A stretch of DNA of 64,000 nucleotides from Phenylobacterium sp. (GTDB lineage: Bacteria > Pseudomonadota > Alphaproteobacteria > Caulobacterales > Caulobacteraceae), in assembly GCF_016793225.1 (NCBI RefSeq), contig NZ_JAEUMN010000050.1, positions 81,911 to 145,910 on the forward strand, given 5' to 3'. Under the pieces are notes generated by a model that had not been told where the DNA came from, did not search any database, and saw nothing but the letters and a program-made list of their open reading frames with translations. Each line of letters opens with the position of its first letter. Position 1 is the first letter of the stretch. Made by a program: the position numbers and the translations under genes. Positions 1 to 64,000 of the stretch are shown piece by piece.

Positions 1-50
1 TGATCGGGACGATGAGGCTCCGAGTCCGGAGCCCTGGCGCGCTTGGCCGC

Positions 51-1838
51 CTACCGCCGCAGCCTCAACCCCACATACGCCGCCAGGCCCGGCTCACGGT
101 AGCCGAGGGTTTCGGCGTAGCGCCTGTCGGCGAGGTTCTCGACGCGCGCGGTCAGGGTCAGGCCCTCGTTCACCGCGTAGGCGGCCGAGACGTCGGCCGT
201 GACGAAGCCGCCTCGGACGGCGCGGCTGAAGCCGTCCCGGGCGGTGTCGGACTGGCTCGACTCCGCCCGCACCGAGACCGATCCCGACCAGGGGCCGCGG
301 TCCCAGAGCAGCGACGCGGACCCCGCGTGGTCGGGAACGCGGAGCAGGCTGCGGTCCGTCGAGCGGTCGATGGCGTCCGTCCAGGCGTAGGCCAGCTTCA
401 CGCGCACGCCCTCGGCGAGCCGCGCGTCCACCTCGGCCTCGAGCCCGCTGGAGCTGGTCTTGGCGATGTTGATGTAGCGGCTGGCGACGTAGGCGATCTG
501 GTCGCGCACCAGCAGCCGGTACGCGGTCACGGCCGCGGAGACCGTGGCGTTCGACCAGCCCAGCCGAAGATCATAGCCCTCGGCCCGCTCGGGCCGCAGG
601 GCGACCGGCGGCGCGAAGCAGAAGTCGCAGACGACTTGGCTGACCGTCGGCGTCTTGAAGCCCGTGCCGGCGGACGCCACCACGCGGAAGCCCCCGCCCG
701 CGTCGAGCGCCGCCGAGAGCCGGCCGGTGGTCCGGGACCGGAACGCCTCGGGGTCGTCGTGCCGCACGCTGCCGGTCAGGGTCAGCCGGTCCAGCCGCGC
801 CTGCCCCACCGCGAAGACCGCGGTGTTGGAGAGGTTGCGCGAAAGGCCGGTGGAAAGGTCGGCCTCGCTGGCCTGGTGCTCGGCGCCGACCACGAAGCGG
901 TCGCCCTGCGTCGCAGTCCAGCGGAGCACCTGCCGGTCCGCGTCCACGACGGACGGGAAGGACGAGAGGTTGCGGCGCCTCAGGTCGTAGGCGCTGAGGC
1001 TGATCTCGTGCGTGAGGCCCAGCGCGTCCACGCTCGCCCGCGCGAAACCCTGCCAGGCGCGGGTCTTCGCCCGGTCGGGCGTATCGCCCAGTTCGAACCG
1101 CGGCGGCGGATAGCCGTCGATCTCGACGGTGGAGCGGGTGTACCGCAGCCGCCCGTCCACGCGCACCTGAGGCGAAGCGGTGAAGCGGCCGCCGAGGTTG
1201 GCCGTCCAGGTCCTGAAGCCGTCGTCCTCGGCGCCGGTGTCGGCCTTCGAGATCCCGTCGGTGCGGAAGCCCGCAACCGTGGCGCTGAGGGCGTAGCGGT
1301 CGGTGCGCGTCCCCGCGCCGGCGAAGCCCCGCGCCGTCGTGAACGAGCCGCCTTCGGCTGCGAACTCCAGCCCGTCCAGCTCGCGCGTGGTGAAGCTGAC
1401 CACCCCGCCGATGGCCTCCGAGCCCCACAGCGAGCCCTGCGGCCCGGACAGCACCTCGACCCGCTCCAGGTCGGCGGTCTGCAGCGAGGAGGGGTCGTAG
1501 TCGCCGTTCGGGGCCGCGCCGTCGCCGACCGGCACGCCGTCGATCAGCACCAGGGTCTTGTCGGGCGCGGCGCCGCGGATGCGGATGGCCGCCACGCCGC
1601 CGAACGCGCCGGTCCGCGCGATGGACACGCCGGGCACGGTCGAGAGGAGATCGGCCGCGAAGGCAGTGTTCCGCGCTTCGATCTCGGCGCGGTCGATCAC
1701 CCGGGCGCCGGTGATCTCCTCGGGGTCCACCGGCAGGCGCGCGGCGGTGACGACGACCTCGTCGACCGAGGTGTCCGCGCAGGCCGGCGCGGCGGCGGCC
1801 GCGGCGAGGGCCGCGGTGGCAAGAAGGTAGGATCGCAT
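51..1838 (-). CDS. btuB: TonB-dependent receptor, BtuB-type cobalamin transporter
   Basis: Outer-membrane TonB-dependent receptor of 595 residues that most likely imports cobalamin. A signal peptide covers about residues 1-21 (A-rich, ending PACA). A TonB box (DEVVVTA) follows near residue 25, then a plug domain (IRIRGA, LIDGVPV, VEVLSGPQGSLWGSEAIGG) and a beta-barrel with a receptor C-terminal motif (ARVENLADRRYAETLGY). Substrate is inferred mainly from the cobalamin riboswitch directly upstream. The protein ends in LRLRR, not the usual terminal aromatic residue of outer-membrane barrels. No btuFCD or cob gene is next to it within the window. Other corrinoid or siderophore substrates are possible but less likely. 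Confidence 0.88.
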   Translation of the reverse strand: MRSYLLATAALAAAAAAPACADTSVDEVVVTAARLPVDPEEITGARVIDRAEIEARNTAFAADLLSTVPGVSIARTGAFGGVAAIRIRGAAPDKTLVLIDGVPVGDGAAPNGDYDPSSLQTADLERVEVLSGPQGSLWGSEAIGGVVSFTTRELDGLEFAAEGGSFTTARGFAGAGTRTDRYALSATVAGFRTDGISKADTGAEDDGFRTWTANLGGRFTASPQVRVDGRLRYTRSTVEIDGYPPPRFELGDTPDRAKTRAWQGFARASVDALGLTHEISLSAYDLRRRNLSSFPSVVDADRQVLRWTATQGDRFVVGAEHQASEADLSTGLSRNLSNTAVFAVGQARLDRLTLTGSVRHDDPEAFRSRTTGRLSAALDAGGGFRVVASAGTGFKTPTVSQVVCDFCFAPPVALRPERAEGYDLRLGWSNATVSAAVTAYRLLVRDQIAYVASRYINIAKTSSSGLEAEVDARLAEGVRVKLAYAWTDAIDRSTDRSLLRVPDHAGSASLLWDRGPWSGSVSVRAESSQSDTARDGFSRAVRGGFVTADVSAAYAVNEGLTLTARVENLADRRYAETLGYREPGLAAYVGLRLRR

Positions 1839-1933
1839 TGACGTCAGACTCCAGCTTGGGAGTCGCCTGCGTCAGAGCCTCGGCTCTGCCGGTCGTTGGC
1901 CTGGTCCCGGGCCGCGGACGAGCGACGGAAGAA

Positions 1934-2150
1934 GACGGCAGGTCTCCTGGCTTGCGGGTCACTAGGCCTCGCCCTCGCCTTCCCAGGAGTCCCGTCGGGC
2001 TTCCCAGTGGCGTCCTGCCGGGCCGAGGCTGGCAGGATCGGACGCGGCCCTCGCCGCTCACAGTTGCGGGCACAGCCGGGGAGTCTCACCCCGGTTCCCT
2101 CTTGGCCCCCGTCAGGGGGACCGCCTTCACGCCCCGCGTATTGCTACCGT
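1934..2150 (-). promoter_or_regulatory. Cobalamin riboswitch
   Basis: Read on the minus strand, this leader carries the conserved cobalamin-riboswitch landmarks in order. They are GGTAGCAATACGCGGGG near the 5' end, GGGGTGAGACTCCCCGGC, TGTGCCCGCAACTGTGAGCGG, the B12 box GCCACTGGGAAG at about 2000-2012, and the 3' element GACCCGCAAGCCAGGAGACC ending CTGCCGTC at 1934. It lies about 100 bases before the btuB-type start codon, so cobalamin should repress that gene. Boundaries are judged by eye and may be off by 10-20 bases. Confidence 0.93.
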
Positions 2151-2177
2151 TCCGGGGGCGAGGCAAGGTCCGCGGCC

Positions 2178-3557
2178 ATGCGTGCTTCCCTTGCGTTCAC
2201 CCTGGCCCTCTGCGTCTGCGCCGCCGCGACGGCCCCGGCGGCTCAGCCGCTCGGCGGAGATCATTCGATCTTGAAGGAAATCGTCGCCGAGGTGTCGCCG
2301 CAGCGGCAGCGCGCGGATATCGAGCGGCTGGTGTCGTTCGGGACCCGGCACACGGGCTCGGAAACCCGGTCCGATCGCCGGGGCATTGGCGCGGCGCGGC
2401 GCTGGATCGCGGCCGAGTTCGCTTCGATCTCGAAGGATTGCGGCGGACGCCTCCGCGTCGAGACCCTGTCGCGCACCATGACCGCCGAGCGCCTGGCGGG
2501 GCCCACCGAGGTGGTGAACGTGCTGGGCGTCCTGCCGGGAACGAGCGACCCCGACCGGGTGATCGTGATCTCTGGCCACTACGACAGCCGCGCCACCGAT
2601 GCGAAAGACTTCACCTCGGATGCGCCCGGCGCCAACGACGACGGCTCAGGCACGTCGGCCGTCATCGAGGCGGCGCGGGTCCTCTGCCGGCATCGTTTTC
2701 CGGCCACGCTGGTCTTCGCGGCGCTGGCCGGCGAGGAGCAGGGCCTGCTGGGCGGACGCATCCTCGCCGAGCACGCGGTCGAACGCGGCTGGTTCGTGGA
2801 GGCCAACCTCAACAACGACATCATCGGCAACACCGAGGGCCTGTCCGGGGTCCGCGACAACACCCACGTGCGCGTCTTCTCGGAAGGCACGCGCTCCACC
2901 GAGACGGCCGCGCAGGCCGACCGCCGCCGCTACAACGGTGGCGAGGTGGACAGCCCCTCGCGGAACCTGGCGCGCTTCATGGACGTCGTCGCCGACCGCT
3001 ATCTCACCAACCTCGACGTGGTGATGGTCTACCGCACCGACCGCTACGGCCGGGGCGGCGACCAGGTGGAGATGCTGCGCGCGGGCTTCCCGGCCGTCCG
3101 CGTGACCGAGGCGGTGGAGAACTACACCCGCCAGCACCAGAACCTGCGCACCGAGAACGGGATCCGGTACGGCGACACGATCGACGGCGTGGACTTCGCC
3201 TACCTGGCCCAGGTGACGCGCCTGAATGTGGCGTCCATGGCGGCCCTCGCCCTGGCGCCCCGTCCGCCCTCGGGCGTGGAGATCTCGGGCGCGGTCAGCG
3301 CCGACACGACGGTCAGGTGGACGCCGGCGCCCGACGCGGCGGCCTACCGGGTCTGGTGGCGCGCCACCACCGACCCGCAGTGGCGCTTCTCCCGCGTGGT
3401 CCCGCCCACGGGCCAGACGGTGCTGAAGGCCGTCAACATCGACGACTGGTTCTTCGGCGTCAGCGCCATCGGCCCCGACGGCCACGAGAGCCCGGTGGTG
3501 TTTCCGGGCGCCGCCGGCGCGTTCGACCGCGCCGGGGCCCCTCCCGTCCCGAAGTGA
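2178..3557 (+). CDS. M28 family zinc metallopeptidase with Fn3-like tail
   Basis: Secreted aminopeptidase-like protein of 459 residues. The ATG at 2178 is followed at once by a signal peptide (about residues 1-22); longer readings of the frame have none. M28 zinc ligands are visible: H134 in GHYDS, D154 in GANDDGSG and the E186-E187 pair in AGEEQG. A later His in NYTRQHQN is probably the last ligand. About residues 360-459 look like a fibronectin-III fold (WTPAPDAAAYRVWW). It is divergent from the btuB-type gene, so its promoter must lie inside or near the riboswitch DNA. Substrate cannot be told from sequence. Confidence 0.88.
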   Translation: MRASLAFTLALCVCAAATAPAAQPLGGDHSILKEIVAEVSPQRQRADIERLVSFGTRHTGSETRSDRRGIGAARRWIAAEFASISKDCGGRLRVETLSRTMTAERLAGPTEVVNVLGVLPGTSDPDRVIVISGHYDSRATDAKDFTSDAPGANDDGSGTSAVIEAARVLCRHRFPATLVFAALAGEEQGLLGGRILAEHAVERGWFVEANLNNDIIGNTEGLSGVRDNTHVRVFSEGTRSTETAAQADRRRYNGGEVDSPSRNLARFMDVVADRYLTNLDVVMVYRTDRYGRGGDQVEMLRAGFPAVRVTEAVENYTRQHQNLRTENGIRYGDTIDGVDFAYLAQVTRLNVASMAALALAPRPPSGVEISGAVSADTTVRWTPAPDAAAYRVWWRATTDPQWRFSRVVPPTGQTVLKAVNIDDWFFGVSAIGPDGHESPVVFPGAAGAFDRAGAPPVPK

Positions 3558-3567
3558 CGGCGGCGAC

Positions 3568-4431
3568 CTACGCCAGGCTGGCCTTGTAGAGCTTCAGAAG
3601 CTCGGCCCACGCCTTCTCGGCCTGCGCCTCGTTGTAGACCTGGCTGCCCTTGACGCACCAGCCGTGGGCCGCCGGGTAGACCTCCACCGTGGCCGACTTC
3701 TTCGCCTCGGCGAAGGCCGCCTTCAGGATGTCCTTCGAGTCGGGCTGCTGCTTGTCGTCGTTCTCGGCCACGGCCACGAGGTAGCTGGCGTTGGTCTTGG
3801 GAATCAGCAGGTGCGGGCTGTCGGGAGACTTGGTGGTGAGGCCGCCACCGTGGAAGCTGCCCACGGCCGCGATGCGCCCGGGCACGGCCGCCGCGGTCCG
3901 GAACGAGAGCGGGCCCCCCATGCAGTAGCCCTGCACGCCGGCCTTCCTGCGCTTGTTGGTCTGCGGCTGCGCGTCGAGGAAGGCCAGGTAGGCCTTGGCG
4001 TCCCCGTCGACCCCGGCGTTGGTCATGGCCTGCCGATAGCCCATCACCCGGGCCCGGTCGGTGGGATTGGCGAAGTTGAACCCTTCGCCGGCCACCACGC
4101 CCTTCACGGACCGGTAGAAGGGGTTCGGAACCAGGACGACATAGCCCTCGGCCGCGAGCCGTCGGCCCATCTCGCGGAACGTCGGGCGCAGGCCGGCGAT
4201 GTCGGTCCAGATCAGGACCGCCGGCCATGTCCCCTTGCCCGACGGATGGAACAGGACGGCGTCGGCGGTCCCGTCGGCGGTCTTCACCTCGACGTCCTTT
4301 TCCACCACCTTCGCCTGCGCGCGCGCGGCGCTGGCCGCCGCCGCGGCGCCCGCGGCCGTCATCAGGCCGAACGTCCGGCGCGACACGGTGGGATCGTGGA
4401 TCAGGCCGACGTGGATATCGTCGTCACACAT
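3568..4431 (-). CDS. Dienelactone hydrolase family protein, Tat-exported
   Basis: Alpha/beta hydrolase of 287 residues. The start at 4431 (MCDDDIHVG) is chosen for the GGAGG Shine-Dalgarno sequence six bases upstream. A twin-arginine motif SRRTFGLM at residues 17-24 is followed by an alanine-rich hydrophobic stretch, predicting Tat export. The triad fits the family: nucleophile C170 in GYCMGG, an Asp around 225 in AENDD, and H256 in PAAHGW. Family members hydrolyse dienelactones or other small esters; the natural substrate here is unknown. It converges with the M28 gene, leaving 10 bases between them. Confidence 0.87.
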   Translation of the reverse strand: MCDDDIHVGLIHDPTVSRRTFGLMTAAGAAAAASAARAQAKVVEKDVEVKTADGTADAVLFHPSGKGTWPAVLIWTDIAGLRPTFREMGRRLAAEGYVVLVPNPFYRSVKGVVAGEGFNFANPTDRARVMGYRQAMTNAGVDGDAKAYLAFLDAQPQTNKRRKAGVQGYCMGGPLSFRTAAAVPGRIAAVGSFHGGGLTTKSPDSPHLLIPKTNASYLVAVAENDDKQQPDSKDILKAAFAEAKKSATVEVYPAAHGWCVKGSQVYNEAQAEKAWAELLKLYKASLA

Positions 4432-4553
4432 GGAGACCTCCCTGGCTTCGTCCTTGGCCGCCAAGCGTCACGGCGATTGTTGCGGCGGGATTTCGCCGCG
4501 AGGGAACCACAGCTCCACGGCGAATGCACGGGACTCGCGCTACAGCCCGGCCC

Positions 4554-5321
4554 ATGAGCTCCCCCGAACGGATCGCCCGCGCCGATCGCATCGCGCCCTA
4601 CGTGGAGGTGCAGCTGCGCCTCGCGAACCGGATGGCCGAACTCACCGGCGCGCCGCTCGGCGAGACCGCCCTGACCCATACGAACCTGCATCGCCGCCTG
4701 GGCCTGGGCCTCTGGCGCGAAGGCCCGCCCGCCGCGGGTTGGGCGCCCTACGCCGAGGCGCTCGAGGCGGCGCCTGACCTTGCCGCGCAGCTGGCGCTGA
4801 CCCGCGAGGCCTTCATCGCCGCGTCCGACGAGGTCCTGCCGCATCCCGGGCAGAGCGGCTTCGGCAGCTTCGCCCACGATCCCGCGACCGACGACGGCGT
4901 GGTCCGCATCCACTTCCACAACCTGGACACGGACGACGACGGCGGGCCCCTCGTCGCCGCGAAGGTCCCGCGGCGGCGGGCCGAACTGCGCGCGCTGGTC
5001 GCGAACGTGCGGCGGGTCCATCCGCAGGCCACGCAGATCCGCGGCGGATCCTGGCTCTACAACCTCGAGGCCTACCGGCGCCTTTTCCCGCCGGACTACG
5101 TCGCCTCGCGCGCGCCGCATGCCCCGCCCATCGGGCTGCGCGGCACGGCGACCTGGGGTCAGGTGATCGACAGCCGGGAACGCATCCGACCGGACGTCCG
5201 CGACGCCGTGGTGGCGAGCCTGCCCGCGATGGACCCCGAGGCGCCCTGGGAGGTCTTCCCCTACCGCATGCTCGCCGTCTCCGCGCCTATCGAGAGCTTC
5301 GTGCGGTTCTACGGCCTGTAG
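4554..5321 (+). CDS. Conserved-looking hypothetical protein, 255 aa
   Basis: I do not recognise a family. The protein is soluble, without signal peptide or membrane segments, and rich in Ala, Arg and Pro. The N-terminal 60 residues look helical (RIAPYVEVQLRLANRMAEL). The middle holds an acidic stretch with histidines (VRIHFHNLDTDDDGG) and later GGSWLYNLEAYRRLFP, giving a possible metal or nucleic-acid site. The C-terminal half ends YRMLAVSAPIESFVRFYGL. The ATG at 4554 gives normal codon bias throughout, and the minus-strand reading is less plausible. It stands alone between genes on the other strand. Confidence 0.7.
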   Translation: MSSPERIARADRIAPYVEVQLRLANRMAELTGAPLGETALTHTNLHRRLGLGLWREGPPAAGWAPYAEALEAAPDLAAQLALTREAFIAASDEVLPHPGQSGFGSFAHDPATDDGVVRIHFHNLDTDDDGGPLVAAKVPRRRAELRALVANVRRVHPQATQIRGGSWLYNLEAYRRLFPPDYVASRAPHAPPIGLRGTATWGQVIDSRERIRPDVRDAVVASLPAMDPEAPWEVFPYRMLAVSAPIESFVRFYGL

Positions 5322-5334
5322 CGCCGGCGGCGTC

Positions 5335-6273
5335 TCAGCGGATGGCGATCGGGTTGATCACCACCTGCACGGTGCCGACGAAACGCGGCTGGCCCAGGAC
5401 GAACAGGAACTCGCCCACCCCGTCCGCCGCCAGCGGCGCGGTGTTGATGTTCTCCAGCACGTGGACGCCCTTCTTGGCCAGGAGCGTCTGGTGGACGACC
5501 CACTGCCGGTCCGGATCGGCGAAGGGGATGTGCTCCAGCGCCACCGTGTCCGCGCCGATCGCGACGACGCCCTGGTCGGCCAGCCAGACCGCCGCCTCCT
5601 CGCCGATGCCAGGCTCGGTCGCCAGGAAGCGGGCCTTGTCGGTCTCCATCACCTTCATCCAGCCGGTGTGGAAGAGCACCACGTCGCCCTTGCCGATGGT
5701 GAGCTTCTGCGCCTTCAGCGCCGCCTGCACGTCGGCGCGGGTGATCACCTGGCCTCCGTCCAGCATCGGCTTTCCGAAGTGGCGCGTCATGTCGATGAGC
5801 ACGCCGCGGGTCACGATCGGGGGGACGTCGGCCAGGTCCAGCCGGCTGAAGCCCTTCGGCGTGCGCAGGTCCTCGCCCTTCAGGCCGTTGTAGTACCGGT
5901 TGTCGATGCCCAGGTGGCCGAAGCCGTCCATCTGGGTGCCGATCCCCATGCTGGTTGTCACCTTCTCGTCGTGGGCGGTCACCTTGTTGGGCCCGATCGG
6001 GGGCTGGCCGGGCGGCGGGGTCTGGATGATCTCGGCGCTGTACTTCCGGTCGCCGTAGGCCGGGCTGTCCGGGCCTGTGGGCACGCCCAGGGCGTACACC
6101 TTGCCGGTGCGGACGAGCGCCGCCGCCCGCTTCACGCCCTCGGCCGACAGGTTGTTCACCGCGCCCCGCAGGTCGTCCTTGCCGTACGGCGAGGGGTGCC
6201 AGGCGTCCTGCGCCTGCGCCGCGCCCGCCGCCGCCAGCCAGACGGCCGCCGCCGCCCACCATTTCGCACCCAT
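5335..6273 (-). CDS. Cyclase family (PF04199-type) metal hydrolase, exported
   Basis: Protein of 312 residues related to kynurenine formamidase and isatin hydrolase-like cyclases. The start at 6273 puts a signal peptide (about residues 1-22, ending AAQAQ) at the N terminus. The metal motif, usually HxGTHxDxPxH, reads GIGTQMDGFGH here (T113, Q114, D116, H120), the TQ-D-H variant seen in some subfamilies. Later GDVVLFHTGW and GADTVALEH match the family core. It is probably periplasmic and hydrolyses an amide or lactone, substrate unknown. Confidence 0.83.
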   Translation of the reverse strand: MGAKWWAAAAVWLAAAGAAQAQDAWHPSPYGKDDLRGAVNNLSAEGVKRAAALVRTGKVYALGVPTGPDSPAYGDRKYSAEIIQTPPPGQPPIGPNKVTAHDEKVTTSMGIGTQMDGFGHLGIDNRYYNGLKGEDLRTPKGFSRLDLADVPPIVTRGVLIDMTRHFGKPMLDGGQVITRADVQAALKAQKLTIGKGDVVLFHTGWMKVMETDKARFLATEPGIGEEAAVWLADQGVVAIGADTVALEHIPFADPDRQWVVHQTLLAKKGVHVLENINTAPLAADGVGEFLFVLGQPRFVGTVQVVINPIAIR

Positions 6274-6325
6274 GACGTCACTCCCTTGTGTTTCCGGGGA
6301 GCGTGTCACGGCGGGACGAAGTCCG

Positions 6326-6802
6326 CTACGGGCCCGGCGACGCCGGCGCGTTCTCGGCCGCCGAGGCGGCGCGCCGGCGACCGCGCGCCGCGTGCCGCGG
6401 ATCGATCCGGCGAAGTTCCGCGAAGGTCATGTGCGGATGGGTGCGCGCCAGTTCCCGCAGCCGCGTGACCGCGATGGGCGCATAGGCCAGGGCGACGCCG
6501 GCCGCGTCGCCCGCCAGGTCGTGCAGCGACATCTGCCGCCCGACCATCTGCTGGGCGACCTCGCTCGCCACGCCGGCCCCGAGCATCAGAAGGGCCACCT
6601 CGTTCGCCCGGCTTCGCGGCAGGCCGCCGATGGCCGCCACGGTCAGCCCATAGAACAGCAGCGCGTGCGCCACGGTGTCCGGGAACGGCAGGTTCAGGTC
6701 GGAGTACTTGAACGGACCGGCCAGCGCGGCCACGCCGGCCGCCGCGGCCAGCAGGCTCGCGGCGCGAAAGGCGCGCATGAGAAGGTGGGGCGTGAGGCGC
6801 AT
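6326..6802 (-). CDS. VanZ-like membrane protein
   Basis: Integral membrane protein of about 158 residues with four hydrophobic segments, including DTVAHALLFYGLTVAAIGGL and a fourth segment following the motif SLHDLAGDAAGVALAY, which is typical of VanZ/YfiM-like proteins. The C-terminal 45 residues are a basic, Ala/Arg-rich tail. An upstream ATG at 6841 would add 13 residues (MRMVAADPGRAER); neither start has a convincing ribosome site, and 6802 is preferred because the hydrophobic core starts soon after. Function in this family is poorly defined. Confidence 0.75.
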   Translation of the reverse strand: MRLTPHLLMRAFRAASLLAAAAGVAALAGPFKYSDLNLPFPDTVAHALLFYGLTVAAIGGLPRSRANEVALLMLGAGVASEVAQQMVGRQMSLHDLAGDAAGVALAYAPIAVTRLRELARTHPHMTFAELRRIDPRHAARGRRRAASAAENAPASPGP

Positions 6803-6873
6803 GCGTTCTGCTCGGCCGGGATCGGCCGCGACCATGCGCACGCCAGGGTGAAGGCGGGTTGAAGAGGCGTGGT

Positions 6874-7530
6874 TTAGGAAGTCCTGCCGGCCGCGTCCCG
6901 GCCCAGCGCCCTCGTGGCCCCGATCGCGATCAGGGCCTGCCCGGCGAAGTAGAGGCCCCAGACGGCGAGGCCCAGGGGGAACGTGTCGAGGGCGGGCCGG
7001 CCCGTGCGCAGGAAGATCAGCAGGTCGGACACGGCGAACATGATGGCGCCCGCCCCCACCAGCGTCCGGGGAAACCGGCTGAGCCAGGCGGCGGCGGCCA
7101 TGGCGGACAATCCGGCCGCATAGAGGGCGATGAGGCCCGCGCCCTCCCGCTGTGGCGGCAGCAGATAGGCGATCACCGGCACCCCCACGAACAGGGCCAG
7201 CGCGACGGCCCAGTCCCCGGCCGCCGCAGGGCGGCGGTTGCGCAGGTAGAGGACGATGGCCGTGACGTGGCCGGCCAGGAAGGCGAGCGCGCCAGTGACC
7301 AGCCCGTGGGTCTCGAGCAGCACGTCGCCCAGGGCGCCGAACGCCAGCACCGCCGCCAGCAGCCAGCCGTCGAGGCCTCGCGCCATCGTCGCCGCATAGA
7401 CCGCCAGCAGCGCGACGCCCGCCCCCTTCCAGGTGACGGAAGCGGCCGCGGGCAACGGCAGGAACCAGGACGCGACGTAGGTCGTCCCGGCCAGGATCGC
7501 CGCCGCGAGCAGGATCCGCCGCGGGTTCAT
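6874..7530 (-). CDS. YhhN/TMEM86-like lysoplasmalogenase family membrane protein
   Basis: Membrane protein of 218 residues with about seven or eight hydrophobic segments. YhhN-family landmarks are visible: ALGDVLLE, FLAGHVTAIVLYL, GAGAIMFAVSDLLIFL and WGLYFAGQALIAIG. Relatives in animals (TMEM86) hydrolyse lysoplasmalogen; bacterial members are mostly uncharacterised. The start at 7530 overlaps the stop of the nitroreductase gene by four bases (ATGA), so the two are translationally coupled. The long open frame upstream of 7530 is a shadow of the nitroreductase gene. Confidence 0.85.
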   Translation of the reverse strand: MNPRRILLAAAILAGTTYVASWFLPLPAAASVTWKGAGVALLAVYAATMARGLDGWLLAAVLAFGALGDVLLETHGLVTGALAFLAGHVTAIVLYLRNRRPAAAGDWAVALALFVGVPVIAYLLPPQREGAGLIALYAAGLSAMAAAAWLSRFPRTLVGAGAIMFAVSDLLIFLRTGRPALDTFPLGLAVWGLYFAGQALIAIGATRALGRDAAGRTS

Positions 7531-8189
7531 TCGAAGCCCTTCAGCTCGCACCACACGTCCACCGGGTCCCGGCTGGCGCGCAGCGTGTTGATCGGGGCCG
7601 CATCGTCCCGGTAGCCCAGCGCCATGCCCGAGAAGAGCATGTGATCCTCGGGCAGTCCGACGGCCTTGGCCACCGTCTGGGGGTAGCGGGCCCAGTACTC
7701 CTGGGCGCAGGTGTCCAGCCCGCGCTCGAGCGCCAGAAGCATGACGTTCTGCATGTACATGCCCAGGTCCGCCCACTGGGGCGGGCCCAGCTTGCGGTCC
7801 AGGCAGAAGAACAGGCCCACGGGCGCGCCGAACAGCTCGCCGTTCTTCGCGAGCTGCCGCAGGCGGGCCGGCTTGTCCTCGCGCGGGATCCCGATGGCCG
7901 CGTACAGGTCCTCGCCGTTCTGGAACCGCCGGGTCCGGAAGGGGTCCCAGAGGTTGGGCGGATAGACGTCGTACTCCGGGGTCTCGCCGAAGGGGTTCGC
8001 GGCGACCGCGGCCTTGAGCCCGGCCAGGGCGTCGCCGGCCAGCGCGTAGACCCGCCAGGGCTGCAGGTTGCCGCCCGAGGGCGCGCGGGCGGCCCGCTCC
8101 AGGATCTCGGCCACCACCGCGCCCGGCACGGGATCGGGCTTGAAGGCCCGGATGGAAATCCGCCGCTCGATCGCTTCTGAAACCTGCAT
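7527..8189 (-). CDS. Nitroreductase family flavoprotein
   Basis: FMN-dependent NAD(P)H oxidoreductase of 220 residues. The start at 8189 (MQVSEAIERR) has GAGGG five bases upstream. Diagnostic motifs are the phosphate-binding RRISIRAF at residues 9-16 and ARAPSGGNLQPWRVY in the flavin pocket, followed by GLDTCAQEYWARYPQTV near the C terminus. It is soluble, probably reduces nitroaromatics or quinones, and forms a two-gene operon with the YhhN-type gene. Confidence 0.9.
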   Translation of the reverse strand: MQVSEAIERRISIRAFKPDPVPGAVVAEILERAARAPSGGNLQPWRVYALAGDALAGLKAAVAANPFGETPEYDVYPPNLWDPFRTRRFQNGEDLYAAIGIPREDKPARLRQLAKNGELFGAPVGLFFCLDRKLGPPQWADLGMYMQNVMLLALERGLDTCAQEYWARYPQTVAKAVGLPEDHMLFSGMALGYRDDAAPINTLRASRDPVDVWCELKGFE

Positions 8190-8263
8190 GCCGCCCTCGT
8201 TCCTGGCCGTTAGCGGGCCGTTGACCGACTCTGTCAGAATGGCGCCTACCATCAGCACCCTAG

Positions 8264-8980
8264 GTGAAGGCAAGCGGCGTGGCGAAGAGCGGCAAGGGCG
8301 GCTTCGGGGCTTTCGTGAAGGCGGTGGTCGTCGCCGGCCTCATGATCTTCGTGATCGGACCCATCGCGGTGGTGGCCATCTACCGCTTCGTGCCCCCGCC
8401 GATCACCTTCCTGATGGTGCAGCGCGTGTTCGAAGGCCACGGCCTGGAACGCAAGTGGGTCCCGCTGGAGAGGATCTCGCCGAGCCTGGTGCGCGCCGTC
8501 ATCGCGGCCGAGGATGCGCGGTTCTGCGAGCACAAGGGCTTCGACCTCGAGGCCATCGAGAAGGCCATGGCCGCCAACGCCGCCGGCAAGAAGCTGCGCG
8601 GCGGGTCCACCATCTCGCAGCAGACGGCCAAGAACATCTTCCTCTGGCCGGGCCGCGACTGGGTCCGCAAGGGGCTCGAAGCCTGGTTCACGGTCCTGAT
8701 CGAGATCGGCTGGGGCAAGGAGCGGATCATGGAGGTCTATCTGAACTCCATCGAGTGGGGTCCGGGCGTCTACGGCGCCGAGATGGCGGCCCGGAAGAAC
8801 TTCAACGTCCCCGCCTCGAAGCTGACCGTCCAGCAGTCGGCGCGGCTCGCCGCCATCGTGCCGAAGCCCCTGTCCTGGAAGGCCGCCAAGCCCGGGCCCT
8901 ACATGAAGCGCCGGGCCGGCAGCATCAACCGCAACGCCCGCGCCGTTCGCCGCGAGGGCCTGACGAGCTGCGTCCTCTAG
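8264..8980 (+). CDS. mtgA: Monofunctional biosynthetic peptidoglycan transglycosylase
   Basis: GT51 glycosyltransferase of 238 residues that polymerises lipid II into glycan strands in the periplasm. A single N-terminal membrane anchor spans about residues 18-41. Catalytic motif I is [14 protein letters not shown] with the key E83; then [17 protein letters not shown] (112-128), [15 protein letters not shown] and [13 protein letters not shown] follow. No transpeptidase domain is present, which defines MtgA. The GTG at 8264 is used as start; another GTG at 8279 is possible. Confidence 0.93.
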
Positions 8981-9013
8981 GGCGCGTTCCGAAAGCCGAG
9001 AACGGGCGAGGCT

Positions 9014-9625
9014 CTAGGCCGGCGTCACCGCGACCCAGGCGGCCACCGCCAGCAGGCCGACCGCGAACAGCCGCTCCACGCGCCGCCGCGCGCCGGGCCA
9101 TGCCGTGAGCGCGCGGCCTGCGCCCGCGCCGGCCATGACGATCGAGGCGTGCACGGCGGCGCTGAACCCCAGGTGGATGAGGCCGAGCTGAAGCGCCTGG
9201 GCCCTCGGGTCGCCGAGCTCCGGACGGATGAACCCCGGCAGCAGCACGAGATAGAGGATCGCCGCCTTGGGATTCAGCACGTTGTTGACGAGGCCGCGGA
9301 CGAACAGCCGCTTCTCGGACGTCGCGACCGCAAGGGGCGCGCCCGCGGTGCGCCAGGCCTCGACCGCGAGCCACGCCAGATAGGCCACGCCGGCCCACCG
9401 CAGCGTCTCCAGGATCCACGGCCAGCGCAGGGCTTCCGCGAGGCCCGCCAGCGTCACCGCCAGGTAGACGGCGAGCCCGAGCGTGACGCCGGCCACGGTC
9501 ACCAGTCCGGCGGCCCGGCCCGAGCGGCTGGCCACCAGGAAGAGGTAGGCCATGTTCGGGCCGGGGGTCAGCTCGATGAGCGCCACCGCGAGGAGGAACG
9601 GCGCCAGTTGCGCGATCGACAGCAC
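9014..9625 (-). CDS. LysE/RhtB family amino-acid exporter
   Basis: Inner-membrane exporter of 203 residues with about six hydrophobic segments. The N-terminal LIELTPGPNMAYL motif and the LNPKAAILYLVLLPGFI motif in the middle are characteristic of LysE/RhtB translocators. The start is a GTG at 9625. Substrate specificity (threonine, homoserine, lysine or others) cannot be inferred. It lies just downstream of the DUF883-type gene on the same strand, with 16 bases between. Confidence 0.9.
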   Translation of the reverse strand: MLSIAQLAPFLLAVALIELTPGPNMAYLFLVASRSGRAAGLVTVAGVTLGLAVYLAVTLAGLAEALRWPWILETLRWAGVAYLAWLAVEAWRTAGAPLAVATSEKRLFVRGLVNNVLNPKAAILYLVLLPGFIRPELGDPRAQALQLGLIHLGFSAAVHASIVMAGAGAGRALTAWPGARRRVERLFAVGLLAVAAWVAVTPA

Positions 9626-9641
9626 CGGCGCGCGTTGCGGA

Positions 9642-9950
9642 TCAGGCGGCCTTCTTCCGGCCGATCTTCAGCAGACTGACCAGAGCCGCCGCAGCCGTCA
9701 GCGCCGCGGCCGCCGTGGCGACCGGATGGGCCTTCGCCTCGGCCACGGCCTTGTCCGCCAGGTACTTCGCCTCCGGCGGCGCCTTGTCGGCGACCTTCTG
9801 CGCGGCGTCGCGCAGGGCCTGCGAGGCCTGGGCCAGCGCCTGCTCGGCGTCGTCGCTCAGGTTCTCGGCTGCGCGGCGCAGCATCTTCGAAACGTCATCG
9901 AGCGTGTCTTCGAGATCGCGCTGGACCTGCTTGGTCAAGGATCTGGGCAT
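9642..9950 (-). CDS. DUF883/ElaB-YqjD-like membrane-anchored helical protein
   Basis: Small protein of 102 residues. Residues 1-70 are predicted amphipathic helix with many Ala, Glu, Asp and Gln (DLEDTLDDVSKMLRRAAEN). One membrane segment follows at about 77-95, and the tail is basic (KIGRKKAA). This layout matches the DUF883 / YqjD family, whose enterobacterial members bind ribosomes at the membrane in stationary phase; that role here is only inferred. It may share a transcript with the downstream LysE gene. Confidence 0.78.
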   Translation of the reverse strand: MPRSLTKQVQRDLEDTLDDVSKMLRRAAENLSDDAEQALAQASQALRDAAQKVADKAPPEAKYLADKAVAEAKAHPVATAAAALTAAAALVSLLKIGRKKAA

Positions 9951-9979
9951 GGGTGACTCCTAGGGGGGGTGAGTACGCC

Positions 9980-11617
9980 TCATCCTGCAGGCGCGGCGGG
10001 CGGCTTGCCTTGACCGACATCAACCCCTTCCGCCGGGCCCAGCGCCTGCGACAGGGCCTCGAGCAGGGCTTCGCGCGCGGCGTCGTCCGGCAGCGTCTCC
10101 AGGCGGGCGTTGAGGTCGAGCAGCAGGCGCGAACGGGCGTTGTGCCAGTCCGGGCGCGCGGCGGCGCCGGGCAGGATGCGCGCCTCGGCGCCTGCGAGCG
10201 GCGACGCCGGGGCCGCCGGGGCCAGGGCGAAGCGCTCGTCGAGCGCCGGGATCACCAGCCGTTCGGGGGCGAAACCCTCCGCCACCAGCTTCGTCCGAAG
10301 CCCTTCCAGCGCGTCCGGCTCGCCGTGCGCCAGGAACACCGAGCCGCCGATCGGCCGGCGCGCCTTGGCCCAGGCGGCGAGAGCCCCCTGGTCGGCATGA
10401 CCCGAGTAGATGTCGAGAGAACGGACACGGGCGCGGACGGCGATGTCCTCGCCCTGGATCCGGACCGAGTTCGCGCCCTCGGCCAGGATGCGGCCCAGGG
10501 TGCCGGCGGCCTGGTACCCGGGCAGGAGGACGGTCGCGTCGCGCCGCCACAGCAGGCGCTTCAGGTGCTTGCGCACGCGCCCCGCCTCGCACATGCCGCT
10601 CGCAGCCAGGATGACGTGCCAGCCGCTCATCCGCTCGAGCCGATCGCTCTCCCCGGGCTCGCGGAGGAACATCAGCCGGCCGCTCTGGCGCAGGTCCTCG
10701 AAGGGATTGCGGTCCATCGACGCGCTCCAGCCGCGCCGCCGGAACACCTCCGTCGCCTCGATCGCCAAGGGAGAATCCAGGAAGATGTCCACGTCCGGGA
10801 CCTCGCCCTCGCGGATCAGGATCTGCAGGTCCGCCAGCAGCTCCTGCGACCGCTCGACGGCGAAGGCCGGGATCAGCAGCGGTCCCCCGGCCTCCCGCGC
10901 GGCGCGCAGTTCCCGGGCGAGCAGCCGCCGGCGCGACGCGGGATCCATCGACGCCCTCGGTCGGCCGCCGTAGGTGGACTCGATCACCAGGTGGTCGACG
11001 CCGGCGGGGCCCTCCGGGTCGGGAAGGAAGTCCCGCCCGCCAGGGCCGAGATCGCCCGAGAAGAGGATCGTCACCGGGCCCTCGCCGCCGTCGACGCGGA
11101 CCTCGATGGAGGCCGAGCCCAGCATGTGGCCCGCCTCCCAGTAGCGCGCCGTCACCCCAGGGGCGACCGCCACCTCGCGGCCGAGCTTCACCGGGTGGAA
11201 AAGCTCCAGGGTCCGCCGCGCGTCCTGCACGGTGTAGATGGGCTCGACGGGGTCGCGGCCCCGGCGCTGGTTGCGGCGGTTGAGCTGCCGCACCTCGCTT
11301 TCCTGGATGTCGCCGGCGTCGGGCAGCATGACCTCGCACAGGTCGCGGGCCCCCGCGGTCGCGTGGATGGCGCCCTTGAAGCCGGCGCGCATCAGCTTGG
11401 GCAGGAGGCCGGAGTGGTCGATGTGGGCGTGCGTCAGCAGCACCGCGTCGATCTCGCCCGCCCGAAACGGAAAGGGCTCGTAGTTGAGCGCCTTCAGGGT
11501 CTTGGGGCCCTGGAACATGCCGCAGTCCACGAGCACGCTGGCCCGGGGCGTGGTGAGGCGGGCGCAGAAGCCGGTGACGCAGCCCGCCGCCCCGTGGAAG
11601 GTGAGATTGACGGGCAC
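9980..11617 (-). CDS. MBL-fold beta-CASP RNase/exonuclease-like hydrolase
   Basis: Metallo-beta-lactamase fold protein of 545 residues related to CPSF-type and YSH1-like nucleases. The zinc motif HAHIDHSG begins at residue 63, with further ligands in AGHMLGSAS and FSGDLG. The beta-CASP region includes STYGGRPR, PAFAVERSQELLADL and ASGMCEAGRVRKHL, and SGHADQGAL supplies the late His. The last 90 residues are an Ala-rich extension. Such genes are often found in respiratory or stress islands beside universal stress proteins. It is followed closely on the same strand by nothing relevant, and preceded by the host-attachment family gene with five bases between. Confidence 0.88.
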   Translation of the reverse strand: MPVNLTFHGAAGCVTGFCARLTTPRASVLVDCGMFQGPKTLKALNYEPFPFRAGEIDAVLLTHAHIDHSGLLPKLMRAGFKGAIHATAGARDLCEVMLPDAGDIQESEVRQLNRRNQRRGRDPVEPIYTVQDARRTLELFHPVKLGREVAVAPGVTARYWEAGHMLGSASIEVRVDGGEGPVTILFSGDLGPGGRDFLPDPEGPAGVDHLVIESTYGGRPRASMDPASRRRLLARELRAAREAGGPLLIPAFAVERSQELLADLQILIREGEVPDVDIFLDSPLAIEATEVFRRRGWSASMDRNPFEDLRQSGRLMFLREPGESDRLERMSGWHVILAASGMCEAGRVRKHLKRLLWRRDATVLLPGYQAAGTLGRILAEGANSVRIQGEDIAVRARVRSLDIYSGHADQGALAAWAKARRPIGGSVFLAHGEPDALEGLRTKLVAEGFAPERLVIPALDERFALAPAAPASPLAGAEARILPGAAARPDWHNARSRLLLDLNARLETLPDDAAREALLEALSQALGPAEGVDVGQGKPPAAPAG

Positions 11618-11622
11618 TGAGC

Positions 11623-12090
11623 TCAGGCGCTCTCGGCGCGCCAGGCGTGCGCGCGGGCCTCGCGCAGGATCTGCCGCATGGCGTCGGCGTCCTCATGGAC
11701 CCGGGCGTGCGGGTCGGTCACCTCGACCCGGGCGGCCACGCCGGCCGGCAGCGCCTTCCGCAGCGCTCCGAGCGCGTGGGGCGGCCCCATCAGCGCCAGA
11801 TGGTCGAAGTCGCCCCGGCCGCCGGCGACCATCAGGCGGGTCGCCACGCGCCGCAGGAACCGGGCCTCGGCCGCATGCGCGAGGTTGCGGTCTCCAGCCG
11901 CGCTGCGGCCGGCGCCGGCCCGCGAGTGCACGGTCGCGCGCTGGAGGCCGCCGGCGCCGCGCTCCTCCTCGGTGGCCGACATGCGCAGCTCCCGGATCTC
12001 GCGCAGCGGACCCGATCTCGCCGGCTCGACGAAGAACCGCGCCTGCCGCGCATCGAACGCCACGACCCAGGTCGTTCTGGCCGGATCCAT
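11623..12090 (-). CDS. Host attachment family protein (PF10116-like)
   Basis: Soluble protein of 155 residues. The start at 12090 (MDPARTTWVV) has GGAGGCGAGC immediately upstream. It shows the family pattern: an N-terminal VVAFDARQARFF strand-helix, a central polar segment, FLRRVATRLMVAGGRGDFDHLALMGPP and a C-terminal VTDPHARVHEDADAMRQIL. The family name comes from an Agrobacterium attachment study; the fold resembles eRF1 domain 2 or ribosome-associated proteins, and the name should not be taken as function. It forms an operon with the MBL nuclease and shares the FixK-type box with divergent fixK. Confidence 0.8.
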   Translation of the reverse strand: MDPARTTWVVAFDARQARFFVEPARSGPLREIRELRMSATEEERGAGGLQRATVHSRAGAGRSAAGDRNLAHAAEARFLRRVATRLMVAGGRGDFDHLALMGPPHALGALRKALPAGVAARVEVTDPHARVHEDADAMRQILREARAHAWRAESA

Positions 12091-12144
12091 GCTCGCCTCC
12101 TCGCTTGGCTGACACACCGTGGCGAGCATCCTTCCTCCGGCGCC

Positions 12145-12158
12145 GTGACCCAGATCAA
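12145..12158. promoter_or_regulatory. FixK/FNR-type box, divergent promoter
   Basis: GTGAC-CCAG-ATCAA matches the FixK/FNR consensus TTGAT-N4-ATCAA with the common C variant and one mismatch at the first base. It lies 54 bases before the host-attachment gene and 102 bases before fixK, so it could serve either or both, and would make fixK autoregulated. Confidence 0.7.
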
Positions 12159-12260
12159 AGCACAGGGGCGACAGCCTCCGTACTGCTACTTAGGGGACGC
12201 TCCTCAATATGAGGCCACGCTCGCAGCCGATAGCAATTCGCCATCGGATTGGAGCCTCCC

Positions 12261-12914
12261 ATGACCCTGGCCTACGACATGAACGACCCCCGTGGCGCCC
12301 GGCCTGCCAGCGCGCTGACGGACGCCTTCGAGCGCCTGGGCAAGCGGGTCAGCTTCGATCGCGAGACCGAGATCTACGCCCAGGACGAGGAAGCCGACAT
12401 GCTGTACCGGGTGGTCAGCGGCGTCGTCCGCACGACCCGGGTCACCCTCGACGGCCGCCGCCAGGTCGGCGACTTCTACTACGCCGGCGACCTGTTCGGC
12501 CTGGAGGTCGGCCCCGACCACCGTTTCGCCGCCGAAGCCCTGACCGACTGCGAGATCACCGTCGTCCGCCGCGCCGCGATGCGCGCCTTCGCCGGCGACG
12601 CCGAGCTGGACCGCGCGATCCTGGAGGCGACCCGCCTCGAGATGGAGCGCCTGCAGGACCACGTGGTCATGCTGGGCCGCAAGAGCGCCCGCGAGCGGGT
12701 CGCCAGCTTCCTGATGTCGATCGCCCAGCGCCAGGACGAGGGCCAGGTCGAGCTCCCCATGGGTCGCCAGGACATGGCCGATTATCTCGGCCTCACCATC
12801 GAGACGGTGTCGCGCATGCTGACGCAGCTCCAGGGCGAGGCCATCGTGGAATTCCCCTCGACGCGCCGCTTCCAGGTCCGGAAGTGGACCGCGCTCGAGG
12901 CGCTCGCCGCCTGA
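12261..12914 (+). CDS. fixK: Crp/Fnr-family regulator FixK
   Basis: Regulator of 217 residues with an N-terminal cyclic-nucleotide-binding-like beta roll (about 20-115), a dimer helix (about 118-140) and a C-terminal winged HTH. The recognition helix carries E181, S184 and R185 (ETVSR), the pattern that reads TTGAT half-sites. Only one Cys (C97) is present, so it cannot hold an FNR-type iron-sulfur cluster and fits FixK. Start at 12261 is preferred over the TTG at 12249 because GGAG lies just upstream. It should activate the cco operon, hemN and other boxed genes, and itself be driven by FixJ. Confidence 0.92.
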   Translation: MTLAYDMNDPRGARPASALTDAFERLGKRVSFDRETEIYAQDEEADMLYRVVSGVVRTTRVTLDGRRQVGDFYYAGDLFGLEVGPDHRFAAEALTDCEITVVRRAAMRAFAGDAELDRAILEATRLEMERLQDHVVMLGRKSARERVASFLMSIAQRQDEGQVELPMGRQDMADYLGLTIETVSRMLTQLQGEAIVEFPSTRRFQVRKWTALEALAA

Positions 12915-12972
12915 GCCAGGCGCCTGAGCGGCCGCAGGCGTTCACCGGCCGCGCCGTCGTTGGAGCCCCCCC

Positions 12973-13839
12973 ATGCAGACGACCAAGGAACGGACCACCC
13001 CCGCCGTCGCCCAGTCGGACGTCTACCCGACGATCCTGGTGCACGCCGAGCCCGGACTCGCGTCCTCGCACCGCGTCGAGGCGGCCGCCCGCCTCGCCCG
13101 TGACCTGGACGCCCGCCTGATCGGCCTGGGCGCCGAGACCTTCGACCCCAGCCTGACCGCCGGCCCCTTCATGGGCTACGAGGCCGGGCAATGGGTCGGT
13201 CTCGTCCAGGAGGAGATCGAGAAGAGCATCGCCAACGCCGAGAAGGCCTTCTCGCGCGACTCCGCCGGCGCGAAGGTCGAATGGCGTTCGATGCAGGACT
13301 ATCCCCACCGCGCGCTCCTGATGCTGGCGCGCGCCGCCGACCTCATCGTCATGAGCCCGGCGTCGAAGGCCGGCCGGCAGCGCAACGCCGACCCCGCCGA
13401 CGTGGTGATGAGCGCCGGACGCCCGGTGCTGATCGTCCCGGAAGGGCGCCAGCACCTGCGCGCCAAGTCGGTGGTCGTGGCCTGGAAGGACACCCGCGAG
13501 TGCCGGCGCGCCATCGCCGACGCCCTGCCCTTCCTGAAGCGCGCCGAGGACGTGATCGTGTACGCGGTCGTGAAGCCCGAAGAGGTGGACGCCGCCGCGT
13601 TCGAGGTGGACGACGTCATCGTCAACCTCAAGGCCCACCGGGTGAACGCGCGCCCCCTGGTCAACGCGGTCCCGCAGGACGGCGTCACCAACGCCATCGA
13701 GCGTGTGGCCCAGCACAGCGGCGCGGACCTGGTGGTCTGCGGCGCCTACGGACACGCCCGCGCCCGCGAATGGGCCTTCGGCGGCGTGACCGAGGACCTG
13801 ATCCACGCGCCGAAGTACTTCGTCCTGATGAGCCACTAG
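12973..13839 (+). CDS. Universal stress protein, tandem-domain
   Basis: Cytosolic UspA-superfamily protein of 288 residues built from two USP domains. The N-terminal one (about 18-155) starts PTILVHAEP. The C-terminal one (about 160-288) ends with the ATP-binding loop pattern GAYGHARAREWAFGGVTEDL. It heads a run of microaerobic genes downstream of fixK (59 bases) and is followed after 9 bases by a cytochrome c gene. UspA proteins of this kind are typical FNR/FixK targets; direct control is inferred from context only, as I see no box immediately upstream. Confidence 0.9.
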   Translation: MQTTKERTTPAVAQSDVYPTILVHAEPGLASSHRVEAAARLARDLDARLIGLGAETFDPSLTAGPFMGYEAGQWVGLVQEEIEKSIANAEKAFSRDSAGAKVEWRSMQDYPHRALLMLARAADLIVMSPASKAGRQRNADPADVVMSAGRPVLIVPEGRQHLRAKSVVVAWKDTRECRRAIADALPFLKRAEDVIVYAVVKPEEVDAAAFEVDDVIVNLKAHRVNARPLVNAVPQDGVTNAIERVAQHSGADLVVCGAYGHARAREWAFGGVTEDLIHAPKYFVLMSH

Positions 13840-13848
13840 GCCGGGCCG

Positions 13849-14199
13849 ATGTTGCGTTCCATCCTCATCGTCGCCGGCCTGGCCCTCGCGGGCTGCGCCG
13901 GCGGCGCGCCGCCGCTGGCCTCGACGCCGGCGCTCCCGAAGCTGGACGCCGAGCAGCAGCGCGGTCACGAGATCGCGGTGCGCCGGTGCGGCGGATGCCA
14001 CACCGTGGGGCTGGACGACGGCGGCGCCCAGGAAGGGCCGGCGTTCTACCGGCTGGCCCGGCGCTACAACGCCATCTCGCTCGAGCGGCGGTTCGCCGAG
14101 GTGTCGGCCCACGGCTTCGACCGAATGCCGCCCGTCTCCTTCACCCGGGACGAGGCCGCCGCGCTCATCGCCTACTTCGAGACGCTCCAGGGCAATTGA
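13849..14199 (+). CDS. Lipoprotein c-type cytochrome
   Basis: Small cytochrome c of 116 residues. A lipobox LAGC puts the acylated Cys at residue 16, so the protein is membrane-anchored in the periplasm. The haem site is C47-G-G-C50-H51, and M93 in DRMPP is the likely sixth ligand. Location between two universal stress genes and near the cbb3 operon suggests electron delivery to the oxidase or another low-oxygen acceptor; this is inference. Confidence 0.88.
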   Translation: MLRSILIVAGLALAGCAGGAPPLASTPALPKLDAEQQRGHEIAVRRCGGCHTVGLDDGGAQEGPAFYRLARRYNAISLERRFAEVSAHGFDRMPPVSFTRDEAAALIAYFETLQGN

Positions 14200-14217
14200 G
14201 CCCCACCGGAGGCGCGC

Positions 14218-15066
14218 ATGTCCTACGCCGATCTGTTCTTCGCCGCCCTGACGTATCCTGACGCGACGCCCGACCGGGCCATCCGCGGCGGGGTCGCGCT
14301 GGCCCGCCGCTTCGGCGGCGCGCTCACGTTCCTCAGCGTGAAGATCGACCTGCCCCAGCTCCACCACCCGCTGGCCAACGCCCTGCTCGACCTGGACCGG
14401 GTCTCCGCGCTCGAGGAGGCGCGCAGCGCCGCGACGGCCCAGCTCGCCGCCACCTGCGCCCGCATCGCCGCCGAGATGGCGGACACCCCGCTGCACGTCG
14501 AGACGGCCTGCGCCAAGCTGTATGAGGAGGCGGACGTGATCGCCGCGGCGGCGCGGACGCGGGACCTGACGATGGTCCCGATCGGGCCGGCGGTGCTCGC
14601 CGACCAGCAGCTGGCGGAGGCCCTGCTGTTCGGGTCGGGACGGCCGGTCGTCGTGTTCCCCGACGCCGCCGAGATCGCGCCGGCCGACCGCTTCGGACGG
14701 ATCGCGATCGCCTGGGACGGCGGCGCAGCCGCCGCGCGGGCCCTCGCCGACGCCCTGCCGGCCCTCAGGCGCGCCGGCGAGGTGCGCATCTTCACGGCGC
14801 TCGGGGAGAAGCCGCAGGCCGTGCATGGCGCGGCCGCCGCCCTGGCGAGCCACCTCGAGCGCCACGGGATCACGACCGTCATCGACGAGCGGCTCGCCCA
14901 CGACGAGTCCATCGGCCAGCGCCTTGCGCGCTATGTGGACGAGACGGCGCCCGAACTGCTGGTGATGGGCGGGTACGGCCATGCGCGTCTGCGCGAGTTC
15001 GTCCTGGGCGGGGCGACCCGCGCGGTGCTTGAGGCGCCGCCCTGCCCCGTGATGCTGTCGCATTGA
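14218..15066 (+). CDS. Universal stress protein, tandem-domain
   Basis: Second UspA-type protein (282 residues), only loosely similar to the one at 12973. Two domains are visible. The second, starting RIAIAWDGGAAAARAL near residue 161, ends with GGYGHARLREFVLGGATRAVL, the conserved G-x2-G-x9-G nucleotide-binding pattern. The stop overlaps the TTG start of the AI-2E family gene by three bases, so these two are probably translationally coupled. Confidence 0.9.
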   Translation: MSYADLFFAALTYPDATPDRAIRGGVALARRFGGALTFLSVKIDLPQLHHPLANALLDLDRVSALEEARSAATAQLAATCARIAAEMADTPLHVETACAKLYEEADVIAAAARTRDLTMVPIGPAVLADQQLAEALLFGSGRPVVVFPDAAEIAPADRFGRIAIAWDGGAAAARALADALPALRRAGEVRIFTALGEKPQAVHGAAAALASHLERHGITTVIDERLAHDESIGQRLARYVDETAPELLVMGGYGHARLREFVLGGATRAVLEAPPCPVMLSH

Positions 15067-16121
15067 CGACGCGTCCGCCCCTGCGCGCGGCCGCCACGCG
15101 CGTGATCGCCACGCCGTTGCAGGTGGCGGCCCTGGTGGTGGCGGGGCTGCTCGTCTGGCGTCTAGCCGACGTGCTGCTGCTGGCCTTCGGCGCCGTGCTG
15201 GTCGCGGTCCTGCTGCACGCCCTGGCGGACCCCCTGATCCGGCGCCGCGTTCCCCGCCCGCTGGCCCTGGGCGCGGCGGTCGCCGGACTGACGGCCGCGG
15301 TCGCCGCCATGGCGTGGCTGTTCGGCCAGCAGCTGTCGATCCAGGTCGCCACCTTGGGCGAACTGCTGCCGCGGGCCTGGGAGGCGCTCCAGGCGAGGCT
15401 CTCGACCTCGGTGGTCGGAAGCTGGATCCTCGACGACCTCCGGCGGTTCCCGCACGCCGACGGGCTCATCGTGGACACCGCCTCCGAGTTCCTCCGCGGA
15501 TCGGCGACCGCGGCCGCGGCAACGGTCATCGTCATGTTCTGCGGGCTCTACATCGCGTTCCATCCCGGCACCTATCTGGGCGGTCTGCTCCGCCTGCTGC
15601 CGCTGCCGCGCCGGGGCCGCGCGGCCGAGGTGCTGGCGGCCTGCGGCGGCGCCCTGAACCGCTGGCTCCTGGGCCAGCTCGCGTCGATGGCGGTCGTGGC
15701 GGCCACGGTCACGGCCGGCCTTTGGTGGGCCGGCGTGCCGTCCCCCCTGGCGCTCGGCGTCCTGGCGGGCGCCGCCCAGTTCGTGCCGGTGATCGGCCCC
15801 TGGGCCGCGACGGCGCCCGGACTCGTCCTCGCCGCCGCCCAGGGACCCGACACCCTGGCGCTGGCCGCGGTCGTCTATCTCGGCGCGTCGCAGTTCGAGG
15901 CCAATGTGCTGACCCCGCTGCTGCTGCGCCAGATGGTCGAGCTCCCGATGGGCGTCACGCTGTTCGCGGTGCTGGCCATGGGCGTGCTGTTCGGACCGCT
16001 GGGCGTGCTGCTGGCGACGCCGCTCGCGGTCGTGGCCTATGTCCTGGTGCGCCATCTCTACGTGGAGGACCTGCTGCAGGACCGGGCGACGCCCGGCGGG
16101 ACGGCGGAGCCTTCGCCGTGA
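15063..16121 (+). CDS. AI-2E family transporter (TerC-unrelated PerM-type permease)
   Basis: Integral membrane protein of 352 residues with about eight hydrophobic segments. It carries the family region GAAQFVPVIGPWAATAPGL and the C-terminal GVLFGPLGVLLATPLAVV. The start is a TTG at 15063 whose last two bases begin the TGA of the upstream gene. PerM/AI-2E family members export diverse small molecules or ions; no evidence here supports quorum signalling. It is the last gene of the usp-cytochrome-usp run. Confidence 0.87.
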   Translation: MTTRPPLRAAATRVIATPLQVAALVVAGLLVWRLADVLLLAFGAVLVAVLLHALADPLIRRRVPRPLALGAAVAGLTAAVAAMAWLFGQQLSIQVATLGELLPRAWEALQARLSTSVVGSWILDDLRRFPHADGLIVDTASEFLRGSATAAAATVIVMFCGLYIAFHPGTYLGGLLRLLPLPRRGRAAEVLAACGGALNRWLLGQLASMAVVAATVTAGLWWAGVPSPLALGVLAGAAQFVPVIGPWAATAPGLVLAAAQGPDTLALAAVVYLGASQFEANVLTPLLLRQMVELPMGVTLFAVLAMGVLFGPLGVLLATPLAVVAYVLVRHLYVEDLLQDRATPGGTAEPSP

Positions 16122-16193
16122 GGCCGGCCGCCGCGCGCGAAAGCCCCTGATGGCCGCTTGCCACGTTCCGACTTGTTGCCTAGGCGAAGCCGC

Positions 16194-17693
16194 ATGAACG
16201 CGGCGAGTGAACCGCGCGCCGATGTGACCGGGCGCTGGAACCGGGCGGCCGGTTACGTGGCCGCGGCGGTCGCCGTTGCGGCGGCCGTCGGCGTGCGCCT
16301 GCTGCTGGATCCGATCCTGCAGGACGACCTCTCGTTCCTGCTTTTCGTGCCGCCGCTGCTGGTCGGCGCGGCCATCGGCGGGATGGGTCCGGCGCTGCTC
16401 GCCGGCGGGCTCTCGCTGGCCCTCGGAGTCGGCATCGCGGGATTCCCGAACGCGGACGAGCCGGACGGCCTCGTGCGCATGCTGATCTTCGCCGCCCTCA
16501 CCCTGGCGGTCGGCGGGTTCGGCTCGCGGATGATCCACAGCCGCCGCGCGGTCCAGCGCTACGTCGACGACCTGCAGGCCCGCGAGGCGCACCTGCAGTC
16601 GATCCTCGACACCGTGCCCGACGCCATGATCGTCATCGACGACCACGGGCAGATCGTGTCGTTCTCGAGCGCGGCCGAGCGTCAGTTCGGCTGGACCTCG
16701 GCCGAGGTGATCGGGAAGAACGTCAGCATGCTCATGCCCGACCCCTACCGGTCGGCGCACGACAGCTACGTCGACCGCTACAAGCAGACTGGCGAGCGGC
16801 GGATCATCGGCATCGGGCGGGTGGTCGTGGGCGAGCGGAAGGACGGCTCCACCTTCCCGCTGGAGCTCGCGGTCGGGGAGATGCGCTCGGGCGACCGGCG
16901 CTACTTCACCGGCTTCCTGCGCGACCTCACCGAGCGGCAGGCGGCCGAGCGGCGCCTCCAGGACCTGCAGGGCGAACTGGTGCACGTCTCGCGGCTGACG
17001 GCCCTCGGCGAGATGGCCTCGGCGCTGGCGCACGAGCTCAACCAGCCCCTGACCGCGGCCACCAATTTCATGAAGGGCTGCCTGGTGCTCATCAAGCGCA
17101 AGCCGCTGGACGAGGCCCGGCTCGAGCAGATGATCTCCCAGGGCGCCGACCAGGCGCTGCGCGCGGGGCAGATCATCCGCCGCCTGCGCGACTTCGTGGC
17201 CAAGGGCGAGGCCGAGCGGCGCATCGAGAGCCTGCCGAAGCTGCTCGAAGAAGCCGGCGCGCTGGCGATGGTGGGCGCCCGGGAGCGCAGCATCCGACTG
17301 CGCTACGACATCGAGCGCAGCGTCAACCTGGTCCTCGCCGACAAGGTCCAGATCCAGCAGGTGGCGCTCAACCTCATCCGAAACGCCATCGAGGCGATGG
17401 AGGAATCGCCGCAGAAGGACCTCGTCGTCGGCGCGAGGCCGGCGCCCGAGGACATGGTCGAAGTGTGGGTCAGCGATACCGGCCACGGGATCAGCGCCGA
17501 GGCGGCCGAGCAGCTCTTCCAGCCCTTCATGACCACGAAGAGCCACGGCATGGGCATCGGTCTTTCCATTTCGCGTACGATCATCGAAGCTCACGGCGGT
17601 CGGATCTGGGTCGAGCCCAACCCGGCGGGCGGGGCCATCTTCCGGTTCACGCTTCGCGGCGTCAGTCCCGAGGAGCTTCTCGACCATGAGTGA
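16194..17693 (+). CDS. fixL: Oxygen-sensing haem-PAS histidine kinase FixL
   Basis: Sensor kinase of 499 residues. The N terminus has about four membrane segments (residues 20-110). The haem PAS domain (about 130-250) has the proximal histidine H189 in YRSAHDSY and the distal arginine R209 in GIGRVV, as in rhizobial FixL. The kinase core follows with phosphoacceptor H280 in [10 protein letters not shown], then an N box ([11 protein letters not shown]) and G boxes ([15 protein letters not shown]). Low oxygen releases kinase activity toward FixJ. The ATG at 16194 gives the full membrane region; its stop overlaps fixJ by eight bases. Confidence 0.95.
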
Positions 17694-18294
17694 CGCGGTC
17701 GTACACCTGATCGACGACGACGAGGCGATCCGGGTCTCCCTTGGGTTCCTGCTGGAGATGAACGACCTCCCGTCGCAGACCTATGCGTCGGCCGGCGAGT
17801 TCCTGGAGGTGGCCGGGACCCTCGAGCGCGGCTGCATCGTCACCGACGTCCGCATGCCCGAGATGAACGGCCTGGAGCTGGTCAAGCGGCTGAAGGAAAT
17901 GAACGTCGCCCTTCCGGTCATCATGATCACCGGCCATGGCGACGTGCCGATGGCGGTCGAGGCCATGCGGGCGGGCGTGGTCGACTTCATCGAGAAGCCG
18001 TTCGAGGACGAGACGCTGCTCAGGTCGATCCAGTCGGCGCTGAACCTGGGCGCGGAGACCGGCGCGCAGGCCCAGGAGCGGAAGCACTTCGAGGAGATGC
18101 TCGCCACGCTGTCCGGCCGCGAGAAGGACGTCCTGCGGGGCGTCATCGCGGGGAAGATGAACAAGGTCATCGCCTACGAGCTGGGCATCAGCCCGCGCAC
18201 GGTCGAGGTCTATCGGGCGAACGTCATGAGCAAGACCAAGGCGAGCGGGCTCTCCGAGCTCGTGCGGATCGCCCTGCTTGCGGGCTTTTCGTGA
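17686..18294 (+). CDS. fixJ: Response regulator FixJ
   Basis: Two-domain regulator of 202 residues. The receiver (1-120) has acidic pocket D10-D12, phosphoacceptor D54 in [10 protein letters not shown]82-type switch in MITGHGD and lysine in IEKPF. A LuxR-type HTH (about 138-198: [26 protein letters not shown]) completes it. The layout and length match FixJ exactly. It overlaps fixL by eight bases, so the pair is co-translated. Its expected target is the fixK promoter. Confidence 0.95.
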
Positions 18295-18297
18295 CGT

Positions 18298-18311
18298 TTG
18301 CTTAAGATCAA
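18298..18311 (+). promoter_or_regulatory. FixK-type box before the receiver gene
   Basis: TTGCT-TAAG-ATCAA differs from TTGAT-N4-ATCAA only at one inner base of the left half-site. It starts three bases after the fixJ stop and 36 bases before the start of the single-domain receiver, so this gene can be induced by FixK separately from fixLJ. Confidence 0.72.
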
Positions 18312-18346
18312 GGCCCCCGCTGCGGCGTCCGCTTAGGCTCGGTTCC

Positions 18347-18736
18347 ATGGATCAGAGCCTCAGCCGTCCGCTGATCGTCGTCGTCGATGACGACCTCGCC
18401 GTCCGGCGCTCGCTGGAGTTCGCCCTCGACCTCGAGGGTTTCGCCGTCGAGACCTACGAATCCGGCGAGGCTCTGCTGCTGCGCAACGCCGGCCAGACGC
18501 CGGCCTGCCTGGTGCTCGACGAGCGGCTGCCCGGGGTGTCCGGGCTCGGGGCCCTGCGCCAGCTTCGCGCGCGCCACGCCGAGACGCCGGCGATCCTGAT
18601 CACCAGCCACCCGGGGCCGCGCCTGCGCGAAGCCGCGGCCAGCGAAGGCGTGCCGATCCTCGAGAAGCCCCTGCTGAGCGAGACGCTGGTGGCGGCCATC
18701 CAGGCGGTGGCCGAGGTTCCCCACGACCTCCGCTGA
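18347..18736 (+). CDS. Single-domain response regulator, FixT-like candidate
   Basis: Receiver-only protein of 129 residues, with no output domain. Canonical residues are kept: D14-D16 acidic cluster, phosphoacceptor D58 in LVLDERLPG, ITSHPG and the lysine in LEKPL. Start at 18347 is taken instead of an upstream one inside fixJ. Caulobacter has a FixK-induced single-domain receiver, FixT, that inhibits FixL. Position after fixLJ and a FixK box make this a functional analogue candidate, but with only one Cys (residue 54) a cysteine-ligated cluster like that proposed for FixT is unlikely. Confidence 0.82.
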   Translation: MDQSLSRPLIVVVDDDLAVRRSLEFALDLEGFAVETYESGEALLLRNAGQTPACLVLDERLPGVSGLGALRQLRARHAETPAILITSHPGPRLREAAASEGVPILEKPLLSETLVAAIQAVAEVPHDLR

Positions 18737-18757
18737 GCCGCCGGGCCGCCGGCCTTC

Positions 18758-20140
18758 CTACAGCGTCCTGGAATGGCGCTCCGCCTGCGGGACCAGATAG
18801 GCGTCGAACGCGGCGCACACCGACCTCACGACCAGCCGGCCGTTGCCCACGATCCGCACCTCTGCGCCATGGATCTCGGCCAGCCCGTCCTGCACGAACG
18901 GCTCCAGGGCGGCCATCGCACCGCGCAGTGCCTCGATGGACCGTCCGTGACGGACGCAGACGTCGGCGAGATCCACGGCCAGGTCGCACATGAGGCGCTC
19001 GATGATCTCGGCGCGGAAGCGATCCTCGGCCGTCAGCGCCACGCCCCGGGCGACCGGAAGGCGACCCGACTGGACCGCCGCCCGCCAGCCCAGCTCCTGG
19101 GCTACGTTCTGGACGTAGCCCTGCGGCAGCCGGCCGATCGCCGAGGCTCCGAGGCCCAGCAGGGTCGTCGCGGCGTCGGTGGTGTAGCCCTGGAAATTGC
19201 GATGCAGCCGGCCCTCCCGCTGCGCGACGGCGAGTTCGTCCGTCGGCAGGGCGAAGTGGTCGAGCCCGATCCGGACGTACCCCTCGGACACGAAGCGGTC
19301 CGCGGCCGCCTCGGACTGCTCCACGCGCGCCGCCGCCGACGGCAGCGCCGCTTCGTCGATCAGCTGCTGGTGGGCCTTCATCCACGGCACGTGGGCGTAG
19401 CCGAAGAGCGCGACGCGCTCGGGCCGAAGCCGCACCACCGCATCCACCGTGGCCAGCGTGTTGGCGGTGGTCTGGTGCGGCAGGCCGTACATCAGGTCCA
19501 GGTTCACCGAGTGGACGCCGACCTCGCGCAGCCATCCGACGGCCGCCTCGATCTCCTCGAAGGTCTCCCGGCGGTTCACCGCGGCCTGCACCTCGGGGTC
19601 CAGGTTCTGCACGCCCAGGCTGGCGCGCCGCAGACCCTGGCGGCCGGCGGCCTGCACCCAGACGCGGGTGAGCACGGCCGGATCGAGTTCGGCGGCGATC
19701 TCGAGGCCGGGCTCCGCATCGAAGGCGCCGCGCAGGCCGGACATCACCGCTTCGAGCTCGTCCGCGGTCAGCATGTTGGGCGTCCCGCCGCCGAGGTGCA
19801 CGGCGTTCATCGTCAGCCGGCCGGGCGCGGCGGCGGCGAGCAGCTCCGTTTCCTTGAGCAGCAGCTCGACGTATTCGCCGATCGGCTTGCGCCGGGTCAC
19901 GGCCCGGGTGTTGCAGCCGCAGTACCAGCACAGCCGGCTGCAGAACGGCACATGGACATAGACCGACACCGGCTCGTCCGCCGGCAGCGCCGCCAGCCAC
20001 TGACGGTAAGCCGCCTCGTCCACGGACGGCGTGAACTGCAGGGCGGTCGGATAGCTGGTGTACCGCGGCGCCCGGCCATCATAGCGGGCGACGAGCCCCG
20101 CAAGGTCGCGGGCGCGGTCGGGAAACGCGATCAGGGTCAT
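18758..20140 (-). CDS. hemN: Oxygen-independent coproporphyrinogen III oxidase
   Basis: Radical-SAM enzyme of 460 residues that decarboxylates coproporphyrinogen III to protoporphyrinogen IX without oxygen. The cluster motif is C67-x3-C71-x2-C74 (followed by C76), and GGGTPN and LDLMYGLPHQT are standard HemN signatures. The start at 20140 is chosen as the codon before the conserved YTSYPTA; longer readings run into the upstream promoter. It supplies haem under low oxygen for the cbb3 oxidase encoded just upstream on the same strand, and has its own FixK-type box. Confidence 0.95.
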   Translation of the reverse strand: MTLIAFPDRARDLAGLVARYDGRAPRYTSYPTALQFTPSVDEAAYRQWLAALPADEPVSVYVHVPFCSRLCWYCGCNTRAVTRRKPIGEYVELLLKETELLAAAAPGRLTMNAVHLGGGTPNMLTADELEAVMSGLRGAFDAEPGLEIAAELDPAVLTRVWVQAAGRQGLRRASLGVQNLDPEVQAAVNRRETFEEIEAAVGWLREVGVHSVNLDLMYGLPHQTTANTLATVDAVVRLRPERVALFGYAHVPWMKAHQQLIDEAALPSAAARVEQSEAAADRFVSEGYVRIGLDHFALPTDELAVAQREGRLHRNFQGYTTDAATTLLGLGASAIGRLPQGYVQNVAQELGWRAAVQSGRLPVARGVALTAEDRFRAEIIERLMCDLAVDLADVCVRHGRSIEALRGAMAALEPFVQDGLAEIHGAEVRIVGNGRLVVRSVCAAFDAYLVPQAERHSRTL

Positions 20141-20173
20141 GCGCGCACCATCGCCGATGGGCGGCGCGGCGCC

Positions 20174-20187
20174 CTGATCCAGATCAA
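20174..20187 (-). promoter_or_regulatory. FixK-type box before hemN
   Basis: On the minus strand TTGAT-CTGG-ATCAG, one mismatch from a perfect FixK/FNR site. It lies 34 bases upstream of the hemN start and overlaps the last codon and stop of ccoS, so hemN has a private promoter inside the end of the cco cluster. Confidence 0.78.
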
Positions 20188-20342
20188 GCCGCCGGGCGGT
20201 CCTCGGGATCGGGGACCAGGATCCGCGCCGCGTCGCCCGCCGGATCCTCGTACTGGCCGTCGCGCAGCGTCCACCAGAACGCCGCCAGGGCCATGAGCCC
20301 CAGGCCAAGCGAGAACGGCGCGAGGAAGATCACGATGTTCAT
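20184..20342 (-). CDS. ccoS: cbb3 oxidase maturation protein CcoS/FixS
   Basis: Small protein of 52 residues with one membrane segment (residues 3-24, FLAPFSLGLGLMALAAFWW) followed by a polar tail (LRDGQYEDPAGDAARIL). The short post-membrane GQYEDP segment is the CcoS signature. Its start overlaps the ccoI stop by four bases. CcoS is needed for assembly of active cbb3 oxidase, working with CcoI. Confidence 0.93.
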   Translation of the reverse strand: MNIVIFLAPFSLGLGLMALAAFWWTLRDGQYEDPAGDAARILVPDPEDRPAA

Positions 20343-22504
20343 CGGCGGGCTCCCGTGCGCAGCGCGTTCAGGGTCACGACCAGCGACGAGCCCGACATGG
20401 CGATCGCCGCGACGAAGGGGTTCACCAGGCCCAACATCGCCGCCGGCGCGGCGATCAGGTTGTAAAGGGCCGCGAGGCCGAAGTTCTCGAGCGCCCGGGC
20501 GCGGGCGCTGCGCGCCACGTCTATGGCGTCGACGATGGGCCCCAGGTCGTCCCCGGAGAAGACCAGGTCGGCGGCGTTCTGGCTGGCCTCGAGCGCCGAG
20601 CCGGGGGCCATGGCGGCGTGCGCCTTGGCGAGCGCGCCCGCGTCGTTGAGGCCGTCGCCGACCATGAGCACCTTGCGCCCCTGCGCGGCCAGGGCGTCGA
20701 CCACTGCCGCCTTGTCCTGCGGCGTGCAGGCCGCGGACCAGTCGGCGACCCCGGCGGCCGCGGCGGCGCGGCTCACGGGGGCCTCGACGTCGCCGGAGAG
20801 GATCTGCACCGAAAGGCCCCGCGCGTGCAGCGCGGCGACCACGTCGGCGGCGTCGGACCGCAGGGTGTCGGCGAACGCGAACCGGAACCGCGTGTCGCCG
20901 TCGTAGCCGAACCACAGCTCGGTCTCGGAGCCGTGGCTCTCGACGCCGAGGAAGGCGGCCTTGCCCAGCCGGCACCGGCGTCCGTCCACCACGCCCTCGA
21001 CGCCCTGGCCCGAGATCTCCCGGACGTCCTCGGCGAGGGGGCCGTCGCCCGCTTCCTCGGCCAGGGCGCGGGCCAGCGGGTGGCGCGAGGCGCGCGCCAG
21101 CGGGGCCGCCATCACGAGCGCCGCATGCGCCGTCGGCTTCAGCCGCGGCCGGCCGAGCGTCAGCACCCCGGTCTTGTCGAACACCACGTGATCCACCTCG
21201 GCGAGGCGCTCCAGCGCGGCGCCGGACTTCACGAGCACGCCTCGGCGGAACAGCCGCGCCGATGCGGTGATCTGCACCGCGGGCGCCGCCAGGCCCAGCG
21301 CACACGGGCAGGTCACGATCAGAACCGCCACCGCGCGGATCAGCGCTTCCCGCGCGTCGAGCCCAAGACCCCAGCCGCCGACGAAGGTCATCAGGGCGAC
21401 CGTGTGGACGACCGGCACGTAGATGGCCGCCGCGCGGTCGGCGAGGCGCACGTAGCGCGACTTCGACTGGGCGCCGAGTTCGACGAGGCGCGCGATCGCC
21501 GCCAGGGCCGAATCCTCGGACCGCGCCACCGCCCGCACGCGCAGGGTCCCCGAGAGATTCAGCGCGCCGGCCCGGCAGAGCTGGCCGGCGGCCACGGCGA
21601 CGGGCGCGGTCTCGCCGGTGAGCAGGCTGTTGTCGAGTTCCGAAGACCCCGTGGCGATCTCGGCGTCCACGGGCAGGCGCTCGCCCGGCCGGACGAGCAG
21701 GATGTCGCCGATGCGCACCTGGCCGACCGGCACGGCCGTCAGGGCGTCGGCCGCCCCGACCAGCGTCGCCGTCGGGGCCTGCAGCGCCAGCAGGTCGGCG
21801 GCCGCGCTGGACGCCCGGGCGCGCAGCCGGTGCTCGAGCCAGCGGCCGATGAGCAGCAGGAACAGCAGCGAGACGGCGGCGTCGAAGTAGACGTCGCGGC
21901 CGCGCAGCACGGTCTCGGAGAAGCTGATGGCCAGCGTCAGGAGCACGCCGATGGAGATCGGCACGTCCATGTTCGCCCGCCGCGCCCTGAGCGACCGCCA
22001 GGCCGAGCGGAAGAACGGCATGCCGGCGTAGAGGGCGCAGGGCGCGCCGACGATCCCGGAGAACCACATCATGAGCGTCCGCGACGCCGGGCCGAGTTCC
22101 TGCCCGAACAGCCCCGCCCAGATCGGCACCGAGAACATCATGGTGTTCATCACGCCGAACCCGGCCACGGCCATGGCGAGGATCAGGGCGCGACCCTCGC
22201 GGTCATACGCGGCGCGCGCCTGTTCCGGGTCGAACGGGGTCGAGGGGTAGCCCAGGCGCTCCAGCGCTTCGACGACCGCCGCCGGGTCGCCGGCTCCCGG
22301 CCGGAACGCGACGGTCAGCCGCTTCTGGCTGAGGTTGACCCGGGCCCCCGTGACCCCGGGAAGCGCCTGGACGGCGCGCTCGACCTTGCCCATGCAGCCG
22401 GCGCAGCGGACGTCGGGCACCAGCAGGTCGAGGCTCGAGCCCCCGCCGGCTCCGGGTTTGAGGAAGGCGCCGAAGTCGCGGGGGACGTCCGAGATCAGCG
22501 CCAC
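20339..22504 (-). CDS. ccoI: Copper-exporting P1B-type ATPase CcoI/FixI
   Basis: P-type ATPase of 721 residues that delivers copper for cbb3 oxidase assembly. A heavy-metal-associated domain has C34-A-G-C37. Eight membrane segments, the actuator LLTGETAP, the metal site CPC in TCPCALGLA, the phosphorylation site DKTGVLTLG and the hinge GDGLNDAGAL are all present. It lies in the ccoGHIS maturation block, overlapping fixH by 10 bases and ccoS by four. Confidence 0.95.
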   Translation of the reverse strand: MALISDVPRDFGAFLKPGAGGGSSLDLLVPDVRCAGCMGKVERAVQALPGVTGARVNLSQKRLTVAFRPGAGDPAAVVEALERLGYPSTPFDPEQARAAYDREGRALILAMAVAGFGVMNTMMFSVPIWAGLFGQELGPASRTLMMWFSGIVGAPCALYAGMPFFRSAWRSLRARRANMDVPISIGVLLTLAISFSETVLRGRDVYFDAAVSLLFLLLIGRWLEHRLRARASSAAADLLALQAPTATLVGAADALTAVPVGQVRIGDILLVRPGERLPVDAEIATGSSELDNSLLTGETAPVAVAAGQLCRAGALNLSGTLRVRAVARSEDSALAAIARLVELGAQSKSRYVRLADRAAAIYVPVVHTVALMTFVGGWGLGLDAREALIRAVAVLIVTCPCALGLAAPAVQITASARLFRRGVLVKSGAALERLAEVDHVVFDKTGVLTLGRPRLKPTAHAALVMAAPLARASRHPLARALAEEAGDGPLAEDVREISGQGVEGVVDGRRCRLGKAAFLGVESHGSETELWFGYDGDTRFRFAFADTLRSDAADVVAALHARGLSVQILSGDVEAPVSRAAAAAGVADWSAACTPQDKAAVVDALAAQGRKVLMVGDGLNDAGALAKAHAAMAPGSALEASQNAADLVFSGDDLGPIVDAIDVARSARARALENFGLAALYNLIAAPAAMLGLVNPFVAAIAMSGSSLVVTLNALRTGARR

Positions 22505-22983
22505 GTCAGCCTCCGCTCGGCGGTGAACGGCCGCCCGTCGGGCGTGCGCGCGTCGACGGTGAGGTCCCAGGCGCCCGTCAGGATGCCGCCCTTGGCCACG
22601 TAGCGGCCGGGGGCCGCCTCGGCGAAGGCCAGGGCGATGCGGCCCGCCTCGGTCGCGGGACGCTCCAGCCGGCCGGTGATGGAGAGGCCCCGCACGGGCT
22701 CGCCCTGGGCGTCGCGGAACTCGACGGCCACCGCGCCGGGCAGCGCCTCGGCGGCGGCCTGCCAGCCGAGCTTCTCTTGCGCCTCGAGCTGGGCGATGCG
22801 CCGGTTGTAGATCAGCCCGTCCTCGTAGGGCGTCACCGAGACCTGCCCCGGGAAGGTGCGGATCGCCATCACCATGAAGGCGGCGTCGACGCTCGCGACG
22901 GCGACGAAGAAGGCCGTAACGCCGGCCGCGACGTGCCAGCCGCGGATCGTGAAGCTCGGACGGGACGTTGCGGCGCGGCTCAT
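22495..22983 (-). CDS. fixH: FixH/CcoH family protein
   Basis: Protein of 162 residues with one N-terminal membrane anchor (about 17-40) and a periplasmic domain. The conserved SVTPYEDGLIYNRRIAQLEA follows the anchor, and the C terminus is a beta-rich domain (GILTGAWDLTVDARTPDG). CcoH/FixH stabilises early cbb3 assembly intermediates. Start overlaps the ccoG stop by four bases and its end overlaps ccoI by 10, showing tight coupling. Confidence 0.92.
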   Translation of the reverse strand: MSRAATSRPSFTIRGWHVAAGVTAFFVAVASVDAAFMVMAIRTFPGQVSVTPYEDGLIYNRRIAQLEAQEKLGWQAAAEALPGAVAVEFRDAQGEPVRGLSITGRLERPATEAGRIALAFAEAAPGRYVAKGGILTGAWDLTVDARTPDGRPFTAERRLTWR

Positions 22984-24482
22984 GGCGCTTCGGCTCCGGT
23001 GAGGAAGGTGGTGGCGGCCTTCACGTCGCCCTTGGGTCCGCCGATGGTGAAGGCGGCCGGCAGGCTCTTGGCGGTCAGGGACTCGGCCGGCGCGCTCACG
23101 AAGACCCGCACGGCGCGCACCTCGTTGGGCGGCACCACGGTGCGCACGACGCCCTCGGGCTCGCCGGGGCTCGAGAGCCGGGCGCCCGGCACGCCCGCGA
23201 AGGACACGGCGACGGGCCGCGGCTCGAACGTGCGGTTGGCGATCTTCAGGGTGTAGCCGTTGCGCACCGAGCCGTCGTGCAGCCGCACGAAGGTCGGGTT
23301 GCGGTCGCGCAGGGCGTGCAGGGTCATGGGCGCCCGGTTCACCAGGCCCCAGAGAACGATGCCGGACACCAACGTGAGAGCGACCGTGTAGTAGATCGTC
23401 CGCGGGCGGACGAACCGGTACGTGGGCGCCGTCTTGCAGCTCCGCGCGGCGACGGCGGAATCCGAGTCGTAGGCGATCAGCGCGCGCGGGCGGCCGACCT
23501 TGTCCATGATCTCGTCGCAGGCGTCGATGCAGAGGCCGCAGTTGATGCATTCCAGCTGCGGGCCGTTGCGGATGTCGATCCCCATCGGGCACGCGACGAC
23601 GCAGGCGTTGCAGTCGATGCAGTCGCCCCGGCCGGTCCAGTCGGCGCCCTTCTTGTGCGCCCCGCGCGGCTCGCCGCGATCGTAGCGGTAGGTCACCTGC
23701 AGCGAATGCTCGTCGAGCATCGCGCCCTGGATGCGCGGCCACGGGCACATGTAGGTGCAGACCTGCTCGCGCATGTGGCCGGCGAAGATGTAGGTCGTCG
23801 CGGTCAGCAGGCCGCACGAGATGTAGGACTGGATCGGCGCGCGTCCGGTCCAGAACTCGACCAGCAGCGTCGGGGCGTCGCGGAAGTAGAAGATCCAGGC
23901 GCCGCCCGTGCCGAAGGCCACGCCCAGCCACACGAGATGCTTGCCGCCCTTGCGCCACAACTTGTCGAAGGACCACGGCGCCGCGGCCAGGCGCATCCGC
24001 GCGTTCCGGTCGCCCTCGAACAGCCGCTCGACGTAGATGTACAGGTCGGTCCAGACGGTCTGCGGGCAGGCGTAGCCGCACCAAAGGCGCCCGAACAGCG
24101 CCGTCACCAGGAACAGCGAGAGGGCCGCGATCACCAGCAGGCCGGTGATGAAGTACACCTCCTGCGGCCAGAGCTGGATCCCGAAGAAGTAGAAGCGGCG
24201 GCCGAAGAAGTCGACGAGCACCGCCTGGTCCGGCAGCGCGCCGGGACGCTCCCAGCGGATCCAGGGCGTGACGTAGTAGACCGTCAGCGTCAGGATCATC
24301 AGCGCCCACTTCAGCCGCCGCCACTGACCGTGCACCAGCTTCGGGTAGATCGGCTGGCGGGGCTTGTAGAGGCTGCCCTTGGCGTCGCCCTTGGCCCGTG
24401 CGCGCTCGGCTGCGGACACGGGTCCGCCCGCAGGCTGGCCGCCGGCGCCGCCGGCGGCCCGCTTGTCGATGACGACCGTCAC
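22980..24482 (-). CDS. ccoG: cbb3 oxidase accessory ferredoxin CcoG/FixG
   Basis: Membrane iron-sulfur protein of 500 residues that reduces copper for oxidase assembly. About five membrane segments surround two 4Fe-4S motifs, CIDCNACVVACP and CINCGLCIDACD; conserved WCGYACPQTVW and CTYMCPWPRIQ are also present. The C-terminal IgG-like domain covers about residues 380-500. The start is a GTG at 24482 inside the overlap with the ccoP stop (GTGA), preferred over an ATG at 24755 that lies within ccoP. Confidence 0.94.
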   Translation of the reverse strand: MTVVIDKRAAGGAGGQPAGGPVSAAERARAKGDAKGSLYKPRQPIYPKLVHGQWRRLKWALMILTLTVYYVTPWIRWERPGALPDQAVLVDFFGRRFYFFGIQLWPQEVYFITGLLVIAALSLFLVTALFGRLWCGYACPQTVWTDLYIYVERLFEGDRNARMRLAAAPWSFDKLWRKGGKHLVWLGVAFGTGGAWIFYFRDAPTLLVEFWTGRAPIQSYISCGLLTATTYIFAGHMREQVCTYMCPWPRIQGAMLDEHSLQVTYRYDRGEPRGAHKKGADWTGRGDCIDCNACVVACPMGIDIRNGPQLECINCGLCIDACDEIMDKVGRPRALIAYDSDSAVAARSCKTAPTYRFVRPRTIYYTVALTLVSGIVLWGLVNRAPMTLHALRDRNPTFVRLHDGSVRNGYTLKIANRTFEPRPVAVSFAGVPGARLSSPGEPEGVVRTVVPPNEVRAVRVFVSAPAESLTAKSLPAAFTIGGPKGDVKAATTFLTGAEAP

Positions 24483-25405
24483 CGGCCCGCCGCGCTGGTC
24501 CCTGCGCCCTCCTGCTGGGCCGGACGGATCGGCTCGGCCGCGCCGCCGGCGTTCGCGTGCACATAGACGGCCAGCGCCTTGATGGTCTCGGGCGAGAAGC
24601 GCGCCTCCCAGGTGGGCATCACGCCGTTGCGGCCGTTCCAGATCTGGTCGCGGATCGCGGCGCGGGTCGAGCCGAACAGCCACTCGCCGTCCGTCAGGTC
24701 GGGCACGCCGCGCGCGACGTCCCCGGTGCCGGCCGGACCGTGGCACGCGGCGCACTGGTCGGCGAAGGTCTGGCGGGCCCGGCCGACCGCGGCGGCGTCC
24801 GCCTTGCGGCGGGACAGCGCGACCACGTACTCGGTCAGGTCGTCGACCTGGCGGCCGTCCAGCATCTGGTCGCGGCCGAAGGCCGGCATGACCGTGCCGC
24901 CGCGGGCCGCGGGGTGCCCCGAACGGACGCCGACCGCGATCGTGTGCCGGATGTCGTCCAGCGAGCCGCCCCAGAGCCAGACGTCGTCCCGCAGGTTCGG
25001 GTAGCCCTTGGCCCCCGCCCCGCCCGCGCCATGGCAGGTCGCGCAGTTGTCGCCGAAGACCGACTGGCCCACCTGCATGGCGTAGGATTGCAGGTCGGGA
25101 TCAGCCTCGATCTGCTGCAGGCTCGCGTTGCGAAGCTTCGCCTCGCCGGCGTGGCGTTGCTTGGCGAGCGCGCCCAGCTCGGCGGCCACCGCCGAACGGT
25201 CGGACAGGCCCAGCGTGCCGCGGGTGTAGCTAGTGATCCCGGGCCAGGCTGGCATCAGGATCCAGTAGACCACCGACCAGGCGATGCAGCCGTAGAAGAC
25301 CCAGAGCCACCAGCGCGGCAGCGGCGTGTCCAGTTCCTTGATGCCGTCCCACTCGTGGCCCGTGGTTTCGGTGCCAGAGTGCTCGTCGCGTTCGCGCTCA
25401 GACAT
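24479..25405 (-). CDS. ccoP: cbb3 oxidase dihaem cytochrome c subunit CcoP/FixP
   Basis: Subunit III, 308 residues. A membrane anchor (about 33-52, WWLWVFYGCIAWSVVYWIL) is followed by two cytochrome c domains with haem motifs CATCH and CAACH. It passes electrons from soluble or membrane cytochromes to CcoO. The start overlaps the small ccoQ gene by eight bases. Confidence 0.96.
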   Translation of the reverse strand: MSERERDEHSGTETTGHEWDGIKELDTPLPRWWLWVFYGCIAWSVVYWILMPAWPGITSYTRGTLGLSDRSAVAAELGALAKQRHAGEAKLRNASLQQIEADPDLQSYAMQVGQSVFGDNCATCHGAGGAGAKGYPNLRDDVWLWGGSLDDIRHTIAVGVRSGHPAARGGTVMPAFGRDQMLDGRQVDDLTEYVVALSRRKADAAAVGRARQTFADQCAACHGPAGTGDVARGVPDLTDGEWLFGSTRAAIRDQIWNGRNGVMPTWEARFSPETIKALAVYVHANAGGAAEPIRPAQQEGAGTSAAGR

Positions 25406-25565
25406 GGTCGTCGTCCTCGAGAGGAAGCTGTGCGAGGCGGCGGAACGCCTCCTTGTTGCGGGGCCAGAGCGCGTAGGCGAGGCCGCCCATGAAGATCAGG
25501 CCGAAGTAGATGGTGCCGCCCTGCTGGGCGAAGGCGGCCACCGTCTCGTAGGTGAGGCCGCTCAT
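25398..25565 (-). CDS. ccoQ: cbb3 oxidase small subunit CcoQ/FixQ
   Basis: A 55-residue protein. One membrane segment spans about residues 19-34 ([16 protein letters not shown]), followed by [18 protein letters not shown], the standard CcoQ layout. It sits between ccoO and ccoP, overlapping them by four and eight bases. CcoQ stabilises the CcoNO-P complex. Confidence 0.93.
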
Positions 25566-26299
25566 CTCAGGTTCTCCGGATCGGTAGCCTTGTAGGTCTT
25601 GAAGTCGACCATGGTGCCCAGGACCTGGAGGTAGGCCACGAGCGCGTCCATCTCGGTCAGCATCTCGGGGTTCCCGTCGAAGTCGCGCTGGGTGACCTTC
25701 GCGCCGTAGCGGGTCTTGAGGCCCGAGCGCTCGCCGGCGAAGGCGTCGACCTGCGTCTCCAGATCCTCGCGGGCGTTCTTCAGCTGCGCGTCGGTGTAGG
25801 GCACCCCGACCCCCCGCAGGCTCGCGAGGTGCTTCTCGATCGCCCGGTAGTCCAGCTCGCGCTTCGCCAGGAAGGCGTAGGGCGGCATGTTGGACTCCGG
25901 CACCACCGAGCGCGGGTTCGTCAGGTGGTCGACGTGCCAGCTGTCGGAGTACTTGCCGCCGACGCGGGCGAGGTCAGGCCCGGTGCGCTTGGAGCCCCAC
26001 TGGAAGGGGTGGTCGTACATGCTCTCGGCGGCGAGGCTGTAGTGGCCGTAGCGCTCGACCTCGTCGCGCAGCGGCCGGATCATCTGCGAGTGGCAGACGT
26101 AGCAGCCTTCGCGGACGTAGATGTTGCGCCCGGCCTGCTCGAGCGGCGTGTACGGGCGGACGCCCTTCACGTTCTCGATGGTGCTCTCCAGGTAGAAGAG
26201 CGGGCTGATCTCGACGAGACCGCCGATCGAGACCGTGATGATGATCCCGATGATCAGCCACAGGGAGTGGCGTTCGAACCTGGCGTGATGTTTCCACAT
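25562..26299 (-). CDS. ccoO: cbb3 oxidase monohaem cytochrome c subunit CcoO/FixO
   Basis: Subunit II, 245 residues. One N-terminal membrane anchor (about 11-33) precedes a periplasmic cytochrome c domain with haem motif CYVCH and a methionine ligand probably in [10 protein letters not shown]. Conserved CcoO stretches such as [17 protein letters not shown] and the late [13 protein letters not shown] are intact. It begins 12 bases after the ccoN stop. Confidence 0.96.
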
Positions 26300-26311
26300 G
26301 TGCGGGGGCCC

Positions 26312-27970
26312 TTACTCGGCCGCTGCGAGCAGCGGGTTGGGCGCCGGCGCCGACAGGTCCGCGGTCGCGGAGCTGGGCATGCGGATCGTGCGCCACAGGT
26401 TGTAGGACATGATCACCGCGCCTGCGAGGTACATGACCCCGCCGAGGGTGCGGATGACGTTCTCGATGTGCTTGGCCGCGACGGTCTCGACGAAGGCGTT
26501 CGCGAGGTAGCCCTGCGGCGTGTATTCCCGCCACATCAGGCCTTCCATGATCCCGGAGACCCACATCGCGGCGATGTAGAGGAGGATGCCGGTGGTCGCG
26601 ATCCAGAAGTGCCACTCGACGAGCGTGTTCGAGTACAGCCGGTCCTTCTTCCACAGCCACGGCACCAGGCAGTAGATCGCGCCGAAGCTGATGAAGCCGA
26701 CCCAGCCGAGCGCGCCGGAGTGCACGTGGCCGATGGTCCAGTCGGTGTAGTGGCTGAGCGCGTTGACGGCCCGGATGGACATCAGCGGGCCCTCGAAGGT
26801 CGACATGCCGTAGAAGGCGATGGCGACGACCATCATGCGGACCACGGGGTCGGTGCGCAGCTTGTCCCACGCGCCGGACAGGGTCATCAGGCCGTTGATC
26901 ATGCCGCCCCAGGACGGCATCCACAGCATGACCGAGAAGGTCATCCCGAGCGTCTGCGCCCACTGCGGCAGCGCCGTGTAGTGCAGGTGGTGCGGGCCGG
27001 CCCAGATGTAGATGAAGATCAGCGACCAGAAGTGCACGATGGACAGGCGGTACGAGTAGACCGGCCGCTCCACGCGCTTCGGCACGAAGTAGTACATCAT
27101 GGCCAGGAAGCCGGCGGTGAGGAAGAAGCCCACCGCGTTGTGGCCGTACCACCACTGGGTCAGGGCGTCCTGGACGCCTGCGAAGGCCGAGTAGCTCTTG
27201 GTCTCGAGCAGGCCCACGGGCAGGGCCGCATTGTTCACCAGGTGCAGGATCGCGATGGTGACGATGAAGGCCAGGTAGAACCAGTTGGCCACATAGATAT
27301 GCGGCTCCTTGCGCTTCCAGATCGTGCCCAGGAAGACCAGCAGGTAGGCCACCCAGACGATCGTCAGCCACAGGTCCACGTACCACTCGGGCTCGGCGTA
27401 CTCGCGGCCCTGGGTGATGCCGGCCACGTAGCCGGTCGCCGCCAGCACGATGAAGAGCTGGTAGCCCCAGAACACGAACCACGGCCAGGCGCCGCCGAAC
27501 AGCCGCGCCTTGCTTGTGCGCTGCACCACGTAGAAGGACGTGGCGATCAGCGCGTTGCCGCCGAAGGCGAAGATCACCGCCGAGGTATGCAGCGGGCGCA
27601 GACGCCCAAAGTTCAGCTCGGGGAACTGCGGGAAGTAGAAGATGTTGGGCCACGAGAGCTGGGCCGCGACGAGCCCGCCGGCGGCCAGGCCGGCGATCGC
27701 CCAGAACATGGTGGCGATGACGCCCGCCCGGACCACGCCGTCGTGGTAACGCGTCGGCTCGTCCTTGAAGCGGCCGTTGGCCAGCCCCACCGCCATGACC
27801 ATGAAGGCGGTGACGAACGCACCGATCATGACCCAGCCGTGGAAGCGGAACGCCGGGTCGGGCGAAAACGCGGTGGCGAGGATCGCCAGAAGGGCGGCGA
27901 CGCCCGTGAAGGTGAACAGGACGAGCGCGTTGAGGGGCGCATCGTCGCGTGAGACAGCAGCCTGGGTCAT
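26312..27970 (-). CDS. ccoN: cbb3 oxidase catalytic subunit CcoN/FixN
   Basis: Haem-copper oxidase subunit I of 552 residues with about 12-14 membrane segments. Histidine-containing conserved stretches include the [18 protein letters not shown] active-site helix, [11 protein letters not shown] and [19 protein letters not shown]. It reduces oxygen with high affinity. First gene of the ccoNOQP-ccoGHIS(-hemN) run, with a near-perfect FixK box 60 bases upstream of its start. Confidence 0.97.
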
Positions 27971-28030
27971 GGAATCCGCGGGGTGCGTATGAGAGACGCC
28001 CTCCCATGCCGCGCTGCAAAACGAGGGGCC

Positions 28031-28044
28031 TTGACTTCGATCAA
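28031..28044. promoter_or_regulatory. FixK box of the cco operon promoter
   Basis: TTGAC-TTCG-ATCAA fits the FixK/FNR consensus in both half-sites. It is 60 bases before ccoN on the minus strand and 50 bases before the small membrane-protein gene on the plus strand, so it may activate in both directions. Confidence 0.85.
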
Positions 28045-28094
28045 CGCCCCGCCGGCGGGGGGCTGCGACAAGGGGTCGTTCTCAGGAGCCGTCC

Positions 28095-28346
28095 ATGCCC
28101 ACGCCCGTCGTGTCCGAAGATCTGATCCTGCGCCTCGGCGTGGGACTGACTGGGGCGACACTGCTGGGAGGCTCCGCCCTGGCGGCCGATCTGGCGCAAC
28201 TGCACATGGCGGCTCTCGGGACGATCTGCGGCGCCAGCACCAACCCCCATTGCGGCTGGTGCCTCGGGGCGGTGGGCCTTGCGCTCGCAGGGCTCACCGC
28301 ACTGGGGTTCGCGACCGCGCCCGAGCGCGTGAGAACCCCCGAATAA
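28095..28346 (+). CDS. Small two-helix membrane protein with C-x7-C-x2-C
   Basis: Unrecognised protein of 83 residues with AGGAG upstream of the ATG. Two hydrophobic segments (about 13-31 and 57-75) flank a short loop bearing C45, C53 and C56 (CGASTNPHCGWC). The three cysteines could bind a metal or form a disulfide. It is divergent from ccoN and shares the FixK box region, and another box lies between it and ompW. Context suggests a low-oxygen membrane protein tied to oxidase assembly or redox; this is inference. Confidence 0.75.
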   Translation: MPTPVVSEDLILRLGVGLTGATLLGGSALAADLAQLHMAALGTICGASTNPHCGWCLGAVGLALAGLTALGFATAPERVRTPE

Positions 28347-28361
28347 CTTCGAACTTCGGGT

Positions 28362-28375
28362 TTGCTCCAGATCAA
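28362..28375 (+). promoter_or_regulatory. FixK-type box before ompW
   Basis: TTGCT-CCAG-ATCAA, one inner mismatch from TTGAT-N4-ATCAA, 71 bases upstream of the ompW start. The left half is identical to that of the box before the receiver gene at 18298. Confidence 0.75.
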
Positions 28376-28446
28376 GGCTCAGCTTGATCGGCCCTGGCAT
28401 CCCTCCCCTCACGACGGCCTTAGAGCCGCGGAAAGGGGATAGACCA

Positions 28447-29097
28447 ATGAAAGCCAAGCTGCTCGTCGCCGCTGCGCTCACGGGGGCCCTGGCGGCCGCT
28501 GGCGCGGCCCAGGCGCAGGACTTCCAGCCCAAGGAAAAGGGCACCATCATTCTCAACGTCCGGATCACCCAGGTGGACCCGGCGGGCACCGATCCGCTGA
28601 CCACGCTCGCGGGTGCGGCGACCGGCCTGCGGACCGAAGCCGACTACGACGTGATGCCGACGCTGGGCCTGACCTACTTCCTCACCGACAACGTGGCGGT
28701 CGAAGCCATCGCCGGCACCACGCACCACGCCGTGCGGGCCAAGGGCGGCGCGACGAACATCAAGGTGAAGGAGACCTGGGTCCTGCCGCCGGTGGTGGCC
28801 CTGCAGTACCACTTCGCGCCCAAGGGCCGGATCAGCCCGTACGTCGGAGCCGGCGTGAACTACATGATCTTCTACGGCGGCGACAACAAGAACGGGTTCG
28901 CCTTCAAGGTGAAGGACGGCTTCGGGACCGCGCTGCAGGCCGGCGTCGACGTCGCCGCCAACGACAAGTGGCAGCTGAACTTCGACGTGAAGAAGATCTT
29001 CTTCGACACCACCGCGACCGATCGGGCGAAGGGGCTGAAGAGCAAGATCAGCCTGGACCCGTGGGTCTTCTCGGCCGGCGCGGGCTACCGCTTCTGA
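28447..29097 (+). CDS. ompW: OmpW family outer-membrane protein
   Basis: Eight-stranded beta-barrel protein of 216 residues. A signal peptide (1-23, ending GAAQAQ) precedes the OmpW pattern DYDVMPTLGLTYFLTDNVAVE, the ALQYHF and SPYVGAGVNYMIFY strands, and a final aromatic residue (GYRF). OmpW proteins are FNR-controlled in enterobacteria and form small hydrophobic channels; here the upstream FixK-type box suggests induction at low oxygen. Confidence 0.92.
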   Translation: MKAKLLVAAALTGALAAAGAAQAQDFQPKEKGTIILNVRITQVDPAGTDPLTTLAGAATGLRTEADYDVMPTLGLTYFLTDNVAVEAIAGTTHHAVRAKGGATNIKVKETWVLPPVVALQYHFAPKGRISPYVGAGVNYMIFYGGDNKNGFAFKVKDGFGTALQAGVDVAANDKWQLNFDVKKIFFDTTATDRAKGLKSKISLDPWVFSAGAGYRF

Positions 29098-29165
29098 CGG
29101 CTGCGAACCTCGCTTGCGGGGCGGCGTCCCGCCGCCCCGCCAACGTTCAGGACAGGAGATAGAGC

Positions 29166-29567
29166 ATGCACAGCGAAGTCTCGGCCCGGCCCGCCCTCGC
29201 GGCGGTCGCCGACGCCTATCAGGGCTCGTCGCACAGCGTCGCGCTCGACTGCGACCCGAACCTGGCGGCCGACGCGCCGCAGGTGGAGGCGATGGGCTGC
29301 CTCGTGGCGGAAGCCGTCGCCGCGGCGATCGCCAACCCGCTGGGGGCCGCCGCCCACGTCTGGATCAGCCTCGCCCGCGACGGCGCGCGGCTGCGCCTTA
29401 GGGTGCGCGACGATGGGCCCGGCGTCGCGGACATCGAGGCCGACCCGCGGCGGGTCCTGATCGAGGGCCTCGGCCGGCAGCTCGGCGGCCGCGTGAAGCA
29501 GGGCAGCGCCGCGTTCGGCGGCGGCGAGGTTCTGGTCACCTTCCCGGCGACGCTCGCGGCGGCTTGA
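29166..29567 (+). CDS. Orphan GHKL/HATPase-like domain protein
   Basis: Protein of 133 residues resembling the ATP-binding half of a histidine kinase. A D-box-like RVRDDGPGVADI (79-90) and GLGRQLGGRV (101-110) are clear. The expected N box near 49-57 (EAVAAAIAN) has Ala where the Mg-binding Asn belongs. There is no sensor, HisKA or receiver domain. It follows ompW after 68 bases, with AGGAG upstream. It may be a degenerate, regulatory ATPase domain or anti-sigma-like protein; uncertain. Confidence 0.68.
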   Translation: MHSEVSARPALAAVADAYQGSSHSVALDCDPNLAADAPQVEAMGCLVAEAVAAAIANPLGAAAHVWISLARDGARLRLRVRDDGPGVADIEADPRRVLIEGLGRQLGGRVKQGSAAFGGGEVLVTFPATLAAA

Positions 29568-29633
29568 TCCTCCGCAAGGCCGGATCCGGAATTCGGCCCA
29601 TCCTCGATCGCAGACCGCGCAGGGAGGATTGCG

Positions 29634-30401
29634 ATGGACCGGCTGAAGAAGAAGGTCGCCGTGGTCACCGGCGGCGCGCTCGGACTGGGGCGCGCCACGG
29701 CCATCCGCATGGCCGAGGAAGGCGCCGCCGTCGCCATCTGCGACGTGCTGCTGCCCGAGGCGAATACGCTGGCGGACGAACTGGCCGCCCGAGGCTTCGA
29801 GGCCTGCGCCTGGCGGCTGGACGTGTCGCGGGAAGGCGACGTCGAGCGCACCCTCAACGACATCGCGCGGCGCTTCGGCCGGATCGACGTCCTGGTGAAC
29901 AACGCCGGCGTCGCCGGCGCCAACAAGCCCACGGACATGCTCACCGAGGCCGAGTGGGACTTCGTCCAGGCGATCAACGTCAAGGGCGTCTTCTTCTGCA
30001 CCAAGCACGTGATCCCGCACCTGCGCCGCAGCGGCGGCGGCAGCATCATCAACCTGTCGTCGATCTACGGCCTGGTCAGCGCGCCCGACGTCCCGCCCTA
30101 TCACGCGTCCAAGGGCGCGGTTCGGCTGATGACCAAGACCGACGCGCTCCTCTACGCGCAGGAGAAGATCCGGGTGAATTCGATCCACCCCGGCTTCATC
30201 TGGACGCCCATGGTGGAGGGCTACCTCAAGGACCAGGAGGATCCCGCCGCGGCCCGGCCCCTGGTGGACGCCCTGCACCCGCTGGGCCACATGGGCGAGC
30301 CCGACGACATCGCCTGGGGCTGCGTCTACCTCGCGTCGGACGAATCCAAGTTCGTCACCGGCGCCGAACTCGTCATCGACGGCGGCTACACGGCGCGGTG
30401 A
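29634..30401 (+). CDS. SDR family NAD(P)-dependent oxidoreductase
   Basis: Classical short-chain dehydrogenase of 255 residues. Cofactor motif TGGALGLGRA is near the N terminus, NNAG follows, and the catalytic Ser-Tyr-Lys set is in NLSSIYG and PYHASKGAV. The start at 29634 has GGAGG upstream. Its TGA overlaps the GTG start of the next gene. Substrate unknown; cyclopentanol- or steroid-type dehydrogenases are similar. Confidence 0.92.
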   Translation: MDRLKKKVAVVTGGALGLGRATAIRMAEEGAAVAICDVLLPEANTLADELAARGFEACAWRLDVSREGDVERTLNDIARRFGRIDVLVNNAGVAGANKPTDMLTEAEWDFVQAINVKGVFFCTKHVIPHLRRSGGGSIINLSSIYGLVSAPDVPPYHASKGAVRLMTKTDALLYAQEKIRVNSIHPGFIWTPMVEGYLKDQEDPAAARPLVDALHPLGHMGEPDDIAWGCVYLASDESKFVTGAELVIDGGYTAR

Positions 30402-30826
30402 GGGCCGTGCCCGCCTTCAGCCTCCCGACCCTGCTGCGCGCCGTGGCGCTCTGGCTCCTGCTCATGGCGGCCGAGAGCGCGCAGGGCGCGATGCGCGAGT
30501 GGCTTTTCGGACCCGACATGGCGTTCGCGGCGCGGCAGGCGGCCGTCGTGGTCGGGACAGGGGTCATCGTCCTGATCTCGTGGGTGAGCCTGAAGTGGCT
30601 GCGCCTCCGCAGCGACGCCGCGGCCCTGGCCGTCGGCGCGCTCTGGGTGGCGCTCACCGTCGCCTTCGAAGTCGCGCTCGGGCGCGCGCTTGGACTGAGC
30701 CAGGAGCGGATGCTGGAGGACTACGACCTCCTGCGCGGCGGCCTCATGCCTCTGGGCCTGCTCGCGATGGGGGCGACCCCCTTCGTGGTGCGGCGGCTGC
30801 AGGCGCGCGGCGAGGGCCGGACATGA
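30398..30826 (+). CDS. Hypothetical integral membrane protein
   Basis: Protein of 142 residues with about four hydrophobic segments (LLRAVALWLLLMAAES, AAVVVGTGVIVLISWVSL, ALAVGALWVALTVAFEVALG and GLMPLGLLAMGATPFVV). The segment AFEVALGRALGLSQERMLEDYDLLRGGLMPLG is distinctive but I cannot assign it to a named family. The GTG at 30398 overlaps the upstream SDR stop (GTGA), so the two are coupled; a GTG at 30407 is an alternative. Confidence 0.72.
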   Translation: MRAVPAFSLPTLLRAVALWLLLMAAESAQGAMREWLFGPDMAFAARQAAVVVGTGVIVLISWVSLKWLRLRSDAAALAVGALWVALTVAFEVALGRALGLSQERMLEDYDLLRGGLMPLGLLAMGATPFVVRRLQARGEGRT

Positions 30827-30891
30827 CGCCTGCGCTCTCGTAGCGTCGGGCGGCCCTGGTCCTGAGCAGGGCGCCCGTCGCAGCGGGTCCG

Positions 30892-31620
30892 TCAGGCCGA
30901 GCTCACGCGGTGCGGATCGCGCCCGGGCCGGCTGGGCGCGCCCGTCCGCCGCGCACTGGCGCGCACGAGCAGCCCCAGCGCCTCAACCGGCGTCAGGCGA
31001 GCCGGCTGGAACCCGCCGCCGAGCGTCGAGTCCTCCAGGAGAGCCGCCATGGCCGGGTCGTCGCGGCTCAGGCAGACGTCCCACCCGTCGAAGAGGTTGG
31101 CCAGGATCGGCTCGGAGGAGACGACCGTGAAGGGGCCGTCGGGCGGCAGGCTCGCCACGCCGCCGTAGTAGCGCTGCACCGCCTCGCGGGGTCCTTCGAG
31201 GACGTGCAGCAGTTGTCCGTCCAGCGCCAGCGCGAAGCCGCTGAGACCTTCGGGCGGCCGGGGGCTCATCAGGCGCGCGATCCCCGCAGCCGTCACACTG
31301 CCCCGGTAGATCAAGCGTTGCCGGTTGGTGGGTGACGGGCCCGCCGCGCCGTCCCGCGCGGAAGGTTCGTCGGCGACCCTGCGCCACACCCCCTCGGCGC
31401 CCGATTCCGACTCGAAGCGGATGCCCAGCGCCTCGAACGCCTCGCTGATGGCGTTCAGCGTCCTGACATTGGCGTTCACCTGGCCGCGGATGTTCTCCAG
31501 GCGCTTGATGGTCTCGACGCTCAGGCGCGTCAGCCTGGCGAGATCCGCCTGCTCCAGGCGCGCGAGCGCCCTCGCCGCCCGCAGCTGTTCGCCGCTGAAC
31601 CCGATCGTACGGTACGGCAT
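30892..31620 (-). CDS. XRE-HTH plus degenerate BLUF-domain regulator
   Basis: Protein of 242 residues. Residues 8-70 form an XRE/Cro-type HTH (LEQADLARLTRLSVETIKRL). Residues 100-185 match a BLUF domain: Y105 in RLIYRG, then GFALALDGQLLHVLEGP and W180 in FDGWDVCL. The flavin-contacting Gln is replaced by H139 and the Asn position by about R121, so FMN/FAD photochemistry is probably lost or altered. A conserved tail (FQPARLTPVEALGLLVR) matches its paralogue at 32167. An ATG at 31635 could add five residues. Confidence 0.82.
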   Translation of the reverse strand: MPYRTIGFSGEQLRAARALARLEQADLARLTRLSVETIKRLENIRGQVNANVRTLNAISEAFEALGIRFESESGAEGVWRRVADEPSARDGAAGPSPTNRQRLIYRGSVTAAGIARLMSPRPPEGLSGFALALDGQLLHVLEGPREAVQRYYGGVASLPPDGPFTVVSSEPILANLFDGWDVCLSRDDPAMAALLEDSTLGGGFQPARLTPVEALGLLVRASARRTGAPSRPGRDPHRVSSA

Positions 31621-32166
31621 GGCGGCTACCCGCATCCGGGCGACAGGTGGCGACGGCCGTGGGCCCGGGCGATCGCCGACACCGGGCCAGGACGCCGCCT
31701 GTGTTCGTCCGAAGGATCGAGGATCGAGGCCGCGGCTGGGAATGACATCTCGTGCTCTCTGGTCGTCGGGAGACACGCCGCTCACGTCATGGACCGCCGC
31801 GTCCCTCCCGAATGGGGGGGTAAGCCAGCCCGTCTGACGCGGGCCTGGGGCACCGACCCGGCCGCTCGCGCGTCCGGCGCGCGCACGTTTCGAAGAGAGA
31901 GTCCGGCAGCTTGCGCCCAGCCCCCTCGGGTCCTCTCCCGCGCCTCTCTCGGGCGCAGTTCGCGAACCCTCTACGCACGTCGCTGCGCAACGAAGTGCGG
32001 TGATTTGGCGGTCACAGAAGGGGGCAGTTTCGCGCGGACCGCGCGGAGTCCGCGAGGTCGCGGAGCGGACCTGTGCCACAGGGGGTATCGCTGACACTCA
32101 GACTGCTTTGCCTTACACTTGGAGCGTCATTCCACCCGGGTGCGCGACAGAATGTCGCGCTGCGTG
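31621..32166. other. Intergenic region between the two XRE-BLUF genes
   Basis: No convincing gene on either strand; open frames here have poor composition and no family match. Around 31700-31750 the sequence looks like degraded extragenic repeat (GGATCGAGGATCGAGGCCGC, GGGAATGACA). The promoter of the downstream regulator should lie within about 150 bases of 31620. Nothing else is recognised. Confidence 0.5.
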
Positions 32167-32952
32167 TCAGAGGGGCTCGCGCTCCCGCGTCCTGCGCGTG
32201 GACGCCGCTGGACGAACGTCGGCGGCATCCCCCTGGCGATCGCGCACGATGGTCAGGAGACCCAGCGCGGTGGCCGGCGACAGCGAGTCCGGACGGAAGC
32301 CGTCCCGCAGCGCGGGCTCGCGCGCGAACACCTCGTCGTCCGCGGCGATCACCCCGTGGCACATCGGCCAGTCCGCGAAGTTGCGGCCGGCGATCGACCG
32401 CCGCTCGACCACGGTGATGTTGCTGTGACGCGGATCGCAGGAAATGGCGCCGAACACGCGCAGGACGACGTCATCGGGCCCCTCCAGCGCCTGCAGGAAC
32501 CGCCCGTCGCAAGCGAGCAGAGCGCCCGTGACTCCGCGTTCCAGGTTGCGCGGGGCGGCGACGTCGACGATCCGCGCCAGCCCGGCCTCGGTCTGGTCCC
32601 GCGGGTCGACGCAGATGCTGTGGTAGATCAGCCGGCACAGCCCACCGGAAGCGCTTGTCCGCGCCGGAGTTCGTCCCCGCCCAGGCTTCACCGGCGCGCC
32701 GCCCGGGGGCAGCCGGCAAACGCCCAGCCCGCTCTCGCATATGTCGAAGACGACGCCGAGGTCGGCGAACGCCCCCGTCAGCGCGATGACCGTTCGGCTG
32801 TTGGCCTCGACCGGACCGTGGGTACGCTCAAGTCGCTTGATCGTCTCGAGACTCAGCCCGCTGAGGCGCGCGAGCTCGGTCTGCTCGATCCGCATGAGCG
32901 CCCGCCCGGCGCGGATCTGTTCGCCCGTCAGAGCGGATCTAGCCGACCACAT
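32167..32952 (-). CDS. XRE-HTH plus BLUF photoreceptor regulator
   Basis: Protein of 261 residues, apparently a one-component blue-light regulator. The HTH is at about 10-70 (EQTELARLSGLSLETIKRL). The BLUF domain spans about 105-205. The key residues of the AppA pocket are all present with near-identical spacing: Y110, N136, Q154, W195 and M197 (AppA Y21, N45, Q63, W104, M106). Motifs VTGALLACDGRFLQALEGP and PRHSNITVVERR are typical BLUF. The tail FRPDSLSPATALGLLT is shared with the paralogue. Light would alter flavin hydrogen bonding and hence DNA binding or dimerisation. GGGGGG lies just before the ATG. Confidence 0.88.
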   Translation of the reverse strand: MWSARSALTGEQIRAGRALMRIEQTELARLSGLSLETIKRLERTHGPVEANSRTVIALTGAFADLGVVFDICESGLGVCRLPPGGAPVKPGRGRTPARTSASGGLCRLIYHSICVDPRDQTEAGLARIVDVAAPRNLERGVTGALLACDGRFLQALEGPDDVVLRVFGAISCDPRHSNITVVERRSIAGRNFADWPMCHGVIAADDEVFAREPALRDGFRPDSLSPATALGLLTIVRDRQGDAADVRPAASTRRTREREPL

Positions 32953-33360
32953 GGCGCCCCCCGATCACCGCGCCGGCCGTCACGGTCGGACGGGTGCGAC
33001 CAGATGGCGCAACCGGCCGCGCGGACGCAACGCGTTGAATCGCGGAGCTCGGGATTCCGTGCAGCCTATTCAAGGACATACGCTTCACAGCCGTATCGCG
33101 GACCCCCTTTCGATGTTTATCGAATGGCGCGCGCGATCAACTTAGATAAGCACAAAAATACCCCTAAGGTGCACCTCGGTACCCGATATGGGTAATTACC
33201 AGATCCCATCTTCATGATATTGAGACCTAATCTCACGGATACTCAAAATGAGCTTTAGAATGCCTTTACCGTGCACCTGCGATCTACCCGAACACAGGAT
33301 CGGGTCGCGCACGCCTTAGGTGTCTCCAAACCCGCCCTGACGTTCGAGAGAGGGGCAGGC
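32953..33360. promoter_or_regulatory. AT-rich divergent regulatory region with clustered palindromes
   Basis: Between the divergent XRE-BLUF gene and cheB. From about 33040 base composition drops well below the neighbourhood. Several short inverted repeats are packed in 90 bases: AGGTGCACCT (33167-33176), TACCC-GATAT-GGGTA (33180-33194), GGTAATTACC (33191-33200), TGAGA-CCTAA-TCTCA (33221-33235) and CTCA-AAA-TGAG (33242-33252). GTGCACCT recurs at about 33270. No gene is supported here. Likely a multi-operator promoter region. Confidence 0.6.
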
Positions 33361-34479
33361 ATGGTGTCGAGTACCGCAGGGGCGATCGCGGCGCAGCGAT
33401 CGGCTCGGGTGATGGTGGTCGACGACTCGGCGATCGTGCGTGGGCTCATCTCCCGCCATCTCGGCGCGGCGCCGGGAATCGAGGTCGTCGGCACCGCGGC
33501 CAACGGCGAGATCGCCCTGCGCGAACTGCATCGGCATCCGGTCGACGTGGTGATCCTCGACCTCGAGATGCCGGTGATGGACGGCATGACGGCCCTTCCC
33601 CGGATCCTGGCCGAGCACCCCAAGACCCGCGTGATCATCGCCTCGACGCTCAGCCTGCGGAACGCCGAGATCAGCCTGCGCGCCCTGCAGCTCGGGGCGA
33701 GCGACTACGTGCCGAAGCCCGAAGGCGGCCTGGCCAGCGCCGAGTCGTTCCACGACGAACTGGTCATGAAGATCCGGGCGCTCACCGGGGTGTCCGAACG
33801 GCGCGCCGAGGCCCGGCCGCCCCCGGCCGCGAGGCCTGCCCCCGCGCCGGCGGCGGCGACCCCGGCGCCCGCCGTCGCCGCCGTCCGCGGCCCACGCCTG
33901 AAGCCCACGGTGCTGGCCATCGGCGCGTCGACAGGGGGCCCGTCGGCGCTGACGCGCTTCTTCGAGTCCATCCGCGGCGCGATCCACCAGCCGATCCTCT
34001 TGACCCAGCACATGCCCGCGACCTTCACCTCGCTTCTGGCCGAGCAACTGTCGCGCGCCGGCCAGCGACCGTGCAGCGAAGCCCGCGACGGCGAGCCGCT
34101 GCGCCAGGGTCACTGCTACGTCGCCCCGGGGGGCTGGCACATGGTGGTGGCCCGCGAAGGCGCCATGCCGGTCATCCGCCTGAACCAGGAGCCGCCGGAG
34201 AACTTCTGCCGGCCGGCCGTGGATCCGATGCTGCGCAGCGTCGCGGCCTATTACGGACCCTCGGCGCTCGCCATCATCTTCACCGGCATGGGATCCGACG
34301 GCGCCAAGGGCTGCCAGGCGATCGCCCAGGCCGGCGGACGTTTCATTGTGCAGGACGAAGCCTCAAGCGTCGTCTGGGGTATGCCCGGCGCCGCGGCGGC
34401 GACCGGCTTGGCTGAGGCGGTGCTGCCGCTCGAGCAGATCGGCCCGTGGGCTCGCCGCATCGCTGGAGCGCCGGAATGA
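33361..34479 (+). CDS. cheB: Chemotaxis protein-glutamate methylesterase CheB
   Basis: Two-domain protein of 372 residues. The receiver (1-130) has phosphoacceptor D67 in VILDLEMPVMDG. A proline-alanine linker (about 148-175) leads to the methylesterase domain with catalytic Ser in IGASTGGPSAL, His in LLTQHMP and Asp in FTGMGSDGAKG. It removes methyl groups from chemoreceptors and deamidates glutamines. The start at 33361 has GAGAGGGG upstream. It overlaps cheR by four bases; no other che gene is in the window. Confidence 0.94.
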   Translation: MVSSTAGAIAAQRSARVMVVDDSAIVRGLISRHLGAAPGIEVVGTAANGEIALRELHRHPVDVVILDLEMPVMDGMTALPRILAEHPKTRVIIASTLSLRNAEISLRALQLGASDYVPKPEGGLASAESFHDELVMKIRALTGVSERRAEARPPPAARPAPAPAAATPAPAVAAVRGPRLKPTVLAIGASTGGPSALTRFFESIRGAIHQPILLTQHMPATFTSLLAEQLSRAGQRPCSEARDGEPLRQGHCYVAPGGWHMVVAREGAMPVIRLNQEPPENFCRPAVDPMLRSVAAYYGPSALAIIFTGMGSDGAKGCQAIAQAGGRFIVQDEASSVVWGMPGAAAATGLAEAVLPLEQIGPWARRIAGAPE

Positions 34480-35312
34480 TCGACCCCGACTACGAAAACT
34501 TCTGCCGGCTGGTCCGCGACCGCTCGGGCCTCGTCCTCACGCCCGCCAAGGCCTACCTGGTCAACAGCCGCCTCGAACCCGTCGCGCGCGGACTCGGGCT
34601 GGCCGGGGTGCCGCAGCTGCTGGCTCAGCTCCGCGCCGGCGCCGCCTCCTCGACGATCGACAGGTGCGTCGACGCCATGGCCACGCACGAGTCCTCGTTC
34701 TTCCGCGACGCCGCGCCGTTCGAGCAGCTCGCCAAGACGGTCCTTCCGCCGCTGATCGAGGCCCGGCAGCACACCAAGCTGCTCCGCGTCTGGTGCGCGG
34801 CGTGTTCCAGCGGCCAGGAGCCCTACTCGGTGGCCATGGTGCTGCAGGAGATGGGTCCGCGCTTCTCCGGCTGGCGGCTGGAGATCACCGCCACGGACAT
34901 GTCGGAGAGCATCCTGCGCAAGGCGCGCGCCGGCATCTACAGCGACTTCGAGGTCCGCCGCGGCCTGTCCCCCGAGCGCCTCTCACGCTGGTTCACCCGC
35001 AAGGGCGAAGCCTGGGAGGTCTCGTCCACCCTGCGCGCCATGATCCAGTTCCGGCCGCACAACCTGCTCGCCGGGTCCAAGGGGCTGGGCGTGTTCGACG
35101 TGATCTTCTGCCGCAACGTGCTCATCTACTTCGACGTCGACCGCAAGCGGCAGGTGCTGGGCGAACTGGCCCGCGCGCTGGCGCCCGACGGCAACCTGTT
35201 CCTCGGCAGCGCCGAGACGGTGCTGGGCGTCACCTCAGACTTCGAGGGCGCGCCGGGCTCACGCGGTCTCTATCGCCTTCCGCGCCTGGTCGCCGCCGCC
35301 AAGTCGGCCTGA
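34476..35312 (+). CDS. cheR: Chemotaxis protein methyltransferase CheR
   Basis: SAM-dependent methyltransferase of 278 residues that methylates chemoreceptor glutamates. The N-terminal all-alpha domain carries THESSFFRDAAPFEQL. The SAM site is WCAACSSGQEPYSVAM, and the late NVLIYFD motif is conserved. The ATG overlaps the cheB stop (ATGA), so both are made in fixed ratio. This is an orphan cheB-cheR pair rather than part of a full cluster. Confidence 0.94.
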   Translation: MIDPDYENFCRLVRDRSGLVLTPAKAYLVNSRLEPVARGLGLAGVPQLLAQLRAGAASSTIDRCVDAMATHESSFFRDAAPFEQLAKTVLPPLIEARQHTKLLRVWCAACSSGQEPYSVAMVLQEMGPRFSGWRLEITATDMSESILRKARAGIYSDFEVRRGLSPERLSRWFTRKGEAWEVSSTLRAMIQFRPHNLLAGSKGLGVFDVIFCRNVLIYFDVDRKRQVLGELARALAPDGNLFLGSAETVLGVTSDFEGAPGSRGLYRLPRLVAAAKSA

Positions 35313-35349
35313 ACCCGGCCGGGGGCGCGCCGGCGCGTCCCCGCCGTTC

Positions 35350-37431
35350 CTACTGCCCATGCGCCGGCGCCGACTTCGGCGGCTCCGGCGGCGCGGTCTT
35401 CGCGGCCCAAAGCAGGTAGGCCCGAAGGTCCTCGGTGGCCGCCACGTCGAAGAAGCGGCTGAAGCCCGCCATGCCGCGGTCCTTGAGCGCGCCGTCGTGC
35501 ACGATCGCCTTGAAGCCGTCCGGCTCCAGGATCGCCGGCGATCGCGCCAGATTCGGGAAGTAGGGGCCCGCGCCGTGGCAGTTGGCGCAGTAGTTGGCGA
35601 AGGTGGCCGCGCCGCGGTCGGCGTCGCCTTTCGAGGGCGTGGCGAGGGCCAGGTCCAGGGGCGGCGCGTCGACGGGCGCCGGATAGGGCGGCGGCTTCGC
35701 CGTGCCGCCGAGCTTGAACACCACCAGCCGTCCCTTCTGGCGCGGCACGTCGCGGCTGCCCGCGCCGCCCGCCCCGACCATCAGGGCCAGGTACTGCTCG
35801 CCGTCGATCGCGTAGGTCGAGGCCGGCGCGATGGCGCGGGCGCCGAGGTCGTAGCTCCAGGCGGGCCTGCCGGTCGCCGCGTCGTAGGCCGTCAGCCGGC
35901 CGAGCGCGCTGTGGAACACGAGCCCGCCCTCGGTGGCCAGGATCCCGCTGGTGGCCATCTGCGGGAAGACGACGCTCCAGCGCTTCTTCTGCGCCACCGG
36001 ATCCCAGGCGATGAGCTCGCCGCGTACGGGCTCCCGCTCGGCCGGCCGGTCGAGCCGCGGCCGGGTCGTGGGACCGCGCGCCGGCCGCAGCATCCCGGTG
36101 TTCCAGGCGCCGGGCGTGAACGCGAAGCTGTCGGGGTCGGCGTAGAAGCCGCGGTTGTACTGGGCCGGGATGTAGACCAGCCCCGCCTTCGGACTGAAGG
36201 CCATGGGATGCCAGTTGTGGCCGCCCAGCGCGCCGACCATCTGGTTCGACGCCGATCCGCCCAGGTAGCGCGCCCCCGGCGTCTCGACCGGCCGCCCGGT
36301 CTTGAGGTCGATCCGCTCCGCCCAGTCCACGGGCACGAACTTCTCGGCCGAGAGCAGCTGTCCGGTGCGGGCGTCGAGGACGTAGAAGAAGCCGTTCTTC
36401 GGGGCCTGCATGACCACCCGGCGGGTCTGGCCGCCGATCGGTAGGTCGGCCAGCATGATGTGCTGGGTGGCGGTGTAGTCCCAGCTCTCGCCGGGCGTCG
36501 TCTGGTAGTGCCAGACGTACTCGCCGGTGTCGGGCCGCAGGGCCACGATCGAGGCCAGGAACAGGTTGTCGCCCTGGCCGCCCGAGCGGAGCTTGTGGTT
36601 CCAGGGCGTCCCGTTGCCGACGCCCACGAAGACGAGGTCGAGGCCGGGATCGTAGGTGATCGCGTCCCAGACGGTGCCCCCGCCGCCGGTCTGCTTCCAC
36701 GCCCCGTCGCTCCAGGTGGCCGCGGCCTTCTCGGCGAACACCTTGTCCGAGGCCGCGCCGTCGGGCGCGCCCTTCGGGTTGGGCGTGGTGTAGAAGCGCC
36801 ACGCGAGCTTGCCGCTGGCGGCGTCGTACGCCGACACGTAGCCACGCACGCCGTATTCGGCGCCGCCGTTGCCGATCAGCACCCTGCCCTTGATCACCCG
36901 CGGGGCGCCCGTGATCGTGTAGGGCCGGGAGCGGTCGGTGGTCTGCACGCTCCAGGCGACCTCGCCCGTCCTGGCGTCCAGCGCGACGAGCCGGCCGTCG
37001 ATCGTGCCCACGTAGACCCGGCCCTTCCACAGCGCGACCCCGCGGTTGACCACGTCGCAGCAGGCGTTGAAGCCGGCCTCGCCCGGCACCTTGGGGTCGT
37101 AGGCCCAGAGCCGCTTCCCGGTCTTGGCGTCGAAGGCGTAGACCTTCGACCAGGCCGTGGTGGTGTAGAGGACGCCGTCGTGCACCAGCGGCGTCGCCTC
37201 CTGGCCGCGGTCGGTGTCGAACTCGGCCCACCAGGCCACGCCCAGCCGGCCGACCGTGTTGCCGTCGATCTGCTTCAGCGGACTGAAGCGCTGTTCGTCA
37301 TAGGTCCGACCGTAGGTCAGCCATTCGGCGGGGTCGGGGTTCTCGATCCGGCGGCCGTCGACACCCTGGCCGCAGCCCGACAGAGCCAGGGCCGCGCCGA
37401 TCGCGGCCGCCCAACGAACCCACTGCTTCAC
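35350..37431 (-). CDS. PQQ-dependent quinohaemoprotein alcohol dehydrogenase, lipoprotein
   Basis: Periplasmic dehydrogenase of 693 residues. The GTG start at 37431 gives a signal peptide with lipobox LSGC. An eight-bladed propeller contains the adjacent-cysteine disulfide in FNACCDVV that contacts PQQ, and several W-motif repeats (GKRLWAYD, GEVAWSV, GRPAWSYDLG). A C-terminal cytochrome c domain (about 590-693) has haem motif CANCH. It oxidises alcohols and passes electrons to the respiratory chain. No pqq biosynthesis genes are in the window, and membrane attachment by a lipid anchor is notable. Confidence 0.9.
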   Translation of the reverse strand: MKQWVRWAAAIGAALALSGCGQGVDGRRIENPDPAEWLTYGRTYDEQRFSPLKQIDGNTVGRLGVAWWAEFDTDRGQEATPLVHDGVLYTTTAWSKVYAFDAKTGKRLWAYDPKVPGEAGFNACCDVVNRGVALWKGRVYVGTIDGRLVALDARTGEVAWSVQTTDRSRPYTITGAPRVIKGRVLIGNGGAEYGVRGYVSAYDAASGKLAWRFYTTPNPKGAPDGAASDKVFAEKAAATWSDGAWKQTGGGGTVWDAITYDPGLDLVFVGVGNGTPWNHKLRSGGQGDNLFLASIVALRPDTGEYVWHYQTTPGESWDYTATQHIMLADLPIGGQTRRVVMQAPKNGFFYVLDARTGQLLSAEKFVPVDWAERIDLKTGRPVETPGARYLGGSASNQMVGALGGHNWHPMAFSPKAGLVYIPAQYNRGFYADPDSFAFTPGAWNTGMLRPARGPTTRPRLDRPAEREPVRGELIAWDPVAQKKRWSVVFPQMATSGILATEGGLVFHSALGRLTAYDAATGRPAWSYDLGARAIAPASTYAIDGEQYLALMVGAGGAGSRDVPRQKGRLVVFKLGGTAKPPPYPAPVDAPPLDLALATPSKGDADRGAATFANYCANCHGAGPYFPNLARSPAILEPDGFKAIVHDGALKDRGMAGFSRFFDVAATEDLRAYLLWAAKTAPPEPPKSAPAHGQ

Positions 37432-37483
37432 GACGCTTCCCCCGAAGACTTCGTGCGAATGTCGCAGGCCCGGCCGGAAAGCA

Positions 37484-37512
37484 GAAGGGCCGCCCGACGC
37501 GGACGGCCCTTC
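37484..37512 (-). terminator. Hairpin after fadB
   Basis: Inverted repeat GAAGGGCCG / CGGCCCTTC (9-bp stem, 11-base loop), 27 bases past the fadB stop on the minus strand, followed by TGCTTTCC. The T-run is weak, so it may be a modest terminator. Confidence 0.6.
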
Positions 37513-37538
37513 GCTGTCGCGGGTCGGCGACGCCGAGA

Positions 37539-39620
<2,082 letters not shown>

Positions 39621-39783
39621 CTGGCGTCCTCGAAAATGATGGTCCGACCGCTCGCTCAAAATACCGGCAGCCGTGGAATTCAAACGCGTGTTATAGGCCT
39701 CGCCGGGCAAGGCCAAGTCAATGCCCGCAAGGGGATCGCGCCATACTGGCCGAGGCGCCGCAACGACAGGAAAGGGGAGGTTC

Positions 39784-40560
39784 ATGACGTCCAATCTGTT
39801 CTCGCTGGACGGCAAGGTGGCGCTGGTCACCGGCGGCTCGCGCGGCATCGGCAAGATGATCGCCAAGGGCTTCCTCGAGGCCGGCTGCCGAAAGGTCTAC
39901 ATCACCGCGCGCAAGGCCGCCGCCTGCGACGCCACCGCCGCCGAGCTGGGCCCGAACTGCGTCTCCATCCCGGTGGACATCTCCACCGTCGAGGGCTGCC
40001 ACCTGCTGGTGAAGCGCTACCTCGAGCACGAGGACCGGCTGGACATCCTGCTCAACAACGCCGGCGCCGCCTGGGGCGCGCCGTTCGAAGAGTACCCCGA
40101 GAGCGGCTGGGACAAGGTGGTCGACCTGAACCTGAAATCCCCGTTCTTCCTCACCCAGGCGCTGCACGAGACGCTGAAGAAGAGCGGCACGCACGAGCGC
40201 CCGTCGAAGGTGATCAACATCACCTCGATCGACGGCATCCGGCTGAACCCGCAGGAGACCTACGCCTACCACGCCTCGAAGGCCGGCCTGATCTACCTCA
40301 CGCGCCGCATGGCCGCCCGGCTGATCGAGGACAACATCGTGATGAGCTCGATCGCGCCCGGCGCCTTCGCCTCCGACATGAACCGCGTGGCGCGCGACCA
40401 GGGCGACGAGGTGGCCCGGCGCATCCCGTCGCGCCGGATCGGGACCGACGAGGACATGCAGGGCGTGGCGATCTACCTGGCCAGCCGGGCCGGGGACTAC
40501 GTGGTGGGCGAGACCATCGCCGTCGACGGCGGCGTGGCGCTGGCCCAGCTGGGCGTCTGA
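39784..40560 (+). CDS. SDR family oxidoreductase, RhlG/FabG-like
   Basis: Short-chain dehydrogenase of 258 residues. GGSRGIGK is the cofactor loop, NNAGAAWG the active-site loop, and catalytic residues are in NITSIDG and YAYHASKAG. The stretch IDGIRLNPQETYAYHASKA resembles RhlG-type 3-ketoacyl reductases. It has a strong GGGGAGG ribosome site. Likely a 3-ketoacyl or similar reductase; divergent from fadB. Confidence 0.9.
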   Translation: MTSNLFSLDGKVALVTGGSRGIGKMIAKGFLEAGCRKVYITARKAAACDATAAELGPNCVSIPVDISTVEGCHLLVKRYLEHEDRLDILLNNAGAAWGAPFEEYPESGWDKVVDLNLKSPFFLTQALHETLKKSGTHERPSKVINITSIDGIRLNPQETYAYHASKAGLIYLTRRMAARLIEDNIVMSSIAPGAFASDMNRVARDQGDEVARRIPSRRIGTDEDMQGVAIYLASRAGDYVVGETIAVDGGVALAQLGV

Positions 40561-40756
40561 CCGCATCCCTGACGGCGGATTCACCGTAGTTGCAGGCGGA
40601 GGGGGACCTTCCCGCGCGTACCGCGGGTGGTGGGCGATTGTGACGCTTTTTCCGCTTCGAGCCTGCTCTCGCCCTCTCCACCAATTCCGCGCCGGCGCAT
40701 CGATCCGCCGCATTCTGCGCTATCTAGGGTGACGCTTCATCGCCGAGCCCTCCTCC

Positions 40757-43744
40757 TTGCCTGACGCCAAGCCCGCCAAGACCCGACCGCTGCGCCTCGT
40801 CCTGGCGGTGGCGGGCGTCGTGCTGGTGGTGGTGGCGGCGCTAGCGTGGCTGAACCGCAGGACCCTGGCGCGGGACGCCCTCACCGACTGGCTGCGGTCG
40901 AAGGGCGTGGCGGCCGACGCCGAGGTCGAGGCCATCGGCCCGACCACGTTCACCGCGCGCCTGGCGCTGGGCGATCCCCGCAGCCCCGACTTCGCCGCGG
41001 AGCGGGTCGAGGTGCGCTACCGGCCCCGCCTCACGGGCGTCGAGGTCGTTTCGGTCGCCATGCGCAAGCCGGTGCTGCGCGCGCGGCTCAAGGATGGACG
41101 GCTCAGCGTCGGCAGCCTGGACCGGCTGGTGCAGGAGGTCCTGCGCCGCCCGCCCCGCCCGAACGCCGCCCAGCCGAGGATTTCGATCGACGACGGCCTG
41201 GTGGTGCTGGCCACGGACTACGGCCAGCTGCGGCTCGCCGCCGACGCCCTGGTCGAGGACGGCCGGCTCCGCAGCCTCGCCGCCACGGCGGCTCCCGCGC
41301 GGCTGGCCGGCGGCGGCTTTGCGCTGGAGACCGGGGCCGGCGTGTTGCGGGCCTCCACGACGGCCAGCCGGACGGACGCCAGCCTCAGCCTGCCGATCGC
41401 GCGCGCGGCCTTCGCCGACCGGACGCTCACCGGCGGCCGCCTGACCGTGTCGATCCGTGGGCCCTATCCCGACCTCGTCAAGCGATCGGGCGAAGGCGCG
41501 GTGACCCTGCGGGCCAACCTCACGGCCGACCGTCTCGCCGGCGGGGGCCAGACGGTGCGGGCCCCCGTCCTGACCGCGGCCTTCGACGGCCGCAGCCGGG
41601 GCTGGATCGACACCCTGGCCCTGGAGGGCCGCGGCGTGGTCGAGCTCGCCGCCGCGGGGGCGGAGGCCGGGACGGCGCGCGCCGGGGCCGTACGGGCGCG
41701 GCTGGTCAGCGACGACCTGCGCTGGCTGCGGCGCGGCGGCGACCGGGTCACCGGTACAGGCCGCCTGGCCGCCCGCGCGGCCGACGTGCGCGCTGCGGAG
41801 CTGTCGCTTCCACGGCTCGCCCTCGACGGCGCGCTCTCGTTCGACGCGGCCTCGGCCGGCCTGCAGGCGTCGATGCGCGCGGGACTGGAGGGCCGCGGAC
41901 GCTGGGACGGGCTGGGTCCGATCGCCGCCGGCGACACCGCCCAGGTGGCGGCGCTCAAGCGCGCCGCACGCGGCTTCACGCTCTCGACCTCGGGCCTGCG
42001 CGCCGAACTGGACGCCCGGTCTGGCGGGGGCGCGTCGGCCCCCCCGCTGCGTCTCGCGCTCGCCACCCCGCTGCGGATCCGGCCCGACGGCGGCGGCGAG
42101 GTCCAGGTCACGGCCCCGGACGGAGGCGTGATCCGCATCGCCAGCCGCGGCGGCGGACTGCCCCAGGCCGAGGCGACCGTCTCGAACCTCCGCAACGGCG
42201 GCGCCGACGTGGCGCTCCAGGCGCGCGAGATCGCCTTCGCCTCGCTGGTCGGCGGAACGCTGCAGGCGGCCGGCCGCGTCCAGACCGGCGCGGCGATCAC
42301 CTTCACGGCCGCCCGGTGCGTGGCGTTCGGCGGCCGGCGGCTGGAACTCGGCGCCAACGACGTCGAATCCGTGTCGGGCCGCCTCTGCCCGGCGGGCGGG
42401 CCGATGCTGACGATGCGGGACGGTCGCTGGTCGCTGGCGGGCCGCGCGGAAGCGGTGAGCGCCGCCGTCCCCTTCCTGCAGGCCCGCGTGAGCCGCGGCG
42501 TCGCGCGGGTGCGCGTCGACGGGCGGGGCGGGGCGATGGGCGTGCGGGCGCAGGTCGTCTCGGCGGCCCTCGCCGACACCGCGCCCGAGACGCGGTTCAA
42601 CCCCGTCACCTTCAGCGGCCCGGTGTCGCTGGCCGACTTCATCTGGACGGCCGACCTCGACGTCCGGCGCCCGGACGGCGGCGCGATCGCGATCGCGCGC
42701 GTCACCCACGACAGCCGCCTCGCCCTGGGCGTGGCGGTGGTCGAGACGCCGCTCCTGCAGTTCGCCGAGGGCGGGCTCCAGCCGGTCGACCTGTCCCCGC
42801 TCGCGGCCGCCGTCGGATCTCCCGCCACCGGTTCGGCCCGGTTCCAGGGTCGCTTCGACTGGGCGCCCGAGGGCGCGACGAGCACGGGGGCCCTGTCCGT
42901 GCCCCGCCTCGACTTCACCAGTCCGGCCGGGCCGGTGAAGGGCCTGATGGGCGAGCTGGCGTTCGAGAGCCTTGCCCCGCTCCGCGCCGCGCCGGGGCAG
43001 GAGCTCAGCATCGAGGCGATCGAGGCCATCGTGCCCGTCACCGCCCTGCGCGCGAAGTTCGCGCTGCGGGACGACCTCATCACCATCGCCGGCGGCGAGG
43101 CGCTGGTGGGCGGCGGCCGCGTGCGCGTCGAGACCCTGGAGATCCCGCTCACGCCCGGCGCGCCGACCCGCGGCGTGCTGTTCTTCGACGGCGTGCAGCT
43201 GCACGACCTCGTCGAGGCCTCGCCCTTCGGCGACAAGGTCGAGCTGGACGCCAAGGTCAGCGGCCGCGTGCCGTTCGAGCGCTCGGGCAACCGCGTGCGC
43301 ATCACCGGCGGCGAGCTGCGCGCGGTCCAGCCGGGCCGCATCTCCATCGACCGGACCGCGCTCACCGGCGTGCAGGCCGACACCGCGGTGGCCGCGCCGG
43401 CCGCCGCGCCGGTGGTCGACCCCAACGCCACCTTCACCGACTTCGCCTACCAGGCCATGGAGAACCTGGCGTTCGAGACCCTCGAAGCCACGATCGCCAG
43501 CCGCGAGGACGGCCGCCTGGGCGTCCTCTTCCACATCGTGGGCCGCCACGATCCGCCCACGAAGCAGGCCATCCGGCTCACCCTGATGGACCTGATCCAG
43601 AGGCGGTTCCTGGGCCGCAAGCTGCCGCTGCCCTCCGGCACCAAGGTGAACCTGACGCTGGACACGACGCTCAACCTCGACGACCTGCTGGACGACTGGG
43701 CGGAGTATCAGAAGGCGCGCCAGCCGCAGGGCGGCGACCGATGA
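40757..43744 (+). CDS. ydbH: YdbH family AsmA-like envelope protein
   Basis: Large protein of 995 residues with one N-terminal membrane anchor (about 13-30) and a long beta-rich periplasmic region. It is identified by its C-terminal signature (FFDGVQLHDLVEASPFGDKV, then RDPPTK-like segments and LDTTLNLDDLLDDW) and by its two downstream partners. The AsmA/TamB-like fold forms a lipid-conducting groove; E. coli YdbH works with YnbE in phospholipid transport to the outer membrane. The start is the TTG at 40757, without a clear Shine-Dalgarno site, so the exact N terminus is uncertain. Confidence 0.87.
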   Translation: MPDAKPAKTRPLRLVLAVAGVVLVVVAALAWLNRRTLARDALTDWLRSKGVAADAEVEAIGPTTFTARLALGDPRSPDFAAERVEVRYRPRLTGVEVVSVAMRKPVLRARLKDGRLSVGSLDRLVQEVLRRPPRPNAAQPRISIDDGLVVLATDYGQLRLAADALVEDGRLRSLAATAAPARLAGGGFALETGAGVLRASTTASRTDASLSLPIARAAFADRTLTGGRLTVSIRGPYPDLVKRSGEGAVTLRANLTADRLAGGGQTVRAPVLTAAFDGRSRGWIDTLALEGRGVVELAAAGAEAGTARAGAVRARLVSDDLRWLRRGGDRVTGTGRLAARAADVRAAELSLPRLALDGALSFDAASAGLQASMRAGLEGRGRWDGLGPIAAGDTAQVAALKRAARGFTLSTSGLRAELDARSGGGASAPPLRLALATPLRIRPDGGGEVQVTAPDGGVIRIASRGGGLPQAEATVSNLRNGGADVALQAREIAFASLVGGTLQAAGRVQTGAAITFTAARCVAFGGRRLELGANDVESVSGRLCPAGGPMLTMRDGRWSLAGRAEAVSAAVPFLQARVSRGVARVRVDGRGGAMGVRAQVVSAALADTAPETRFNPVTFSGPVSLADFIWTADLDVRRPDGGAIAIARVTHDSRLALGVAVVETPLLQFAEGGLQPVDLSPLAAAVGSPATGSARFQGRFDWAPEGATSTGALSVPRLDFTSPAGPVKGLMGELAFESLAPLRAAPGQELSIEAIEAIVPVTALRAKFALRDDLITIAGGEALVGGGRVRVETLEIPLTPGAPTRGVLFFDGVQLHDLVEASPFGDKVELDAKVSGRVPFERSGNRVRITGGELRAVQPGRISIDRTALTGVQADTAVAAPAAAPVVDPNATFTDFAYQAMENLAFETLEATIASREDGRLGVLFHIVGRHDPPTKQAIRLTLMDLIQRRFLGRKLPLPSGTKVNLTLDTTLNLDDLLDDWAEYQKARQPQGGDR

Positions 43745-43803
43745 CGGTTCAGCTTGGGTTCACCCACGACGCGTCAACAAGGAGACATGATGAGGACCGT
43801 TCC

Positions 43804-43974
43804 ATGAGGCTCGTTCTGGCCGCGCTCGCCATCGCGAGCCTCGCCGCGTGCGCCCCGACCGTGAGGGTCGAGGTCGCGCCGATCACCATCTACGCCAAGC
43901 TGGACGCGAACGTCCGGCTGCAGCTGGACGAGGACGTCAAGGCCCTCATCCAGAAGAACCCCAACCTCTTCTGA
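43804..43974 (+). CDS. ynbE: YnbE-like lipoprotein
   Basis: Lipoprotein of 56 residues, with signal peptide and lipobox LAAC (acylated C16). The mature part RVEVAPITIYAKLDANVRLQ and VKALIQKNPNLF is the YnbE signature. In E. coli YnbE stacks beta strands onto YdbH to complete a bridge to the outer membrane. The ATG lies 60 bases past the ydbH stop; the nearest strong ribosome site (AAGGAG, 43779-43784) serves a tiny upstream frame that ends on the ynbE ATG. A start at 43741 would abolish the signal peptide. Confidence 0.88.
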   Translation: MRLVLAALAIASLAACAPTVRVEVAPITIYAKLDANVRLQLDEDVKALIQKNPNLF

Positions 43975-43991
43975 GGGAGAGGATCAGAGAC

Positions 43992-44345
43992 ATGAGACAC
44001 GACCTTTCCATCGCCGCCGCCATCCTGGCCGCCCTGGCCGTGGCGCCCGCCGCCGCCGTCGCGATCGACGCCAAGACGGCCGTCGACTCGGCCAAGGCCG
44101 CCGGCGTCGTCGGCGAGCAGGCCGACGGCTTCCTGGGCTTCGTGAAGCCCTCCAGCGATCCGGCGCTGCGCGCCGCGGTCGAGGAGATCAACCAGGGCCG
44201 CGCCGCTCTGTACCGCGAGGCGGCCGCGAAGAACGGCGTCCCGGTCGAGGCGGCAGGCGCGGCGGCCTACAAGGCCGTGGTGCAGGCCCGCCTGAAGCCC
44301 GGCGAGTACTACAAGCCCGAGGGCGGCGGCTGGGTGCGCAAGTAG
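43992..44345 (+). CDS. ydbL: YdbL family (DUF1318) periplasmic protein
   Basis: Exported protein of 117 residues with a signal peptide (1-24, ending AAAVA). The mature DUF1318 domain (KTAVDSAKAAGVVGEQADGF, KNGVPVEAAGAAAYKAVV, GEYYKPEGGGWVRK) matches YdbL. It completes the ydbH-ynbE-ydbL operon and may chaperone YdbH or YnbE. GGAGAGG is found shortly upstream. Confidence 0.9.
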   Translation: MRHDLSIAAAILAALAVAPAAAVAIDAKTAVDSAKAAGVVGEQADGFLGFVKPSSDPALRAAVEEINQGRAALYREAAAKNGVPVEAAGAAAYKAVVQARLKPGEYYKPEGGGWVRK

Positions 44346-44349
44346 CCTG

Positions 44350-44988
44350 TCACGACGCCGCGACGAGGAGCGCCACCTCGTTGCGGCGCATCGGCGGCGG
44401 GGTCCACGGCGGATCGTAGAACCAGTAGACCGCGGGGCCCTTCGCCTCCCAGCCCCGGGCTGCGATGGCGGCTCTCAGCTCGGCTTCCCGCTGCGCGAGA
44501 CGCGCGCGGCCGGCCAGGCCGCTGAACCGGATCACCGCATAGCGTTCGGCCGGGATGCGGCGCAGGACCACGTCGGCGCTGTTCGGCCGCGGCAGGGTGT
44601 CCATGTCGTAGGCCGCCGGCATGAAGAACTGCACGCGCCAGCCGCCCTCCGCGGGCTCCTGGGCAACCGGCGCCGTCATGGCGATCTTCTCCGAGGCGCC
44701 GGACGCGGGCGCCTGGGCGACGGGGGCCGTCATGGCCACGGAGGCGCGGCTCTGATTGGCGCCGAAGATGTAGTCGGCGATCCGGCGGAAGCCGCGGTTG
44801 CGGGCGGTGGATTCGTCACCCTGCACCACGGTCTCGGCGGCGATCAGCGAGGGGTAGGCGCGCAGCTCGACCCGTCCGTCCCGCTCGAGCACCTCGTAGC
44901 GAGGCTGTTCGACCGAGGCGCGCGAGGCGCCCGGCGCGTAGACGAGCAGGGCCGCGGCGGCGGCGACCCCCAGTGCGATCTGCAGCAT
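44350..44988 (-). CDS. SOUL family haem-binding-like protein
   Basis: Exported or membrane-anchored protein of 212 residues. After a hydrophobic N terminus (1-25) the SOUL fold begins with EQPRYEVLERDGRVELRAYP. Further family landmarks are RNRGFRRIADYIFGANQ, repeated IAMTAPVAQ, WRVQFFMPAAYDMDTLP and YWFYDPPWTPPPMRRNEVAL. Eukaryotic homologues bind haem; bacterial ones are uncharacterised. It lies downstream of the MerR/B12 photoreceptor gene on the same strand (14 bases), so light control is possible. Confidence 0.9.
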   Translation of the reverse strand: MLQIALGVAAAAALLVYAPGASRASVEQPRYEVLERDGRVELRAYPSLIAAETVVQGDESTARNRGFRRIADYIFGANQSRASVAMTAPVAQAPASGASEKIAMTAPVAQEPAEGGWRVQFFMPAAYDMDTLPRPNSADVVLRRIPAERYAVIRFSGLAGRARLAQREAELRAAIAARGWEAKGPAVYWFYDPPWTPPPMRRNEVALLVAAS

Positions 44989-45002
44989 GCGTCGTCTCCG
45001 GT

Positions 45003-45932
45003 TCAGCGTGGCCCGGCCGCCACCGACCGCCAGTGGTCGAGGGCTTCGGGGATGTCGGGAAGGTTGGGCAGCGTCCGCACGCCGGGCGCGGGCCCGACGT
45101 GGGCCGCGCTGGCGCCTCCGGCCCAAAGCTCGGTCTCCGGGGGCAGCGCGGCGCGCAGGTCGGCGGCGGCGCGCCGCGCGGCCTCGGCGGGAACCATGGC
45201 CGAGAACGAGACCGCGACGACGTCGGCCCCGTGGGCGCGGGCGGCCGCGACCACCTCGGCGGGCGGCGTCTCCGCGCCCAGCGAGAGGCACCGGGCCCCG
45301 CCCAGGGCCAGCAGGCACTCGGCCATCAGCAGCCCCAGCGCATGGGGCTCGCCGGGGAGCGTGGTGAGCAGGACGCGCGGCCGGGCGGCCGCCGGCCGCG
45401 GCAGGCCGTCCAGCGCCCCGCGGAGGATCCGCACCAGCTGCTCGGTGAACAGGTGCTCCTCGTAGACCTGCAGCCGCCCGCCGATCCAGGCCTCGCCCAC
45501 GGCGCGGGTCAGGGTCGCCACATTGTCCTGGACAAATCTCGCGAGGCCCTGGGCGTAGATCGCCGACTGCATCAGCTCGCGCAGCCCGTCCACGTCATGC
45601 CGCCGCAGACGGTCCAGCGCATCCTCCACCCAGGCTCCGGCCTCGCCGTCGTTGGCGGGCGAGGGCGTCAGCAGCCGGGCGACCAGGTCTTCCCGGCTCA
45701 GCGGCGCGAGGCGGGCGGGCCGATCCCCGTGGTCGATCAGGGTCTTCATCAGCCTGAGCTTTTCCACGTCTTCGGCGGTGTAGAGGCGGTCGCCCGCAGC
45801 GTCGCGCACCGGCGAAGGGAAGCCGTAGCGCCGCTCCCACACGCGCAGGGTCTCCTTCGCGACGCCGCTGCGGCGCTCGGCTTCCCCGATAGGGATCAGG
45901 CCCGCGGGCTCGGATTTTGGCGACACATTCAT
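45003..45932 (-). CDS. MerR-family B12-binding regulator, CarH/LitR type
   Basis: Regulator of 309 residues. N-terminal Mer[31 protein letters not shown]-type sequence, residues 15-40. The middle helical domain has the light-cap motif W149-x9-E159-H160, diagnostic of CarH/LitR adenosylcobalamin photoreceptors. The Rossmann B12 domain has E195-x-H197-x2-G200 (GEPHALG), giving the lower axial His. In the dark such proteins bind DNA as tetramers; green or blue light breaks the Co-C bond and releases DNA. A perfect palindrome abuts its start codon and overlaps its ribosome site, implying autorepression. Confidence 0.9.
45523..45535. promoter_or_regulatory. Intragenic copy of the 13-bp palindrome
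   Basis: TTGTCCTGGACAA, identical to the site at 45934, inside the CarH/LitR-type gene where it encodes part of RFVQDNV. Flanking bases (CAT before, AT after) are also shared with the intergenic copies. It may be a secondary operator. Confidence 0.6.
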
Positions 45933-45933
45933 C

Positions 45934-45946
45934 TTGTCCTGGACAA
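45934..45946. promoter_or_regulatory. Operator palindrome 1, regulator side
   Basis: TTGTCCTGGACAA, a perfect 13-bp palindrome around a central T. It is one base upstream of the CarH/LitR-type start codon and covers its AGGA ribosome site. Likely bound by that regulator. Confidence 0.78.
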
Positions 45947-45965
45947 ATGCCTCAGTTCGGCGCCA

Positions 45966-45978
45966 TTGTCCAGGACAA
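45966..45978. promoter_or_regulatory. Operator palindrome 2, folE2 side
   Basis: TTGTCCAGGACAA, 20 bases before the folE2 start. Its centre is 32 bp from that of palindrome 1, about three helical turns, so two regulator units would sit on the same face of the DNA. Confidence 0.78.
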
Positions 45979-45997
45979 CCCGGCCGCAGGACCCGCC

Positions 45998-46804
45998 ATG
46001 AACGCCTTCACGCCCACCGAACTCCCCGACGTCCAGGCCAGCGCGGACCGGCGCGGCCAGCCCATCCAGCGGGTCGGCGTGCGCGGCGTCACCCACCCGG
46101 TCACCCTGCTCACCGGCCAGGGCCCCTGCCCCACCGTCGCCGAGGTCGAGATGTACGTCGCGCTGCCGGCCGACCAGAAGGGCACGCACATGTCGCGCTT
46201 CGTGGCCCTGCTCCAGGAGATGCGCCGGCCCCTCGACAGCGGCGACCTGCCCGGCCTGATGGCCGACATGCTGGACCTCCTGGAGGCCGACGGCGGCTTC
46301 CTCTCCTTCGCCGCGCCGATCTTCCTCACCAAGCAGGCGCCGGTCTCGGGGATTCCCAGCCTCATGGACTACCGCGTCACGCTCGGGGCCGAATGCGCCG
46401 GCGGCCGCACCACCGTCAGCCTCTCCGTGACGGCGCCTGTGACCAGCCTCTGCCCCTGCTCGAAGACGATCTCGCGCTACGGGGCCCACAACCAGCGGAG
46501 CCACATCACCATCACCGCGGCGCTGGCGCAGGGCGTGCGGATGATGCCCGACGACCTGATCCGGATCGCCGAGGACGCGGCGTCGTGCGAGCTGTGGGGC
46601 CTGCTGAAGCGGGCCGACGAGAAGTTCGTCACCGAACGCGCCTACGAGAACCCCAAGTTCGTGGAGGACCTGGTGCGCGACGTGGCGGCGCGACTGGCCG
46701 ACGATCCGCGGATCGCGCGCTACGAGGTCTCGTCCGAGAACTTCGAGTCGATCCACAACCATTCCGCCTACGCCTGGCTGGAGGGCGCGGGCGCCGCAGC
46801 CTGA
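45998..46804 (+). CDS. folE2: GTP cyclohydrolase IB FolE2
   Basis: Enzyme of 268 residues that makes 7,8-dihydroneopterin triphosphate from GTP, first step of folate/pterin synthesis. The FolE2 metal site Cys is in TSLCPCSK, followed by [12 protein letters not shown]. The ATG at 45998 has AGGA upstream. It is divergent from the CarH/LitR-type gene across a 65-bp gap holding two operator palindromes. In other bacteria LitR-type regulons include folE and photolyase, whose antenna is a folate, which makes light-induced folE2 plausible. Confidence 0.94.
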
Positions 46805-46905
46805 TTCCGCCCGCGCCGCATTGACCGATCGCAAGGCCGGGCCGCTGCGGGCCGCGTCAGCTTCGCCGTGCGGCGCCGCAACGACGGCGCGGCGGGAGGA
46901 CAGGC

Positions 46906-47670
46906 ATGGCGGCCACATCGCGGTTGCCGGGCGTGCAGCGGATCGGGCCGACCGCGCCGCTGAAGTGGCTCGGCTGGGGCTGGCGCGCGCTCTGGGCGTC
47001 GTGGCGGGTGTCCCTGCCCTTCGGCCTGGTGACGGCAGGCGTCTGCGCCGGGATCGCCGCGGCGCTGATCGGCTCCAATCTGGCGTTCTGGGCCCTGGCG
47101 CTGACCTTCGGCTTCGTCTTCGTGGCCCCGGTGCTGGCCATGGGCAACTACGAGACCGGTCGACGGCTCGAGGCGCGCGAGCCGTTCACCCTGGCGAGCA
47201 CCTTCCTGCCCCCCGGCACGCTGCGCCAGGACGTGGCCTACCTCGGGCTGGTGCTGTTCGTGATCTTCGGGATCTGGGTGCAGGCCGCGCAGATCGTCTA
47301 CGGGCTGTCGACCTACCAGATCCACCGGACGGTGGACTCCTTCGTCCGCTTCGCCGCGACCAGCGCAGAGGGACACCGGATGCTGGTCACCGGCTCGATC
47401 GTCGGCGGCGCGATGGCGTTCTTCACCTTCTGCCTGTTCGTCGTCTCCGCGCCCATGCTCCTCGATCCGCGGCGCGGCTTCTTCGAGGCCACGGCCACCA
47501 GCGTCCGGGCCGTGCACGACAACTTCATTCCCATGCTGATCTGGGCGGCGATCATCGCGGTGCTGACGATCGGCAGCGCCGCCACCGGCTTCGCGGCGCT
47601 GATCATCGTCTTCCCGTGGCTGGGCCTGGCCAGCTGGCGCGCCTATCGCGAACTGGTCGTCGCGCCGTAG
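46906..47670 (+). CDS. DUF2189 family membrane protein
   Basis: Integral membrane protein of 254 residues with about six hydrophobic segments. Family landmarks are WLGWGWRALWASWRVSLPFG, FVFVAPVLAMGNYETGRRLE, TRRGFFEAT-like DPRRGFFEATATS, and ends LVFPWLGLASWRAYRELV-like sequence. The start at 46906 has GGGAGGA upstream. Function is unknown; relatives often sit near cytochrome oxidase genes. It is the next plus-strand gene after folE2, 101 bases away. Confidence 0.87.
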   Translation: MAATSRLPGVQRIGPTAPLKWLGWGWRALWASWRVSLPFGLVTAGVCAGIAAALIGSNLAFWALALTFGFVFVAPVLAMGNYETGRRLEAREPFTLASTFLPPGTLRQDVAYLGLVLFVIFGIWVQAAQIVYGLSTYQIHRTVDSFVRFAATSAEGHRMLVTGSIVGGAMAFFTFCLFVVSAPMLLDPRRGFFEATATSVRAVHDNFIPMLIWAAIIAVLTIGSAATGFAALIIVFPWLGLASWRAYRELVVAP

Positions 47671-47746
47671 GCGCCTCCGCCATCTCCGCGGTCGGACGGG
47701 GCGGATCCACCGCCCCGCACGCCCGCCCGGCCTTCTGACGACAGCC

Positions 47747-49870
47747 CTACCCGCGCAGCTGCGCCTTCCGCTCGCGGCGGCGGGCCGTGAGGATGTGCTC
47801 GGTGTAGCCGTTCGGCTGCTCGCGGCCCTTGAACACCAGGTCCAGCGCCGCCTGGTAGGCCGAGCCGCCCTCGTTGCCGGTCATGGGCGTGTAGAGCGGG
47901 TCGCCGGCGTTCTGGGCGTCCACCACCTTGGCCATCCGCGCGAAGGTCTCGCGCACCTGCGCCTCGGTGCAGACGCCGTGGTGCAGCCAGTTGGCGATGT
48001 GCTGGCTGGAGATGCGCAGCGTGGCGCGGTCCTCCATCAGGCCCACGTCGTGGATGTCGGGCACCTTCGAGCAGCCCACGCCCTGGTCGATCCAGCGGAC
48101 CACGTAGCCCAGGATGCCCTGGGCGTTGTTGTCCAGCTCCTGCTGAACGTCGGCCGGGCTCCAGTTGGAGTTCGCCAGCGGCGGCGTGAGCAGCGCATCG
48201 GTTCCGGTCTTCGTGGCCGCCTTCGCCATCTCGGCCTGCAGGCCCGGCACGTCCACCTCGTGGTAGTGCAGCGCGTGCAGCACCGCGGCCGTGGGCGAGG
48301 GCACCCAGGCGGTGTTCGCGCCCGCCTTAGGGTGGCCCACCTTGGCCTCCAGCATGCCCTTCATCATGTCGGGCGCGGCCCACATGCCCTTGCCGATCTG
48401 CGCCCGGCCGGGGAAGCCGGCGGCCAGCCCGATCTCGACGTTGCGCTTCTCGTAGGCGGCCAGCCAGGGCTCGGCCTTGATGGCGTCCTTGCGCATCACC
48501 GGGCCCGCTTCCATGGCGGTGTGGATCTCGTCGCCGGTGCGGTCGAGGAAGCCGGTGTTGATGAACACTACCCGGTCCTTCGCCGCCGCGATGCAGGCCT
48601 TGAGGTTGGCGCTGGTGCGCCGCTCCTCGTCCATGATCCCCATCTTCATGGTGTTGCGGGCCATGCCCAGGGCGTCCTCGACCCGGTCGAACAGCCGGAC
48701 GGCCAGCGCCACTTCGTCGGGCCCGTGCATCTTGGGCTTCACGACGTACATCGAGCCCTGCGGGCTGTTGCGCCGCGCGCCCTTCAGGTCGTGCAGGGCC
48801 GCGGCGGCGGTCACCAGAGCGTCCACCGCGGTCTCGTAGGCCTCCCGGCCCTGGAAGCGGACCATGTCGGTCGTCATGTGGTGGCCGACGTTGCGGACCA
48901 GCATCAGCGAGCGGCCGGGCAGCGTGATCTTGCCCCCGCCGGGCGCCTGGTAGCGGCGGTCCTCCTCGAGCCGGCGGGTCTCGCTGCGCCCGCCCTTCTC
49001 GAAGGTGGCCGCCAGGTCGCCCTTCATGAGGCCGAGCCAGTTGCGGTAGACGCCCACCTTGTCCTCGGCGTCCACGGCGGCGACCGAGTCCTCGCAGTCC
49101 TGGATGGCGGTCAACGCCGCCTCCACCAGCACGTCGGCCACGCCGGCCGGGTCGTCCTTGCCGATGTTGTGGCTGCGGTCGATCTGGATCTCGAGGTGCA
49201 GGCCGTTGTGCTTCAGCAGCACCGCGCTCGGGTTGGCCGCGTCGCCGCGCCAGCCGGCGAGCTGCGACGGATCGGCCAGCGCCGGGACCAGGGCGTCGCC
49301 CACGACGGCGTAGCCGGCGACGTCGGCGTGGCTGCCCGACGCGAGCGGGGCGACGCGATCGAGCAGGGCGCGCGCATAGGCGATGACCTTGCCGCCGCGC
49401 ACCGGGTCATAGCCCTTCCCGCCCGTGGGGGGCTCCAGGGCGTCGGTGCCGTAGAGCGCGTCGTAGAGGCTGCCCCAGCGGGCGTTGGCGGCGTTCAGGG
49501 CGTAGCGGCCGTTCGACACCGGCACCACGAGCTGCGGCCCGGCCAGCCGGGCGATCTCGGGGTCGACGTTCCCGGTGCCGATGGTGAAGTCGGCCGGCTC
49601 GTCGCGCAGGTAGCCGATCTCGCGCAGGAAGGCGGTCGCCTCGGCCACGTCGTAGGGCTTGGCCTTCCGGTCGCGCCACCAGGCGTCGATCCTCGCCTGC
49701 AGTTCGTCCCGCACCGCCAGCAGCGCGGCGTTCCTGGGCGTGAAGTCCGCCAGGATGTCCTCCAGGGCGGCCCAGAAGGCGGCGGGCTCGACGCCCGTCC
49801 CGGGCAGGAGTTCGCCTTCGACGAAGGCCGCGAGCTGGTCGTCGACCGAGAGATTTGCCGTGATGTCCAT
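47747..49870 (-). CDS. glcB: Malate synthase G
   Basis: Enzyme of 707 residues condensing glyoxylate and acetyl-CoA to malate. The length and conserved sequence are those of the single-chain G isoform: [70 protein letters not shown] and [23 protein letters not shown]. It is 115 bases downstream of aceA on the same strand, but a strong terminator lies between them. Together they make the glyoxylate shunt. Confidence 0.96.
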
Positions 49871-49921
49871 GCCGTACCGAAGCCCCCGATCCGCCCCGGG
49901 CGCAAGGGGGGCGGTCCGTCA

Positions 49922-49958
49922 GAAAAAAGAGCGGCCCGAGGCGACGCGCCTCGGGCCG
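49922..49958 (-). terminator. Rho-independent terminator of aceA
   Basis: A perfect 12-bp stem CGGCCCGAGGCG / CGCCTCGGGCCG with a three-base loop, followed on the minus strand by CTCTTTTTTCT. It starts about 28 bases past the aceA stop and should separate aceA from glcB transcription. Confidence 0.93.
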
Positions 49959-49985
49959 TGCGAACACGCAGAAACCCGATAGCCG

Positions 49986-51578
49986 TCAGGCGAACTGGTT
50001 CATCGTGTTGTGGACGCCGCCGGCCTTCAGGGCCGCTTCGCCGGCGAAGTATTCCTTGTGGTCGTCGCCGATGTCCGACCCCGACATGTTCTGGTGCTTC
50101 ACGCAAGGCAGGCCCACGCGGATCTCCTGGCGCTGGACGCCCAGGACGTAGCCCAGCATGCCTTCCTCGCCGAAGTAGGCCTTGGCCAGGTTGTCGGTGG
50201 ACAGCGCGGCGGTGTGGTAGGTCGGCAGGGTGATCAGGTGGTGGAAGATCCCCGCCCGCTTCGCGCCGTCGGCCTGGAAGCTCTTGATCAGCCGGTCGGC
50301 TTCCACGCCCAGCGGGGTGGCGTCGTACTCGGCGCTCATCAGCTTGGCCTTGTCGTAGGCCGCCACGTCCTTGCCTTCCTTCTCCCAGGTCTCGAAGACC
50401 TGCTCGCGGAACTTCAGCGTCCAGTTGAAGGACGGGCTGTTGTTGTAGGCGAGCTTGGCGTTCGGAACGACCTCGCGGATGCGGTCGACCATGCCGGCGA
50501 TCTGCTCGACGTGCGGCTTCTCGGTCTCGATCCACAGCAGGTCGGCGCCGTTCTGCAGCGAGGTGATGCAGTCGAGGACGCAGCGGTCCTCGCCCGTGCC
50601 GGCGCGGAACTGGAACAGGTTGGAGGGCAGGCGCTTCGGACGCAGCAGCTTGCCGTTGCGGGTGATGACCACGTCGCCGTTGCCGACCTGGCTCGCGTCG
50701 ATCTCCTCGCAGTCGAGGAAGGCGTTGTACTGGTCGCCCAGGTCGCCCGGTTCCTTGGAGAAGGCGATCTGCTTGGTCAGGCCCGCGCCCAGGGAGTCGG
50801 TGCGCGCGACGATCACGCCGTTGTCGACGCCCAGCTCGAGGAAGGCGTAGCGGACGGCGCGGAGCTTCTGGATGAAGTCCTCGTGCGGGACGGTGACCTT
50901 GCCGTCCTGGTGGCCGCACTGCTTCTCGTCCGAGACCTGGTTCTCGATCTGGATGGCGCAGGCGCCGGCCTCGATCATCTTCTTGGCCAGGAGGTAGGTC
51001 GCCTCGGCGTTGCCGAAGCCGGCGTCGATGTCGGCGATGATCGGAACCACGTGGGTTTCGAAGTTGTCGATCTTGTCCTGGATCTTCTGCGCCTTGGCCT
51101 GGTCGCCGGCCTTGCGGGCGTCGTCGAGGTCGCGGAACAGGCCGCCCAGCTCACGCGCGTCGGCCTGCTTCAGGAAGGTGTAGATCTCCTCGATCAGCGC
51201 CGGGACGCTGGTCTTCTCGTGCATCGACTGGTCCGGCAGCGGGCCGAATTCCGAGCGAAGGGCGGCGATCATCCAGCCCGACAGGTAGATATAGCGGCGC
51301 TTGGTGGTGCCGAAGTGGCGCTTCACCGCGATCATCTTCTGCTGCGCCACGAAGCCGTGCCAGCAGCCCAGCGACTGGGTGTAGTTGGCGGGGTTGGCGT
51401 CATAGGCCGCCATGTCCTCGCGCATGATCCCGGCGGTGTACTTGGCGATCTCCAGGCCGGTCTTGAAGCGGTTCTGCAAGCGCATGCGGGCGACGGCTTC
51501 GGCGTCGATCCCGTCCCAGCTGCCGCCCTTGCCCTTGATGAGCTGGCTCATCTCGATGATGTGGTCCTGGTAGGCCAT
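49986..51578 (-). CDS. aceA: Isocitrate lyase, long form
   Basis: Enzyme of 530 residues splitting isocitrate to glyoxylate and succinate. The signature around the active Cys is SDEKQCGHQDGKV. Other conserved parts are IADIDAGFGNAEATYLL, IQIENQVSDEK and NNSPSFNWTLKFREQ. Length is nearer the 530-residue type than the 430-residue enterobacterial enzyme. The start at 51578 (MAYQDHIIEM) is chosen because upstream codons enter the promoter. Divergent from the ScfR/RamB-type regulator across 148 bases with two palindromic sites. Confidence 0.96.
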   Translation of the reverse strand: MAYQDHIIEMSQLIKGKGGSWDGIDAEAVARMRLQNRFKTGLEIAKYTAGIMREDMAAYDANPANYTQSLGCWHGFVAQQKMIAVKRHFGTTKRRYIYLSGWMIAALRSEFGPLPDQSMHEKTSVPALIEEIYTFLKQADARELGGLFRDLDDARKAGDQAKAQKIQDKIDNFETHVVPIIADIDAGFGNAEATYLLAKKMIEAGACAIQIENQVSDEKQCGHQDGKVTVPHEDFIQKLRAVRYAFLELGVDNGVIVARTDSLGAGLTKQIAFSKEPGDLGDQYNAFLDCEEIDASQVGNGDVVITRNGKLLRPKRLPSNLFQFRAGTGEDRCVLDCITSLQNGADLLWIETEKPHVEQIAGMVDRIREVVPNAKLAYNNSPSFNWTLKFREQVFETWEKEGKDVAAYDKAKLMSAEYDATPLGVEADRLIKSFQADGAKRAGIFHHLITLPTYHTAALSTDNLAKAYFGEEGMLGYVLGVQRQEIRVGLPCVKHQNMSGSDIGDDHKEYFAGEAALKAGGVHNTMNQFA

Positions 51579-51664
51579 CGCGTGTGCATCCTTGGCTCGA
51601 AGGAGATTTCCCGCACGGCCTAGTGCAAGACGCGCGCCGCGCGCCATGGCCGGCGCGGTCTAGG

Positions 51665-51678
51665 TGTAAAACTTTACA
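51665..51678. promoter_or_regulatory. Palindromic site 1 in aceA/regulator promoter
   Basis: TGTAA-AACT-TTACA (extended six-base arms TGTAAA/TTTACA). Centred 31 bp from a second site of the same form, about three helical turns. Probably the operator of the divergent acyl-CoA-responsive regulator. Confidence 0.7.
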
Positions 51679-51695
51679 GACCTGCTCTGTAATGT

Positions 51696-51709
51696 TGTAA
51701 TAGCTTACA
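51696..51709. promoter_or_regulatory. Palindromic site 2 in aceA/regulator promoter
   Basis: TGTAA-TAGC-TTACA, 17 bases before the regulator ATG. Same arms as site 1; a further TGTAA occurs at 51688. Confidence 0.68.
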
Positions 51710-51726
51710 TCTCAGGACCTTAGTTA

Positions 51727-53121
51727 ATGCCCGCCGACCGCCGCCTCTACGTCGGGCCCAGCCTGCGGCGCCTGCGCCGCGATCGCGGCCTGACGCAGGC
51801 CGACATGGCCGCCGACCTCGACATCTCGCCCTCGTACGTCGCCCTGCTGGAGCGCAATCACCGGCCGCTCTCGGCCGAGCTGCTGCTGCGCCTGGCGCAG
51901 ACCTACAAGCTGGACATGTCGGCGCTGGCGGGCGCGGGGTCGGGCGAGGAGTCGCTGCGGCTGCAGGCGGTGCTCAAGGACCCGATGTTCGCCGACATCG
52001 ACCTGCCCGCGCTGGAGGTGGCCGATCTTACCGCCAACTTCCCCGGCGTCGCCGAGGCGCTCCTGCGGCTCTACACCACCTACCAGGAAGAGCAGCTCGC
52101 CCTGGCCGACCGGCACGGCGCCGAGCCGGGGGAGGACACCGCCGATCCCGTCGCCGAATCCCGCCGCTTCCTCGCCGCCCGGCGCAACAGCTTCCCCACC
52201 CTCGACGACGCCGCCGAGCGCCTGGCCCAGGCGGTGGGCGCCGCCGAGGGCCTGCCCGCCTACCTGCGCGCCAGGCACGGCCTGCGGGTGCGCCGGCTGC
52301 CGCCGACCGTCATGGTCGGGTCGATGCGCCGGCTCGACCACCACCGGCGCGAGGTCCTGCTGTCGGACGACCTGGACAACGCCAGCCAGACCTTCCAGCT
52401 CGCCCTGCAGCTCGCCTACCTGGAACTGGGCGGCGAGGTGGACGCCGTGCTCGCCGAGGGCGCTTTCGCCACCGAGAGCGGCGAGCGGCTCACCCGGCGC
52501 GCGCTGGCCAGCTACGCCGCCGCCGCCGTGCTGATGCCCTACACCGCCTTCGCCCGCGCCGCCGAACAGCGGCGCTACGACGTGGAGGCGCTGGGGCGCC
52601 AGTTCGGCGCCAGCTTCGAGCAGACGGCGCACCGGCTCACCACCCTGCAGAAGCCGGGCGACGCGCGGGTGCCGTTCTTCTTCATCCGGGTGGACGAGGC
52701 CGGCAACGTCTCCAAGCGCCTGGACGGCGCGGGCTTCCCCTTCGCGCGTCACGGGGGCGGTTGCCCGCTGTGGAACGTGCACCAGGCCTTCCGCACGCCC
52801 CGGCAGATCGTCACCCAGTGGCTGGAGCTGCCCGACGGCCAGCGGTTCTTCTCCATCGCGCGCACCGTCACCGCCGGCGGGGGCGGCTGGGGCAAGCCCA
52901 GGGTGGAGCGCGCCATCGCCCTTGGCTGCGCCGCCGAGCACGCCCACCGGCTGGTCTATGTCGACGCCGGCCAGCCGACCGAGGCGACCCCCATCGGCGT
53001 CACCTGCCGCCTCTGCCACCGGACCGAATGCACCGCCCGCTCCGCGCCGCCGATCGGCCGGCCGATCCTGCCGGACGACATCCGCCGCACCGGCGCGCCC
53101 TTCGGTTTCTCGGACAGCTGA
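51727..53121 (+). CDS. XRE-family short-chain acyl-CoA regulator, ScfR/RamB type
   Basis: Regulator of 464 residues. XRE HTH lies at about 11-65 (GLTQADMAADLDISPSYVALLERN). A central domain of the ImmA/IrrE type (about 180-290) has LQLAYLELGGE where an active HExxH protease site would be, so it is a ligand-binding remnant. The C-terminal DUF2083 domain includes RTPRQIVTQWLELPDG and CRLCHRTECTAR (C-x2-C-H-x3-C), a likely metal site. Homologues sense acyl-CoAs and control glyoxylate or methylcitrate genes, fitting its place divergent from aceA. Confidence 0.92.
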   Translation: MPADRRLYVGPSLRRLRRDRGLTQADMAADLDISPSYVALLERNHRPLSAELLLRLAQTYKLDMSALAGAGSGEESLRLQAVLKDPMFADIDLPALEVADLTANFPGVAEALLRLYTTYQEEQLALADRHGAEPGEDTADPVAESRRFLAARRNSFPTLDDAAERLAQAVGAAEGLPAYLRARHGLRVRRLPPTVMVGSMRRLDHHRREVLLSDDLDNASQTFQLALQLAYLELGGEVDAVLAEGAFATESGERLTRRALASYAAAAVLMPYTAFARAAEQRRYDVEALGRQFGASFEQTAHRLTTLQKPGDARVPFFFIRVDEAGNVSKRLDGAGFPFARHGGGCPLWNVHQAFRTPRQIVTQWLELPDGQRFFSIARTVTAGGGGWGKPRVERAIALGCAAEHAHRLVYVDAGQPTEATPIGVTCRLCHRTECTARSAPPIGRPILPDDIRRTGAPFGFSDS

Positions 53122-53205
53122 CGCCCGCTTTCCCCTAGGGCGCCCCCCTTGGCTCCCCCTCGGATTTCAGGGACAACGGACGGGCATAAGGGATACCAGC
53201 GTCAC

Positions 53206-54435
53206 ATGGCCCAGCGCAGCGCCGCGGCGAAGTCCACGGACCGGTTCGAACGCAAGCGCGAGGCCATCCTGGACGCGGCCACGCGGATCCTGAACCGCAA
53301 GGGCATCAAGGGGCTGACCCTGGGCGACACCGCCGCCGCGGTCGACCTCTCCACCACCAGCGTCACCTACTATTTCAAGCGCAAGGACGACCTGGCGGCC
53401 GCCTGCATCACGCGCGGGATCGAGCGGCTTCACGACATCGCCGACGCCGCCGTGCGCGCGCCCACGCCCGAGGCGCGGCTGCAGGACTTCCTGTCCGGCT
53501 ACCTCGACGCCCTGAAGGCCACGGCCGCGGGAACGGCGCCGCCGCTGCCGATCATCTCGGAACTGCGCGCCCTGACCTCCCCGCGCCGCGAGGAGGTGGC
53601 CACCGCCTACGGCCGGCTGTTCCGCAAGGCGCGCCAGATCTTCGACCACCCCGATCTCGCCTGGATGTCCCGCGGCCGCCGCACCGCGCGCACGCGGGTG
53701 ATCCTCGAGCAGGTGTTCTGGGGCGGCGCCTGGCTCGCCCGTTACGACATCGAGGACTATCCGAGGGTCCGCGACCGGATGGTCGACGTCTTCCTGCACG
53801 GCGTCGCCCGGGACGACGCGGCCTGGACGCCGGCGCCCATCGACATGGAACGGCTGGCCGACGGCGAGGGCGGACCCGGGCGCGAGGTGTTCCTGCTGGC
53901 GGCCACGCGGCTGATCAACCGTCGCGGCTATCGCGGGGCGTCGGTCGACAAGATCTCGGCCGAGCTCAACGTCACCAAGGGCAGCTTCTACCACCATAAC
54001 GAGGCCAAGGACGATCTCGTGGTCACCTGCTTCGAGCGCAGCTTCGAGGTGATGACCCGCGCCCAGCGGCTGGCCATGGAGCTGCCCGGCGACCAGTGGG
54101 ACAAGCTGTCGGCCTGCGCCGCCGCCCTGGCCGAGTTCCAGCTGTCGGAGCACGGCCCGCTCCTGCGCACCAACGCGCTCACGGCGCTCCCCGAACAGAT
54201 CCGCGGCGTGATGGTCGAGCACGCCAACCGGGTCTCGGACCGCTTCGCCTCCATGATCTCGGACGGCATTGCCGAAGGCTCGCTGCGTCCCGTGGACCCC
54301 TTCATCGCCTCGCAGATGCTGAACGCGACCCTCAACGCCTGCGCCGAGCTGGGCTATCTCGTGCCTGACGTCCGTCCGAAGTCGGCGGCGGCGGTGTTCG
54401 CCAAGCCGCTCCTCATGGGCGTCTTCAAGCACTAG
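53206..54435 (+). CDS. TetR-family regulator with two TetR DNA-binding domains
   Basis: Protein of 409 residues made of two full TetR units in one chain. The first HTH (about 24-70) reads LTLGDTAAAVDLSTTSVTYYF; the second (about 225-275) reads ASVDKISAELNVTKGSFYHH. Each is followed by an all-helical ligand/dimer domain. The chain can therefore fold as a pseudo-dimer and read an asymmetric site. The ATG at 53206 is chosen over an upstream ATG at 53149 in the spacer. Regulated genes are not evident; neighbours are scfR and, converging, a sugar symporter. Confidence 0.9.
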   Translation: MAQRSAAAKSTDRFERKREAILDAATRILNRKGIKGLTLGDTAAAVDLSTTSVTYYFKRKDDLAAACITRGIERLHDIADAAVRAPTPEARLQDFLSGYLDALKATAAGTAPPLPIISELRALTSPRREEVATAYGRLFRKARQIFDHPDLAWMSRGRRTARTRVILEQVFWGGAWLARYDIEDYPRVRDRMVDVFLHGVARDDAAWTPAPIDMERLADGEGGPGREVFLLAATRLINRRGYRGASVDKISAELNVTKGSFYHHNEAKDDLVVTCFERSFEVMTRAQRLAMELPGDQWDKLSACAAALAEFQLSEHGPLLRTNALTALPEQIRGVMVEHANRVSDRFASMISDGIAEGSLRPVDPFIASQMLNATLNACAELGYLVPDVRPKSAAAVFAKPLLMGVFKH

Positions 54436-54485
54436 CCGGGAGCCTGCGGACGCCGTCGGGGGCTTCGGGCGCCGCAGGCGCTCGA

Positions 54486-54570
54486 TTGAACCGCGGAGGA
54501 CGCAGAGACGAACGCAGAGAGCGCAGAGGTCTCCGCGCCCTCCGCGCCTCCTCCGCGATCCCTGCGGTTA
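54486..54570. repeat. Extragenic palindromic repeat (CGCAGAG type)
   Basis: Imperfect hairpin beginning TTGAACCGCGGAGGACGCAG and ending TCCCTGCGGTTA, with CGCAGAGA direct repeats in the left arm and CTCCGCG repeats in the right. The outer six bases AACCGC/GCGGTT pair. This is like the dispersed intergenic repeats common in Caulobacteraceae. It sits between convergent genes and may help end transcription. Confidence 0.65.
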
Positions 54571-54699
54571 GGCCACTGCGGCTCTACCGCCCTTCGCTCC
54601 CGCCGCGCCGCGCCGCGATTTCAACAGCTTCCGACGTCCCGGCGAATGCCGGACCCAGATCCACGTGCGAGATGGATGACCGGGTCCTGGTTACGGACC

Positions 54700-56148
54700 C
54701 TAGCCCGCGCCGGATCCGGCGGCCCGTTCGGCGAGCTTGGCGAGGTTCGCCTCGTGCTTCTGCCGCGTGATGTTGTAGGCGAAGAGCAGCAGGATGGCCG
54801 ACCCGTACAGGCCCACGATGATCGGGATGTAGGCCAGGCCCAGGCCGTACAGCGCCTCTTCCGGCACCTGACCGCGCTCGGCCTTCTCGGGGAAGCCCAC
54901 GAAGGCCAGCACGCCGGTGGCGATGAACACGCCCATCCCCGAGATCATCTTCCGGAACAGCGCATTGGCCGAGAGCAGGAGGCCCTCCGAGCGGCGTCCG
55001 GTCTTCACTTCGGCGTCCTCGACCACGTCGGCCACGATGGCCGCCAGCAGGATCCCGGTGGCCGAGGCGAACGTGGCGTTGATGATCTCCTCGCCGTAGA
55101 GCAGCCACAGCAGCTCGGGCGTGCCGTTGGCGGGCGCCAGGCCCAGCAGGCGCAGCGACACGGGCGTGATGTGCACGCAGACCGCGATCGCGAAGACCAG
55201 GATGACGCCGTACTTCTTGCCGAACCAGCGACCCACGGCGGGTGCGAGCAGCACGCCCAGGAAGCCGCCCATCACGCTCATGGTGGCCAGCGTCGCGAGC
55301 TGCGACTGGCGCAGGCCCCAGAAGTAGAGGCCGAAGTAGATCTCCAGGCCGTTGCGGGCGCCGACCGCGATGGCGATCAGCATCATGGCGAAGGCGGCCG
55401 ACAGGAAGGCGCGGTTGTTGAGCGTGTGGAACATCTCCAGCGCCATGCCCTTCACCGTGATCTTGCGGACCGGCGCGGTGGCGAGGTGCGGGATGCGGTG
55501 CGCGGTGCCCAGCGTGGAGATCAGCACCGTGGCGAAGATGATCAGGGCGCCGGTGAGCGAGTAGGCGAAGTAGCCGTCCCGGGCGAGCACGCCGCCGGTG
55601 CCGTCGGGCCGCTCCTTGAGGAAGACCTGGTAGGCGAGGACCGTCATGCCCAGGCCGCCCGCCACCATGAAGAAGTGGCGCAGGGCCATCAGGTTGGTCC
55701 GCTCGTCGTAGCCCCGCGCCAGTTCGGGCGCGAGCGCCTGGTGCGGCAGTTCGAAGAACGAGTCGAAGAAGCGCACCGAGATCACGCAGGCCGCGAGGTA
55801 GATCCCCAGCGCCGCGTCGCTCCACCCCTGCGGCGGGTTCCAGAGCAGGAAGAAGGCCAGCGCGTAGGGCAGCGCGGCCGCCAGCATGAACGGATGCCGC
55901 CGGCCCCAGCGCGAGCGGAAGTTGTCCGAGACCTGGCCCACGATCGGGTCGACGACCGCGTCGATGACGATGGCGATCATCAGGATCGTGCCCACCATCT
56001 GCGGCGGCAGCCCCACCACCTGGTTGTAGAACAGCACCAGGAAGGTGGAGAGGGCGCGCAGCTTCAGGTTGGTCGCCGTGCCGCCCACGGCGTAGAGCAC
56101 CTTGGTCCCATAGCCCAGGCGTGGCGCCGGGCCGGCCGCTGCCGTCAT
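54700..56148 (-). CDS. GPH family sugar:cation symporter (MFS)
   Basis: Membrane transporter of 482 residues with about 12 segments. The GPH signature DAVVDPIVGQVSDNFRSRWG plus RRHPF follows the second segment, as in MelB and XylP relatives. Likely moves glycosides, pentosides or hexuronides with H+ or Na+; the substrate is unknown and no glycosidase is adjacent. It converges with the tandem TetR gene. Confidence 0.92.
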   Translation of the reverse strand: MTAAAGPAPRLGYGTKVLYAVGGTATNLKLRALSTFLVLFYNQVVGLPPQMVGTILMIAIVIDAVVDPIVGQVSDNFRSRWGRRHPFMLAAALPYALAFFLLWNPPQGWSDAALGIYLAACVISVRFFDSFFELPHQALAPELARGYDERTNLMALRHFFMVAGGLGMTVLAYQVFLKERPDGTGGVLARDGYFAYSLTGALIIFATVLISTLGTAHRIPHLATAPVRKITVKGMALEMFHTLNNRAFLSAAFAMMLIAIAVGARNGLEIYFGLYFWGLRQSQLATLATMSVMGGFLGVLLAPAVGRWFGKKYGVILVFAIAVCVHITPVSLRLLGLAPANGTPELLWLLYGEEIINATFASATGILLAAIVADVVEDAEVKTGRRSEGLLLSANALFRKMISGMGVFIATGVLAFVGFPEKAERGQVPEEALYGLGLAYIPIIVGLYGSAILLLFAYNITRQKHEANLAKLAERAAGSGAG

Positions 56149-56293
56149 CTAGTCCTCCCGATCGCGCCGGCCGCAGCGTTCTGGAGGCGCCCCGTGCCGA
56201 CGCCGCGACCGTGACGGGAGGCTCCCGCCAGGTCAATCGTTTTCGATTTTTCGGTATGGACACAAAGCCGGGAGCGCCGTCGGGCGCCGCGGC

Positions 56294-57286
56294 TCAGCCG
56301 GTCTTCAGGATCACCTTGCCCACGTGGCCGCCCGCTTCCAGGTGCGCCTGGGCCGCGCCCGCCTCCTCGAGCGGGAAGACCTTGTCCACCTGCGTCTTCA
56401 GCTTGCCGGCGGCGATCCAGGGCCAGACAACGCGCTCCACCTCGGCGGCGAGCCGCGCCTTCTCGTCGGCGTCGCGGGGCCGCAGCGTCGAGCCCGTGAT
56501 CACCGCGCGCTTCTGCATGATCCGAAACACGGGCACGGTGATCTCGCCGCCGCCCAGGCTGGCGATGAAGACGATCCGCCCGCCGGTCTTCAGGGCGTCG
56601 AGGTTCTTCGGGAAGTAGTCGCCGCCGACCATGTCCAGGACGACGTCGACGCCGCCCTCGGCCTTGGCGACCTCGGCGAAGTCCTGGCGGGTGACGTCCA
56701 CGGCCACGTCGGCGCCCAGCGCCAGAGCCGCGGCGGCCTTGTCGGCGCCCCGGCCGGTCGCGATCACCTTGGCGCCCGCCGCCTTGGCCATCTGGATGGC
56801 CGTGACGCCGATCCCCGAGGTGGCGCCGTGCAGCAGCAGGGTCTCGCCGGCCTTCAGGGCGCCGTGCTCGAACACGTTGGCGTAGACGGTGAAGACGGTC
56901 TCGGGCAGGCCGGCCGCCTCCTCGAACGACAGCGGGCCCGGGATCGGCAGGGCGTGGCGCGCGTCGACCACCGCGTACTCGGCGTAGCCGCCGCCGCCCA
57001 GGAGCGCGCAGACCCGGTCGCCGGCCTTCCAGCGGCCCGCAGGCCTGCCCACCACCCCGGCCACCTCGAGCCCCATGGTCTCGGGCGCGCCGGGCGGGGG
57101 CGGGTACATCCCCATGCGCTGGATGAGGTCCGGGCGGTTGACGCCCGCGGCCTTCACCTGGATCAGGATCTCGCCCGCCTTCGGCTCCGGAAGGGGCAGG
57201 CGGACGGGCTTCAGCGCCGAGGCGGGGCCCTTGCCGCCCTCCACGGCGATGGCGGTCATGGTCTCGGCCTCGAGGGGGCTGGTCAT
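56294..57286 (-). CDS. Zinc-free quinone oxidoreductase (MDR, PIG3/Qor type)
   Basis: NAD(P)H:quinone oxidoreductase of 330 residues. GroES-like N-terminal domain (VKAAGVNRPDLIQRMGMYPP), GLEVAGVV, then NADPH-binding HGATSGIGVTAIQMAKAAGA. Zinc-ligand cysteines of alcohol dehydrogenases are missing. The closest type is TP53I3/PIG3-like. The start at 57286 (MTSPLEAETM) is preferred, with MTAIAVEG nine residues later as alternative. Confidence 0.91.
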   Translation of the reverse strand: MTSPLEAETMTAIAVEGGKGPASALKPVRLPLPEPKAGEILIQVKAAGVNRPDLIQRMGMYPPPPGAPETMGLEVAGVVGRPAGRWKAGDRVCALLGGGGYAEYAVVDARHALPIPGPLSFEEAAGLPETVFTVYANVFEHGALKAGETLLLHGATSGIGVTAIQMAKAAGAKVIATGRGADKAAAALALGADVAVDVTRQDFAEVAKAEGGVDVVLDMVGGDYFPKNLDALKTGGRIVFIASLGGGEITVPVFRIMQKRAVITGSTLRPRDADEKARLAAEVERVVWPWIAAGKLKTQVDKVFPLEEAGAAQAHLEAGGHVGKVILKTG

Positions 57287-57370
57287 GCGGCTTGGTCCCC
57301 GGAACTTGCGCAAATCGGCGCAGGAAGGTCAGATAGCCGCCTGATCGGGGGACGCAAAGGAGGGTTCGGC

Positions 57371-57574
57371 GTGGAAGAACCTGCGGAAGTCCGGATCGGC
57401 CGGGGCCAGCGCCTCTCCGAGGCCTGTCGCGAGGACCTCGAGCTCTACGGCGTGTCCGAGCTCGAGGAGCGGCTCGAGATCCTCCAGGCCGAGGCGGCCC
57501 GGGTGCAGGCGCAGATCGACCGCAAGCGGTCCGGCCGCGCCGCGGCCGACGCGCTGTTCTCGCCCCGCGCCTGA
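57371..57574 (+). CDS. DUF1192 family small protein
   Basis: Protein of 67 residues. The core DLELYGVSELEERLEILQAEAARVQAQI is a predicted coiled coil typical of DUF1192, followed by a basic tail and FSPRA. The GTG start has an excellent AAGGAGG site. It is directly upstream of rcdA (54 bases), a pairing seen in related alphaproteobacteria. Role unknown. Confidence 0.85.
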   Translation: MEEPAEVRIGRGQRLSEACREDLELYGVSELEERLEILQAEAARVQAQIDRKRSGRAAADALFSPRA

Positions 57575-57628
57575 CGCGCCCGCCCGCGTTCAGGGCGTGG
57601 AAACCAAACCTGCTGTAGAGACCCCCGG

Positions 57629-58138
57629 ATGCAGGATACCCAGAGCCCCGACTGGCGCGACGACGTCATCCAGGACTTCGCCCGATCCGAGCTGTTCGAG
57701 CGCACGTTCCAGGAGGGCATGGAGCTGGTCGAGGAGACCGCGGCCTACCTCGACGGCGAGGGCCGGCAGGAATCCAAGCTCCTGTCGCGCAACGCCGCGC
57801 TCGCCTACGCCGCCGAGAGCATGCGGCTCACCACGCGGCTCATGCAGGTCGCGTCCTGGCTCCTGGTCCAGCGCGCCGTCCGCGAGGGCGACATGGCGCC
57901 GGCCGCGGCGTGCGAGGACCGCTACCGTCTCAACGCCGACGTCGCGGCCCGCGAGGACGACGCGGCCGCCCGCGACGAGCTGCCGCGGGGGCTGACCGCC
58001 CTGACCGACCGCGCCGAGCGCCTCTACGAAAGGGTGCGCCACCTGGACCGCCGGATGTACCTGGAGAGCGCCGGCGGAGAGCCGTCGAACCCGGTCCTCA
58101 GCCACCTCGACCGCCTGAAGAGCGCCTTCGGCGGCTAG
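57629..58138 (+). CDS. rcdA: RcdA, regulator of CtrA degradation (DUF1465)
   Basis: Protein of 169 residues, the usual length of RcdA. It forms a three-helix bundle. DUF1465 marks are FERTFQEGMELVEETAAYLDGEGR, LSRNAALAYAAESMRLTTRLMQVASWLLVQRA and a variable tail ending SHLDRLKSAFGG. In Caulobacter RcdA joins CpdR-primed ClpXP to present CtrA and other substrates for cell-cycle proteolysis. Presence strongly supports a Caulobacter-like lineage. Confidence 0.9.
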   Translation: MQDTQSPDWRDDVIQDFARSELFERTFQEGMELVEETAAYLDGEGRQESKLLSRNAALAYAAESMRLTTRLMQVASWLLVQRAVREGDMAPAAACEDRYRLNADVAAREDDAAARDELPRGLTALTDRAERLYERVRHLDRRMYLESAGGEPSNPVLSHLDRLKSAFGG

Positions 58139-58188
58139 ACCCCCCGGTCTTCCGGGCCGCGGACACCCCCAGCGCATCCGCGCGACAG

Positions 58189-58223
58189 CAAAAACGCCGC
58201 GAAGGGCAGTCCCCTCGCGGCGT
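58189..58223 (-). terminator. Rho-independent terminator of rpmE
   Basis: Stem ACGCCGCGA / TCGCGGCGT (9 bp, extended by G-C pairs) followed on the minus strand by TTTTTGCTG. About 50 bases beyond the rpmE stop. A short extragenic hairpin (CCCGGCCTTCGCCGGG, about 58237-58252) lies between. Confidence 0.9.
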
Positions 58224-58274
58224 CCGTGTTCGTGGATCCCGGCCTTCGCCGGGATGAGCCCGGCGAGCGCCGGC

Positions 58275-58499
58275 TCACTTGCGCGTGAAGGCGCCGAACT
58301 TCGCGTTGAAGCGCGACACGCGGCCGCCGCGGTCGAGCAGCTGGTGGCCGCCGCCCGTCCACGCCGGATGCGTCTTCGGGTCGATGTCCAGGTTCAGCGT
58401 GTCGCCTTCCTTCCCGTAGGTGGAACGCGTCTTGTAGGTGGTGCCGTCCGTCATCACCACGGTGATGAAGTGATAGTCGGGATGGATGTCTTGTTTCAT
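58275..58499 (-). CDS. rpmE: 50S ribosomal protein L31
   Basis: Ribosomal protein of 74 residues starting [19 protein letters not shown], with HPAWTGG and [10 protein letters not shown] typical of L31. It has no Cys residues, so it is the zinc-free (C-minus) form. The start at 58499 follows family alignment; longer readings enter the promoter. Divergent from the ABC exporter. Confidence 0.96.
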
Positions 58500-58645
58500 C
58501 GAACGGGCGCCTGACGTATTGGGACCGCGCCCACGCTTGATGACCGGGAATGACACGGCCGCCGCGAGGGCAGGGAAAAACGAAGCCGCGCGTATAGAGA
58601 AGCGCGGGGCGAAAAGCAAGGTGCGCCGCTTGGAGTGCTTGGGGG

Positions 58646-60490
58646 ATGAGTGAGCCGGGGCCGCAGCCTTCCGTCGAAGGAAGGCCCAGCGCCGGCCAGG
58701 CGCTGGCCCAGAGTCTCGCCGAATCCGCCGCCAAGCGCGGCCGGAGCCGCAACGTCCGCGCGCTGCGGCGGCTCGCGCCGTTCCTGGCCGCGCACTGGGG
58801 CCGGGCGGGGGCGGCGCTGTTCTTCCTGCTGCTGTCGTCCAGCGCGACCCTGGCCATCTCGTGGGCCGTCCGGCAGGTGGTCGACCACCTCACCGCGAGC
58901 GGCCTGGACGCCCGCACCGTGGACCAGCGGTTCCTGCTGGTGGGCGCGGTGGCCGCCACGCTCGCCGTCGCCACCGCGATGCGCTTCTACTTCGTCACCA
59001 GCACGGGCGAGCGCGTCGTGGCCGACCTGCGCAAGGCCGTGTACCGCCACATCCTGACCCTGGACCCCTCGTTCTTCCTGGGCACGCGCACGGGCGAGGT
59101 GCTGTCGCGGCTCACCACGGACGTGGCGATCATCGAGAACCTGCTCGCCACCTCGGTCTCGGTGGCGCTGCGCAACTTCCTCATCCTGGTGGGAGCGCTC
59201 GTCTGGCTGGTGTTCGTCAGTCCGCACCTGACGGGGCTGGTGCTGCTCACCTTCCCGTTCGTGATCGCGCCGCTGTTCATCTTCGGCCGCCGCGTCCGCC
59301 GCCTGACCACCGACGCCCAGGACCGGTTCGCCGACGCCGTGGGCTCGGCCGGCGAGAGCCTGGACGCGCTCGAGACCGTGCAGGCCTTCGGGCGCGAGCG
59401 GGCGGCGGCCGACCGGTTCGGCGCCGCGGTCGAGAACGCCTTCAACGCCCAGATGCGGCGCATCACCACCCGGGCCATGATGACCGCCGCGGTGATCGTG
59501 CTGGTGTTCGGCGGGGTCGTGGGCGTCTTCTGGCTCGGCGTGCATGCGGGCCTGCGCGGCGAGATCAGCTGGGGCGCCCTCTTCCAGTTCGCGTTCCTGG
59601 CGGTGATGGCGGCCAGCTCGGTCGGCGCCCTGGGCGAGACCTGGGGCGAGGTGCAGAAGGCCGCCGGCGCCATGGACCGCATCGGCGAGCTGCTCGACGC
59701 CCGGCCCGGCGTGGCCCCGCCCGCGCGCCCCGTGGCCCTGCCGCAGCCGCCGCGCGGCGAGATCGCCTTCGAGGACATCACCTTCGCCTACCCCGCCCGC
59801 CCGGACCTGCCCGCGCTCAGCGGGTTCAGCCTGCGCGTGGCGCCCGGCGAACGGGTGGCGCTGGTGGGCCCGTCCGGCTCGGGCAAGAGCACCGTGCTGC
59901 GCCTGCTGCTGCGCTTCTACGACCCCCAGGCGGGGCGCGTGCTGCTGGATGGGGTCGATCTGCGCGACGCCGACCCGCGCGAGGTCCGCGCCCGGATGGC
60001 CCTGGTGGCGCAGGACAGCCCGCTCTTCTCGGGCTCGGCCGCCGAGAACGTCCGCTTCGGGCGCGAGGGGGCCGGCGACGCCGACGTCCAGGCCGCCATC
60101 CGCGCGGCCCAGGCCGAGGGCTTCCTCCAGGCCCTGCCGGAAGGGCTCGACACCCAGGTTGGCGACCGGGCCCGCGCGCTCTCAGGCGGTCAGCGCCAGC
60201 GCCTCGCCATCGCCCGCGCCCTGGTGCGCGAGGCGCCGGTCCTGCTGCTCGACGAGGCGACGAGCGCCCTCGACGCGGAGAACGAACACCTGGTCCAGCG
60301 CGCGCTGGACGAGGCCATGAAGGGCCACACCACCCTGGTGATCGCCCACCGCCTGGCCACCGTGCTCAAGGCCGACCGCATCGTCGTCATGGACGAGGGC
60401 CGCGTCGTCGAGGAAGGGACGCACAACGCCCTCGTGGCGAAGAACGGCCTCTATGCCCGGCTGGCGGCGCTTCAGTTCGAGGCGGCGTAG
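58646..60490 (+). CDS. ABC-type exporter, fused permease and ATPase
   Basis: Half-transporter of 614 residues. The N-terminal six-helix domain (about 50-335) is MsbA/LmrA-like. ATPase motifs: Walker [11 protein letters not shown]-loop [10 protein letters not shown], signature [16 protein letters not shown], Walker [13 protein letters not shown] and H-loop IAHRLAT. It works as a homodimer, exporting lipids or drugs. Its 3' end overlaps the convergent PEP-CTERM gene by 19 bases. Confidence 0.94.
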
Positions 60491-61146
60491 CCGCGCCGGC
60501 GGCGCAGCGCCGCGCCCGACGCCCCGAAGCCCAGGATCATCATCGCCCAGGTCGCCGGCTCCGGCACGGCGGGCCCGACCTCGACGACCGGCGGGACGCT
60601 GAACGACCCGTCCACGCTCCCGTAGAGCACGTTGCGATAGCCGAGCCCGACCCCGCCGGACCGGCGCGTCTCGAACGCCGCCGTGGCCAGGTCGAGGTTC
60701 GCGTAGTTCAGCGAGGTGGGCAGCGCGGCCCCGATTGTCCCGTCGTCGTCCCTGAGGATGAAGATCGCCGCCGTCGTGTAGGTGGACGAGCCCGCGGTCT
60801 GCACCCGGTTCAGGGACACCGTGATCTGCTGGGAGGGATTGAAGGTCATCCGCGCGGTGAAGGCGGAGAAGTCCGTGACGCCGCCCAGCCGCCCCGACAC
60901 CAGCGTGAGCCCGTAGTTGGGGCCGGACGCCGCCGTGTCGTAGGTGAAGTGGAAGGCATAGTCCCGGTTGTCGGCCGCGTCGAAGAAGTCGATCTGGCCG
61001 GGCAGGTAGACGTTGGGCCCGAAGAACTGGAAGCCGGGCAGCGCGGCGGAATCCTCGAAGCGCAGGTCGACGATGGCCGCCTGGGCGGCGCTGGAGAGGC
61101 CCGCGGCCAGCGCCGCGGCGATGAGTGTCAGTCTCGGAGACGGCAT
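60472..61146 (-). CDS. PEPxxWA-CTERM sorting domain protein
   Basis: Secreted protein of 224 residues. Signal peptide at 1-23 (ending SSAAQA), then a beta-rich body without a recognised domain, and a C-terminal sorting signal VPEPATWAMMILGFGASG followed by ALRRRR. Such tails are cut by an exosortase at the cell surface; none is encoded in this window. The start at 61146 is set by the signal peptide. Function of the body is unknown. Confidence 0.9.
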   Translation of the reverse strand: MPSPRLTLIAAALAAGLSSAAQAAIVDLRFEDSAALPGFQFFGPNVYLPGQIDFFDAADNRDYAFHFTYDTAASGPNYGLTLVSGRLGGVTDFSAFTARMTFNPSQQITVSLNRVQTAGSSTYTTAAIFILRDDDGTIGAALPTSLNYANLDLATAAFETRRSGGVGLGYRNVLYGSVDGSFSVPPVVEVGPAVPEPATWAMMILGFGASGAALRRRRGYAASN

Positions 61147-61259
61147 GGTCCCTCGGGTCCGTTGCAGGGTCAGGGACCAACGAAGCACGGCGCGCGGCGG
61201 GCCGGGCCCCCCGATTGGGGGTGTCGTAGAACGGCGTTCCGACAGACAGCGGCGGGCGG

Positions 61260-62303
61260 TCAGGCCTGTGCGGCCTCGCCGCGAGCCAGGGCGGCGAGCA
61301 GCGGGAAGTCCGAGAACACCCCGTCGACGCCCGCGGCGTAGAGGGCCTTGAACAGCGCCTCGGCGTCGCCGTGGCCGGCCGGGTCGCGGCCCTGGCGCAG
61401 GGCGGGCGGCAGGAAGGCGTTCTCGGCCCGCACCGTCCAGGGGTGGACCTGCAGGCCCGCCGCATGCGCGTCCGCCACCAGCGCCGTCGGCGCCCCGAGG
61501 CGGCCATCGACGATCGGGACGACCAGCGGCCATTCCGGTCCCAGGCCCTCGGCGAAGGCGGCGATGGCCCTGACGCCGGCGGCGGACTTCACGTCGACCG
61601 GCGCGGCGCCCTGCGCCACCAGCATGACCCGACGGGCGCGCCCGCCGGACGCCCGGAAGGCCTTCAGCGGCTCGACCTCGAAGCACTGCACGAAGACCGG
61701 CGCCGCCGGGCTGTTCAGCCCGTTCCTGCGGAGCGCGGCCACGAGCCGCGCCTCCAGCGGCAGGCCGAGGCTCGCGAAATAGGCCGGGTGCTTCATCTCG
61801 GGATAGGTCCCGATGACGCGGCCCACGCGGCGGCCCTCGGCCTTCGCGAGGTCCACCACCTCCTGGAAGGTCGGGATCGTGTACAGCCCGTCGAACTTCG
61901 CGCTGCCCGGCCGCAGCTGCGGCAGGCGCTCGCGGCAGCGCAGGGTCTTCAGCTCGGCGAGGGTGAAGTCCTCGGTGAACCAGCCGGTGACCGCCTCCCC
62001 GTCGATGGTCTTGGTGGTCTTCCGGCCCGCGAATTCCGGCCGGCCCGCCACGTCCGTGGTTCCCGAAATCTCGTTCTCGTGCCGCACCACCAGGTGGCCG
62101 TCCCGGGTGCAGACGAGGTCGGGTTCGATGAAGTCGGCGCCCTCGTCGACGGCCAGGGTGTAGGCCATCAGCGTGTGCTCGGGCCGCTCGCCGCTGGCGC
62201 CGCGGTGGGCTATGACGAGCGGGCGCTTCCCTTTCGCCTGGGCGAAGGCGGGCGTCGTGGCGGCGGCGAGGCCGGTGGCGGCGAGCGTGCGGCGGGTGAT
62301 CAT
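61260..62303 (-). CDS. glpQ: Glycerophosphodiester phosphodiesterase, exported
   Basis: Periplasmic GDPD of 347 residues, releasing glycerol-3-phosphate from deacylated phospholipids. Twin-arginine signal TRRTLAATGLAA at the N terminus. Catalytic signature IAHRGASGERPEHTLMAY with E/D ligands in DFIEPDLVCTRDGHLVVRHE. The end GVDGVFSDFP is conserved. The periplasmic GlpQ-like group has longer inserts like these. It stands alone on the minus strand. Confidence 0.93.
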   Translation of the reverse strand: MITRRTLAATGLAAATTPAFAQAKGKRPLVIAHRGASGERPEHTLMAYTLAVDEGADFIEPDLVCTRDGHLVVRHENEISGTTDVAGRPEFAGRKTTKTIDGEAVTGWFTEDFTLAELKTLRCRERLPQLRPGSAKFDGLYTIPTFQEVVDLAKAEGRRVGRVIGTYPEMKHPAYFASLGLPLEARLVAALRRNGLNSPAAPVFVQCFEVEPLKAFRASGGRARRVMLVAQGAAPVDVKSAAGVRAIAAFAEGLGPEWPLVVPIVDGRLGAPTALVADAHAAGLQVHPWTVRAENAFLPPALRQGRDPAGHGDAEALFKALYAAGVDGVFSDFPLLAALARGEAAQA

Positions 62304-62387
62304 GCGGCGGAGCTTAGCCCCGTTTCACGACCCGCGGGCGACAGGAGTTTCGCGCCGCCAACGCGACGGGCGAAGGCCGCAGTTCAG

Positions 62388-62503
62388 TCCTCCCCTGCAA
62401 GGGGAGAGGGACCATGCGCAGCATGGTGGAGGGGTCGCGACCGCCGCAGGCGCCCCCCCCTCCACCGCCTTCGGCGGTTCCCCTCCCCCTACGGGGGAGG
62501 GGC
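62388..62503. repeat. Long extragenic palindromic repeat, copy A
   Basis: Element of about 116 bases: CTCCCCTGCAAGGGGAG hairpin, ACCATGCGCAGCATGGT hairpin, GGAGGGG, spacer, CCTCCACCGCCTTCGGCGG, then CCCCTACGGGGGAGGGG. The same order appears in the opposite orientation at 63881-63990. It is in a 257-base gap without genes between the GDPD and inositol monophosphatase genes. Confidence 0.85.
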
Positions 62504-62560
62504 ATCAGCCTGAACTCAAGGCGCCGGGGGTCGGCTATCGCGCCGCGCGGTCCGTCGGAC

Positions 62561-63358
62561 CTACTTCGCGGCCGTGAGGCGGTTCAGCAGCAGCGGGTGG
62601 ATGTCGAGGTTGCCTGCGACGATGGAGCCCTGCGTCAGGACCGCGTCACCGCCCTCGGCGTCGGTGACCTTGCCGCCCGCCTCGGCGACCAGCAGCATGC
62701 CGGCCGCGAGGTCCCACGGCTTCAGGTCGCGCTCCCAGTAGCCGTCGAAGCGGCCCGCCGCGACCCAGGCCAGGTCCAGCGCCGCCGAGCCGAAGCGGCG
62801 GACGCCCGCGACCCGCTGGCTGATCTGGTGCAGTTCCTTCAGGAACCTCGCGTGCTGGCCGTGGGCCAGGAACGGGATGCCGGTGGCCAGCACCGCTTCG
62901 TCCAGGCGCGAACGGGCCGCCACGCGCAGCCGGTGCTCGTTGACGAAACAGCCCTTGCCCTTCTCGGCCCAGAACATCTCGTGGGTGATCGGGTTGTAGG
63001 TCACCGCGGCCACGATGCCCGCGCCGTCGCGCTCGAGGGCGATGTTGATGGCGAAGTGCGGGATCGCGTGCAGGAAGTTCGTCGTCCCGTCGAGCGGATC
63101 GACGATCCAGCGGTGGGTCTTGTCGGTGCCCTCGACGAGGCCGCGTTCCTCGCCCCAGAAGCCGTAGCCCGGCCGCGCCTTGGTGAGCGCCTCGAAGAGC
63201 ACCTGTTCGGCCTTGAGGTCGGCGGCCGAGACGAAGTCCGCCGGCGCCTTCTTGGCCACCTGCAGCTCGCCCAGCTCGCCGAAGTCGCGGTTCAGGCCGC
63301 GCGCGGCCTTGCGCGCAGCGTCGCTCATCACCTTCAGGAGGGCGGACTGGGTGCTCAC
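62561..63358 (-). CDS. suhB: Inositol-1-monophosphatase family protein
   Basis: Mg-dependent phosphatase of 265 residues. Metal-site motifs are WGEER, VDPLDGTTNFLHAIPHFA and the late SAALDLAWVAAGRFDGYWE and KPWDLAAGMLLVAEAGG. It may act on inositol phosphate or, as SuhB, in ribosomal RNA transcription. Start is a GTG at 63358. Confidence 0.93.
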   Translation of the reverse strand: MSTQSALLKVMSDAARKAARGLNRDFGELGELQVAKKAPADFVSAADLKAEQVLFEALTKARPGYGFWGEERGLVEGTDKTHRWIVDPLDGTTNFLHAIPHFAINIALERDGAGIVAAVTYNPITHEMFWAEKGKGCFVNEHRLRVAARSRLDEAVLATGIPFLAHGQHARFLKELHQISQRVAGVRRFGSAALDLAWVAAGRFDGYWERDLKPWDLAAGMLLVAEAGGKVTDAEGGDAVLTQGSIVAGNLDIHPLLLNRLTAAK

Positions 63359-63433
63359 GGTGTGAAAGATCTCGGCGGCGGATAGAGGGCGCGATACCTA
63401 GTCGCCGGGGCCGTGGAAGGCAAGGAGCGGACG

Positions 63434-63847
63434 ATGACCACCCGGACGGCGCGGTGTTTCTGCGGCGACTACGCCGTCACGCTGGAGGGCGATCCGCTGC
63501 TGGTCTCCAGCTGCTGCTGCACGCGCTGCCAGCGCCGGACCGGCAGCTTCTTCGGCGTGACGGCCTACTTCCGGCCGAGCCAGATGGTGGCGCGGAGCGG
63601 CGAAGAGAGGACGTTCCGGCTCGACGACGCGACGACCCGCTTCCGCCAGTGCGCCCGCTGCGGGACCTCGGTCTGGTACGCGCCCGACGACGACGGCTGG
63701 GGCGAGGACATCCTGGGCGTCGCCGGCGGCTGCTTCGCCGACCCGACCCTGCCGGGGCCGCACCGCATGACCCACGCCGCCACCGGCCACCCGTTCGTCA
63801 CCTCGCCCAAAGGCGTGCCGGTCTACGAGGACGGCCCGCCGGAATAG
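63434..63847 (+). CDS. GFA family zinc-binding protein
   Basis: Protein of 137 residues of the glutathione-dependent formaldehyde-activating (GFA) family. Zinc ligands are visible as C-x-C in RCFCGDY, the run SCCCTRCQRRTGSFFG and the pair CARCGTS. AAGGAG lies upstream of the ATG at 63434. Its actual catalytic role is unknown; the founding enzyme's activity is disputed. Confidence 0.9.
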   Translation: MTTRTARCFCGDYAVTLEGDPLLVSSCCCTRCQRRTGSFFGVTAYFRPSQMVARSGEERTFRLDDATTRFRQCARCGTSVWYAPDDDGWGEDILGVAGGCFADPTLPGPHRMTHAATGHPFVTSPKGVPVYEDGPPE

Positions 63848-63880
63848 CCACCCCGTCTCATGCGCGAGGCTCCGCAACGG

Positions 63881-63990
63881 TCCTCCCCCGCAGGGGGGGA
63901 CCGCCGAAGGCGGTGGAGGGGGGCCAAGCTCGGCGCTCACCACCCCTCCACCATGCTGGCGCATGGTTCCCCTCCCCTTGCAGGGGAGGA
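63881..63990. repeat. Long extragenic palindromic repeat, copy B (inverted)
   Basis: Inverted copy of the element at 62388. Read on the minus strand it has CTCCCCTGCAAGGGGAG, CCATGCGCCAGCATGG, GGAGGGG, a spacer differing from copy A, CCTCCACCGCCTTCGGCGG and a CCCCTGCGGGGG hairpin. No gene is seen between 63848 and 64000. Confidence 0.85.
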
Positions 63991-64000
63991 CCGGGCGGGC

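Follow-up and report, generated by a model that had tools for sequence, protein, structure and literature searches.

Two paralogous open reading frames on the minus strand of the window analysed here, a stretch of 64,000 nucleotides from Phenylobacterium sp., each combine an XRE-type helix-turn-helix with a BLUF domain, as an earlier note made from the letters had claimed. It seems rather probable to us that one of the products, protein A, is a one-component autoregulator of chemosensory (che) genes which acts through the 15-bp palindrome TACACCTNAGGTGTA and to which the BLUF domain has been added as a sensor. The second product, protein B, retains the helix-turn-helix and has a degenerate BLUF part. 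The coordinates of these features and of their neighbours are collected in Table 1.

Table 1. Features of the XRE-BLUF locus (positions of the window)
Feature	Position	Strand	Remark
Protein A, XRE-BLUF fusion, 261 aa	32167-32952	-	photocycle residues intact
XRE-type helix-turn-helix and beta hairpin, A residues 8-80	32713-32931	-	
BLUF domain, A residues 105-201	32350-32640	-	profile, alignment, model
C-terminal helix, A residues 226-245	32218-32277	-	model; region also matched by short BLUFs
Predicted operator TGCACCTTAGGGGTA (minus-strand reading)	33159-33173		A-cheB gap, 206 bp before the ATG of A
Weaker operator-like site, score 12.0	32114-32128		A-B gap, ahead of the long leader of B
cheB, receiver and methylesterase	33271-34479	+	divergent from A; real start possibly further in
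cheR, methyltransferase	34446-35312	+	
Protein B, paralogue, 242 aa	30892-31620	-	helix-turn-helix kept; BLUF degenerate (N, Q, M lost)

The N-terminal part of A has about the length of one entire short XRE protein; it scored 15.1 bits against HTH_3, under the Pfam cut-off of 23, and the fusion relative L063 reached 28.3 bits with a helix-turn-helix profile whose cut-off is 27. The BLUF part matched the Pfam model over residues 105-197 with an E value of 4e-23 and 81.8 bits (cut-off 25), and phmmer aligned A with the PDB sequences of BlrB, Tll0078 and AppA. All five residues named in the earlier note, Y110, N136, Q154, W195 and M197, are present and align to AppA, where we take them to correspond to Y21, N45, Q63, W104 and M106 (AppA numbering). 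An AlphaFold2 model from an alignment of 26 sequences (mean pLDDT 85.1, pTM 0.60) shows two confidently predicted domains joined by a loose linker, residues 87-100 having pLDDT below 50; the helix-turn-helix consists of helices 10-20, 24-31, 35-43 and 52-64 followed by the hairpin 67-80, and the BLUF strands and helices 105-201 are followed by the further helix 226-245. The best Foldseek matches in the PDB were Tll0078/TePixD (1x0p, 8i98), and Slr1694, BlrB, AppA and BlsA came next. With 1x0p the predicted model gave an E value of 1.8e-11 and a TM of 0.86 by target, thus recovering the ferredoxin-like BLUF fold, and PixD-type proteins were matched across about 140 columns. No HTH-BLUF chain occurred among the best 50 Foldseek PDB matches. 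The C-terminal helix said to be shared by A and B does exist, but it is not peculiar to them, since the stand-alone BLUF proteins found in the genus match A as far as residue 240 or further. Light sensing is, on this sequence evidence, a likely candidate function of A.

The same does not hold for B. It scored 26.8 bits with HTH_31 (cut-off 27) and 19.3 bits with BLUF (cut-off 25), the latter over profile positions 33-90 only, so that the profile search bore out a BLUF domain in A but left B under the cut-off. Identity between B and A is 58% in the helix-turn-helix (42/72) and 30% in the BLUF part (26/86), and the five photocycle positions of A are occupied in B by Y, R, H, W and V. Given the loss of N, Q and M, B is probably light-blind and no second working photoreceptor, and the description of the two proteins as a blue-light pair finds no support in that form. 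A tandem operon of two photoreceptors was likewise rejected, since B lacks key residues and the gap between A and B measures 546 bp. The open reading frame of B extends to 32097, which would give a protein of 401 aa; this reading was rejected because of the codon composition. GC by codon position is 0.74, 0.72 and 0.69 in 31621-32097 as compared with 0.73, 0.55 and 0.91 in the body of B, and a third-position value of 0.69 versus 0.91 suggests that the extension is hardly coding in this frame; the start of B is most likely 31620 or 31635. A third fusion in the same genome (C121:4176-4895, locus L038) is also degenerate: it shares 57% identity with A in the helix-turn-helix and 26% in the BLUF part, scores 36.4 bits with the BLUF profile, above the cut-off of 25, and of the photocycle residues keeps only Q. 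The BLUF tree places B beside the third copy as its sister (94/86, branch not starred).

Similar decay is seen elsewhere in the family. Seven of the 18 aligned fusions (A, L034, L035, L036, L076, L062 and L063) retain the complete set of Y, N, Q and W. At least one is lost in the other 11, B included, and these losses are spread over several parts of the tree. The four positions read Y/R/H/W in B, V/L/Q/R in the third copy, F/N/Q/W in L070, Y/K/S/W in L071-L073, F/Q/Q/L in L074, C/H/H/F in L180, Y/H/Q/F in L177 and L075, and F/Q/Q/W in L077; among the 11 intact-frame fusions near che genes, B excluded, the set is complete only in A and L034. Light sensing would therefore be limited to A and some relatives at most, and a retention of seven in 18 argues against an exclusively photic role. 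Nine of the 18 fusions (L034, L070-L075, L177 and L180) have in common the motif C-x5-C-[LM]-D-x2-C near the C terminus, and all of these except L074 carry W/F-x2-CCG past the place of the BLUF tryptophan; A and B have neither motif. These cysteines might form a metal or redox site, for which the Cys-rich tail of AppA offers a comparison.

The fusion is rare in the genomes searched. Both domains were matched at E<=1e-25 in 14 of 390 family genomes (G000, G010, G024, G068, G759, G554, G662, G654, G582, G692, G563, G585, G617 and G599), and four of the 101 genomes inside the genus bear fusions. The earlier note's view that a direct XRE-BLUF fusion is unusual thus agrees with the search for the same architecture, and no such fusion was met in the literature searches. 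There are 19 fusion loci in all, three in the own genome, G000 (4.6 Mb, 197 contigs, with a single short BLUF on C173 and a single short XRE on C102 in addition), and a pair in each of G010, G024 and G068. The che-linked fusion of G024 (L037, 6532-7321) has a frameshift between helix-turn-helix and BLUF, which may be a sequencing error or a real loss. Of 94 relatives in named records, 80 were kept; those with both domains belong to a Caulobacter sp. metagenome-assembled genome (L070), six Brevundimonas records (L071-L075 and L077), including B. abyssalis and B. bullata, an uncultured Caulobacterales (L076) and, twice, Phenylobacterium kunshanense (L078, L079). Outside G000, no both-domain match was found in the class sample (n=385) or the phylum sample (n=398) among the at most seven candidates scored per genome. 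The query of the named-record, family, class and phylum searches was the short alignment A2, which consists of intact members only and in which the photocycle residues look invariant, so that fusions with a strongly altered BLUF may be undercounted. No plasmid record spanned 80% of A, and the IMG/VR search returned a single relative, HTH-only. Plasmids of Methylobacterium, as well as phages infecting Rhodobacter and Azospirillum, carry relatives of the helix-turn-helix alone; a tblastn search of phages with the helix-turn-helix of A at E 0.01 gave six records, from the latter two hosts, with no Caulobacter phage among these. Two apparent fusions were discarded: a match on a Sphingobium plasmid straddles two different open reading frames, and the match in the class genome G309, over positions 3-118, comes from a frame of 93 codons that encodes only a helix-turn-helix and precedes a transporter-like open reading frame.

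A tree was built from 63 BLUF domains; all 18 fused rows lie inside one supported group of 20 (97/95), whose two other rows are the BLUF piece of the frameshifted L037 and the long-branch short BLUF L061. Since the fused BLUF domains cluster, a single fusion event is the simplest reading and a likely one, and the XRE protein probably acquired BLUF on a single occasion inside Caulobacteraceae.

Most fusion copies adjoin chemosensory genes, several of them divergent from cheB. In L034, L037, L070 and L075, which span Phenylobacterium, Caulobacter and Brevundimonas, tblastn revealed the order cheA-cheW-chemoreceptor-cheR-cheB, a divergent XRE-BLUF gene and a PAS hybrid histidine kinase; the chemoreceptor of L034 contains globin and PAS domains. 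Partial arrangements occur elsewhere, with cheB and the kinase in L071, cheY, cheA, cheW and the kinase in L073, a different che cluster (29-44% identity) and the kinase in L074, cheB-cheR in L077, the kinase only in L072 and cheY-cheA-cheW in L038, while the fusions of L177 and L180 lie about 7.5 kb away from cheY. L063 has a kinase and a chemoreceptor-like stretch (35%) and no che gene, and in L035, L036, L062 and L076 tblastn with the che, kinase and chemoreceptor queries found nothing. By eye, no kinase stands next to A in the window; a sensor-kinase-like open reading frame followed by two FixJ-like response regulators was seen at 16158-18736 (plus strand). A tRNA-Ser gene (L038, 3791-3880) and a tRNA-Gly gene (L072, 6648-6722) lie shortly 5' of XRE-BLUF genes, at about 110 bp or more (start unsure) and 278 bp, respectively, and are possibly old insertion points.

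The CheB of the A locus was found in nine of 101 genus genomes (E<=1e-70), and members of the XRE family (E<=1e-8) in seven of these nine as against nine of the other 92, an association of XRE presence with che cluster type that is partly confounded by descent. The seven genomes with both have either the fusion (G000, G010, G024) or a BLUF-free short XRE (G063, G115, G120, G121), which in G121 occupies the same position, divergent from cheB. The last case suggests that the XRE gene may predate BLUF at the cheB locus, the BLUF domain having been added to it. Small Cys-rich open reading frames directly after cheR (L065, 3938-4543; L239, 8994-9599) were seen by eye where the XRE is BLUF-free.

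The palindrome TACACCTNAGGTGTA, initially spotted by eye in 19 upstream regions, lies 5' of ten of the 19 fusion genes and of a few stand-alone short XRE genes. Leave-one-out scoring recovered it in all ten sequences used (shuffle p 0.003-0.04), and a de novo palindromic search of the ten fusion upstreams returned TACACCTnAGGTGTA with a log-likelihood ratio (LLR) of 92.6, as compared with a mean of 36.0 and a maximum of 42.6 in 20 shuffles. In nine of the fusion upstreams the site starts 36-43 bp ahead of the start codon, 21-28 bp from the gene. The site of A begins 221 bp before the start codon, and this distance makes its use for A less sure; inserted DNA is possible at 31621-32113 and 32953-33158, the sites of A and B being 206 and 493 bp from the coding starts. 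For the other nine fusion genes no site was detected in the 320 bp upstream; in four of them (the third copy, L062, L063 and L076) the start is unsure, since the position taken lies near the helix-turn-helix and is no start codon. In a scan of 190 upstream regions (open reading frames of at least 120 codons) at 19 loci, all selected for an XRE or XRE-BLUF gene, ten scored at least 10; all ten precede XRE-BLUF, cheB, cheY, kinase or chemoreceptor genes or the response regulator adjoining the L076 fusion, and five of the ten sites lie outside the motif training set. Extra sites include a second, tandem one in L037, one between cheY and cheA in L038, and others before the chemoreceptor gene of L034 and the kinases of L071 and L075. 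Among 15 short XRE genes, four have sites with p<0.05 (G121 21.4, G095 16.5, G115 10.8 and G120 8.2) and 11 have no significant site; in G095 the site accompanies the short XRE though the CheB of the A locus was not found there. The conserved palindrome thus speaks for A as a candidate DNA-binding autoregulator.

Some sites and searches fall outside this pattern. An even-width first motif search of the ten regions was abandoned, having produced a mixed AT-rich motif in the wrong register (79.8 versus a maximum of 67.9 in 12 shuffles), and apparent sites in L083, L084 and L091 proved to be codons just 5' of the helix-turn-helix, with none left once these were excluded. A genome-wide regulon was not borne out, the degenerate pattern giving six sites versus seven for a reversed control. 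Loci of short BLUFs from other organisms contained ten sites of at least 12 in 818,772 bp. Besides that of A, four sites above 11 exist in G000, all inside predicted open reading frames, the call for the one in L202 being weak; this site (L202 1501-1515, G000:C80:3585-3599, score 15.6) begins 26 bp before an open reading frame that by eye resembles a metal-transporting ATPase and is a possible target. In G692, whose fusion locus yielded no che gene, a site scoring 17.6 (L252 6309-6323, equal to L076 8509) is flanked by a LuxR-type response regulator on one side and, as judged by eye, a set of ABC-transporter-like genes on the other, adjoining the fusion. Rfam gave no match at gathering score over 30000-34000, and a sigma-70 and terminator scan returned two promoter-like matches, both on the plus strand.

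The palindrome also lent itself to an advance prediction, namely that the cheY-cheA promoters of G010, G024, G759, G617, G582, G585 and G120 would score at least 10. Five of the seven did so (G010 12.9, G024 13.7, G759 19.4, G582 18.1 and G585 18.1). The two exceptions were G617, whose stretch lacks the cheY-cheA pair in question, and G120, which has a short XRE only and carries cheY and cheA on one strand. The cheY-cheA promoter of G563, examined after the prediction, has a site of 12.6. Thirty cheY promoters were scored, from 64 matching among 388 family genomes. Sites of at least 10 were found in seven of 11 fusion genomes (not in G654, G599, G662 and G692), in one of four with a short XRE only and in none of 15 in which neither form is known (top score 9.9), although the last group may contain undetected short XREs, chiefly outside the genus. 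Fisher's test of 7/11 versus 0/15 gives p 0.0005, which is no strict probability because the genomes are related. A de novo search of the eight cheY promoters again returned TACACCTnAGGTGTA (LLR 72.6; shuffles mean 35.3, maximum 43.9), a rediscovery that is not wholly independent since these eight were picked for a first-motif score of at least 10.

These observations can be read in other ways. The fusion may regulate the che cluster while in most members its BLUF domain no longer senses light and serves for dimerisation or responds to something else, for instance redox state or flavin level, the residues of A being kept by descent only. The repeated losses described above, the Cys motifs in nine and eight of 18 fusions and the possible presence of a globin-PAS chemoreceptor in the cluster would all suit such a role. 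Yet A has neither Cys motif, and L034, L035, L036, L076, L062 and L063 keep Y, N, Q and W at only 35-47% BLUF identity to A, which suggests selection for the photocycle; we regard this alternative as rather unlikely. Alternatively, the palindrome could be the site of another che regulator, of which the XRE-BLUF gene is one target only. This would account for the nine of 19 fusion genes without a nearby site and for sites ahead of che and kinase genes. It is an improbable reading in view of the sites before some short XRE genes, including that of G095 in a genome without the CheB of the A locus, and of the 15 cheY promoters, none reaching 10, from genomes where neither XRE form is known. Finally, A and B could be what is left of XRE repressors of the mobile-element or toxin-antitoxin type and be unconnected with che genes. 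Antitoxin and phage repressor models were indeed matched weakly, and there are the HTH-only relatives on plasmids and in phages. The recurrent cheB-adjacent place in three genera and the common motif argue against this, no toxin gene was seen adjoining by eye, and we give this origin hardly any credence.

Returning to a one-component autoregulator of che genes, from the computed domains, residues, neighbourhood, motif and its distribution we infer the following course of events. XRE proteins usually bind palindromes of such kind as dimers, and the helix-turn-helix of A, which has stand-alone relatives in the genus, would bind TACACCTNAGGTGTA in this form, both in front of its own gene and at the cheY-cheA promoter of a chemosensory cluster. 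A would most likely act as an (auto)repressor, a role which the nine sites just ahead of a start codon appear to fit. Its intact BLUF domain would bind FAD, and blue light would alter the hydrogen bonds around Q154 and Y110. In AppA and PixD, it is established that the BLUF signal passes via the glutamine and strand 5 to C-terminal helices; in A, strand 5 with W195 and M197 may similarly move, together with the C-terminal helices, and DNA binding would change as a result, in whichever direction, the signal probably reaching the helix-turn-helix across the loose linker through a changed dimer. B and the third copy, with their helix-turn-helix kept, would be light-blind paralogues that perhaps occupy the same sites. 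The earlier proposal of a one-component light-controlled repressor is thus favoured by the fusion, the residues of A and the palindrome, but in its photic part it can extend at most to A and some relatives. More tentatively, and with a little less than even confidence, it may be envisaged that such a BLUF repressor lets light set the transcription of cheYA and cheBR and not swimming directly, that in this genome a light-sensing protein and its two light-blind paralogues are rivals for the same operators, and that BLUF was grafted once onto a short XRE already present at this locus, where G121 still has the BLUF-free form.

A would not necessarily be the only photoreceptor of the region: 12 kb away, at 45003-45932 (minus strand), Pfam identified a MerR-type helix-turn-helix with B12-binding_2 and B12-binding domains, an architecture that we take to resemble the light-dependent repressors LitR and CarH, and the product is a possible second one.

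If the favoured reading is correct, BLUF has gained a direct DNA-binding output, for which no example was found in the literature searches, and blue light is tied to the make-up of the chemosensory system, so that light may alter what the cell senses. The predicted 15-bp operator and target genes make this testable in a single reporter strain, the family offers natural, probably light-blind versions for comparison, and a compact one-component BLUF repressor could serve as an optogenetic part.

From residue 105 onward (105-201 and beyond), A is like AppA, PixD/Tll0078, Slr1694, BlrB and BlsA in sequence and predicted fold. Those proteins work through partner proteins or stand alone; A, by contrast, carries its own DNA-binding domain. 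In EL222, a LOV domain with different photochemistry and fold is joined to a LuxR-type helix-turn-helix. The likeness to A is that EL222, according to PMC4844311, is a one-component blue-light DNA-binding protein. The same paper puts BLUF proteins at 64% short and 34% with EAL. The BLUF passages of PMC9614035 name no BLUF-HTH protein, and no XRE-BLUF or HTH-BLUF fusion appears in the titles and abstract openings of the open-access papers listed. Other XRE regulators are described in PMC10688885, where RtrA, RtrB, CdxA and CdxB of Caulobacter and the phage protein TgrL form heteromers and regulate surface attachment; the word BLUF is absent from the main text of that paper. In BluF/BluR of E. 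coli, as described in PMC3509220, blue light also reaches a repressor through a BLUF domain; there, however, the task is divided between two proteins, with a degenerate EAL domain and a MerR-like repressor, whereas A would combine both functions in one protein, with an XRE helix-turn-helix.
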